Part shown: positions 1-33,111 of the stretch, in pieces
Layout: each line of letters opens with the position of its first letter
How positions within the stretch are numbered: position 1 is the first letter of the stretch
IMG/VR virus record: IMGVR_UViG_3300036768_000191
Location: 1-33,111 of that record
Direction: 5' to 3' (one strand)
Origin: a virus
DNA length: 33,111 nt
The notes under the pieces: generated by a model
The model's input: only the letters and a program-made list of their open reading frames with translations
What the model was told of the DNA's origin: nothing
Databases searched by the model: none
Program-made: the position numbers and the translations under genes

Positions 1-1538
1 ATGATCTCATCTCCAATCTGGACCGCAGCTTGTCGGTCGAGAAATGTGCTTCCACGCATGTCAATCAGTATGCTTCCGCCGGCGCCGTTCGGTATGATTG
101 TCCCGGAAACTGCCGGAGTGAAAATCTCCGGTCCGCGTTCTCCTACTATGTAGCTTTGCCCTGCCCCGACCGGCCCGCCGTTCGCTCGTGCGCCGCTTAT
201 GAAGTTCGTAATCGCGCTCCCCGCGCTTTGTACTGCGTTGATAACGCTCGAAACTCCCGGGAGTCGTGCCACTGCGCTTGCGGCGCGTGCGACAGCCGAG
301 AGGACCTCTTCCACTTTCCTGCTGATCCATGTTGAAAACTCGTCAAACTTCTTCTTGAGGAAGTCGATAGATGCCGTCCAGATTTCTCCGATCACCAGCC
401 ACAGGCCCTTGATGGTGTCTTTGAGGAAGTTCGCGAATCCTGTCCAGTTGAGGGCGTACCCCTCAAGGCTCATTCTCGTCACGACGCCAAGGGCCCCGAG
501 GGCGAGGGCGAATGGGAGGAAAAACGTCCCTCCAATGGCAAGAAATGTTGCCCCAAGAATCGCCGCTAGTGATGTCATGGCTGTTGCCATAGTGTTTTTT
601 GTCGTGTCGCTCATTTCCCCTAGTCGTGCGAGGTAGTAAATCACGCCGCCCATTATCGCACCAATCACAAGGCCCCATGGCCCGGCCATTGCAACCGTTA
701 CTCCGAAAAATTTGAGAAGGGAATTTGCTGCCAGTCCTGCGCCCAGTCCTGTTAGCGCGGAGGCAACGACCCCCATCGTCGCCGAGATCACCTCTCCAAG
801 CACTGGGTATCTGTCGATCAGGTTATTGACCCACGTAAGGATGTTTGTAAGAGCCGCGACGAACGGCTTGCCTGCAACCTCTTTGAGCTGGTCTATCTGT
901 TCCGACAAGAGTTTGCTTTGTGTCGCATAGCCGCTAAGTCCTTCTTCTCCTGCGCGAATTTTCCGGTCAATTTCCTCCCATAGTGTTGACATGCTCGCGA
1001 TCTCCGGGACCGCGACGCCCATGGTGTCGAGCAGCCAGCGGAGTGTGCGTTCCATGCCGTCCTGCCCCTTGCTCATCTGGAATGCCGCGTCGGCAGCGTT
1101 GAAAAGCTGAAGGCGCTCTCCTCGGAGAAGAATCTCAGCGTATTTCTGCTGCTTCTGAAGGTCTTTGTATCTTGGGCTGAGTTTCGCGGCGATCATTGTC
1201 GCGTATTCGTCCCCTGCAATCCCTGCGCGGCGGATCCCGTCCGCCCACTTCTCATGTGCCGCGAGGCTCTTGCCGACGTCGATCACGTTCCCGGCAAGAA
1301 ATACCCGCGCCTTCACGAGCTGCATGTTTCCTTGCTCAACGGATGAAATCATGCCCATGAGTCCTTTTGTTCCGGCGTATGCGGAAAGCGCACCCATGGC
1401 TGCACGCATCATCTCGCTCACTCCATTGACCTTTTTCCCTAGGTTTTCCGTTTCTCCCCCGATCTCCCTTAGAACGCCGCTTGCTTGATCAACGGCTTTT
1501 ACGAGAATCTCCATTTGCTGCTTTGTTATTTCTGCCAT
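1..1538 (-). CDS. Tail tape measure protein (C-terminus cut by window edge)
   Basis: This sets tail length and is threaded through the tail tube during assembly. The frame is open from an ATG at 1538 (MAEITKQQMEIL) to the window edge, 512 codons with no stop. The N-terminal half is helical. Central hydrophobic stretches (for example GPWGLVIGAIMGGVIYYLA) are typical of tape measures. The last visible part, GGPVGAGQSYIVGERGPEIF followed by TPAVSGTIIPN, is the GERGPE signature common near tape measure C-termini, so few residues are probably missing. The gene starts 6 bases after the stop of the chaperone frameshift product, the classical G-GT-tape measure order. At roughly 0.15 nm per residue (a family rule), a tail near 75-80 nm is expected. 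The leader (agaacact) lacks a Shine-Dalgarno sequence. Confidence 0.93.
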   Translation of the reverse strand, partial: MAEITKQQMEILVKAVDQASGVLREIGGETENLGKKVNGVSEMMRAAMGALSAYAGTKGLMGMISSVEQGNMQLVKARVFLAGNVIDVGKSLAAHEKWADGIRRAGIAGDEYATMIAAKLSPRYKDLQKQQKYAEILLRGERLQLFNAADAAFQMSKGQDGMERTLRWLLDTMGVAVPEIASMSTLWEEIDRKIRAGEEGLSGYATQSKLLSEQIDQLKEVAGKPFVAALTNILTWVNNLIDRYPVLGEVISATMGVVASALTGLGAGLAANSLLKFFGVTVAMAGPWGLVIGAIMGGVIYYLARLGEMSDTTKNTMATAMTSLAAILGATFLAIGGTFFLPFALALGALGVVTRMSLEGYALNWTGFANFLKDTIKGLWLVIGEIWTASIDFLKKKFDEFSTWISRKVEEVLSAVARAASAVARLPGVSSVINAVQSAGSAITNFISGARANGGPVGAGQSYIVGERGPEIFTPAVSGTIIPNGAGGSILIDMRGSTFLDRQAAVQIGDEI

Positions 1539-1544
1539 AGTGTT

Positions 1545-1751
1545 CTATGTTTTCTTCTTTGCAGCTTCGTTCTCTACTCGCGCAAAGGTGTTCATCTTGA
1601 CCCTAAGAGCCTGAATGATTTTGTACGGCTGTTGTTGGTATTCCTGATGCGTCCATCCGGTTTGCTCCAAGATTATTGCCTCTGCGAGCTCCTCCGGTAC
1701 GTTCGCACTCATGCCATGTGCAAGACGTTCGCAGGAGTACGCTATTTCGCT
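1545..1751 (-). CDS. Tail assembly chaperone frameshift extension (T part of G-T)
   Basis: This open frame of 68 codons is entered by a -1 shift from the upstream chaperone at T TTT TTA (1757-1751) and ends at TAG 1547-1545. It reads SEIAYSCERLAHG..., then WTHQEYQQQPYKIIQALRVK, and ends ENEAAKKKT. No start codon in a good context exists at its beginning. Lambda-type phages make a G protein and a longer G-T fusion by this mechanism, and the T part contacts the tail tube protein while the G part coats the tape measure. The fused product would be about 181 residues (113 from the first frame plus 68). The position, immediately before the tape measure gene, is the expected one. Internal initiation at an in-frame ATG cannot be excluded. 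Confidence 0.8.
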   Translation of the reverse strand, partial: SEIAYSCERLAHGMSANVPEELAEAIILEQTGWTHQEYQQQPYKIIQALRVKMNTFARVENEAAKKKT

Positions 1752-2089
1752 AAAAAAGGGCCCTCGTCTCCTTCGATCGCCGGTGCGATGATCTTGTCGA
1801 TTGCCCTAGCGACCGCATTGTAATCCACCGCCGGGAGGTTTTCCACTGCCTCGACCGCGTTCTCTCGATTCCCGTTGAGGCTCACAACCATCGTCTTGAA
1901 GGCGTATTCCTGCGCTTTGAAGATCGCATCAGCGCGTACTGTCGCGCGTTTCGCCCCGTCCCCGCTCTCGATTTGAGCGTTCTCGTAAATGACCCGCTGA
2001 AGCTCCCGTGCCTCACGGCCGGTGATGTAGCTGTACACCTCGACCGTGTGGCCTCCCGGTGTCCTAATCGTTGTCGTTTCGCGTTGCAT
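1742..2089 (-). CDS. Tail assembly chaperone (G protein)
   Basis: A 115-residue protein between the tail tube and tape measure genes. It is rich in charged helix (GREARELQRVIYENAQI, ENAVEAVENLPAVDYN) and ends EGDEGPFLAK. It is predicted to bind the tape measure protein and keep it soluble while tube subunits polymerise. I did not recognise it from its sequence. The call rests on position, size and the -1 slippery heptamer three codons before its stop, all of which match lambda-like G/G-T genes. The start at 2089 has the A/C-rich leader ccaacgactaac and no Shine-Dalgarno sequence. Confidence 0.82.
   Translation of the reverse strand: MQRETTTIRTPGGHTVEVYSYITGREARELQRVIYENAQIESGDGAKRATVRADAIFKAQEYAFKTMVVSLNGNRENAVEAVENLPAVDYNAVARAIDKIIAPAIEGDEGPFLAK
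1751..1757 (-). promoter_or_regulatory. Programmed -1 frameshift site T TTT TTA
   Basis: On the minus strand the last codons of the chaperone read CCT TTT TTA GCG AAA TAG. The heptamer T TTT TTA fits the X XXY YYZ rule with the zero-frame codons TTT and TTA, and is the same heptamer used by HIV-1. The -1 frame is open across it and continues for 68 codons, whereas the zero frame stops two codons later. I did not find an obvious strong downstream hairpin by eye. Confidence 0.8.
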
Positions 2090-2107
2090 GTTAGTCGTTG
2101 GTTATGG

Positions 2108-3085
2108 TTAGTAGCTTGCCTGCGCGTTACGCGCTGTGATTGTGAACATCTTGCCGTCCGTCGTGTTGTAGTGTGCCTTGAAGTTGAGCGTCTGCATGAC
2201 GATGTCGTTCAAGCGGTATGCCTTCGTGAGCTCCGTAAAAATCACGCTGTGGAGGTCGATAATGAGGTATGGCGTGCTCGAGGTGCCAATCAGCGTATCG
2301 CTTGTGAGGTCAATCCTCATTGCCTGTGCAGTTCCGGAGTTGAAGGCGGTCTTGAAGTCTGCCTCGTTTTGGAAGATCGCCTCGACCGTTCCCTCAATCG
2401 AGAGCTGTTTGTTCAAGAAGTCAGCCGGTTGTACTGATCCGAGGACCTCGTCCGCTTCCACGTTCTGGTTGATTGTGAGCGTGAGGTTCTTGATCGCGAT
2501 AGCGCTTGCTGCTCCAAGCCCTGCCTGATTTGTCGCGAGTTTGAATGTTAGGTGCTTTTGAAGGAAGCGGTTCTCGTTTGTTGTCGCAGGTGTCAGCGTC
2601 GCTGTGGTCCCTTTCTTTGCCTTGAATTTCGCCGTATAGGTAATGAATTGGTCGCGCTCGTAGGCAATCTCTACACTCTCCGGGACGGCCAGCGCGTGCT
2701 TGTAGTCCTGTCCCCCTGCCGGGTCATCGAGGTAAAGCGCGAGGCTTTGGTGCTGTGCGCTCTGCGCTGTGGTAATGGTGTGCGTGTAGGCACTGTCCAC
2801 CGGACCTGTTGTAGAAAGTCCTCCTAGGATCGAGTAAAGGATAAGCGGGAAGTGTTTGTCGCCAATCGGCGCCTTGATTGTCGCCTCGGCCCATTCACTT
2901 ACGATGCTCTGGCCTGTGCTGTCCTCAATCACTCCGCGCGTTTGCTCGTCAAGAACGAAGCGCTTCTTCTCATCTACATCGAGCTCGGCCCACGGGATCC
3001 AGAATGTCGCCGATGCGGGCGCTGTCCCGCGCGTGGTTTCCTTCGCAATACCAATCTGCACGAGCCGTCCTATTGCTTTTGCCAT
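2108..3085 (-). CDS. Major tail tube protein
   Basis: A 325-residue protein that probably polymerises into the tail tube. It opens MAKAIGRLVQIGIAKETTRG and continues with beta-rich segments (AYTHTITTAQSAQHQSLALY, FKAHYNTTDGKMFTITARN). The opening, which mentions a Gly-Thr-Ala-rich loop (TTRGTAPASATFWIPW), is typical of phage tail tube proteins. Its length is within the usual range for two-domain tube proteins. It lies downstream of the tail terminator and upstream of the chaperone, as expected. The start at 3085 has leader gaataaacc. Confidence 0.82.
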   Translation of the reverse strand: MAKAIGRLVQIGIAKETTRGTAPASATFWIPWAELDVDEKKRFVLDEQTRGVIEDSTGQSIVSEWAEATIKAPIGDKHFPLILYSILGGLSTTGPVDSAYTHTITTAQSAQHQSLALYLDDPAGGQDYKHALAVPESVEIAYERDQFITYTAKFKAKKGTTATLTPATTNENRFLQKHLTFKLATNQAGLGAASAIAIKNLTLTINQNVEADEVLGSVQPADFLNKQLSIEGTVEAIFQNEADFKTAFNSGTAQAMRIDLTSDTLIGTSSTPYLIIDLHSVIFTELTKAYRLNDIVMQTLNFKAHYNTTDGKMFTITARNAQASY

Positions 3086-3088
3086 GGT

Positions 3089-3289
3089 TTATTCGTTAGG
3101 TGTTTCTTGTAAAACCGCCACCGGTGTTCCTGCCGGCTTGCGGACTTTCTCCCATTCCTCCGTCGCTTCCTCGATTGAGGTCGCGCGAATGGTCATGGGC
3201 TCGTATTCTCCACCTCCGGAGAAGTGGTACTCCTCTGTCGGTTGTTCTGTCTGTTGTTCTGTCTTGCGTTTTATTTCTTCGGGTTTCAT
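3089..3289 (-). CDS. Small acidic protein between tail terminator and tail tube genes
   Basis: A 66-residue protein (MKPEEIKRKTEQQTEQ...) rich in Glu, Gln and Thr, ending PVAVLQETPNE. I do not recognise the family. The middle (GGGEYEPMTIRATSIEEATE) looks like a small folded domain after a disordered charged start. I chose ATG 3289 because its C-rich leader (ccactgcc) resembles other starts here. An in-frame ATG at 3322 would add 11 residues (MLELERVKTTA). Its stop is 3 bases before the tail tube start, so it belongs to the tail operon. Confidence 0.6.
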   Translation of the reverse strand: MKPEEIKRKTEQQTEQPTEEYHFSGGGEYEPMTIRATSIEEATEEWEKVRKPAGTPVAVLQETPNE

Positions 3290-3343
3290 GGCAGTGGTTT
3301 TTACTCTCTCTAGCTCTAGCATACTCTTTTTTTGCGGTCCGCT

Positions 3344-3778
3344 CTAGTTGATAGTACGCGTCGCCCGTGCTCGGACCGTAAGCGGGATCGCGATAAGGTT
3401 CCTCGAGCCGTCGGTGATCGGTGCCGGGGTCCCGGTGCTCGGCTCCACACCTCCGTCGGCTGTGTTCCCAAGCGTTGGATCGGCGTCGAAGGCGTTGATA
3501 ATCGTCTCGGCCAGCTCCTCGATGTCCTCTGCCGTGGTGTCGTCCGCCTTGGCGAGTATCGTTATGTCGAAGGTGTAGGTCCTGATGTTGTTGCGGTTGT
3601 CGAGCGTCTCGTTCTCAATTCCCGGGCTCGAGACGATCGCGACCGGGTAGCCGTCGATGTCTTTTTGTGTCGGGTCGGTTCGGAAGTCGTCGCTGATGAC
3701 TGCGCGTAGCGTAGTCGGTGTCAGGCTTCTGAGCTTTTCCTCGACCTTGCGTTTCAGTGTTGTTGCATTCGTAATCAT
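3344..3778 (-). CDS. Tail terminator / tail completion protein
   Basis: A 144-residue protein, MITNATTLKRKVEEKLRSL..., with an alternating beta pattern (GYPVAIVSS, RTYTFDITILAKADD) and a helix ETIINAFDADPTLG. Size, fold pattern and position between the HK97 gp10-like gene and the tail tube fit the gpU/HK97 gp11 tail terminator group, which caps the growing tube and joins it to the head. The assignment is by context as much as by sequence. It overlaps the upstream gene by ATGA (3778-3775), so it is probably translationally coupled. Confidence 0.68.
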   Translation of the reverse strand: MITNATTLKRKVEEKLRSLTPTTLRAVISDDFRTDPTQKDIDGYPVAIVSSPGIENETLDNRNNIRTYTFDITILAKADDTTAEDIEELAETIINAFDADPTLGNTADGGVEPSTGTPAPITDGSRNLIAIPLTVRARATRTIN

Positions 3779-4194
3779 GACCCAAGCTTTCTTGTGATAA
3801 TCCTTAGCGCGTTTGCGAATGTCTTGTTAATCTCCGGAGCCGCTCGTTTCGCAATTTGCGGCATGAATGGCTGGCCTTTGATTTGCCTCGGGTTTCTCAT
3901 TGGCCGTCCCCATGCGTGCGTTTGCCGGTGTCCTTCGTGTACCCATAATGCGTACTTTGCCGTCGGGTACCAGCGCACCCATAGGCGGCCTTTATTCTGT
4001 GCGAATGTGAGCGTCATGTGCCCGGTTCTCCATGGCACCGGACCACCTTGCGGCTTCCCTGTGGTGTTTTTTGCAAGGATAGCTGCCGCAGCGTTTATTG
4101 CTCTCTGGAGCGTCGGCTCTACTATGCGCGGCGCCTGTTGGTATGCTGCGGAGATCTTGTTTAGGTTCTTAATCTCGACGGTGAAGGTTCTCAT
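3775..4194 (-). CDS. HK97 gp10-like head-tail joining protein
   Basis: A 139-residue protein, MRTFTVEIKNLNKISAAYQQ..., ending in a basic tail (FANALRIITRKLGS). The order of an N-terminal helix (PRIVEPTLQRAINAAAAILA), a central beta part with PVPWRTGHMTLTF and YALWVHEGH, and a C-terminal helix matches the HK97-gp10 family, which sits at the head-tail interface. The Y-A-x-W-V-H-E-G motif is the family's most recognisable piece. The start overlaps the upstream stop as ATGA at 4194. Longer in-frame upstream starts would run into the connector gene and are rejected. Confidence 0.82.
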   Translation of the reverse strand: MRTFTVEIKNLNKISAAYQQAPRIVEPTLQRAINAAAAILAKNTTGKPQGGPVPWRTGHMTLTFAQNKGRLWVRWYPTAKYALWVHEGHRQTHAWGRPMRNPRQIKGQPFMPQIAKRAAPEINKTFANALRIITRKLGS

Positions 4195-4820
4195 GAAAGA
4201 AGTCGCGGACGCTTGTATCTCTCGATGGTGTCTTTGTCCTCTTGATTCAGCTCGCGGTCCCATGTAATCGTCGCCCCGTTGAATGTCTCCGTTGTTCGGC
4301 CTTCCTTTTCGCGTCGTGCCCACCAGCGCGCAACGATCCGAGCTGCCGTCGCGCTGATGTCCTCCGGGAGCGTGTGCTTTGTCAGGTCCCCAACGTTGTC
4401 GAAGTCAATCTTGTAGCCGGCAGTGAAGGTCGCGCGTACTCCGTTTGCCTCGCTCGGCCAGTTTCCGCCCTCCTTTCGAACAAGTCCCAGATCTGCATCC
4501 TCCAGTATGTACTCGGACGGTGAGTAGCTTGTCCAGTTTGGGTTGTCCGACGTTCCGGCTCTGTATTCGATCTGTGTGAGTATGCTCACGGGAAATGCCG
4601 GAAGCATGAGGTTCTTGCGTCCGTTCGTGGTGATCTCCTTATTCGTGTATGTCGTTTCACTGAATGTGCGCTCGGTAGCTCGTTCTATGTAGTCGGTTGC
4701 GGCGTTGATGAGCTGCTTCAGCACATCGTCGTTCCCTGTGCTGGTAATGCCGAGCATGTTCTTGACTCTTGCAAGGCTTGTTAGCGCTCCTGTTTTTGTT
4801 TTGATCTCTGGTTGTGACAT
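4191..4820 (-). CDS. Head-tail connector protein (HK97 gp6-like)
   Basis: A 209-residue protein starting MSQPEIKTKTGALTSLARVK. The early helical part (MLGITSTGNDDVLKQLINAA, then DYIERATERTF) is characteristic of gp6-like connectors, where a short helical bundle binds below the portal. A beta segment follows (EYRAGTSDNPNWTSYSPSEY), then VRATFTAGYK and DISATAARIVARWWARREKE. It is likely to form the ring between portal and head completion protein. The start at 4820 has the leader aaccaaaaaacc. An in-frame ATG at 4910 would add 30 residues of low-quality sequence that covers a gap with hairpins. Confidence 0.85.
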   Translation of the reverse strand: MSQPEIKTKTGALTSLARVKNMLGITSTGNDDVLKQLINAATDYIERATERTFSETTYTNKEITTNGRKNLMLPAFPVSILTQIEYRAGTSDNPNWTSYSPSEYILEDADLGLVRKEGGNWPSEANGVRATFTAGYKIDFDNVGDLTKHTLPEDISATAARIVARWWARREKEGRTTETFNGATITWDRELNQEDKDTIERYKRPRLLS

Positions 4821-4916
4821 GGTTTTTTGGTTGTTTCCCCGGTTCCCGCCGCGGTATGTGGAGGTACCGTGGCAGGTGCCGGAGATTCTACCAAGATCTG
4901 GGTAGCTCACCGGCGG

Positions 4917-4938
4917 TCCTCGTGGTTTTCCACGAGGA
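4917..4938 (-). terminator. Hairpin after the capsid gene (attenuator or mRNA-end structure)
   Basis: A perfect 9-bp stem, TCCTCGTGG with CCACGAGGA around a four-base loop, begins 15 bases past the capsid stop. On the minus strand it is followed by ccgccggtg, not a T-run, so it is not a standard intrinsic terminator. A weaker stem (CTACC/GGTAG) lies at about 4889-4905. The gap between capsid and connector (4821-4953, 133 bases) holds these two stems and nothing else I can see. It may protect the highly expressed capsid message or reduce read-through. Confidence 0.45.
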
Positions 4939-4953
4939 TCACTCAGCTCCGGA

Positions 4954-6156
4954 CTAGGATGCTGCCGTCTTGACCACTACGAACGCCTGCGGCAATCCGA
5001 CGGTGACCGCGACGCGTTTCTTGATCACGAGGCCTCTCTGGTCCGCGAGAGCGATTTCCTTTCCTCCAAACGTTCCGCTTGTGTACTGAGAAATCGTCAT
5101 GCCTTCTCCGGATCGTACGCCAACGAGAGCAGCGCGGAAGTTTCCGAAAATCATGAATTTGGTGCTCGCTGCCGACGCGCTGTTCGGTGGCATGTGCCGG
5201 ACGGTGTAAACCGGATAGCCGCCCATTTCTCCGGCAGGGCGCGGACCTCCGTTCTTTGCTGTGTACGCGAGAAGGCCTGCCGAAGCGGCTCCTGCGTCAG
5301 CAAGAATGTAGTGGTTCGCTCCGTCCTTCTGGACGCGAATTTTCGCCCAAACCGTGCGGTGCATGACGAAGCATGCCCCGTCGAGGAGGCTTTCCTCTAG
5401 TAAGCTGACAGCCTCCGCTGCGTCCTCCACGACGTTGAATTCCGCGAATGTGTCCTTGCCGGTTGAAAGCGTAAAAACCTGCACGCCGGTGTGGTTTAAC
5501 ACTCCGGTGAATGGTGTGCCGTTCCCTGCAACGACCTGCTTGTCGAGCATGTTCGCGTATGCCTCGGCAGCGAGGGCAATGAGCCAGTCTGCAAGCGCAA
5601 CGGTTGCGTCCTTGAGGACGTCCTCGCCTACGACGAATGCGATTTGCCACTTCTTCAGGGTAAGTTTGGCTTGCCCGAATGTGACTGGTGTTACTGACCC
5701 TGCGGCATCAACCCCGAGAAACTCGCCCTCGAGGAACGAGCCGGTGTAGTTCGGGACATCACGCTCGTCACTGCCGAGCGGCCATTCCTGCACCTGACTC
5801 GCCGCAAAGCCAACCGTCGCCGCGATCCGCATAATCGCTCCCTCTACCTCTGTGGGAATAAGGTAGCCACCGCGGTCATCCGTCTCGCTGATGATCGCCT
5901 CATTCGCCTTCGTCTTGGCGTCCTTGAATCCGCCCGCAGCTTTCGCGATGGTGACAAAGTTCTCCTTCTGCTCGGAGGTGAGACCTGTCTTGTCCTTCCC
6001 GCCGAAAAGCGCGCGCTCGCGTGCAAGCTCATCGACAATCTTCCGGACCTGAAGCGACGCCTCCTCTCCGACAATTCTCGCGGCGTCCTTTTGCAGGACT
6101 TCGGCAATCGTTGGCCCGAGAGCTGCTTTGATCTGCTCTAGTACCTCTTTTTCCAT
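4954..6156 (-). CDS. Major capsid protein, HK97 fold
   Basis: A 400-residue protein forming the icosahedral shell. Residues 1-95 are a charged helical segment (MEKEVLEQIKAALGPTIAEV, LTSEQKENFVTIAKAAGGF), which looks like the delta domain that acts as an internal scaffold and is cut off by the protease. The mature part starts near DDRGGYLIPTEVEG, a typical HK97 N-arm junction. The A-domain and P-domain pattern follows (WQIAFVVGEDVLKDATVALA, FVMHRTVWAKIRVQKDG, FMIFGNFRAALVGVRSGEG). It lies directly after the protease gene and before the connectors. The start at 6156 has an AT-rich leader without Shine-Dalgarno. Confidence 0.93.
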   Translation of the reverse strand: MEKEVLEQIKAALGPTIAEVLQKDAARIVGEEASLQVRKIVDELARERALFGGKDKTGLTSEQKENFVTIAKAAGGFKDAKTKANEAIISETDDRGGYLIPTEVEGAIMRIAATVGFAASQVQEWPLGSDERDVPNYTGSFLEGEFLGVDAAGSVTPVTFGQAKLTLKKWQIAFVVGEDVLKDATVALADWLIALAAEAYANMLDKQVVAGNGTPFTGVLNHTGVQVFTLSTGKDTFAEFNVVEDAAEAVSLLEESLLDGACFVMHRTVWAKIRVQKDGANHYILADAGAASAGLLAYTAKNGGPRPAGEMGGYPVYTVRHMPPNSASAASTKFMIFGNFRAALVGVRSGEGMTISQYTSGTFGGKEIALADQRGLVIKKRVAVTVGLPQAFVVVKTAAS

Positions 6157-6167
6157 AATGAATAAAA

Positions 6168-7307
6168 CTAGCGTGTAATTTTCGCCCTGTTCAGTTCAGC
6201 TAGAACCTCGCCAGTAGCGGTGGCGATCAGCTTTAGGACCTGCTGGGCCTTCGCCGCGCGCCTTGCAGCGTCGGCGAGTTCCTCCGCGGACCCCTGTGCT
6301 GAGTTCCCGGTCCCCTCACCGTTGGGGCTTGTTCCGGGATTGCCGCCTTCTTTAGACGGCTCCTCGTCGGCTTTCGCCGGCGTGGTGGTGTTCATGTCCT
6401 GATCGGTGCTCTTGGGCGCACCCTTGCCCTCCTCAACACTCGCGAGGGACACAAGATCTCTAGTCGCTTGTGTTGTCGCGTTGAGGATCGCGTTCTGTAG
6501 CTTGTTCATGATCGCCCCTATCTGCTCCGTGCTCACTTTCTGCCTTTCGGCCGCCTTTTCTGTCCCCTCATTTTGCCCTTGTTTGCCATTCTGAGGTTCA
6601 TTTTGTGCCTCGGACGTGGTTTCTGTCGTTTCTATGGCCTCCCCGCCTTCTTTGGCCGTTTCTTGAGTTTCACCGGGTTCTTCAGGCCCTTGGCCCTCGT
6701 CCCGTGCTTCCGGATCGGCGTTCTCCGTGTCCTTGGTCTTTGTGTCGCCGAAAATCTTAGCGATCAGCTCGGACCCTAGGCCGATCTCTTTCGCAACGCT
6801 GAGCGCGTTCGGGTTGGCCGGCACCGGGACGAAGCTCCACTCGAGAAGCTCGCTTTTTGTGATCACGTTCCCCTGTGTTTCGTGTGCAATGATGCCGACG
6901 CTCGCTGTAGTAAGGATTTTTTCGTCATAAAGCCGGCGAATTTTCTGTGCCTCCGGATTCGCGTCGGCGCTGGCAAAGTGTCCCTCTGCGATGGTCACAC
7001 GTACCCCGTTTATAACCTCGCGGATGATCCGCTCGGTGACACCAATCGGTAGCGACCAGTAGTCGTGCCCAAAGAGCACGACCGGATTCTTCATGTAATT
7101 TGTGATGTCGAGGCCGTCTTGAAGAATCACCTCGCCGTGCCTATCGGTGCTTTCGTCTGTGATAATGATCCGGAAGGTACCTGTGTCCTCTCCGGATGCT
7201 TTCGCTCGGTTGGTCTTTTCTATAAGTTCCTTAACGTTGATGTCCGCTACTCGCTCGGCGATCTTCGCCGCGAGCTTCGTGCTGAGTTTGTTAATGGCGT
7301 TTGGCAT
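6168..7307 (-). CDS. Prohead protease with long C-terminal extension (possible scaffold)
   Basis: A 379-residue protein. Residues 45-170 are an S78-type prohead protease: VVLFGHDYWSLPIG with His81, TTASVGII with Ser136, and the downstream ELLEWSFVPVPANP hallmark. It would cleave the capsid delta domain and itself during maturation. Residues about 190-379 are low complexity, rich in Glu, Gly, Asn and Thr, with two short helical patches (GAIMNKLQNAILNATTQATR and ADAARRAAKAQQVLKLIATA). Usual proteases of this family end near residue 200. A long disordered, helical tail before the capsid gene suggests a fused scaffolding function, though the capsid also seems to have its own delta domain. It starts 3 bases after the BppU-like gene stop. 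Confidence 0.9.
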   Translation of the reverse strand: MPNAINKLSTKLAAKIAERVADINVKELIEKTNRAKASGEDTGTFRIIITDESTDRHGEVILQDGLDITNYMKNPVVLFGHDYWSLPIGVTERIIREVINGVRVTIAEGHFASADANPEAQKIRRLYDEKILTTASVGIIAHETQGNVITKSELLEWSFVPVPANPNALSVAKEIGLGSELIAKIFGDTKTKDTENADPEARDEGQGPEEPGETQETAKEGGEAIETTETTSEAQNEPQNGKQGQNEGTEKAAERQKVSTEQIGAIMNKLQNAILNATTQATRDLVSLASVEEGKGAPKSTDQDMNTTTPAKADEEPSKEGGNPGTSPNGEGTGNSAQGSAEELADAARRAAKAQQVLKLIATATGEVLAELNRAKITR

Positions 7308-7309
7308 GG

Positions 7310-7639
7310 TTATGCTGCCCGCGGAAGGTCGGGCTTTACTTTGATGATAATGTCACCGAAGGTGATCCGTTCTCCGGTAGAAAATACGACGTGTGCCTCG
7401 GCGTAGTAGTCGCCCGCTTTCGGGAAGTCGGTATTCTGAACGGTGTACTTTATCATCCCGCTCGTCGCGGGGGTCATGACATCTGCGCTTCCGCTCGTTG
7501 AGGTTGCTGACCCCTGTCGCTGAATTTTGAACGTCACGCTCTGGGCATTCGTCAGATCAATCGCAGCACCGGATGCGTCCTGTAGTGTGAGGGTGATGTC
7601 GTACCCGTAGTCTCCTCTGTGTGCGTCTATGATGGTCAT
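7310..7639 (-). CDS. Small beta-sandwich protein, BppU N-terminal-like
   Basis: A 109-residue protein, MTIIDAHRGDYGYDITLTLQ..., with an Ig-like beta pattern: DASGAAIDLTNAQSVTFKIQ, then MIKYTVQNTDFPKAGDYYAE and FGDIIIKVKPDLP. This arrangement is close to the N-terminal domain of BppU-family baseplate proteins, also found as small stand-alone proteins in structural regions. Here it sits just before the protease, not with the baseplate. It overlaps the upstream repeat protein by ATGA, so the two are likely made together and may form one appendage. Confidence 0.6.
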   Translation of the reverse strand: MTIIDAHRGDYGYDITLTLQDASGAAIDLTNAQSVTFKIQRQGSATSTSGSADVMTPATSGMIKYTVQNTDFPKAGDYYAEAHVVFSTGERITFGDIIIKVKPDLPRAA

Positions 7640-9624
7640 GGTGTGATGATGTGCTGTGGTTTATTGTCCGCTGTCACCTGTCCGCTCCTCTTTCCACTCC
7701 GCGCCGTCGCGCTCGTGTTGCGCTTCGTATCTGTCACCTCCCTTGGTTTCCGTACTTGGTAAGTGATCCCTGTCAAGCTGCGGGCGATGAATGTGCCGAT
7801 CCGCTGCCTGATGTGCTTGATCAACGCGACCGTGTCAGTAATCGTCTCATGTTCCGCCATTGTCCGGGCCAAGGTCCGGGCGATCTCTTCAGCTACTGTT
7901 GCCGTGTCTGCAAGGGTCCGGCCGACCGAGCGGCCGATCTCGTCCACTGCGCCTATCGTGTTGGTTATTCCCCGGGCGATGGTTCTCGACATGGTTTCTA
8001 CGGCATTGACGGTTTCGGTCAGCGTCTTGTTTACAAACCCTCCAATCCTCTGGGCAATGAGGGTATCGAGGTTCGTCAGGTTGTCAGCGAGCGTTCTTGC
8101 TATAAATCTTACCACTGAGTCCGTTGCTTGCATAGTGTCCGCAAGTGTCCGTGCTCCGGTCCGCGTGATCGTGTCTGCAATGGCCGCCGCTTCGTTCCAC
8201 ACTCGCGTTATCGTCCGCGTGATCGTGTCTGCAATGGCCGCCGCTTCGCTGAGGAGTTTCACGGCAATTTTTGCGCTTATGACGGTGTCTGCTAGTGTGT
8301 TTAGCTCCGTCCATGCACGGCTGATGGTCATTGCTATGGTGTCCGCAATGTTGCGGTTCTCCAGCAGCGTGCGCGTCGTTGTTCTGATCGCCGTGTCGCT
8401 GTGAGTCGCCGTTTCTGTCAGGTTCTTGCCCGGCCTTCTTGTGATTGTGTCCGCAATCGTTCCCGTCTCGATGAGTTCCTTGGCGGTTGCCTTTGCGTTT
8501 ATGACGGTGTCTATAAACGTGTTTGTTGCTTCGGCTATCGTCTTGCTAATCATCCGGACTGCCGTGTCTGCAAGGGTCGCCGCTTCTGTGATTGCTCTTG
8601 TAATTGCGCGAATAATGGCATCGCTTCCCGTTATGGTCTCTGCGAGTGTTTTTACCGCAAACAGTACCTTCGCAAAGGTATCGATGAGTGTTGTCGTCTC
8701 CGTACGCGTGCGCGCCGTCGTCTTATTCGCCGTATCTGTGTGTGCTGCTGTTTCCGTCACTTTCCGCGCAATGGTGCGAATAATCGTTTCTGTGGCGGTT
8801 ATTGTTTCCGTAATTGTTTTAACGATCGGTCCGCTTCCAAACACAAACTCGATCAGGTCTGTGCCGAGGAGGCGCTGGATGTAGCCGGCAAAGACATCAC
8901 CCCATGTCGTGTTTTCCGTTCGTGTAATGGTGATCGCTTCCGGGCGTAGGGCAATGGTCGATGCGCACCAGCTGCTGTTCGAGCTTGTTGTTCCTCCGGT
9001 CGCTGCTGCCGGGTTGTATGCTCCGCCTGTCCATGCGATGCTCGCAATGAATGTCCCGGTGTCGCTGGTGCTTCCGTCGCTTTTTACACTCACTCCGTTT
9101 CCCATGCCGCTTGGGATCGTGAAGGCGCTCCCGGCGGTGTCTTGTTGACCGGATCCGGCCGCAATAATGACTGCTCCGAATGTGACCGGCGTTATGCTCG
9201 GAGCGTCCGGGCGCGATCCGTTTATTCCTGTTGCCGTGGTTGGTGTCACATCCAGAGGGTTCGTTTTGTCAATTCCTCTCCAAACGTGCACCACCGTTGC
9301 TCCTCCGTAGGAGGTGTTGTTCGCTCGTCCAATCGTGATTGTCGTGTCGGGTGTCGCGCCGGCGATTGTGTAAAAAACTCTGAAGTTGTTGTCCCATGTG
9401 TCGTTTGCGTACAGAGCGGCGTGCGCTGGAGTATAGGATCCGCTGGAATTTCCGGTGCATGTTGGCGATCCGGATGACGTAGAGCCGTGTCCCGCTGCAA
9501 CGATGATGATGTCCCCTTGCTGAGGGCTGGTCCCGATTCCTCCGGTAAGTGTTCCATTCAGCGAGATGGTGTAGCTCGCTCCTGTTCCTGTCCCTGATGT
9601 TCCTCCGACGTATGTGAGCGCCAT
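7636..9624 (-). CDS. Large appendage protein with about 20 degenerate 18-residue repeats
   Basis: A 662-residue protein. Residues 1-235 form a Gly/Thr/Ser-rich beta domain (MALTYVGGTSGTGTGASYTI, GDIIIVAAGHGSTSSGS, ASTIALRPE) like domains at the start of phage fibre or surface proteins. Residues about 245-600 are repeats of roughly 18 residues with the consensus R-T-x-T-E-x-x-x-x-x-D-T-I-x-R-T-I (examples: TITRVWNEAAAIADTITR, TGARTLADTMQATDSVVR). The end (SGKRSGQVTADNKPQHIITP) is basic and disordered. The repeats recall a beta-solenoid or trimeric fibre shaft. I cannot name the function. It is followed by the BppU-like gene with ATGA overlap and preceded by a LamG-domain gene. An in-register 54-base duplication sits at 8159-8248. 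Confidence 0.75.
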   Translation of the reverse strand: MALTYVGGTSGTGTGASYTISLNGTLTGGIGTSPQQGDIIIVAAGHGSTSSGSPTCTGNSSGSYTPAHAALYANDTWDNNFRVFYTIAGATPDTTITIGRANNTSYGGATVVHVWRGIDKTNPLDVTPTTATGINGSRPDAPSITPVTFGAVIIAAGSGQQDTAGSAFTIPSGMGNGVSVKSDGSTSDTGTFIASIAWTGGAYNPAAATGGTTSSNSSWCASTIALRPEAITITRTENTTWGDVFAGYIQRLLGTDLIEFVFGSGPIVKTITETITATETIIRTIARKVTETAAHTDTANKTTARTRTETTTLIDTFAKVLFAVKTLAETITGSDAIIRAITRAITEAATLADTAVRMISKTIAEATNTFIDTVINAKATAKELIETGTIADTITRRPGKNLTETATHSDTAIRTTTRTLLENRNIADTIAMTISRAWTELNTLADTVISAKIAVKLLSEAAAIADTITRTITRVWNEAAAIADTITRTGARTLADTMQATDSVVRFIARTLADNLTNLDTLIAQRIGGFVNKTLTETVNAVETMSRTIARGITNTIGAVDEIGRSVGRTLADTATVAEEIARTLARTMAEHETITDTVALIKHIRQRIGTFIARSLTGITYQVRKPREVTDTKRNTSATARSGKRSGQVTADNKPQHIITP
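8159..8248 (-). repeat. In-frame 54-base tandem duplication inside the repeat protein
   Basis: Two copies of a 36-base identical segment (8159-8194 and 8213-8248) are spaced exactly 54 bases, one 18-codon protein repeat. Both encode EAAAIADTITRT. Other repeats of the gene have diverged at DNA level, so this copy is recent and shows how the array grows and shrinks. Confidence 0.85.
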
Positions 9625-9629
9625 GGTCC

Positions 9630-10832
9630 TTATTGCTGTTGGTATACGCGTACGCAGACGTAGTTGTTCGCGTCGTGGTAATTGCTGGTGTTCGTCGTCT
9701 TTTGCCCCGTTAGTGTTATGTCCGTATTGGCTCCGGCGCTGCTGTTGCTATCGAGCGTCTCCCATTGCGACGTCGCGAAATTATAAATCTCCAGCGTGAT
9801 CGTTTTGCTGCTCGGTGCAATGTTGCTTCTCCCCTTCCATGTTACTGTAATTGCCTCGCTTGTCGGTGTGTGCAGTTTTTTGAATTGGTGGATCGTGATG
9901 AGCGCGTCGTAGTTGCTCGCCTGATTTACTCTTGTGCCGTCGTATGCGGAAACGTCGATGTAGTCCTGTGCAGTGTATGCGGTCGCGAGGTCTGCTGTGC
10001 CTGTTGGGAGGCTAGTCACGGCGTCTCTGGTGTAAATCTCTGCCGGTTTTCCGTTGATCTGTATCCTTCCTGCAAGCGGGCTGCGCTCTGATGCGCTTTC
10101 TTGATAGTAGCGGTTGATCTCCTCTGCCGTCAGTTTGCGTTTGAAAATTGCAACCTCTGCAACGAGTCCGTTGAAGGCGGTATTTGTCGGGTTGCTTTGT
10201 AGGTGCGCGATCCTTGTCTGCGCCGTGCTGTCAAATGTTCCGGACCCTGCAAGTCCGAAATCGCTTTGCGCTTGCAACCGTCCGTTGACATAGCCGAGCC
10301 AGTAACCCGTGCCGCTCTGATCGGCGACCCAGACGACGTGGTTCCATCTTCCGACCCTCACACGCCAGTTCGGGTTCGCCATGCGACGGACGCCTGTGGT
10401 TGTCGTGTTATCTCCGCCGCTTGAGTTGAATGCCAGCAGCTCGCCGTTTGAGAACATCCCCACGCCAAAGCTGCGGTTCGGTTGTCCTGCGTCTTTGGTG
10501 ACAATGTAGTTTTGGCTGTTCGCCTCCCCGTCGATTGTGTTCATCGAAATCGGGAAAATCCACGCCATGATCGTGAAATCTCCGGTCGGGCTTGTGCTCG
10601 CGCTGTCGTTTATGCTTGCCCCGTTCGCCCCTGTGTTTGTTGTTGGGGTGAGCCCAGCCATTCCTTGCCTAGCGCCAAAGGTGCCGCTGCCGACCAGTGT
10701 CGCGTGGTTCCCGTTCCGGCTGTAGTCCTGCAGCCTGCCGTGTAGGGGAAGGTATGCGCCAAGCGTCGGGTCATTCCCAAAGTGCCGTGCCACCGACCCC
10801 CGGATGTTTGCGTGAAATTGCTCGGGGTTCAT
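9630..10832 (-). CDS. LamG/concanavalin-like lectin domain protein
   Basis: A 400-residue protein. Residues about 20-245 resemble a LamG/ConA-like jelly roll: YLPLHGRLQDYSRNGNHATL at the start (the family's typical D-x-S-x-N-x-x-x-G), then TGDFTIMAWIFPIS, RWNHVVWVADQSGTGYWLGY followed by VNG, and FNGLVAEVAIFKRKLTAEEI near the end of the domain. The C-terminal 150 residues are another beta domain (EAITVTWKGRSNI, ITLEIYNFATSQWETLDS, NYVCVRVYQQQ). Such proteins usually bind glycans, either on the host surface or on capsid fibres. It starts 12 bases after the preceding gene and is followed by the repeat protein after 5 bases, so the fibre genes appear co-transcribed. Confidence 0.75.
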   Translation of the reverse strand: MNPEQFHANIRGSVARHFGNDPTLGAYLPLHGRLQDYSRNGNHATLVGSGTFGARQGMAGLTPTTNTGANGASINDSASTSPTGDFTIMAWIFPISMNTIDGEANSQNYIVTKDAGQPNRSFGVGMFSNGELLAFNSSGGDNTTTTGVRRMANPNWRVRVGRWNHVVWVADQSGTGYWLGYVNGRLQAQSDFGLAGSGTFDSTAQTRIAHLQSNPTNTAFNGLVAEVAIFKRKLTAEEINRYYQESASERSPLAGRIQINGKPAEIYTRDAVTSLPTGTADLATAYTAQDYIDVSAYDGTRVNQASNYDALITIHQFKKLHTPTSEAITVTWKGRSNIAPSSKTITLEIYNFATSQWETLDSNSSAGANTDITLTGQKTTNTSNYHDANNYVCVRVYQQQ

Positions 10833-10844
10833 GGGTTTGTTCGG

Positions 10845-11258
10845 TTAGACGACCTGAATCTGGACTGGGAGGTATTGGATCTCGTTCCCGCTCGCTGCGA
10901 GGCTCGCTCCTGTGTTGTTCTTCACCGCAATCTTGAAGTACTTCGGTGCCTGATAGAGGATGTTTGCGATCGAAAAGAAACCGCGCTGCAGGTCCACGCT
11001 GAGGTCGATAATCCCGAGGCTGATCCCGCTTTCCCATGTTCCGTAGTTTGTGTTGTCGTTTGATGGGAGAAGCCGCACCTCCAGCCATGCGTTTGTTGCG
11101 GGCGTCCCGTCGATGTACACCTCGATCAGGAAGTCCTGATACAGTCCGCTCGAGTTGTCCACGGCGTCGCTCGTCGCGATACTTCCGTTCGTAAGGCCGT
11201 TTAGGCCACTGATCGTGAGGTTCGTCCGGGTTCCGTATAGTGGCTTGAGTACTGCCAT
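10845..11258 (-). CDS. Phage structural protein of unknown role (137 aa)
   Basis: A beta-rich protein: MAVLKPLYGTRTNLTISGLN, DFLIEVYIDGTPATNAWLEV, YFKIAVKNNTGASLAASGNE. Proteins of this kind are often found beside fibre genes. I can only say that it is probably virion-associated, perhaps a decoration or fibre-linker protein. It follows the 155-residue gene after 3 bases. The leader is gagctaaacc and lacks a Shine-Dalgarno sequence. Confidence 0.6.
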   Translation of the reverse strand: MAVLKPLYGTRTNLTISGLNGLTNGSIATSDAVDNSSGLYQDFLIEVYIDGTPATNAWLEVRLLPSNDNTNYGTWESGISLGIIDLSVDLQRGFFSIANILYQAPKYFKIAVKNNTGASLAASGNEIQYLPVQIQVV

Positions 11259-11261
11259 GGT

Positions 11262-11729
11262 TTAGCTCGTAAGGGCGCGTCGGACGTCCATGTCCGTCAG
11301 CGTTTGCTTGTAAAATGGTGTCACCTTTACCGTACCGCCGGTGGCAAACAGGATCTCGATCCTTGTCCCGTTTTTTTGGCTCCTTGAGTTGATCTGGTTC
11401 ATGCTAGTGCTCCCTGCGCCGAAGATCGATGTCAGTCCTTGCCTGATCTGTGGGTCGGTCATGTCGATTGTATTGCTCCAAATAATGCTTTGGTATGTCA
11501 GGATTTGGTTTGTCGTAAGTGCAAGGAAATCTGTCCAGACGATAGCGGCGCTAAATTCATTCACCGTTACGTCCGGACGCCAGACCTTCGTCACGGGTGT
11601 CACCTCTTGGTTGTACCATTCCGCGATCGCCCCGTCGTTTCCTTCTGCTAGTGCTGCCACGATAGCCGGGTCTTGGTTCGCGAGAATGTCCGCCTTGAGG
11701 GTTTGTAGTTGTTCTGGTTTGAGGTTCAT
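11262..11729 (-). CDS. Phage structural-region protein with VWR motif (155 aa)
   Basis: The N-terminus (MNLKPEQLQTLKADILANQD, then ALAEGNDGAIAEWYNQ) and the following VWRPDVTVNEFSAAIVWTDF are recognisable from a family of small proteins common in tailed-phage structural regions. No function has been shown that I know of. The remainder (GLTSIFGAGS, TRIEILFATGGTVKVTPFY) fits the same family. The gap upstream (11730-11814, 85 bases) holds a short coding-like stretch without a start codon. Confidence 0.6.
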   Translation of the reverse strand: MNLKPEQLQTLKADILANQDPAIVAALAEGNDGAIAEWYNQEVTPVTKVWRPDVTVNEFSAAIVWTDFLALTTNQILTYQSIIWSNTIDMTDPQIRQGLTSIFGAGSTSMNQINSRSQKNGTRIEILFATGGTVKVTPFYKQTLTDMDVRRALTS

Positions 11730-11814
11730 GTGTTGTTATGCTGCGACGCCGACGCTCGTCTCCAGTGCGCCGGCGTCCGAGCTGTTGGTAACTGATAATG
11801 TTGTTCCCGGCGCT

Positions 11815-12444
11815 TTAGCTTACTTGCACCTTCCAAGTGACTTGCAGACTATCTCCGTTGACAACGTTAATCGCGCTGAAGGTCTGGCGGCACAGGAGAA
11901 CACCTCCGGACGATGCGTTTAGTATTCCGCTCTCTGTAACTGCGACGGTTCCAGTCACGTTGAAGGTATTTTGGAGCTGAGCCGTGTCGTTGGTGACTGA
12001 TGTCGTTACCCGGCTTGCGCTTGCGTTTGCTCTGGCTAGGCCGCTTCCCGAGAGCTCCGTCTGGAGGGTTGTGTCTCCGGCTGCCGGCGCTGTCGTACCG
12101 GTTCCCATGGCGATGTAGGTGAATGCTGGCTCGGCCCCGGCTCCGTTGAGGCGGCTCGCCGCTCCTGCTTTCCCTGCGTTCGTCACGAGGTTGCGCTTGC
12201 GCATTTCCTCGGTCCATCTCCCTGTGATCAGCGGGATCCTTATTCCGTACAACGCTAGGTTCCGCTCAATCTTGGTTGCGCTTTCTCTGTCCGCGTATTT
12301 TCTGATCACGCGAAGGATAAAGTCGCCGAGCTTGTTCGTTTGGAAAAGTCGCTTGACCTTCCCATCTGCCCCACGAAGCTGGTAGCTAACGTTGAAGTAG
12401 GTTGGAATCTGCGCGTGTTCTGCTGCTTTTTGCATGTTTTGCAT
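11815..12444 (-). CDS. Virion structural protein, fibre-like beta domain (209 aa)
   Basis: The first 100 residues are helical and charged (LGDFILRVIRKYADRESATK, RWTEEMRKRNLVTN). The second half is a beta domain with YIAMGTGTTAPAAGDTTLQT and ELSGSGLARANASASRVTTS. The Gly-Thr-Gly-Thr plus T-x-L-x-x-E-L-S motif is common in phage tail fibre or structural proteins, and the gene at 31066-31626 has a related pattern (ISHAELGTSTVPPSNSDTGL). The two may be distant relatives at opposite ends of the structural region. The start at 12444 follows an AACAACACACAACC leader. Confidence 0.65.
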   Translation of the reverse strand: MQNMQKAAEHAQIPTYFNVSYQLRGADGKVKRLFQTNKLGDFILRVIRKYADRESATKIERNLALYGIRIPLITGRWTEEMRKRNLVTNAGKAGAASRLNGAGAEPAFTYIAMGTGTTAPAAGDTTLQTELSGSGLARANASASRVTTSVTNDTAQLQNTFNVTGTVAVTESGILNASSGGVLLCRQTFSAINVVNGDSLQVTWKVQVS

Positions 12445-12459
12445 GGTTGTGTGTTGTTA

Positions 12460-12753
12460 TTACTTACTAATTTCGCCGTTGAGCAATGCAATTGTCTCCT
12501 CGACCTTGCGTGTCTCGTTGTCGAATGCCTTGTTCGCCTCCCTGTTCATGGCGTCGGTTTCCTCCGTCTTCGCGGCTCGTTCGAGTTCCGCCATGATGCT
12601 TTCATGAGTGTCGTCCGCCGTGAATGCTTGGCGCCGCTCTGCTACCGTCTCCCCTGCGTCATTTTTGATTTCAAAGTGGACATCGACGTAGGGGCTGTTG
12701 TCCTCGACGCTAAAGCCACGCTCTGCCTTAGTAATGTGTGCTGTGTATGGCAT
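12460..12753 (-). CDS. Hypothetical protein downstream of portal (97 aa)
   Basis: An acidic protein, MPYTAHITKAERGFSVEDNS, then YVDVHFEIKNDAGETVAERR, then a helical C-terminal half (ESIMAELERAAKTEETDAMN, RKVEETIALLNGEIS). The first half looks like a small beta domain and the second like a coiled coil. I do not recognise it. Its place after the portal fusion makes a structural or assembly role plausible. Confidence 0.6.
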   Translation of the reverse strand: MPYTAHITKAERGFSVEDNSPYVDVHFEIKNDAGETVAERRQAFTADDTHESIMAELERAAKTEETDAMNREANKAFDNETRKVEETIALLNGEISK

Positions 12754-12767
12754 GGTTCTATTGGTTG

Positions 12768-14942
12768 TTAGTCCTCTTGTAATTCGATCGTGTCAGGTCT
12801 GGTGAAACAACGGCAGTTTGGGTGCAGCGTTCCTGCCTCCACGGGAGCGTAATCGACCTTCAGCGCTCCGCCCTCCGCTCCGGGGACCGTATCTCCGACG
12901 TCAAAGAAGTTCTTCTCGATGTCTATTGTTTTCCCGTGCATTGGTCCGCAGTATTCGCACACTCGTTCGTCAGCCGCTGTGTACCACTTGATTGTACGCA
13001 CCGTCCCTGTCTGCTTCCATGCCTCTTTGTTCGCTTCGTTCGCGGTTCGGAATGTCTCTGTACGTGCAATGGTCTGAGCACGCGATTCGTTGCTTATCTC
13101 GTAAAGGCTCGCGATTTGTTCACCGATCTCGCTGTAGTGGAGGCCTTGCTTCACTCCTTCCTCTATGATCTGCTCGATCGCTTCTATCGTCGTGTCCTCG
13201 TAGCTCTGTGCCATGCGCTCCACGCTGCGCCTGATCGCTTTCCTTCTCTCCTGTGTAATTCTGAATCCTGTTGTGCCAAGAAGTTTTAGTGCTTCTTCTC
13301 CTTCCTCTTCGTATAGCCGTGAAATGATCGGGGTAGAAAGGTCTGCAAGGAGGGAGATCCACTCGTCCTCGTCTGTGATCGCTTTCTTGCGCTTCCCCTT
13401 TGTGAGTTCTTGGAGCTTCGCCTTGATTTCCTTCTCCTGCTTGTCGTTCACCTCCCGGACTGCTTTTACAAGTTCGTTTTCGTAGCGTGTTACTCGCGCG
13501 ACGAAGTTCTTGTGTATCGCTTCCCACTGTTCTTCCGTGACTGTGCTGATGTCCCTCCGTGCTGTTCGGAGCGCCTTCACGATCTTCTTCTTGTTCGCAA
13601 TGAGCGCCCTAGCAATCTTCTCGGTGATTTCATCGGCCATTTCTTTACGTTTGGCTGCTGTCCGTGCCGCGCTTGTCTTTCTGGTCTTTGTGCGTAGTTC
13701 TTTCTTTGGTACCGGTTTGTTCTCCGGTACTCCGAGCGGAATGCTGCTTAGGTTCGTCATAACCGCATCTCCGTTTTGTATTGGCGGCAGGTCGAGGTAA
13801 ATCCGGCGCACCTCATTGACGCTCGCTGCTGGTGCGGCGCCAAGAATCGCCTTGATCTCCTCCATCTTCGCGGTACGGTCCTCCGGTACCGGATTGTCAA
13901 ATGTGAGCCAGAGATTTTCGCCGTAACGCGGTACAAGCCGCTCGTTCAGTTGTGTCGCAATCAGTTCCAGCTTCGGGAGAATCGTTCTTGCCGCAAAGAC
14001 GTAGTTTGCCGTCTCTGCGGTTGCTCGATTGGTTTCGCTCTCGCTCGCCCCGAGTACGGTTTTCGGGACTCTAAACCCTGCGAGGATCTTGTCTCTCATC
14101 ACCTGCTGAAGCTGCGCGAAGTCCATGTCTTTCGGTGTTGCGCTTTGTTCTTCGTATTCTGTGTCGATCGGGAGGACTGCTACTTGGTATTGGTTTTCCT
14201 TCCCGCCATAAATGTCGAGAAAGTCGCGCTTGAGCACCTTCATCTGTGCGTCCGTGAGATTTCTTTTGCTCTTAAGGATCCCGGAAAGCCGGGCCCCGTT
14301 CTCAAAGTACTTCAGGTTCACTTCTGTCGCGCTCTGGTCCGCGCTGATCCAGTCCGCTATCGCGTCCACTGTTCCTTTGCCGTTCCATTCGTCTGCTGGG
14401 TCCGGATAGCTCAGGTGAATAACCTCGTGCGGTTTGAAGGTGCGCTCTGTTGCCCCTTCGCGAAAAATGTAGCCGCCTACAAGTTCTGGGATGGGCTTCT
14501 TAATGATTTTTATCTTGTCCGGTCGCAGGATGTAGATCCCCTTTGGCTTGTCCGTGTCGCTTGCCACTCCTTCGAGAAACCAGTAGGCATCGCCGGTGAG
14601 TTCTAGGTGCGCTGCGGTTTTGAAGCGCAGCTCGTATCCGCTTTGGATCGGGTTCACTGCCTCGAGGATGTCGAGGAGCTCGTGCTCGAGGATCTCCTCG
14701 GTGTCTCCGTTCTTGTTGATCTTGTACAAACGGAAGCGCGCGCGGCCTATCTCCTCTGCGATTGCGCGGACCGCTGCGTATGTCCAACCGCTGTACATCC
14801 TGATCGCCTCCGCTGCGCTGATCTTTCTTTGGCCTTTTCCACCTATAATGGTCAACGCGTCTGCAACCCCGCTTATGCTCGTTTCGAGTCCCTTTTTTTT
14901 CCCTGCTATGATCTCCGCTATCTTTTCTCGCAGTGTTGCCAT
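12768..14942 (-). CDS. Portal protein fused to MuF-like head morphogenesis domain
   Basis: A 724-residue protein. Residues 1-400 are an HK97-type portal: AIRMYSGWTYAAVRAIAEEI, YILRPDKIKI and GFRVPKTVLGASESETNRAT are typical pieces. Residues about 430-560 are lysine-rich helices (TSAARTAAKRKEMADEITEK). Residues about 580-724 are a Mu F-like domain with Arg-rich helices, then VCEYCGPMHGK (Cys662, Cys665) and the closing TLHPNCRCF (His707, Cys710, Cys712), the family hallmark. Portal and MuF are normally separate neighbouring genes, and here they form one frame. The portal is the DNA gate and motor dock, while MuF domains are minor head proteins inside the shell. An in-frame ATG at 14966 would add eight residues. 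I chose 14942 for its gagcact leader. Confidence 0.92.
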   Translation of the reverse strand: MATLREKIAEIIAGKKKGLETSISGVADALTIIGGKGQRKISAAEAIRMYSGWTYAAVRAIAEEIGRARFRLYKINKNGDTEEILEHELLDILEAVNPIQSGYELRFKTAAHLELTGDAYWFLEGVASDTDKPKGIYILRPDKIKIIKKPIPELVGGYIFREGATERTFKPHEVIHLSYPDPADEWNGKGTVDAIADWISADQSATEVNLKYFENGARLSGILKSKRNLTDAQMKVLKRDFLDIYGGKENQYQVAVLPIDTEYEEQSATPKDMDFAQLQQVMRDKILAGFRVPKTVLGASESETNRATAETANYVFAARTILPKLELIATQLNERLVPRYGENLWLTFDNPVPEDRTAKMEEIKAILGAAPAASVNEVRRIYLDLPPIQNGDAVMTNLSSIPLGVPENKPVPKKELRTKTRKTSAARTAAKRKEMADEITEKIARALIANKKKIVKALRTARRDISTVTEEQWEAIHKNFVARVTRYENELVKAVREVNDKQEKEIKAKLQELTKGKRKKAITDEDEWISLLADLSTPIISRLYEEEGEEALKLLGTTGFRITQERRKAIRRSVERMAQSYEDTTIEAIEQIIEEGVKQGLHYSEIGEQIASLYEISNESRAQTIARTETFRTANEANKEAWKQTGTVRTIKWYTAADERVCEYCGPMHGKTIDIEKNFFDVGDTVPGAEGGALKVDYAPVEAGTLHPNCRCFTRPDTIELQED

Positions 14943-14997
14943 AGTGCTCGCATGCTTGTTGTTCATTCTACTCTTCCGTGTTGTGTTTGTATAGTGC

Positions 14998-16452
14998 TCA
15001 AATCAGTTTACGAATGCGCGGCGCTTGGAGGCCTTGTGTTACTAGTCCGTTGATGAGGTACACGAGCGCGTCCACCAAGTCGTCATGTTCCTCCACGCCA
15101 AATCCGAGAAGCTGGATCAGCAAATCCTCCGCACCTTGCCTCGGGAATTTCACCGTCCCGTTCTTGATGTATGGCGCGACGGCTTGAAGCCTTGCACGCT
15201 TGTCCGTTCCCGGCGTGACCGGCACCGTGCTCACCATGTTTCGTTCGAGTTCCTCTATCGCTGCGGCTTGATAGCCGACCTTCTCGACAAAGTGGATCTG
15301 CCGCGGGTTGATCTTCGCTCCTGCGATGATGATTGCCAGCGTCTCGGCAAAGTTCCAGCGGCCGTTTGTCGGTGGCCGGACATAAATCGTCGTCGTGCCC
15401 TGCGCGTTGGTGTGTGCCACTCCCGGCACGATGGCCGTATCGTCTGCGGTTTCATTCTTGCTGATCGCTAGGTCCACTCCTGCGCCGTGCAATCCTTCAT
15501 CCTCCGCCTCCTGCGGTATCGGGCCATCGTAGTACTGAATGTCCTCCTCGGTGATGATCTGCCCCTCTTCCGGTACAACGCGCAGTAAGTACTCACGCTG
15601 GAATGCTGTCGGCCCGGAGAGGGAACGTTGCAGCTCGATTGCTTTCTGGTCTGGGTATTTTGCTGGCCAAGTGCAGTTTCCGTCTTTGTCGATAAGCGGG
15701 ATGCTAAAGTGCCGGAAGTTCTTGTCCCGTGCGAGCCGCGCCATGAGCGCGTCCGTGTGAAGAAAGTTTCCTATAACGATCAGTCGTCCCGTTGTCTCGT
15801 CGAGCGCCGGTATAACTTCTCCGCGCAACCAGCGCTCTGTCTTGTCTCGGTTCTCCTTCGTGCGTACCCACTCCTGCTCCTCCGGGTCGTCCACGATAAT
15901 GAGCTTTGGGCGGTGTTGCCGGTGCCGGAGTCCGCGGATTTTCTGTCCCCGGCTTCGTGAAAGAATCCTAACTCCGTTTGAGAGCAGCATGTTTTTTGCC
16001 GTCCACTCCTCGTCGCTTTCCATGCTTGGCTCCGGGTTCTTTAGTTTCTGGTGTCGTTCCTTAATCTCTCCGTAGTCCTGCTTGATGAGCTCGTTGTTTT
16101 CGAGTTCCTGCTTTATGTTTGAGATGTTGATCCCTGCCTGAAGGCTCGTGTCCGCGGTTAGGATAATAAACTGGTAACGATTTGCATGTTCAAGCGCTGC
16201 CCAGAGCGGTGTTGCTAAGCTGCCGAATGTGCTTTTTGTACTGCCGCGAAAACCTGTGATCTCGAGCCAGCGCTCGCTGTGGTCCCCGAGAAGCCGCAAG
16301 AGTTCCGGGTGAAATGTCCCGGGCGGGAGTGTGATGTAGTGCGGCAGGTAGAGCAGGGTGAAGCCGGTCAGGGTGCGTGCAAGCTGTCTCCTGTTGGCGT
16401 AATCTTCGAGCCATCCGTCCGGGAGGCTTTCAATTCGCGAGCGGTTCTCCAT
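14998..16452 (-). CDS. terL: Terminase large subunit
   Basis: A 484-residue packaging motor. The ATPase part has a Walker A-type loop ITGFRGSTKSTFGS (residues about 65-78) and a Walker B motif PKLIIVDDPEEQ (about 182-193). The C-terminal RNase H-like nuclease has HGAGVDLAISKNETADDTAI, with the first metal-binding Asp, and EEHDDLVDALVYLINGL with the last ones. Length is normal for the family. The start at 16452 overlaps the small subunit by 23 bases. An ATG at 16488 is in frame but lies deeper in the small subunit gene. It cuts concatemeric DNA and pumps it through the portal encoded next. Confidence 0.94.
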   Translation of the reverse strand: MENRSRIESLPDGWLEDYANRRQLARTLTGFTLLYLPHYITLPPGTFHPELLRLLGDHSERWLEITGFRGSTKSTFGSLATPLWAALEHANRYQFIILTADTSLQAGINISNIKQELENNELIKQDYGEIKERHQKLKNPEPSMESDEEWTAKNMLLSNGVRILSRSRGQKIRGLRHRQHRPKLIIVDDPEEQEWVRTKENRDKTERWLRGEVIPALDETTGRLIVIGNFLHTDALMARLARDKNFRHFSIPLIDKDGNCTWPAKYPDQKAIELQRSLSGPTAFQREYLLRVVPEEGQIITEEDIQYYDGPIPQEAEDEGLHGAGVDLAISKNETADDTAIVPGVAHTNAQGTTTIYVRPPTNGRWNFAETLAIIIAGAKINPRQIHFVEKVGYQAAAIEELERNMVSTVPVTPGTDKRARLQAVAPYIKNGTVKFPRQGAEDLLIQLLGFGVEEHDDLVDALVYLINGLVTQGLQAPRIRKLI

Positions 16453-16966
16453 GGCTAAGGCGCGGTGTGTTCGGGTCCGATGTTTCAATGAGCCCCCAGT
16501 TTCGCATTGCAGCTGTGACTAGCTTTTTCGTGTCCTCTGTGAGCGGGAGCATGCGGCGTTCTTCCTTGAGTGTTCCGAGCTGACGGTCGTAAATCCCGGC
16601 GTCCATCTCTGCGTTGAGGAGTTTGATCTCGTTTTCCCCAATGGCTTTTAGAGCGACAACCCGGACCACTCCCGGGTTTTTTGGGTCCATGGCTTCCGCC
16701 CAGAGCCGTCGCTCGACCATCTGCAGCTTCTCTCGAATGATCCGGAGCCGGACCGTCTTGTTGAGGTTCGTATTTACCCTTGCGCGCTCCCGGAAGATTT
16801 TTTCGCGTAGCTTGTTGATGTACTTCCGGTCGAGGGTGATCGGGTTATCCAAACTCTCTTGAAGTGCTGTTCTGATTTCCTCAATGGTCGCATCCGGACG
16901 AAGAATCATGATCGTTCGGATTCGGCTCTTGTGGTATTCCTGAGCGTTTTTTGAGAATGCGGGCAT
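16430..16966 (-). CDS. terS: Probable terminase small subunit
   Basis: A 178-residue, mostly helical basic protein: MPAFSKNAQEYHKSRIRTIM, then a segment PDATIEEIRTALQESLDNPI followed by KYINKLREKIFRERARVNTN that resembles a helix-turn-helix. A helical pair GVVRVVALKAIGENEIKLLN follows, and the end is GLIETSDPNTP. The sequence alone is not diagnostic. The call rests on size, DNA-binding look and position directly before and overlapping the large subunit. The start at 16966 is preceded by aaatacgacgact. A longer frame upstream (to 17095) reads through the tRNA gene and is rejected. Confidence 0.75.
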   Translation of the reverse strand: MPAFSKNAQEYHKSRIRTIMILRPDATIEEIRTALQESLDNPITLDRKYINKLREKIFRERARVNTNLNKTVRLRIIREKLQMVERRLWAEAMDPKNPGVVRVVALKAIGENEIKLLNAEMDAGIYDRQLGTLKEERRMLPLTEDTKKLVTAAMRNWGLIETSDPNTPRLSHGEPLAN

Positions 16967-16992
16967 AGTCGTCGTATTTTTTCGTTTTATTG

Positions 16993-17067
16993 TGGTGCGC
17001 GCGGGTCGGAATTGCACCGCCGTCTGCCACTTGGAAGATGGCCGTCCTACTGCTGAACGACGCGCGC
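16993..17067 (-). tRNA. tRNA-Gly(UCC) with GUGC T-loop, CCA encoded
   Basis: On the minus strand it folds as a 75-base cloverleaf. The acceptor stem is GCGCGCG/CGCGCGC (7 perfect pairs), with discriminator A and an encoded CCA. The D-arm is GTTC/GGAC around AGCAGTA, which lacks the usual GG pair. The anticodon arm is GCCAT/GTGGC around CTTCCAA, anticodon TCC (glycine). The T-stem is GGCGG/CCG-A-CC with one bulged A, or a mismatch plus an extra base. The T-loop is TGCAATT, so the usual G-T-T-C is G-T-G-C. It begins 6 bases after the Mom-like stop and ends 26 bases before the terminase start, inside the operon. The altered D- and T-loops point to weak elongation-factor binding or to a decayed gene. 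The strong acceptor and anticodon stems argue against decay. Confidence 0.82.
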
Positions 17068-17073
17068 TTTTTG

Positions 17074-17844
17074 CTACTTGATCCCCTCTGGCCACTCGAG
17101 CTCTTTCAGTTTCTCGAACGGAATCGTTGGCACCCTCAGTTTATCACGCCACGCCGGATCTAAGAAGTAGATGTACCGCAGTTGGTACCCGGGGAGCGCG
17201 CGCATGCCTAGGATCTGTGCCGCGCGCTTGATGCTCGCTGCCCCGCCCATGTGCTCTCTGATGTCGATCCCTGTCGCCGCCTTGATCCGCTCATAGACCG
17301 CGTTGCTTTTCATTGTCGAGAATGTGAGCTGCGTGAAGGTTTCCTTCATCCCGGGGTGGTAGTAGATCGTCGTGTTTTTCTTGATTCCGATAAGGAGAAA
17401 GCCGCTTGCTCGGTAAATCGTTCCACTGCCGGCTTGGGTACCGTCTGCGTAACTCACGACCCACTTGATCTGCGGGAGGTTCTTGCGGATAAGCTTCAGT
17501 GTGATTGCTAGGGCGCGGCTCTCGGTGTTTTTAGGAAGGACAGGGCTCATGTACATTCTGTTCAGTTCTAGAAAACCGTTCCAGTCCGTGTCAGCGACGA
17601 GGGTCAGGCTCTTGCGTTTGTCAATCGGGTGCCCGTATTGCAAAACTCCCTCGAGTTTCCCTTTCCAGAAAACGCCGAAGTGCAGGACGCTCGACGCGGC
17701 GACCTTGTGACTGTAGTGTCCGTTGATGATCATCTCTTTTGCGATTGACGGCGCTATCGTGCGGATCTCTATGTCCTTCGCGCTCTCTCCGTTCTCGGCC
17801 TTGCGTGCCGCCTCGTGGGCTTTGACTGGTGTCTCACTGCTCAT
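17074..17844 (-). CDS. Mom-like DNA adenine-modification protein (GNAT fold)
   Basis: A 256-residue protein resembling the Mom family, whose phage Mu member converts adenine to N6-carbamoylmethyladenine in DNA and so protects it from restriction. Diagnostic pieces in order: AKEMIINGHYSHKVAASSVL (His-Tyr-Ser at 43-45), LHFGVFWKGKLEGVLQYGHP (54-73), FLELNRMYMSP (91-101) and KWVVSYADGTQAGSGTIYRA (127-146), followed by SGFLLIG. The C-terminal 75 residues (ERIKAATGIDIREHMG onward) are an extra basic helical part. The start at 17844 overlaps the C2H2 protein by 11 bases. A tRNA-Gly follows its stop after 6 bases. The upstream ParB-like genes fit a modification cassette. The reaction and donor in this phage are inferred, not shown. 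Confidence 0.85.
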   Translation of the reverse strand: MSSETPVKAHEAARKAENGESAKDIEIRTIAPSIAKEMIINGHYSHKVAASSVLHFGVFWKGKLEGVLQYGHPIDKRKSLTLVADTDWNGFLELNRMYMSPVLPKNTESRALAITLKLIRKNLPQIKWVVSYADGTQAGSGTIYRASGFLLIGIKKNTTIYYHPGMKETFTQLTFSTMKSNAVYERIKAATGIDIREHMGGAASIKRAAQILGMRALPGYQLRYIYFLDPAWRDKLRVPTIPFEKLKELEWPEGIK

Positions 17845-17995
17845 GGCGTTTTTTTTGGGAAAAATGGTGCAGGTACGTGTCGCCTCGGCTGTACGTTATT
17901 TTCACCTCTTCGTGCTTGTCGCGATGCACCGCACGGTGCCGAGTAATGCCGAGGTGGCTAAAGGTTCTTTTGCAGTTGTGGCAGTAGATCTTCAT
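17834..17995 (-). CDS. Small C2H2 zinc-finger protein (53 aa)
   Basis: The protein MKIYCHNCKRTFSHLGITRH and so on has the exact spacing C-x2-C-x11-H-x3-H (Cys5, Cys8, His20, His24), with Phe and Leu at the usual core positions. This is a classical C2H2 finger fold, rare in bacteria but seen in some phages. The rest is basic and histidine-rich (VKITYSRGDTYLHHFSQKK), fitting DNA or RNA binding. It starts in ATGA overlap with the ParB-like gene and overlaps the Mom-like start, so it is translated between them. It could direct the modification enzyme to DNA or regulate the operon. No function is known to me. Confidence 0.75.
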   Translation of the reverse strand: MKIYCHNCKRTFSHLGITRHRAVHRDKHEEVKITYSRGDTYLHHFSQKKRHEQ

Positions 17996-18579
17996 GGTCG
18001 GTCGAGGTAGGCGCGGGCGATCCGGTGGATGGCGTTTCCGTTTCCATTTTTGTTCTGTGTCTCGTCAAATGGTCCGGCCGCCTTTGCTTTCTTGATTGCT
18101 GCGGCTATGGTCGCCCGGTCTTTTTGCCGGACCGTCACCTTCAGTTGCATCATGTTTCCTCCCGGTTCGTCGTCCACCCCGATTATCTTCCGGAGGTCGT
18201 ACAGATCCAACCGGTCGAAGCCGCTCTCGGTCGGGTCCTCCCCGGCTGCGGTGATGTCGTCAATCATGCTCAGGACTTCTTCCGGGACGAATTTCCCACC
18301 GATCTTGTTCAGGGCGATGTTCAGGAGCTTCTCTTGTGTCTCGTCAATGTCTATCTCGACGGTTTCGAGCTCAGTAATCCCCAGTTCTTTTGCTGCGCGG
18401 ACTCTCTGGTGTCCTCCGACCAGCCTCCCCGTACGTGTGTTGAGTACCGGTGGGACAAGGGCACCGTATGTCTTTATGCTCCTCACAAGGGCTTCTCGCT
18501 CGCGGTCGTTCATGTGCCTTGGGTTATAGTCCGCAGCCGCGGCTTCCAGTTCTTCGATCTTACGCTTCCTGTGTTTCAT
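17992..18579 (-). CDS. ParB-like N-terminal domain protein, second copy
   Basis: A 195-residue protein with the ParB/sulfiredoxin-type domain: ADYNPRHMNDREREALVRSI (16-35), TYGALVPPVLNTRTGRLVGG ending in GGHQR (55-59), then the helical segment EKLLNIALNKIGGKF. The C-terminal end (KVTVRQKDRATIAAAIKKAK, then AIHRIARAYLDRP) parallels that of its upstream neighbour, so the two are tandem paralogues. Phage proteins with this domain usually lie beside DNA methylases or modification genes, and members act as NTP-using enzymes or nucleases. This one overlaps the first copy by 20 bases and the C2H2 gene by ATGA. It need not act in partition, and no ParA gene is present. Confidence 0.85.
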   Translation of the reverse strand: MKHRKRKIEELEAAAADYNPRHMNDREREALVRSIKTYGALVPPVLNTRTGRLVGGHQRVRAAKELGITELETVEIDIDETQEKLLNIALNKIGGKFVPEEVLSMIDDITAAGEDPTESGFDRLDLYDLRKIIGVDDEPGGNMMQLKVTVRQKDRATIAAAIKKAKAAGPFDETQNKNGNGNAIHRIARAYLDRP

Positions 18580-19258
18580 GGTGTTCCTCAAGATAGGCTG
18601 CTGCTAATGCGGCGATGCCGTCTCCGTCGCTATTCTCCGGGCTCTCTGCTGCTCCGAGGTTTCTGTCGGTTCGTATGCGCGCAATTGCCTCGCGGACGTC
18701 GGCTAGTTGATCACGGTGGAGGTTGATTGTCATCTGCCCAACCTCCGGCACATCGTCAATTGGGACCCTAGCAAATGCTTGCTCCTCCGGGATTTCGATC
18801 GGTGCCAAAAGGTTAGTTATTTCATCTGGCGTGAAACCTGTTGTTAGAAGGTCTGTGTTCGGCTCTGTGTTGATGATTTCTGATAAAAGGTGTTTCAGCT
18901 TCGCGGTATCGAAGCGTCCTTTTACTTTGTTGAGCGCGAGGTTAAGCGCTTTTTCCTTCGCAATGTGCAGGTCCGTCTGTATCGTCGGAACGTGAAGATC
19001 TCCGTTTTTCTCCGTGACCCCTTTAGGAATGATTCCTTCTGCTTTGAGCGCAAGGAGCGCGTTCAAACGTTGATGTCCCCCGATAACGACGTTCCTCCGG
19101 TCGCCGCACGCATCGCAAACGTGCAAGTTTGTGATGATTGGCTCAATAAAGCCAAAGGAGGCGATGCTTTTTTTGAGCGCAGTCATCTCATGCTCCGGCA
19201 TGATCCGCGGGTTGTACTCTGCAGGTCTGAGCTCTTGTACTGGTGTCGTGGTAATCAT
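18560..19258 (-). CDS. ParB-like N-terminal domain protein, first copy, with Cys-x2-Cys insert
   Basis: A 232-residue protein, MITTTPVQELRPAEYNPRIM, with KKSIASFGFIEPIITNLHVC, a Cys48-x2-Cys51 pair (HVCDACGDRR), and the nucleotide-pocket motif VVIGGHQRLNALLAL (GGHQR at 60-64). KEKALNLALNKVKGRFDTAK follows. The C-terminal part ends AIARIRTDRNLGAAESPENS, DGDGIAALAAAYLEEHHE. The ParB fold includes nucleases, CTP switches and a serine kinase. The insert between strand and motif is absent from the downstream paralogue and may bind zinc. It begins in ATGA overlap with a zinc-ribbon gene. A longer in-frame start at 19330 would run over that gene. Confidence 0.85.
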   Translation of the reverse strand: MITTTPVQELRPAEYNPRIMPEHEMTALKKSIASFGFIEPIITNLHVCDACGDRRNVVIGGHQRLNALLALKAEGIIPKGVTEKNGDLHVPTIQTDLHIAKEKALNLALNKVKGRFDTAKLKHLLSEIINTEPNTDLLTTGFTPDEITNLLAPIEIPEEQAFARVPIDDVPEVGQMTINLHRDQLADVREAIARIRTDRNLGAAESPENSDGDGIAALAAAYLEEHHETQEA

Positions 19259-19419
19259 GGAACAAATAGTTTTACTTGGTTCTTCTCCTGCTCCTGACGC
19301 ATGTGTTCCCTCTCGCATTTCGTACAACACCTTTTCTTCGCCCGAGCATAAACAAGCGTCATTCTCGGTCGTCCGCAGCTATCGCATGTGTATGGGTTGA
19401 TCCTGCGCCAGCGCCTCAT
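19255..19419 (-). CDS. Small four-cysteine zinc-ribbon protein (54 aa)
   Basis: MRRWRRINPYTCDSCGRPRM begins the protein, and two Cys-x2-Cys knuckles follow (Cys12/Cys15 and Cys32/Cys35, in RCCTKCERE), with an extra Cys31. It is strongly basic. Both ends overlap neighbours as ATGA, which is good support for such a short gene. The layout resembles the DksA/TraR or HNH-like zinc knuckles often carried by phages, but no catalytic motif is visible. It probably binds nucleic acid or RNA polymerase. Confidence 0.72.
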   Translation of the reverse strand: MRRWRRINPYTCDSCGRPRMTLVYARAKKRCCTKCEREHMRQEQEKNQVKLFVP

Positions 19420-19580
19420 GTTCGTGTGTTTTTCATCTCCTCCTCGATCATCTCCTGTAATTCACGGGCCGCTTGTGCTCTGGGATCGTCGTATCGTTGC
19501 CCGGGACCGCGCGGCCCGATCGCGTGAAGTTCGTATGCGACCAAAAGGTCATGCAGTAGGCGCATGGTGTTCTTGTCCAT
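19416..19580 (-). CDS. Small hypothetical protein (54 aa)
   Basis: MDKNTMRLLHDLLVAYELHA is followed by GPRGPGQRYDDPRAQAAREL and an acidic end (QEMIEEEMKNTRT). It is helical at both ends, with no membrane segment. I do not recognise it. It overlaps the preceding coiled-coil gene by 32 bases and the zinc-ribbon gene by ATGA. A second in-frame ATG at 19565 would shorten it by five residues. Confidence 0.55.
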   Translation of the reverse strand: MDKNTMRLLHDLLVAYELHAIGPRGPGQRYDDPRAQAARELQEMIEEEMKNTRT

Positions 19581-20052
19581 GTTCTTCTTCCGGCTTTGCT
19601 GGTGCCGATTCCGACTTATGTTCCGCCTCCTTCTTTGCAAGGTATGCCTCCGGATCGAAAGTTTCGATGTGATTCGCCCGTGCCAAAAGCTCGGCAGCCG
19701 TGCCGCGCGCGTTGCGTGCCCCGGTTTTCATCTTTTCCACGAGTTCGTCAAGCTCAAGGATCCTCAACGCTAGCCGCTCTTCCTCCTTCTCGAGTGCTTT
19801 CAGTTTCTGGCGCGTCTCCCTCGTGTGGTCGTTCTCGTTCGCCTGCTTCTCCTTCAGGTCTGCAATCTTCGCCTTAGTATCGTCGAGTGCCTTGTCCTCA
19901 TCGTCACGGATCGCTCGGACCTCCGGGATCCTTTCCTCGTCGTATGCCGCGCCGGCAAGCTTTTGCATTGCCTGCTCGCGGTATGCAGCGGCAATCTTGG
20001 CCCGGAGTTCTGCGCTTTGTTCTTTGGTGAATAGTATCTCTGGCGGGTTCAT
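19549..20052 (-). CDS. Coiled-coil protein of the early region (167 aa)
   Basis: A long charged coiled coil covers residues 45-115 (ALDDTKAKIADLKEKQANEN, LKALEKEEERLALRILELDE), after a helical start (FTKEQSAELRAKIAAAYREQ). The C-terminal 30 residues are disordered and acidic with histidines (PAKPEEEHGQEHHAPTA). I do not recognise a family. Being in the replication region, it is more likely a DNA-metabolism accessory or nuclease-inhibitor type protein than a scaffold. The leader is AATAACAACACAATC without Shine-Dalgarno. Confidence 0.6.
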   Translation of the reverse strand: MNPPEILFTKEQSAELRAKIAAAYREQAMQKLAGAAYDEERIPEVRAIRDDEDKALDDTKAKIADLKEKQANENDHTRETRQKLKALEKEEERLALRILELDELVEKMKTGARNARGTAAELLARANHIETFDPEAYLAKKEAEHKSESAPAKPEEEHGQEHHAPTA

Positions 20053-20062
20053 GATTGTGTTG

Positions 20063-20350
20063 TTATTCGTTCTCTGCGCTTTGCTCTGCTGTCTCGGAAG
20101 TCATCTTTTCCTGCTCGGTTTGCTCATCGGCCGATGTCTTGGGTTCATCATCGACAAACTCTCCCTCTGGGGTGAGCCCGGTCATCTCCGGTTTCGGTTC
20201 CGGCTCGGTCCCTTCCCGTACCTCCTCGATCCTCGGATTCGTTTCTCCGGCGTTCCAGTTTTCGGCTTCCTCAGGTGTGAGATGCACGATGTCTCCGGCA
20301 ATGTACCCGTTCGTCGGGCGTAAAACCTTGTATGTGTTTCTGTTTTCCAT
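20063..20350 (-). CDS. Acidic small protein (95 aa)
   Basis: The first 40 residues (MENRNTYKVLRPTNGYIAGD, then IVHLTPEEAENWNAGET) resemble a small SH3-like beta domain seen in short phage proteins that describe a border between disordered and folded segments. The remainder is almost all Glu, Pro, Thr, Ser and Asp (EPKPEMTGLTPEGEFVDDEP), strongly negative. Highly acidic early phage proteins are sometimes DNA mimics, but nothing here proves that. It ends 10 bases before the coiled-coil gene. Confidence 0.55.
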   Translation of the reverse strand: MENRNTYKVLRPTNGYIAGDIVHLTPEEAENWNAGETNPRIEEVREGTEPEPKPEMTGLTPEGEFVDDEPKTSADEQTEQEKMTSETAEQSAENE

Positions 20351-20418
20351 GGTTTGTGTTGTGTGTTATTCCCGACCCGGGCGGCTCCCCGCTGGGTTGC
20401 GAGAGTCCGTGTCGATCC

Positions 20419-21012
20419 TCATCGTTCGTGCTTATGAGGTCTTTCCCTGTGGGGAGCAGTCCGTGTCGGGCATGCTTCTAATTTTTTTTTCTTTGTTCCA
20501 TCCACCGCCCGTTCGACCACCGGGCGGGTACGCTGCGCTTGCCGGATCGCTTCGAGGAATAGTGAAACAGGGTTCTCCTCGTCGTCCGTCTCAGCTTGCG
20601 TCAATGTTATGCGTGTCTCTGCCGTTCCGCCGTGGCCGCGGTCGCTTGGTTCCCATGCGAGCGCGCTAATGTTCAGTCGTTTGTCGTTCTCCACGATCGA
20701 ATCTGCAATGGCTCCTGCAGCGTTCTCTGGGTCCGCGTGTGCATTGTTTCCCCATGCAATCTCGACGTGTAGGTGCGCAGCGCGTCCCGGTCTTTCCGTC
20801 TGTATGGGCCGTCCCGGGCGGTTGCGTTCCCTATCCCAAAGTGTAACAATCCCCGTTTGCCGAAGAAACTCCAAAAGCACGTAGTCTTTCCATGCTTGGT
20901 ACCGTTTCGCCGCAGGCGTCCAGTGTTGGTAGTGCGTCTTTTTGATCTTCGGGAGTGGATTGCCATTTTTCTTCTCATGGTTCCCGCGAATGATTGCTGT
21001 GAAGGTTTTCAT
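20419..21012 (-). CDS. RusA-like Holliday junction resolvase, divergent
   Basis: A 197-residue protein. The core (residues about 75-125) fits the RusA pattern: AHLHVEIAWGNNAHADPENA, then AGAIADSIVENDKRLNIS. This aligns with the family motif D-x-D-N-x-x-K-x-x-x-D-A-L...D-D. Asp94, Asn97, Asp104 and Asp110 are present, but the second Asp is Glu96 and the usual catalytic Lys is Gly100. RusA cuts four-way junctions made in recombination and replication. The first 70 residues are basic. A 70-residue disordered basic tail (RTAPHRERPHKHER) extends beyond the usual 120-140 residues. It overlaps the HTH gene by four bases (ATGA). The altered residues make activity uncertain. Confidence 0.6.
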   Translation of the reverse strand: MKTFTAIIRGNHEKKNGNPLPKIKKTHYQHWTPAAKRYQAWKDYVLLEFLRQTGIVTLWDRERNRPGRPIQTERPGRAAHLHVEIAWGNNAHADPENAAGAIADSIVENDKRLNISALAWEPSDRGHGGTAETRITLTQAETDDEENPVSLFLEAIRQAQRTRPVVERAVDGTKKKKLEACPTRTAPHRERPHKHER

Positions 21013-21500
21013 GTGTGATTTTTGTGGTTTTTGATTTCTTTCTTCACGACCGAGATCGGAAGGTCTAGCTCTGCCGCGATCTCTTCATCGTCGTATTCTG
21101 TGTGGTTGTGCATGTCGCGAATGAGCTCCTTTTGCGTTTTCGTGAGAGTTGTTGTCTCCGTCTCCCCTGTCCGTCGTGATTTTGCAATCTCTCCTTTCTT
21201 CTTGAGCATCGTGATCATTGTCGTGACGCTTCCCGGTGTACTGCCGATGATTTTCGCGATCTCGTTTTTGTTCTTCCCTTGCCTGCAAAGCTCTGCAACC
21301 TGTTCTGCCTTCGTCTTTCCTTCCGGATCGTACTGCTTACTCTCTCTGTCTTTGTGTTCATTCTTTGTGCTGATGTGTTTTTCCGGCAGATCCTCCTTTC
21401 CCGATTTTTCCTCGGACCTGATAGTGAATTGCGTCCGTTCCGGAAGTTCTATCGTCACCGCTTCTCCGTCATGTATTGCAAGTGTAATTCTCGTTACCAT
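21009..21500 (-). CDS. Tandem helix-turn-helix DNA-binding protein (163 aa)
   Basis: Three parts are visible. Residues 1-30 are a beta hairpin (MVTRITLAIHDGEAVTIELP), then a charged disordered stretch to about 60. A first HTH (AEQVAELCRQGKNKNEIAKI, then IGSTPGSVTTMITMLKKKG) and a second one (QKELIRDMHNHTEYDDEEIA, then AELDLPISVVKKEIKNHK) follow. Both have the spacing of small MarR- or sigma-4-like HTH units. A transcription regulator of early or late genes is likely. It overlaps the preceding gene by 7 bases. Confidence 0.65.
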   Translation of the reverse strand: MVTRITLAIHDGEAVTIELPERTQFTIRSEEKSGKEDLPEKHISTKNEHKDRESKQYDPEGKTKAEQVAELCRQGKNKNEIAKIIGSTPGSVTTMITMLKKKGEIAKSRRTGETETTTLTKTQKELIRDMHNHTEYDDEEIAAELDLPISVVKKEIKNHKNHT

Positions 21501-22045
21501 GGTGCTTCGTCAAATAACGTCTGGCGCGTCAGGACCGGCCTTCCGTCCTCTGTGATGTCGAGATCTTGCGGTGGTTTCCATCTCGGTCCTTCTCCAAGAA
21601 GTGACGCGATCGTCACTCGGTCCGTGTGCTCGTTCCAGTATCCGATCGTCCTGTTCTCGGTCTTGCTTCTGATCGCTATGCGCGGAAGGTCAATCTCTCC
21701 TCTCCTGAATTGCCCACCTCTCCGGGTAAGGAGCCAGTGTCCGGGTTTGTTTTTTATCCTAGCAACGAGGCCGAATGCTCTCATCTGGCTCAGGCAGTTT
21801 GTGTGCTGGCTTGTGAAGATTCCCTCTCGCGCCGTCCCGATCGGATCTTCGTAAAACCGGATCCGGCTCCCCTCCATCTCTCTCGGGTGAAAGTCGTTGA
21901 TCCCAGTATCACGAATGCGTGCGCCGATCGCTATCAACGCCTCTGCGTGTCCTCGGCTAAGCGTAACCGAGTAGTCCGTGCTCTGCCCGCATGTTTGGCA
22001 GTAGTGTTCCTTGAATGTTTCCGGTTGTTTCTTTTCGTCGTTCAT
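21494..22045 (-). CDS. Early-region protein with Cys knuckle and winged-helix-like domain (183 aa)
   Basis: A Cys-x2-Cys pair (HYCQTCGQSTDYSVTLSRGH) is followed by a helix AEALIAIGARIRDTG, then a segment CLSQMRAFGLVARIKNKPGH that ends WLLTRRGGQFRRGE, which looks like a winged helix with its wing. The C-terminal part (RTIGYWNEHTDRVTIASLLG) is beta-rich. Proteins with this look occur in phages as predicted DNA-binding proteins, but I cannot give a role. The start is preceded by a very clear AACAACAAACGACGACGAAC leader, shared with 27313. Confidence 0.6.
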   Translation of the reverse strand: MNDEKKQPETFKEHYCQTCGQSTDYSVTLSRGHAEALIAIGARIRDTGINDFHPREMEGSRIRFYEDPIGTAREGIFTSQHTNCLSQMRAFGLVARIKNKPGHWLLTRRGGQFRRGEIDLPRIAIRSKTENRTIGYWNEHTDRVTIASLLGEGPRWKPPQDLDITEDGRPVLTRQTLFDEAPW

Positions 22046-22076
22046 GTTCGTCGTCGTTTGTTGTTAATGTTTCCGG

Positions 22077-22364
22077 TCAGTCTCGCCGTCCGGGCGTACC
22101 TCCCGCTGCCCGGATGTCGTCATAGACGCGGTTCTTGATTTCCTTTGTGGCAATCCAAAACGATAGCGCGTCAACCTGTAGGTCGTGGTTGAGGTAGCGG
22201 TTCCGGACCACTTCTGCTTCCCCCCCGGGGTTTTCGATGATGATCGTTCGATGGTTCGGCCGGTTCGGTTGGCTCGCGAGCCCGGCAATCTTGAAACCGA
22301 GCGTATAAAGCGCCGCGGCTTCCCCCATGTCCCTGATCTCGATTGTCTCGTTCGTCGTGTTCAT
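22077..22364 (-). CDS. DUF5659-like small protein (95 aa)
   Basis: MNTTNETIEIRDMGEAAALY begins the protein, followed by TLGFKIAGLASQPNRPNHRT and VDALSFWIATKEIKNRVYD. The order 'diagonal' helix with A-A-x-x-x-L-G-F, a strand of I/F residues and a last helix with K-x-x-I/V-Y fits DUF5659, a family of short proteins in phage and mobile-element early regions. No function is established. An ATG at 22400 is in frame but overlaps the upstream gene, and 22364 has the better leader (agcacaaac). Confidence 0.68.
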   Translation of the reverse strand: MNTTNETIEIRDMGEAAALYTLGFKIAGLASQPNRPNHRTIIIENPGGEAEVVRNRYLNHDLQVDALSFWIATKEIKNRVYDDIRAAGGTPGRRD

Positions 22365-22393
22365 GTTTGTGCTGGAGTGTTGTTGTTTCCAGT

Positions 22394-22855
22394 TTACCAT
22401 GTGTTTGTTGTTGTCATTTCCTTAGCTGTTGATAACTCCCTTCTTGCGTCGTCGAGTGCTGCTTTGTCTGCCTTTATCTCCTCCTCTCGCCTCTTTGCGT
22501 TCGCCCATGCCCTCCGGCTGAGGATCTCCCGGGCCGCTTTGATCCGCGCAATTTCGTTTTCGTAGTGAGTCAGGTCTGTTTTGCCGTTCACTCTGCCGGC
22601 AAGGACCGTAACGTGGCTTCCGGGGATGTGGTTCTCGTCCCTTGCGGCGCAAAGCATGCAGCTTTCCGGACGCCTGTGAATGGCCACCGCTCCTCGCTTT
22701 TCGAGGTATTTTGCCTCGTTAAGCGGGCTCAGTGTGTCCCCGGCAGCGTTGAGATAGCCACCTTCTTCTAGCTCGGCGACGATTTTTCGTGCCTCGTCCT
22801 CCGTTATCTCCGGGCGCACCGGTTTTTGTTCTTCTCGTTTCATCATTCTGCTCAT
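22394..22855 (-). CDS. Hypothetical protein with Cys-x2-Cys and C-terminal coiled coil (153 aa)
   Basis: A Glu/Lys-rich start (ITEDEARKIVAELEEGG) leads to RRPESCMLCAARDENHIPGS, then HVTVLAGRVNGKTDLTHYEN. The Cys-x2-Cys with following His residues may bind metal. Residues 100-150 are a coiled coil (RIKAAREILSRRAWANAKRR). Several in-frame ATGs are close (22855, 22846). I choose 22855, which lies 11 bases downstream of the initiator stop. The function is unknown. Confidence 0.55.
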   Translation of the reverse strand: MSRMMKREEQKPVRPEITEDEARKIVAELEEGGYLNAAGDTLSPLNEAKYLEKRGAVAIHRRPESCMLCAARDENHIPGSHVTVLAGRVNGKTDLTHYENEIARIKAAREILSRRAWANAKRREEEIKADKAALDDARRELSTAKEMTTTNTW

Positions 22856-22866
22856 GGTCGTCGTTG

Positions 22867-23670
22867 TTATCTTGTAAGAATTTTCAGCGCCGTCTCGAGT
22901 GTCCAATGTGGGTACTCGCGCTTCGCTTTTTCATAAGCCCAAAGTATCTGATCGTCATCGAAGGGTTCCAGAGCTTTCGCTGCGCGCAGGTGCCTCTTGA
23001 TCGCTGCGGATGCCTGTCCGTATGTGCGGAATCGTATCCCCCTTTCGCGGAAGTATTGCGCGATCATCGGGAGGTCCCTCCTGTCTGTGCCGTCCTTTCG
23101 CTTGGCGTTGTCCATCCCTTCGAGGTACTTCTCCCAGTCCGGAATCGGATCCTCCGGCCTTGGCCGCCGAACGTGCGCGGGCGCGCTTTCTGCGCGCTCC
23201 GCATTATGTGTATCCTTCATTTCTGTGTATCCTTCCGGTTCATTTTTTGAACCCGGCTTTTGTTCAAAAAGTGAACCCGGATCCGGGTTCATTTTTTGAA
23301 CCCGGCTCTCATCGCTTACCTGCAGGTCGAGGATCGTGTAAACGTTCACCTTCTGGCGCTTTGTCTTCTCGTTCCGCTCCCTTGTGACCGCGATCATTCC
23401 TGCCTGCTCCAGCTTCTTGATCGCACGGATGATCGTGTTCTTCGATCCTATCCCGAGCTTCTCGCCGATCGTGCTATGGCTTGGGTATGCCTCCTGTGTT
23501 ATCCCGGCGTGCCGGCAGAGCACAGCGTAAACCGCGAGCGCTGTCGGTCCGATCTCCCGTGCTTTCCGGTCAATGACCTTATCTTCGATCACAAAGCGGC
23601 CGTGATTCCTCGCGTCTCGGATCTTGATCAGGTCTTTTTTCATGACTTCATTGTGCTCGTCCTCTTTCAT
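22867..23670 (-). CDS. Replication initiator, winged-helix protein with embedded iterons
   Basis: A 267-residue protein. Residues 30-105 form a winged helix: ALAVYAVLCRHAGITQEAYP, SHSTIGEKLGIGSKNTIIRA and IKKLEQAGMIAVTRERNE, the arrangement of phage O-like initiators. Residues 121-145 are a linker (MNPDPGSLFEQKPGSKNEPE) encoded by three palindromic iteron-like repeats. The rest (RFRTYGQASAAIKRHLRAAK, DDDQILWAYEKAKREYPHWT) is a helical C-terminal domain that could recruit a helicase loader. Origin repeats inside the initiator gene, between the DNA-binding and C-terminal domains, are the lambda O pattern. SSB lies directly upstream. No helicase or polymerase gene is seen, so host enzymes are expected to be recruited. 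Confidence 0.8.
   Translation of the reverse strand: MKEDEHNEVMKKDLIKIRDARNHGRFVIEDKVIDRKAREIGPTALAVYAVLCRHAGITQEAYPSHSTIGEKLGIGSKNTIIRAIKKLEQAGMIAVTRERNEKTKRQKVNVYTILDLQVSDESRVQKMNPDPGSLFEQKPGSKNEPEGYTEMKDTHNAERAESAPAHVRRPRPEDPIPDWEKYLEGMDNAKRKDGTDRRDLPMIAQYFRERGIRFRTYGQASAAIKRHLRAAKALEPFDDDQILWAYEKAKREYPHWTLETALKILTR
23235..23305. other. Iteron-like palindromes inside initiator gene: putative replication origin
   Basis: Three units of the type CCGGGTTCA-YTTTTT-GAA lie in 71 bases: 23235-23256, 23263-23280 (opposite orientation) and 23283-23305. The last is a perfect 9-bp inverted repeat (CCGGGTTCA and TGAACCCGG) around five T. Units two and three together make an 18-base perfect palindrome (23273-23290, GAACCCGGATCCGGGTTC). 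The units carry runs of A/T that could help unwinding. The block is in the initiator's linker, where the protein does not constrain the sequence much, consistent with selection at the DNA level. Confidence 0.65.
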
Positions 23671-23731
23671 GTCTCAAGGTGCCTATGTGTGCGTTTCTTG
23701 TGAGTTTCCCGTGAAATTCTCCGGGTTTCTC

Positions 23732-24241
23732 CTAGAATGGGATTTCGTCTGGGTCTGGATTGCCGTTTTTGCCGGGCTCCGGGTAGTTGTAGCTCAGGTT
23801 GTTGTACCCCGGCCCTAATCCATGCCCTGTGGCCTCTATTTTTCCCCGTGGGAGCGTTTTTTGTTCTGGAACGCCTGTTTCATCGCGTTGCACGCTTTCT
23901 ATTGCTCCACGTGTCATTTTTGGTCCAAACTGGACGTTTTCAGCGACAATCTCTGTTCTGCTCCCGGTTGTTCCGTCGTGGTTCTTCCACCGTCTGGTCT
24001 GTAGCCTGCCGGTAACGTAGGCCGTATCCCCTTTTCCGAGGTACCTTTGGACGTTCTCTGCCAGTGCCCCGAATACGACAATGTTGTGGTATTCCACCTC
24101 TTCATGTTTCTGGTTGTCCTTGTCGGTCCATGCCCTGTTCGTTGCAACGCTGAAGCGTGTCACCGTCATCCCGTTTTCCAGCTTTTTGCTCTCCGGCGGC
24201 TGCGAAAGCCGTCCGATGATGTCTGCTCTGTTCAAGTTCAT
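23732..24241 (-). CDS. ssb: Single-stranded DNA-binding protein
   Basis: A 169-residue SSB. Residues 1-110 are the OB fold with the family's signature segments: MNLNRADIIGRLSQPPE, TVTRFSVATNRAW, EEVEYHNIVVFGALAENVQR and GDTAYVTGRLQTRRW. A glycine/asparagine-rich flexible tail follows and ends DPDEIPF, the acidic tip that binds partner proteins in bacterial SSBs. It is likely to coat single strands in replication and to work with the Sak4-like protein encoded just upstream. The start at 24241 has leader cacgagc. Confidence 0.95.
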   Translation of the reverse strand: MNLNRADIIGRLSQPPESKKLENGMTVTRFSVATNRAWTDKDNQKHEEVEYHNIVVFGALAENVQRYLGKGDTAYVTGRLQTRRWKNHDGTTGSRTEIVAENVQFGPKMTRGAIESVQRDETGVPEQKTLPRGKIEATGHGLGPGYNNLSYNYPEPGKNGNPDPDEIPF

Positions 24242-24251
24242 GCTCGTGTAG

Positions 24252-25022
24252 TTACGCTTGAAATGTTGCGACCTTCCTCCAAAGAGTTATGGAGCCATCT
24301 CTGTTCTTCTCTTGCTTCCAATCTGCGGATGTCTCCTTGGTCCACCCTTGCTCGGTTAGCCATGCGATAAATTTTTCGTCTCTCGCAATCCGCTCCGCCT
24401 CTTCCTTCCTGCGCTGTCGTTCCTCTTCTTGCTCCCGTGCGATCTTCTCTCTCTCTTCTTGCCGGATACGTTCTTCGCGCTCAGCTTGCTCGGCTTTTCT
24501 CCTGATCTCTTCCTCTTTCGCTTGTCGTTCGCGTTCCTTTTGGCGCAGCATTTCCAGCTCGATGTCCTTCATCCTTTGTTTTTCACGTGCAAGGTAGTCC
24601 TCGAATTGGTTTGCGTCGAGCTGCATGAGCATTTCGTCGTCCGGGTGATCCTTGTCCGGTATGCCCGCTTCTGTGATCCGCTTGTGCCGTTCCGGGAGGC
24701 TTCTCCGGCGGATCTCCAGCATGGCCGTCCGCCTCGCTTCTTCAATCATTTTCCGCAGACGCTCCTCTTCCGGCTCAATCTCTGCAAGGAGTTCTTTCTC
24801 TTTCGCGATCACTGCCCGTTGGTATGCGAGCGCATCCTCGCGCAGCGCCTTTCCCTTCTTTGTAATCGTTCCGCGCACGTATGCGATCTCCCGCTTTGCC
24901 TCCTCAACGACCCTGATCTCGTCTTCGTCAAATGGGTTCTTTATTTCCCTGATCGCCCCAGTCTTTGCGACTAGGGCGCGGAGTTCGGCGACGGTTGGGT
25001 TGAATGTTTCGAGTTCTTTCAT
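24252..25022 (-). CDS. DUF1351-like coiled-coil protein, recombination accessory
   Basis: A 256-residue protein, MKELETFNPTVAELRALVAK. The N-terminal half (DEIRVVEEAKREIAYVRGTI, KKGKALREDALAYQRAVIAK) has the look of DUF1351/ 'chromosome segregation-like' phage proteins encoded beside single-strand annealing genes. Residues about 150-215 are a very long Arg/Glu coiled coil (EMLRQKERERQAKEEEIRRK). The last 40 residues form a small folded domain (FIAWLTEQGWTKETSADWKQ). It is encoded between the Sak4-like recombinase and SSB, so a role in the same recombination or replication complex is likely. The start at 25022 is 10 bases after the upstream stop. Confidence 0.6.
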   Translation of the reverse strand: MKELETFNPTVAELRALVAKTGAIREIKNPFDEDEIRVVEEAKREIAYVRGTITKKGKALREDALAYQRAVIAKEKELLAEIEPEEERLRKMIEEARRTAMLEIRRRSLPERHKRITEAGIPDKDHPDDEMLMQLDANQFEDYLAREKQRMKDIELEMLRQKERERQAKEEEIRRKAEQAEREERIRQEEREKIAREQEEERQRRKEEAERIARDEKFIAWLTEQGWTKETSADWKQEKNRDGSITLWRKVATFQA

Positions 25023-25032
25023 GGTGGTTTTG

Positions 25033-26022
25033 TTAGATTGCGTTGCTGGTGATGTCTTCTTCGAATTCCGGGTATTGGATCGTCGGAACGTCATCAGTCT
25101 TTGCGGCATTCAATTCGGCCTCCCCCGGCTTCTTCTTGGTCGGGTTCTTGATCTGTGCATCGAGTGCTGCCTCGATCGCGTTTATCTTGTTGCTGTCTAG
25201 GCCGGTCCAGTAAGAGATTGCCTCAAGAATGGCCTCTTTCGTTTCCGGCATGTCCGGATCAAGTTGTTTCAGCTTCCGGACTATTCTCTTCTTTGTTTGC
25301 TTCTCTATTTCTTCTGGGTTATCGCTTCCCTCGTTCAGCCACGCAAGCAATCTTTCCCCGGTTCGCTCGTCGATCGTGAAGATCTCGTTGTCGAACATGC
25401 TCGTTCGGTCCTTACTTGCGCGTGCGTTGTGATTTTGGTCGAGGTCAAGAAAGACCGTGAATTCGTACTCGAGTCCGTCGCGCATGACGGGCGCCATTCC
25501 GACCTTTTTCACGCTGCTTCGTCCTGTCTTTTCATCCCTTTCGAGCGTGTAATCTTGCTTGCTTCTGACCGTCGCAATGATGTGTGCCGGGCTGTTGAGA
25601 AGCGCGTTTACGAGCTTGCGGTATTGCGGCGTTAGGTCCGCCCAGAGTGTGAAGCGGTTCCTTCCGCTCGCTTCCATCTTGTCTGCCTGATCTAGGATGC
25701 CTCCTTCGTCGCTCCATGCGTGGCTCAGGCTGTCAATCACGATTACGTCGTACCCTGAATCCTCTGCAGCGTGTATCGCTTCTTGGTAGCGTTCGGGCTT
25801 GAATGGTGGCGTCAGAGTTATGATGTCGTAATCTGTCAGGTGTGCGTAAAGATCGCCGGAGCCGCGCTCCGTGTCGATCATGCAAATGCGGCCCGTCGGT
25901 CCTGCGACGCCGCGCGCCATTCTGAGTGCGCTGTACGTCTTTCCGGATCCGCTCGGGCCTGCGATAGCAAGGCGGAGCTTCGCCTTCCGTCGCTCTGCCT
26001 TGCGAATAATGATTTTTTCCAT
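25033..26022 (-). CDS. Sak4-like RecA-fold ATPase (phage recombinase)
   Basis: A 329-residue protein with a RecA-type core: LRLAIAGPSGSGKTYSALRM with Walker A at 22-29, GRICMIDTERGSGDLYAHL, and Walker B DVIVIDSLSHAW (Asp97). The strand AHIIATVRSKQDY is the typical sensor region. Such single-domain ATPases of the AAA_24/Sak4 type bind single strands and act with SSB to anneal or pair DNA. The C-terminal 100 residues (EIEKQTKKRIVRKLKQLDPD, KKPGEAELNAAKTDDVPTIQ) are helical and disordered. SSB and the DUF1351-like gene follow directly. The start at 26022 is preceded by acgaaaacgaacc and an AATTATA element 24 bases upstream. Confidence 0.85.
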   Translation of the reverse strand: MEKIIIRKAERRKAKLRLAIAGPSGSGKTYSALRMARGVAGPTGRICMIDTERGSGDLYAHLTDYDIITLTPPFKPERYQEAIHAAEDSGYDVIVIDSLSHAWSDEGGILDQADKMEASGRNRFTLWADLTPQYRKLVNALLNSPAHIIATVRSKQDYTLERDEKTGRSSVKKVGMAPVMRDGLEYEFTVFLDLDQNHNARASKDRTSMFDNEIFTIDERTGERLLAWLNEGSDNPEEIEKQTKKRIVRKLKQLDPDMPETKEAILEAISYWTGLDSNKINAIEAALDAQIKNPTKKKPGEAELNAAKTDDVPTIQYPEFEEDITSNAI

Positions 26023-26145
26023 GGTTCGTTTTCGTTATCGTTCGTCGTATAATTGCCGCTCTATCGCTGCGGCCGCGACCGACCTTTCCGGGCTCTCGCT
26101 CCGGGTGCGCCGCGCGTCTCACGTGCGGCGGTCCCGGGTCGCTGC
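26023..26145 (-). promoter_or_regulatory. Gap upstream of recombinase: GC-rich stems and an AATTATA element
   Basis: No gene is supported in these 123 bases. The first part is GC-rich with several short inverted repeats (CGCCGC..GCGGCG near 26105-26120), which could form an RNA structure. Close to the ATG lies AATTATACG (26054-26046) followed by ACGACGAACG. The early leader at 27340-27314 has the related AATTATAAG and ACGACGAAC. A -10 type box is possible. I see no good -35 partner. Confidence 0.25.
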
Positions 26146-26358
26146 CTATCTCCTAAGAATTATGCCGTGCTTTTCGCATTGTTGTCTTTGCCAGTCTGTG
26201 GAGAACCAGTGTTCTTCGAATTCTTCGCTCTGCTTTTGCCATTCGTTGCATTCTCCGATCTCTCTTCGTTCCCAAGCTGCGCCGATTGCAGGCGCCACGA
26301 TTGCTGCTATCGCTCCAATCAGGGCAATCTTGATGATGGTCGTGATGATGTTGTTCAT
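26146..26358 (-). CDS. Small membrane protein with cysteine-containing tail (70 aa)
   Basis: MNNIITTIIKIALIGAIAAI continues VAPAIGAAWE, giving one clear membrane segment over residues 4-26. A hydrophilic tail follows with Cys and Trp residues (GECNEWQKQSEEFEEHWFST, DWQRQQCEKHGI), probably outside. An ATG at 26391 is in frame but overlaps the HTH gene, and 26358 has the leader catgacacc. The role is unknown. Early single-span phage proteins sometimes block superinfection, but this is only a thought. Confidence 0.6.
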   Translation of the reverse strand: MNNIITTIIKIALIGAIAAIVAPAIGAAWERREIGECNEWQKQSEEFEEHWFSTDWQRQQCEKHGIILRR

Positions 26359-26362
26359 GGTG

Positions 26363-26551
26363 TCATGCGTAAATCCCGAGAATTTGTCCAATCCTCTGGC
26401 GGCTAATTTCGCGAAAACCTTGACCTTTGAGCGTTGCTGCGATCTCTGCTGGCGTCATGCCCTGCTCGTATTTCTCCCAGCAGTAGCGCTCGAGTGCCGT
26501 CTCACGCCGTTCCGGTCGTTTCGCATTTTTGATAATGGTCTTTGCTTTCAT
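26363..26551 (-). CDS. Small helix-turn-helix protein (62 aa)
   Basis: The protein is basic. Residues 18-60 form an HTH of the type RETALERYCWEKYEQGMTPA, EIAATLKGQGFREISRQRIG, then QILGIYA. The second helix pair with 'SRQRIGQIL' is the typical recognition helix (compare sigma region 4 or FixJ-like HTH with R-x-R-I-x-Q-I). Probably a transcription regulator of the early operon. Confidence 0.62.
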   Translation of the reverse strand: MKAKTIIKNAKRPERRETALERYCWEKYEQGMTPAEIAATLKGQGFREISRQRIGQILGIYA

Positions 26552-26570
26552 TGTCTTGCTTGTTCTTAGC

Positions 26571-26789
26571 TTATAGTTCTTCGAGTGCTTTTTCGAGCTT
26601 CTTCAGATCTTCCTCCTCCGCGTATTTCCGGAGCGGATGTCTCGGATCCTGTAGTATTGTTGCGAGCTTGCGCTGCGTCATGAAGAAGTCGCCCATTGTG
26701 CATTCGTAAATGGTCACGTGGTCCTCCTTCCGTTCGAGCTCTTCCCCGCAAATCGGGCAGCGCTTCTTGATCAGGTTTTGCCATTTCAT
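26571..26789 (-). CDS. Small zinc-ribbon-like protein (72 aa)
   Basis: It starts MKWQNLIKKRCPICGEELER with a Cys11-x2-Cys14 knuckle. Cys30 and His24 are the only further obvious ligands (EDHVTIYECTMGDFFMTQRK), so metal binding may be incomplete. The rest is a charged helix (LRKYAEEEDLKKLEKALEEL). It overlaps the downstream neighbour's region by ATGA with the DUF3846-like gene (26789-26786). The function is unknown. Confidence 0.6.
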   Translation of the reverse strand: MKWQNLIKKRCPICGEELERKEDHVTIYECTMGDFFMTQRKLATILQDPRHPLRKYAEEEDLKKLEKALEEL

Positions 26790-27070
26790 GGTATCAGGCT
26801 GCTCTCGGTAATAATCGCATCTCCATAGATTTCCCCGCTCCTGTAGGCGTGGATCTTGTATGCTTTGGTCGCGTTGTCGTTCTTTGGCTTCCCGATAATG
26901 CTGCCCACGTGGTCAACGATCATGACCATGTCGTCTTTCAGATTGAGGACATCTACGTGTTCTGCCCCGATAGCTTCCCGGAGTTCTTTGAGGGTCCATT
27001 TCGGACCCTGTCCTGTGGCAATCCCGATTTCTCCGTCTGCTTTTATAATTGGCGCTTTGATCTTGCTCAT
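26786..27070 (-). CDS. DUF3846-like protein (94 aa)
   Basis: The pattern APIIKADGEIGIATGQGPKW, TLKELREAIGAEHVDVLNLK, DDMVMIVDHVGSIIGKPKND followed by NATKAYKIHA and GDAIITESSL matches DUF3846: a leading strand, a helix with L-x-E-L-x-x-A-I/V-G, then strands around D-x-x-M-I/V-V-x-x-x-G. The family is widespread in phages and mobile elements and its function is unknown. It is the second gene of the early block, an area where host-takeover proteins are common. Confidence 0.7.
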   Translation of the reverse strand: MSKIKAPIIKADGEIGIATGQGPKWTLKELREAIGAEHVDVLNLKDDMVMIVDHVGSIIGKPKNDNATKAYKIHAYRSGEIYGDAIITESSLIP

Positions 27071-27091
27071 GGTCTCGTTTCTATTTTGTTT

Positions 27092-27313
27092 CTAGTCCAG
27101 CAATGTCACCCTCCCAAATGAAGCGTATCCAATCTCTTGCGCTTTCGCTGCGCCGTTTCTCTTGTCCAAGATCCTGAATGTCTCTTTTCTCTGTTCCCGG
27201 TGCGCTTTCCGCATTTCACGGATCGCTTCATCATCCGTGTCTGCGTGTGCAATCGGGACCCATGTGATGCTTTTCGAGTCCCAGCGTTGTACCTCGTAGC
27301 TTCTTGTTTTCAT
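27092..27313 (-). CDS. First early gene, small hypothetical protein (73 aa)
   Basis: MKTRSYEVQRWDSKSITWVP starts a small protein ending AQEIGYASFGRVTLLD. The pattern (two strands, the helix DDEAIREMRKAHREQRKETF, then a strand RILDKR) looks like a small alpha/beta domain, not one I recognise. The ATG at 27313 has the leader AACGACGACGAAC. The same frame is open upstream to 27598, but that part crosses two terminators and is rejected. It is the first gene after the terminators. Confidence 0.6.
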   Translation of the reverse strand: MKTRSYEVQRWDSKSITWVPIAHADTDDEAIREMRKAHREQRKETFRILDKRNGAAKAQEIGYASFGRVTLLD

Positions 27314-27332
27314 GTTCGTCGTCGTTAGTTGC

Positions 27333-27385
27333 TTATAATTTCGACCCTGCTCCCTCCATAGTGCTCCTCTGTAAGTTTTTGTCAA
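27333..27385 (-). promoter_or_regulatory. Candidate early promoter and short leader ORF
   Basis: A perfect TTGACA lies at 27385-27380, between two CTTACA repeats about two helical turns apart. A TATAAG box is at 27337-27332 with 42 bases between, so these do not pair as one promoter. ATG at 27359 opens an eight-codon frame (MEGAGSKL, stop 27335-27333). It has AGGAG four bases upstream, the only good Shine-Dalgarno seen at an ATG here. Promoter and leader readings conflict in part. The region must start the early genes, as terminators lie just upstream. Confidence 0.35.
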
Positions 27386-27412
27386 TCTTTGTAAGCACAA
27401 TGCTGTGGATAA

Positions 27413-27444
27413 CGAAAAAGAGGACCCAATGTTTGGGTCCTCTT
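27413..27444 (-). terminator. Intrinsic terminator 1
   Basis: A perfect 12-bp stem AAGAGGACCCAA/TTGGGTCCTCTT with a three-base loop, followed on the minus strand by TTT. It would stop the transcript of the tail-lysis block before the early genes. A second small stem (CCCCC/GGGGG) at about 27446-27463 is next to it. Confidence 0.88.
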
Positions 27445-27532
27445 GCCCCCCTGTTCCGGGGGTGTGTGCCGTGTCTGCGGCAGTGGGCGCGCGCTGATGG
27501 TGCTTGCCCTCCTTCACTGTACTCCTTTCTTT

Positions 27533-27590
27533 CAAAAAGAAAAGGGCAGCTGCAAAGTTTCGGCCTTGCTTGCCCTTTTCTCTTTTAGCC
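27533..27590 (-). terminator. Intrinsic terminator 2 (possibly bidirectional)
   Basis: Outer stem AGAAAAGGGCA/TGCCCTTTTCT (27538-27548 and 27571-27581), inner stem GCAAGG/CTTTGC, then TTTT on the minus strand. On the plus strand it is followed by CTTTTAG, so it could act in both directions. It lies about 110 bases downstream of the transglycosylase stop. Confidence 0.82.
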
Positions 27591-27690
27591 GACCCCATCC
27601 GGCGGTGTCCCGTCTGCTTCTCCGGTTCCCCGGCAATCGCTCGCGGGGCTGTCGCTCGGCAGAGCCGGTGCGTCTGTACCTCCGGCTGCG

Positions 27691-28245
27691 TTATCCGCTC
27701 GTCTCTCTATTGTTCGGATCGCTCTCCGGAGGCTGTGGTGGTCGCCCGATCTTGCGCGTCACGCAGTCGGGAAATTGCTGCTCCCATCGGACGTGCTTGT
27801 CGCGGAGCATGCGCTCAAGAATGGCAAGCTGGAGGTCGCGGTCCATGATTATCTCCCGCGTGATCGGTGTGTTCGTCGCGATCAGATCGTATTTCTCCCC
27901 GTACCATTTCAGTGTTTCCGGTTTGAATTGAAAGGCGCCGTAGCTTGGTGTGCCGTCTCTGTCCTTTGGGTTGATTGCGCTTTTGTTGCCGCGGCTCTCG
28001 CACCATTCGAGAGCGCTGATCCATGTTCTTTCGGCATGTGTAAGCGGTGCCATCCTTGGCGTCTCGGTTGTCGTTGTGGCCGCTGCGACCGGTGTGGTGG
28101 TGTCTTGAGCTACTTCTGCAAACCTTGTTTCGAGTATCGTCCAAGTCGCAGCTGCAATGGTTGCGATTGCTACCGTGATCGCTGTCGCTTTTGCCGCGCG
28201 CCGGCGTGCCCGGCGCCTGCGGAGCTGTGTGTGAAAGTTCTCCAT
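27691..28245 (-). CDS. Membrane-anchored lytic transglycosylase (Rpf/SLT-like)
   Basis: A 184-residue protein. Residues 1-20 are very basic. Residues 21-38 (TAITVAIATIAAATWTIL) are a membrane anchor or signal sequence, followed by a Thr/Ala/Pro-rich linker. Residues 74-165 are the catalytic domain: WISALEWCESRGNKSAINPK, DGTPSYGAFQFKPETLKWYG, with Glu83 the likely acid. Cys82 and a second Cys near the end (FPDCVTRKIG) may pair. It would cut glycan strands of the cell wall at entry or lysis. It is next to the holin candidate. The last gene of the lysis block, it is followed by terminators. Confidence 0.8.
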   Translation of the reverse strand: MENFHTQLRRRRARRRAAKATAITVAIATIAAATWTILETRFAEVAQDTTTPVAAATTTTETPRMAPLTHAERTWISALEWCESRGNKSAINPKDRDGTPSYGAFQFKPETLKWYGEKYDLIATNTPITREIIMDRDLQLAILERMLRDKHVRWEQQFPDCVTRKIGRPPQPPESDPNNRETSG

Positions 28246-28278
28246 AGTCCCCCGGATTTCGCTCCGGAGTAGCGTTTT

Positions 28279-28497
28279 TTATTTCTCGGTGTACCCGGCG
28301 CCGGCTATCGGCTGGCCTTGCTGGCCGCTCGGTGTGCCAAAGTAAAATGCGAATGCCATCATCGCGAGCGCCATAAAGTCTTTCGGCTCTAAGATCCCCA
28401 TAAAAAACCCGGCGCATGCTGTGAATGCAACCAGTATGAAGACGAGCTTGCTCGCGCTTCCTATGGTCCTCCCTGCTGCATCTAGGATTGTTTCCAT
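28279..28497 (-). CDS. Holin candidate, two membrane segments (72 aa)
   Basis: METILDAAGRTIGSASKLVF continues ILVAFTACAGFFMGIL (first membrane segment, about 17-36), then EPKDFMALAMMAFAFYFGTP (second, about 39-55), and ends GQPIAGAGYTEK. Size, two segments and position between the peptidase and the transglycosylase suggest a holin that opens the membrane for lysis. A GTG at 28563 is in frame but would add a charged 22-residue start. The ATG at 28497 follows acacacac. Confidence 0.62.
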   Translation of the reverse strand: METILDAAGRTIGSASKLVFILVAFTACAGFFMGILEPKDFMALAMMAFAFYFGTPSGQQGQPIAGAGYTEK

Positions 28498-28579
28498 GTG
28501 TGTGTAATCGTTAGTTGCTAATTTCCTCTCCCATTGTCTCGTTGTTTTTTCTGTGTTGTCCACATGGTTATCCCCACGC

Positions 28580-29635
28580 CTATTTTAGTTGGATGTTAAG
28601 CCATGCACGGGTGTCCGGGTTGAGTTTCTTTCCGTCGCTTATGGCCAGTCCGTGCTTCGTTTCAAATGTTCGGATTGCCCGAGCCGTAAGAGCAAGGTAG
28701 TTGCCGGTACTGTCTATGTTTGTCGGCATGCTGCCTTCCCATTTGAGCGCATCTTGGAGAATTCGAACGGCCTCGCTATTTCTCATGCCGTAGATAAGCT
28801 CAACGTCTGGGATCGCTCGCGGCTTCTCTGGGCGATCATCCGGTACGTTCCGGAGATTCTGGACGTAACGGGCAAAAGTGTTGCGCTTTGCATGAAAGTC
28901 CGGACTGATGAGTTTGGCGCCGTTCCATGGTCCTGCCGGTCCCCAGCTGTCTTCGATCACAAGCCGCGGCTGGCCATTCCAAAGAATGGCGTCAGTTGCC
29001 GTCACGCTGTGCTGATTCGCGATCTGTTCGAGTGGCTTTGTGCTGATCACTCTCGGCTCCTCAGTCCATTCAGCGAGGTTCTCGAATTTGTACCAGACCA
29101 TGACGGGTTTCCCTGTCGTTAGAATTGTTGAGACAACCGTCTGGAAGTCCCCCGGGGTGAAGCCAACGTGCCCGCCTATGCGGAAGGCTTTAGCAATCTC
29201 CGCGTCTCCGGGTGTCTCCATGATTGCGTCCATCTGTGCGTCGTTCATGTTCGTGCTTGGGAGCCTGCTCTCGAGCGTCGCGCCGTATTTTGCCGCGATG
29301 TCGAATGCTTCTATCCCGATCATGCCGGACGCCGGCTTGTTTGATCGTCTGCTGTAGATCGAAGTGGCGCTCACCTCGGTGTACGGGGTGTCTTTCTTTC
29401 CACCATCCTGAAGCCAGCGGTTCACAGAAATGAGCTTTTTCATCGTCTGAGCGACGCAGCTGCCGCTCCCGTCCTGTTGCTGTGTTGGGTAGCGGCGCCA
29501 TTCATTCGGCTCTTTCTCTGTCAGGTTTACAGCGGCTGCCCGGGCGACAGTCTCCTCGATCATGATGTCCCGTTCTTTTTGCTCCGGTGTCCTTGTGTCT
29601 TCGAGCGCGCCGGTGAAGTATCTCTCGGTGTCCAT
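28580..29635 (-). CDS. Papain-like (C1) peptidase with peptidoglycan-binding domain
   Basis: A 351-residue protein. Residues 45-260 look like a C1 peptidase: TQQQDGSGSCVAQTMKKLIS with the nucleophile Cys60, NQHSVTATDAILWN with His209, and VIEDSWGPAGPWNGA. The last motif is normally N-S-W-G, and here Asp229 replaces Asn. Residues 275-351 are a PG_binding_1 domain (YGMRNSEAVRILQDALKWEG, TGNYLALTARAIRTFETKHG). It is probably an endolysin that cuts the peptide part of the wall. It lies between the XhlA-like gene and the holin candidate. No signal peptide is seen, so release would depend on the holin. Confidence 0.82.
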   Translation of the reverse strand: MDTERYFTGALEDTRTPEQKERDIMIEETVARAAAVNLTEKEPNEWRRYPTQQQDGSGSCVAQTMKKLISVNRWLQDGGKKDTPYTEVSATSIYSRRSNKPASGMIGIEAFDIAAKYGATLESRLPSTNMNDAQMDAIMETPGDAEIAKAFRIGGHVGFTPGDFQTVVSTILTTGKPVMVWYKFENLAEWTEEPRVISTKPLEQIANQHSVTATDAILWNGQPRLVIEDSWGPAGPWNGAKLISPDFHAKRNTFARYVQNLRNVPDDRPEKPRAIPDVELIYGMRNSEAVRILQDALKWEGSMPTNIDSTGNYLALTARAIRTFETKHGLAISDGKKLNPDTRAWLNIQLK

Positions 29636-29636
29636 G

Positions 29637-29987
29637 TTAGTTTTTGTTTATGTGATCAAAGATTTTCTCCTGTCCTGCTTCGATCCTCCGGACCCCGTTT
29701 TCAATGTTGACGATCTTTGTTTCGAGGTTCGCGACCGCCGCGGTTAGCTCAACCTTTGTTGCTGTTGTCGTCAGGTCTTTCTCAATTACCGTGACGCGGT
29801 TTTGCATGGTCCCGACCCAAATCCCGTATGACGCGGCAATCGCAATCCCTGCCAAGAGGATCTGAGTTAATCTCTGCCCGAGCATTTTGTGTTCCTGATC
29901 GTGTTCCTTGAGGGAAATCCTGATTTGTTCGAGCTGTTCGTGAAACTCTATGTTCATTTTGTCTTTTTTACTCATGGTGTTCGTCAT
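29637..29987 (-). CDS. XhlA-like membrane coiled-coil protein (116 aa)
   Basis: A helical start (EFHEQLEQIRISLKEHDQEH) is followed by a membrane segment around residues 42-62 (LTQILLAGIAIAASYGIWVG) and then a coiled coil (VELTAAVANLETKIVNIENG, VRRIEAGQEKIFDHINKN). Hemolysin XhlA-like proteins of phage lysis cassettes have a coiled coil with a membrane segment, though usually at the C-terminus. It is placed beside the endolysin. Start 29987 overlaps the upstream gene as ATGA. An ATG at 29975 has a good leader too. Confidence 0.58.
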   Translation of the reverse strand: MTNTMSKKDKMNIEFHEQLEQIRISLKEHDQEHKMLGQRLTQILLAGIAIAASYGIWVGTMQNRVTVIEKDLTTTATKVELTAAVANLETKIVNIENGVRRIEAGQEKIFDHINKN

Positions 29988-30679
29988 TGTGCCATGTAAA
30001 AACCGAGACCTCCGCTGCGTTGTCGCCGGATGCTCGTAACGTCAAAGGTGCCGCTCGATGTGAATGTGTGGACCGTGTCCCCTCCAACCGTGGTTATGGT
30101 TCCACCGGTCGCTTTGATAAATACTGTCGGGTAGCGGATGATCACAATCCCACTGCCACCTGCTTTTGGTGAGCCGCCGCCGTATGGCGCCCCTGCTCCT
30201 CCACCTGTATTTGGTTGTCCTGCTGTGCCATCCTGTGAGTTGTTCCATCCCCCGCGTCCTCCGCCTCCTAGTCCTCCGTTGTTTCCTGAATCGTTTTGCC
30301 CGGCACCTCCTCCTCCGCCTCCGTAGTATTTCGTTGTGTCGTCTTGAATTGTCGATGGTGTTCCTGCGCCTCCGGCTCCTCCTACTGATCCGAAGTTCGT
30401 TGTGTCACCGCCGTTTTGCGAATCTCCTCCTCCGCCTCCGGAGGCGTTTGCGCCGTTTGCTCCCGGCGGATTACCGGATCCCGAGGTGCCGTTGCTAAGT
30501 CCCGGGTTCGCTGTTATTCCGAACGCCGAGCTTGCCGCGTCTGCTCCTCCAACGGTGATGGTATAACTTCCCACGGAAACCTGCGCTGTCCCGATTTTTA
30601 CTTGCCCTCCTCCGGCGCCTTTGCTAATCCAAGCAGTTGATGATCCTCCTCCACCGACGATAAGATACTGCACGTTCAT
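29984..30679 (-). CDS. Glycine-rich tail fibre / adhesin-like protein
   Basis: A 231-residue protein. It starts MNVQYLIVGGGGSSTAWISK, and the middle (residues 60-165) is a run of glycine-rich segments (ASGGGGGDSQNGGDTTNFGS, YYGGGGGGAGQNDSGNNGGL). SGIVIIRYPTVFIKATGGT follows at the end. This is the known layout of glycine-rich receptor-binding or tail fibre tip proteins, where polyglycine loops form the adhesion surface. The start at 30679 has leader aaaaacact. It ends in overlap with the XhlA-like gene. Confidence 0.78.
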   Translation of the reverse strand: MNVQYLIVGGGGSSTAWISKGAGGGQVKIGTAQVSVGSYTITVGGADAASSAFGITANPGLSNGTSGSGNPPGANGANASGGGGGDSQNGGDTTNFGSVGGAGGAGTPSTIQDDTTKYYGGGGGGAGQNDSGNNGGLGGGGRGGWNNSQDGTAGQPNTGGGAGAPYGGGSPKAGGSGIVIIRYPTVFIKATGGTITTVGGDTVHTFTSSGTFDVTSIRRQRSGGLGFYMAQ

Positions 30680-30686
30680 AGTGTTT

Positions 30687-31061
30687 TTATGGTACGACGG
30701 TTCCGTCAACGACCCATGTGTCTGTTCCGACCTTTACGATAAATGCCGTTGCGTGCTGCCCGGCGGTCTTGAGCGCGTTTTGGTATGACTGAAGTGTGAC
30801 CCCGCTTCCTGCAACGATCGTTACCTGCCCGGCGCCCTTTTGTCGTAGCGCGATCCTAGTCCCGATCGGGAATGCAACGCTCGAGTTTGGCGGGACCGTG
30901 ACGTTGATCGCGGTCGCCTTGTTGATTTCCAAGAATGCCCCTGCGTCTCCGAGTTGGAGTGTGTAGTCGGTCGTTTTGTCGCTTGAAATCGCAACCTCGC
31001 GTCTGATCGAGTTCAGATCTGAGGCGTATAGCTGGTCTCCCGGACTGAATGGGTATGGCAT
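30687..31061 (-). CDS. Small tail fibre-associated protein (124 aa)
   Basis: MPYPFSPGDQLYASDLNSIR continues with DYTLQLGDAGAFLEINKATA and ends TAFIVKVGTDTWVVDGTVVP. The order 'Y-T-L-x-x-x-D-A-G-x-x-x-x-x-x' and 'I-x-x-x-x-x-x-V' matches a beta domain often found at the end of phage tail fibres (the 'DAG' pattern). Probably a fibre part or fibre chaperone. It lies four bases after the preceding gene and is followed by the glycine-rich protein. Confidence 0.65.
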   Translation of the reverse strand: MPYPFSPGDQLYASDLNSIRREVAISSDKTTDYTLQLGDAGAFLEINKATAINVTVPPNSSVAFPIGTRIALRQKGAGQVTIVAGSGVTLQSYQNALKTAGQHATAFIVKVGTDTWVVDGTVVP

Positions 31062-31065
31062 GGTG

Positions 31066-31626
31066 TTATGTAATTGTCACGGTCCCGTCAATCGTGAGAG
31101 CGTCGCTTGCTCCAACCGTGATGTTGATGGACACCCGGTTGAAGAGCGTCCCACTATTGCTGCTACCCGTGCCGTTGATAAAAAGCGCAAACTCACGCCA
31201 TGTCCCGGTTGCCTCAGTCGGCGACCAGTATGCCGTGAAGTTTGCCTCGTTCGAGTTCGACGCCATCGAGCCGATCCCCTTGCGTGTTGCTGCTGCAGGC
31301 GCAATGAGTCCTGTGTCCGAATTCGACGGTGGGACCGTTGATGTTCCGAGTTCCGCGTGGCTGATCTGAATCTCATTTTTACTAGCAATCTCTCCGCAGA
31401 GCGCCTTTGTCATCTGGGCGCGCGATACTGTTGGAATGAGGTTTTTGTAGTGTTGCTTCCGGACCGTTCCGTCCGCCTCTCCTTGTGCGACCGCTCGGAG
31501 AAACGAAGCTCTGCCACCAGTCTCTTGTGCTTTCCGGAGCTCTGCTTGTTTCTCTGGTGTGGTGATGATAAAGTCCCACTCTCCGCTCATTTTGACACTG
31601 CCTGTCTTGTGGAGGTTTCTGTCCAT
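31066..31626 (-). CDS. Tail fibre-like structural protein (186 aa)
   Basis: Helical N-terminus (TTPEKQAELRKAQETGGRAS) followed by a beta domain (IQISHAELGTSTVPPSNSDT, TWREFALFINGTGSSNSGTL, RVSINITVGASDALTIDGTV). The second part has the same build as the 209-residue protein at 11815-12444 and other phage structural proteins. It follows the hub gene, where baseplate or fibre proteins are expected. The start at 31626 is just downstream of an AT-rich stretch. Confidence 0.65.
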   Translation of the reverse strand: MDRNLHKTGSVKMSGEWDFIITTPEKQAELRKAQETGGRASFLRAVAQGEADGTVRKQHYKNLIPTVSRAQMTKALCGEIASKNEIQISHAELGTSTVPPSNSDTGLIAPAAATRKGIGSMASNSNEANFTAYWSPTEATGTWREFALFINGTGSSNSGTLFNRVSINITVGASDALTIDGTVTIT

Positions 31627-31650
31627 AACAAAATTGTACCACTTTATAAA
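31627..31650 (-). promoter_or_regulatory. Possible promoter (TACAAT) before fibre-like gene
   Basis: An AT-rich patch in otherwise GC-balanced sequence has TTTATAAAGTGG followed by TACAAT at 31638-31633. The ATG of the next gene is 6 bases downstream, so the transcript would be almost leaderless. There is no good -35 box. It is a weak call. Confidence 0.2.
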
Positions 31651-33111
31651 AGCCTAAGCGAGCCGCTGAGGCACAGCACACGCTTCTGATCTCCGGCTCC
31701 TGTCCCGTAGTATGGGCCTGCAACCGGGATTGGCTTGACGTTTGTCCCGAATGGGTTTGTCGCGAAGTTATCCGCAATGTCCACATCCTCTGTCCACGCC
31801 TCAGCTTGGACAATCACCTCGTCGCCAAGTGTTGCTAGCTGAAGCGCCGGGTCGCTCACGAGGAGCTTTGAGAAAACGTCGAGAATGCCAACGTCCTCGC
31901 TCGCCAGTATGTGCACCTCGTATTCGAACGAGCTAGGGCTCCGTGCCGTTAGAATTACGCGAACAATTTTGAAAACCTGTGCCGGAATTCCAAGTACTGA
32001 GCTGCTAACCGTTATCGTTTGCCCGCTTCTGAGCCCGCTCCTGTAGGTCCGGAATGTCCCCTCGGTCGCCGGCTTCGCGTATTTTTTTATTTCTGCAGCC
32101 GCTCTGCGTTTCGCCGTGTCCTCACTTTTGATCGTTGCATCTCGGATGACGTATTGCCACTCTCCGTACTGCGCCACGCTTCCGACGTCGCGCCGGATAA
32201 TCTTGATCGGGTAAACCTGCGTTCCACTCCACCTGACATAGTGTCCGTTTGCCGGCTTTGTTGCTTCCGGGAAGATAATCATGCCTGTGTTGCTGTTGTA
32301 GAGCACGTCTTTTGTCGTTGGGTCGTCCTTGCCGTCAATGCCGAATGTCAAAGTACTCCAGCTGCTGCCGCCGTTGGTACTTTTCTGAATTGTCAGGTTT
32401 TGCAATTTCGGCTTTGCGACAAAGGTGCGCTGTTGTCCGTCTGCGACCTTTGTGTCGGTAATGGTACCGCTTTCCTTTTCTCCTCCCCGGACGATGATGG
32501 TGTTCCTGAGTTGGTTTGTATTGCGCTCGATCTCAAGGCTGTTCCAGACGTAGTTCCCGCTCGTATCGTCAATGTTGAATGGCGCCGTCTCCTCTCCCTC
32601 CTCGAAGAAGTGGATGTCTTTGTCGTAGTCCACGTACCAGTCGTGGTTTCCGAGAAGATCCGCGATCCGTTGGAGGCATTTGCTTGGTGCTTCGTCGTTG
32701 AAGACAATCTTCGGCACAATTGCCGGACCGACCACGTTCGTCGTGGTAAATCCCGCCGGTAGGTAGTTTGTCTTTATGTCGTTGATGATCTGCTCTGCGG
32801 TTTGGCCTTCGTAGGTCTTATTGACGAGCTTTTGGTCCATGGAGCGCTGGTAGTCTGTGCACACGACCCGGAAGTACCGCAGCATTCCGTTGTGCGTCTC
32901 GCGCGTTTCAACCACTGTTCCGCCGAAAATTTTTACCTGCCCGTCCTCCAGCGTCACCTCGTCATTGAGCGCTGGCCGGTAGGTTTTGGTCCCGTAATTT
33001 CGAATCTCAAACTCTAGCCGGTCCGGCTCTTTTGAGAGCACATCCATCTTTTGCAAAGACGGCCAGTTCACCTGATCACTTTTGTCTATTCCGTTGATCT
33101 TGAGTATAAGC
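31644..33111 (-). CDS. Tail hub / baseplate protein (gpD/gp27-like), N-terminus at window edge
   Basis: The frame runs open from the right edge, 488 codons, beginning LILKINGIDKSDQVNW. This looks like the true N-terminus of the family (L-K-I-N-G-x-D-x-S), with at most a start codon missing. Characteristic pieces are NYGTKTYRPALNDEVTLEDG, VKIFGGTVVETRET and RYFRVVCTDYQRSMDQKLVN, followed by QTAEQIINDIKTNY and LADLLGNHDWYVDYD-like sequence around residues 150-165. The early beta barrels match the tail hub proteins that close the tail tube and carry fibres. The end (DQKRVLCLSGSLRLL) is short. It is first in the tail block here and would follow the tape measure if the window ends were joined. Confidence 0.78.
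   Translation of the reverse strand, partial: LILKINGIDKSDQVNWPSLQKMDVLSKEPDRLEFEIRNYGTKTYRPALNDEVTLEDGQVKIFGGTVVETRETHNGMLRYFRVVCTDYQRSMDQKLVNKTYEGQTAEQIINDIKTNYLPAGFTTTNVVGPAIVPKIVFNDEAPSKCLQRIADLLGNHDWYVDYDKDIHFFEEGEETAPFNIDDTSGNYVWNSLEIERNTNQLRNTIIVRGGEKESGTITDTKVADGQQRTFVAKPKLQNLTIQKSTNGGSSWSTLTFGIDGKDDPTTKDVLYNSNTGMIIFPEATKPANGHYVRWSGTQVYPIKIIRRDVGSVAQYGEWQYVIRDATIKSEDTAKRRAAAEIKKYAKPATEGTFRTYRSGLRSGQTITVSSSVLGIPAQVFKIVRVILTARSPSSFEYEVHILASEDVGILDVFSKLLVSDPALQLATLGDEVIVQAEAWTEDVDIADNFATNPFGTNVKPIPVAGPYYGTGAGDQKRVLCLSGSLRLL

Follow-up and report, generated by a model that had tools for sequence, protein, structure and literature searches.

Replication origins within the gene of their own initiator are known for lambda-like phages and for the staphylococcal plasmid pSK41, which have so far been handled as separate cases. 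In pSK41, according to a review (PMC5703833), Rep binds four Rep boxes located centrally in rep, ori lies within rep, and the ori-encoded segment forms a deletable linker between the winged helix and the C-terminal domain; the same review describes pPR9, in which a pfam13730 N-terminal domain and an origin have together replaced those of pSK41, and whose rep region supports replication. For the PLE satellites of Vibrio phages, a further paper (PMC8263062) reports a RepA_N initiator whose DNA-binding domain covaries with the iterons while its C-terminal domain is conserved. In the pSK41 rep DNA itself we find four TGTC-AAAAG-GACA dyads in the linker at ~22-bp steps, the first with 5-bp arms, and A/T-rich codons behind them. 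In the phi80 record, gene 15 contains four annotated gp15 sites of TTCCCGAAAACGGGAA-like sequence, spaced at 20-21 bp. Lambda O reads the CCCTC dyad. The rep gene of pUSA03 as given in PLSDB (L302:101-1060) has the same DNA sequence as that of pSK41, although PMC5703833 counts pUSA03 among the pPR9-type hybrid plasmids; because of this identity, the record is no stand-in for pPR9.

Here we describe a comparable arrangement in an uncultured phage. The window, the whole stretch of DNA analysed, makes up one virus record (33,111 bases). Besides genes for terminase, portal and head, it carries the following replication module:

22867-23670, minus strand: initiator gene (P0001), 267 aa; PF13730 HTH_36 49.1 bits, phrog_270 (replication initiation protein) E 1e-17
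23395-23556, minus strand: winged helix, residues 39-92; Pfam match, pLDDT 90-95 over residues 41-100
23437-23439, minus strand: codon of Asn78, the key residue opening the recognition helix; top mutual-information alignment column, helix taken from the model
23137-23331, minus strand: array-carrying linker, residues ~114-178; low pLDDT
22870-23136, minus strand: C-terminal domain, residues ~179-267; homologous to a domain of the L010 initiator described below
23732-24241, minus strand: single-strand binding protein gene, same module as the initiator; PF00436 E 6e-33
25033-26022, minus strand: Sak4-like AAA gene, same module; phrog_124 E 4e-13, phrog_1366 E 9e-91

The HTH_36 score stands against a Pfam gathering score of 25, and HTH_11 is the only other Pfam match; neither Phage_rep_O (PF04492, at E 0.001) nor RepA_N (PF06970) is matched in Pfam. 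Besides phrog_270, the protein matches other replication-initiation PHROGs, the O-like ones weakly (phrog_391 E 7.8e-9). In the AlphaFold2 model the winged helix is confident and the linker disordered (pLDDT <50 for most of residues 117-177), and the recognition helix comprises residues 77-89 with Asn78 at its start. Neither fold comparison, in which the best PDB matches were ordinary winged-helix regulators (E 0.0018 and above, none <=0.001), nor sequence search, which returned MarR proteins only (E 0.06), names a replication protein. The viral contig collection (viral_contigs) holds no close relative of the whole protein, GenBank phages gave one weak match to it, and the DNA of positions 20001-25000 matched no GenBank phage. 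Near the terminase gene, the record also encodes a Mom-like DNA modification protein (17074-17844, minus strand; phrog_1384 E 1e-44), possibly for protection of phage DNA from restriction.

Inside the initiator coding sequence, between the DNA-binding and C-terminal domains, three GGTTCA-N5-TGAACC dyads, two exact and one with a single mismatch, span 23237-23302:

23237-23253, no strand: dyad 1, GGTTCATTTTTTGAACC, exact
23261-23277, no strand: dyad 2, TGTTCAAAAAGTGAACC, one mismatch (TGTTCA)
23286-23302, no strand: dyad 3, exact; extends to an inverted repeat with 9-bp arms, 23283-23305
23272-23291, no strand: 20-base palindrome TGAACCCGGATCCGGGTTCA, made up of the arms that dyads 2 and 3 turn towards each other
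23202-23236, no strand: short A-rich stretch that follows the array when read in gene direction, a weak candidate melting region

An earlier note on this DNA had reported three repeats in the linker of a winged-helix initiator, and the dyads beginning at 23237, 23261 and 23286 bear it out, as does the perfect 9-bp inverted repeat around T5 (CCGGGTTCA-TTTTT-TGAACCCGG) into which dyad 3 grows; the palindrome it described between two units is likewise present, with a length of 20 bases rather than the 18 given. Start-to-start steps are 24 and 25 bp. Exactly four copies of the 9-mer TGAACCCGG are present in the 33,111 bases, all of them within the dyad region, and the whole record contains no further exact or one-mismatch dyad. 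Among dyads with 6-bp arms, the linker pair is the window's single case of two identical ones no more than 120 bp apart, and none of 100 first-order Markov windows held any such pair. When codons were swapped among synonymous positions with the protein kept, three of the 2000 permutations retained two exact dyads and none had three dyads with at most one mismatch each. The copies translate as VQKMNP, GSLFEQ and GSKNEP. Within the A-rich flank lies a 15-nt direct repeat (23204-23218 and 23221-23235), and GC-rich DNA follows beyond. GC skew, proposed earlier as a check on the origin, shows no switch at 23.2 kb along the window.

The same dyad recurs in other phage initiators. A strict scan of IMG/VR for two 17-bp dyads within 20 nt returned 6 stretches and its reversed-motif control 0; four of the six (L004, L005, L007, L009) fall in the linker of a winged-helix gene, with N-terminal domains that share 21-25% identity with that of the window gene, L006 is uncertain, and L008 falls outside such a gene. 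The strict dyad scan of bacterial genomes (gap <=30) gave 21 stretches, among which L011 and L027 duplicate L009 and L005, L025 (Patescibacteria) and L015 (Streptococcus ovuberis) are initiators, and L018 is an initiator candidate without a Pfam match; the L015 gene, of the RepA_N family (PF06970), carries four GGTTCA-N5-TGAACC dyads. The other stretches are other things, dispersed repeats among them. Thus in L012 and L020, in L017, L029 and L030, and in L019, L028 and L031, GGTTCA-N5-TGAACC pairs outside initiator genes recur within a genome or in relatives and look like REP/MITE repeats. Two Clostridiaceae genomes each carry an intergenic array of four dyads (L016:3563-3667 and L021:209-313) near an ORF that by eye resembles a tyrosine recombinase; these arrays are possibly the origin of a mobile element lying outside a gene.

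Loosening the IMG/VR scan to two GTTCA-N5-TGAAC dyads (5-bp arms) within 30 nt returned at least 120 stretches. Among the matches listed, the array lies behind a winged helix in the same ORF at 72 of 118 new loci, against 0 of the 29 loci of the reversed-motif control; for comparison, 14 of the 2626 further ORFs at the TGAAC loci contain a winged helix. All placement counts use a winged-helix profile trained partly on the same genes. No recognised winged helix precedes the remaining 46 of the 118 arrays, 13 of which have a winged-helix ORF within 1.5 kb; 24 of 122 TGAAC loci, whose arrays are not covered by any ORF of >=100 aa, entered the neighbourhood count alone. A scan against outside libraries, covering 67 members (66 of the 67 cluster representatives plus the window gene), matched phrog_270 in 34, phrog_186 in 30 and phrog_678 in 29, and in Pfam HTH_36 in 26 and Phage_rep_O in 5. 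By eye, 50 of the 67 TGAAC clusters were judged initiators and 17 set aside (L283, L219, L186, L192, L196, L205, L207, L221, L223, L224, L225, L230, L233, L236, L245, L260, L296). Bacterial genomes carry a TGAAC array in 5/274 and 2/291 cases and a TGCAC array in 2/274 and 0/291; of 13 bacterial loci inspected by eye (L572-L584), L576-L578 repeat L018, L575 may be another candidate, and in the rest the array is not preceded by a winged helix. A short repeat, CAAGTCACGGACTTG or the complementary sequence, recurs as 41-43 nt pairs in many of the viral contigs that the reversed control returned (L305-L308, L310, L311, L314, L315, L317, L319, L322, L323, L325, L326, L330, L331).

Frames, spacings and flanks were compared in 54 genes, namely the 50 initiators judged by eye together with the window gene, L015, L018 and L025. 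Their 187 dyads fall into the three reading frames as 119, 68 and 0, the third being empty because the motif itself would put TGA in frame, and 38 of the 54 genes use both open frames within one gene. A repeat kept for its protein sequence would not mix frames in this way. The earlier suggestion that the linker is shaped by selection at the DNA level gains support from this double use of frames, and also from the excess of the window's dyads over synonymous expectation. Spacings between dyads cluster at 21-24 bp (65 cases), 30-34 bp (24) and 40-45 bp (13), with few at 25-29 bp (6) or 35-39 bp (3); these modes are two, three and four helical turns, and the window's 24- and 25-bp steps, at about two turns, lie beside the group mode of 21-24 bp. 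At 10-70 nt behind the array, A makes up 0.42 of the bases, versus 0.34 over the 60 nt ahead of it (n=53, Wilcoxon p 4e-6); in the first 60 nt behind, taken as two 30-nt bins, the values are 0.457 and 0.426, versus 0.327 and 0.348 in the two bins ahead. The group mean beside the sites is thus raised, but the window itself has only 57% AT over the 30 nt behind its array.

Arrays of this kind are not confined to one half-site. We surveyed 66 PF13730-type genes, picked regardless of repeats, from Bacilli- and Clostridia-type genomes (299 and 291, the classes of G001 and G002) and from 185 genomes in the G005 class. One and the same dyad is present twice or more in 11 of the 66 linkers versus 9 of 632 background windows (Fisher p 2e-7), with TGTCG-N5-CGACA, TGGTC-N5-GACCA and GTGCA-N5-TGCAC among the dyads, which indicates that linker iterons are not rare in PF13730-type genes and that the half-site varies. 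The survey yielded no GGTTCA-N5-TGAACC array beyond the genes already chosen. Bacilli initiators with linker dyads TGTCG/CGACA, TGGTC/GACCA or TGCTC/GAGCA (L053-L055, L105, L049, L103), several of them with arrays at 21-bp steps, offer further classes for a recognition code. In IMG/VR, GTGCA-N5-TGCAC gave at least 120 stretches, 87 of the 120 listed lying behind a winged helix; the lambda-type CCCTC-N5-GAGGG also gave at least 120 loci, and 105 of the 116 listed with an ORF fall in one O-like protein cluster. The idea that TGAAC is unique was dropped, TGCAC being as common and as tied to initiators and further dyads existing in the survey.

Comparison of related initiators, which the earlier note had proposed, cut both ways. 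The phage closest in its Sak4-like protein has an initiator (L010:10904-11614, plus strand) that shares the C-terminal domain of the window gene (32% identity over 87 columns, E 2.9e-7) and has a different N-terminal domain and no dyads, the pattern expected of module exchange. On the other side, 55 of the 66 PF13730-type survey genes have no detectable dyad array in their linkers.

For an alignment of winged helices we took cluster representatives, with a joining threshold of 50% identity over 80 aa, and entered all 58 TGAAC and 60 TGCAC sequences with >=60 residues before the array; a profile filter kept 52 and 42 of them, independently of the judgement of initiators by eye. One alignment (A1), with a tail holding a few linker residues, was trimmed to 125 columns before the box profile, some steps using it whole, and L186 (1297 aa) was left out of the other (A2). 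The key column is the third place of an S-x-x motif that opens the recognition helix: Arg stands there in 39 of 42 TGCAC-array initiators (the exceptions being L470, L473 and L519) and in 0 of 52 TGAAC-array ones (Fisher p 3e-23), the latter having Gly 25, Ala 12, Asn 11, Ser 2 and Thr 2. This column shares 0.877 bit of mutual information with array class, against 0.470 bit for the next one. The window's Asn78 fits the TGAAC class (non-Arg; Gly, Ala, Asn or another small residue). An Arg facing guanine would be the simplest reading of the rule, since the strand opposite TGCAC offers a G at the position at which TGAAC offers T.

On a tree built without the helix columns, array class changes at least 22 times and Arg at least 21 times; independent class-differing pairs on supported branches number only 4 (p 0.125), too few for a test. 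In the array-blind survey (71 genes for this test, one of them, L037, from a genome reached via a dyad-scan locus), >=2 TGCAC dyads occur in 5 of 9 Arg-type genes versus 0 of 62 others (p 1e-5), although four of the five positive genes have near-identical helices and the support therefore amounts to about two lineages. TGAAC dyads are absent from all 8 survey genes whose key residue is Asn or Ala, which leaves that side of the rule without blind confirmation. Among named phages, 3 of 17 regions fetched by protein similarity hold an exact 5-N5-5 dyad in >=2 copies: Alcaligenes phage Piluca (GTTCA, three), vB_AbaSI_1 (GTAAA, three) and Parageobacillus JGon-2020a (GGTTC, two). Piluca, a named isolate, combines its three GTTCA-N5-TGAAC dyads with Ala at the key place (by eye), and C. 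difficile phage AR1074-1 goes against the rule, with an Arg-type helix by eye and no TGCAC dyads. As far as our searches go, the residue-base rule is new, being undescribed in the open-access literature searched, as judged by title and the start of the abstract. Covariation and the array-blind survey would together lend indirect support to binding of the sites by the protein.

We therefore weighed what else the dyads might be. Their chance origin is refuted by the Markov windows and synonymous permutations, which never reproduced the pair or the triple, respectively, and by recurrence and covariation across initiators; the same observations leave very little probability for a hairpin or terminator acting at the RNA level, even though the dyads could presumably form such hairpins. 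Perhaps the linker peptides are functional themselves and the DNA dyads a by-product: GSxxE and VQxxN peptides do recur, GSxxEP repeats among them. However, the two frames give unrelated peptides, within one gene in 38 of 54, synonymous permutation destroys the dyads, and the dyads are helically phased, so that this explanation is largely refuted and the least credible of those considered. A mobile or selfish palindromic repeat of REP or MITE type, settled in permissive linkers, would account for finding the same palindrome dispersed as repeats through some bacterial genomes (L012, L017, L019 and others), but not for its concentration behind the winged helices of unrelated proteins, for spacers and flanks that vary between phages, or for a half-site that follows the recognition helix; it too is largely refuted, and we hold it to be very improbable.

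A more substantial, if still unlikely, competitor is that the dyads serve autoregulation or copy control as sites of the initiator, or belong to another protein such as a repressor, with the true origin elsewhere. The lack of a GC-skew switch at 23.2 kb is in keeping with this, and so are the 13 arrays outside such genes that lie within 1.5 kb of a winged-helix ORF, as operators could. Yet the layout equals that of the proven pSK41 origin and of the annotated phi80 sites, three to seven phased copies sit deep in the gene and not at a promoter, and an A-rich flank lies behind the array; covariation of residue and half-site further speaks against a different reader.

We consider that the repeats are probably phage replication-origin iterons and that the gene containing them encodes their reader, at a probability of roughly 0.83 given the comparative sequence evidence. 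The earlier note's placement of an origin in the initiator gene draws its support from comparison: arrays lie behind winged helices far more often than the reversed motif does, the recognition-helix residue follows the half-site, and the pSK41 origin and phi80 gp15 sites have the same layout. Each GGTTCA-N5-TGAACC dyad would be occupied by a dimer of the winged-helix N-terminal domain, with a recognition helix in either half-site, and the roughly two helical turns from dyad to dyad would align the dimers along nearly one face of the double helix. Once assembled, this complex could then open the A-rich flank behind the array (23202-23236), with the C-terminal domain, on its flexible linker, bringing in the helicase machinery, and the protein sequence of the linker would be free to be dictated by DNA. 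Binding, dimerisation, melting, helicase recruitment and replication start at the array are all steps that we infer.

Beyond this locus, it is reasonably likely that the HTH_36, Phage_rep_O and RepA_N initiators of tailed phages have in common one in-gene iteron geometry and a readable recognition code. The geometry, which we would favour with some reserve, consists of 5-6 bp arms, a 5-bp spacer and two-turn phasing; the code, to which we lean to the same degree, pairs Arg at the third place of S-x-x with TGCAC and Gly, Ala or Asn with TGAAC. If true, site geometry and part of the recognition rule would be common to many phage initiators, and the origins and origin specificity of uncultured phages would be readable from sequence alone; a common geometry and rule would make the origin, and likely the compatibility group, of such a phage predictable from one gene. 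Furthermore, because reader and site travel in one gene, these arrays would supply many natural protein-DNA pairs for the study of winged-helix specificity, which is otherwise hard to predict.

Set beside the described systems, the window gene recalls the RepA_N replicon of pSK41 in its N5-spaced dyads, placed in the linker of the initiator gene at steps near 22 bp, and differs in its half-site, in having a PF13730 rather than a PF06970 initiator, and in belonging to a phage rather than a plasmid. With the hybrid replicon pPR9 it has in common the PF13730 domain, set there on a pSK41 backbone. Palindromic sites also occupy the initiator linker in phi80 gene 15 and lambda O, with other half-sites, and the annotated phi80 sites are 15-16 bp long. 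The PLE satellites resemble the window gene and its L010 counterpart in exchanging the N-terminal domain over a common C-terminal one; their iterons lie in a noncoding region, whereas those of the window lie inside the gene. The architecture, then, is known already, and the half-site class found here, going by the sequence comparisons, spans several initiator families.
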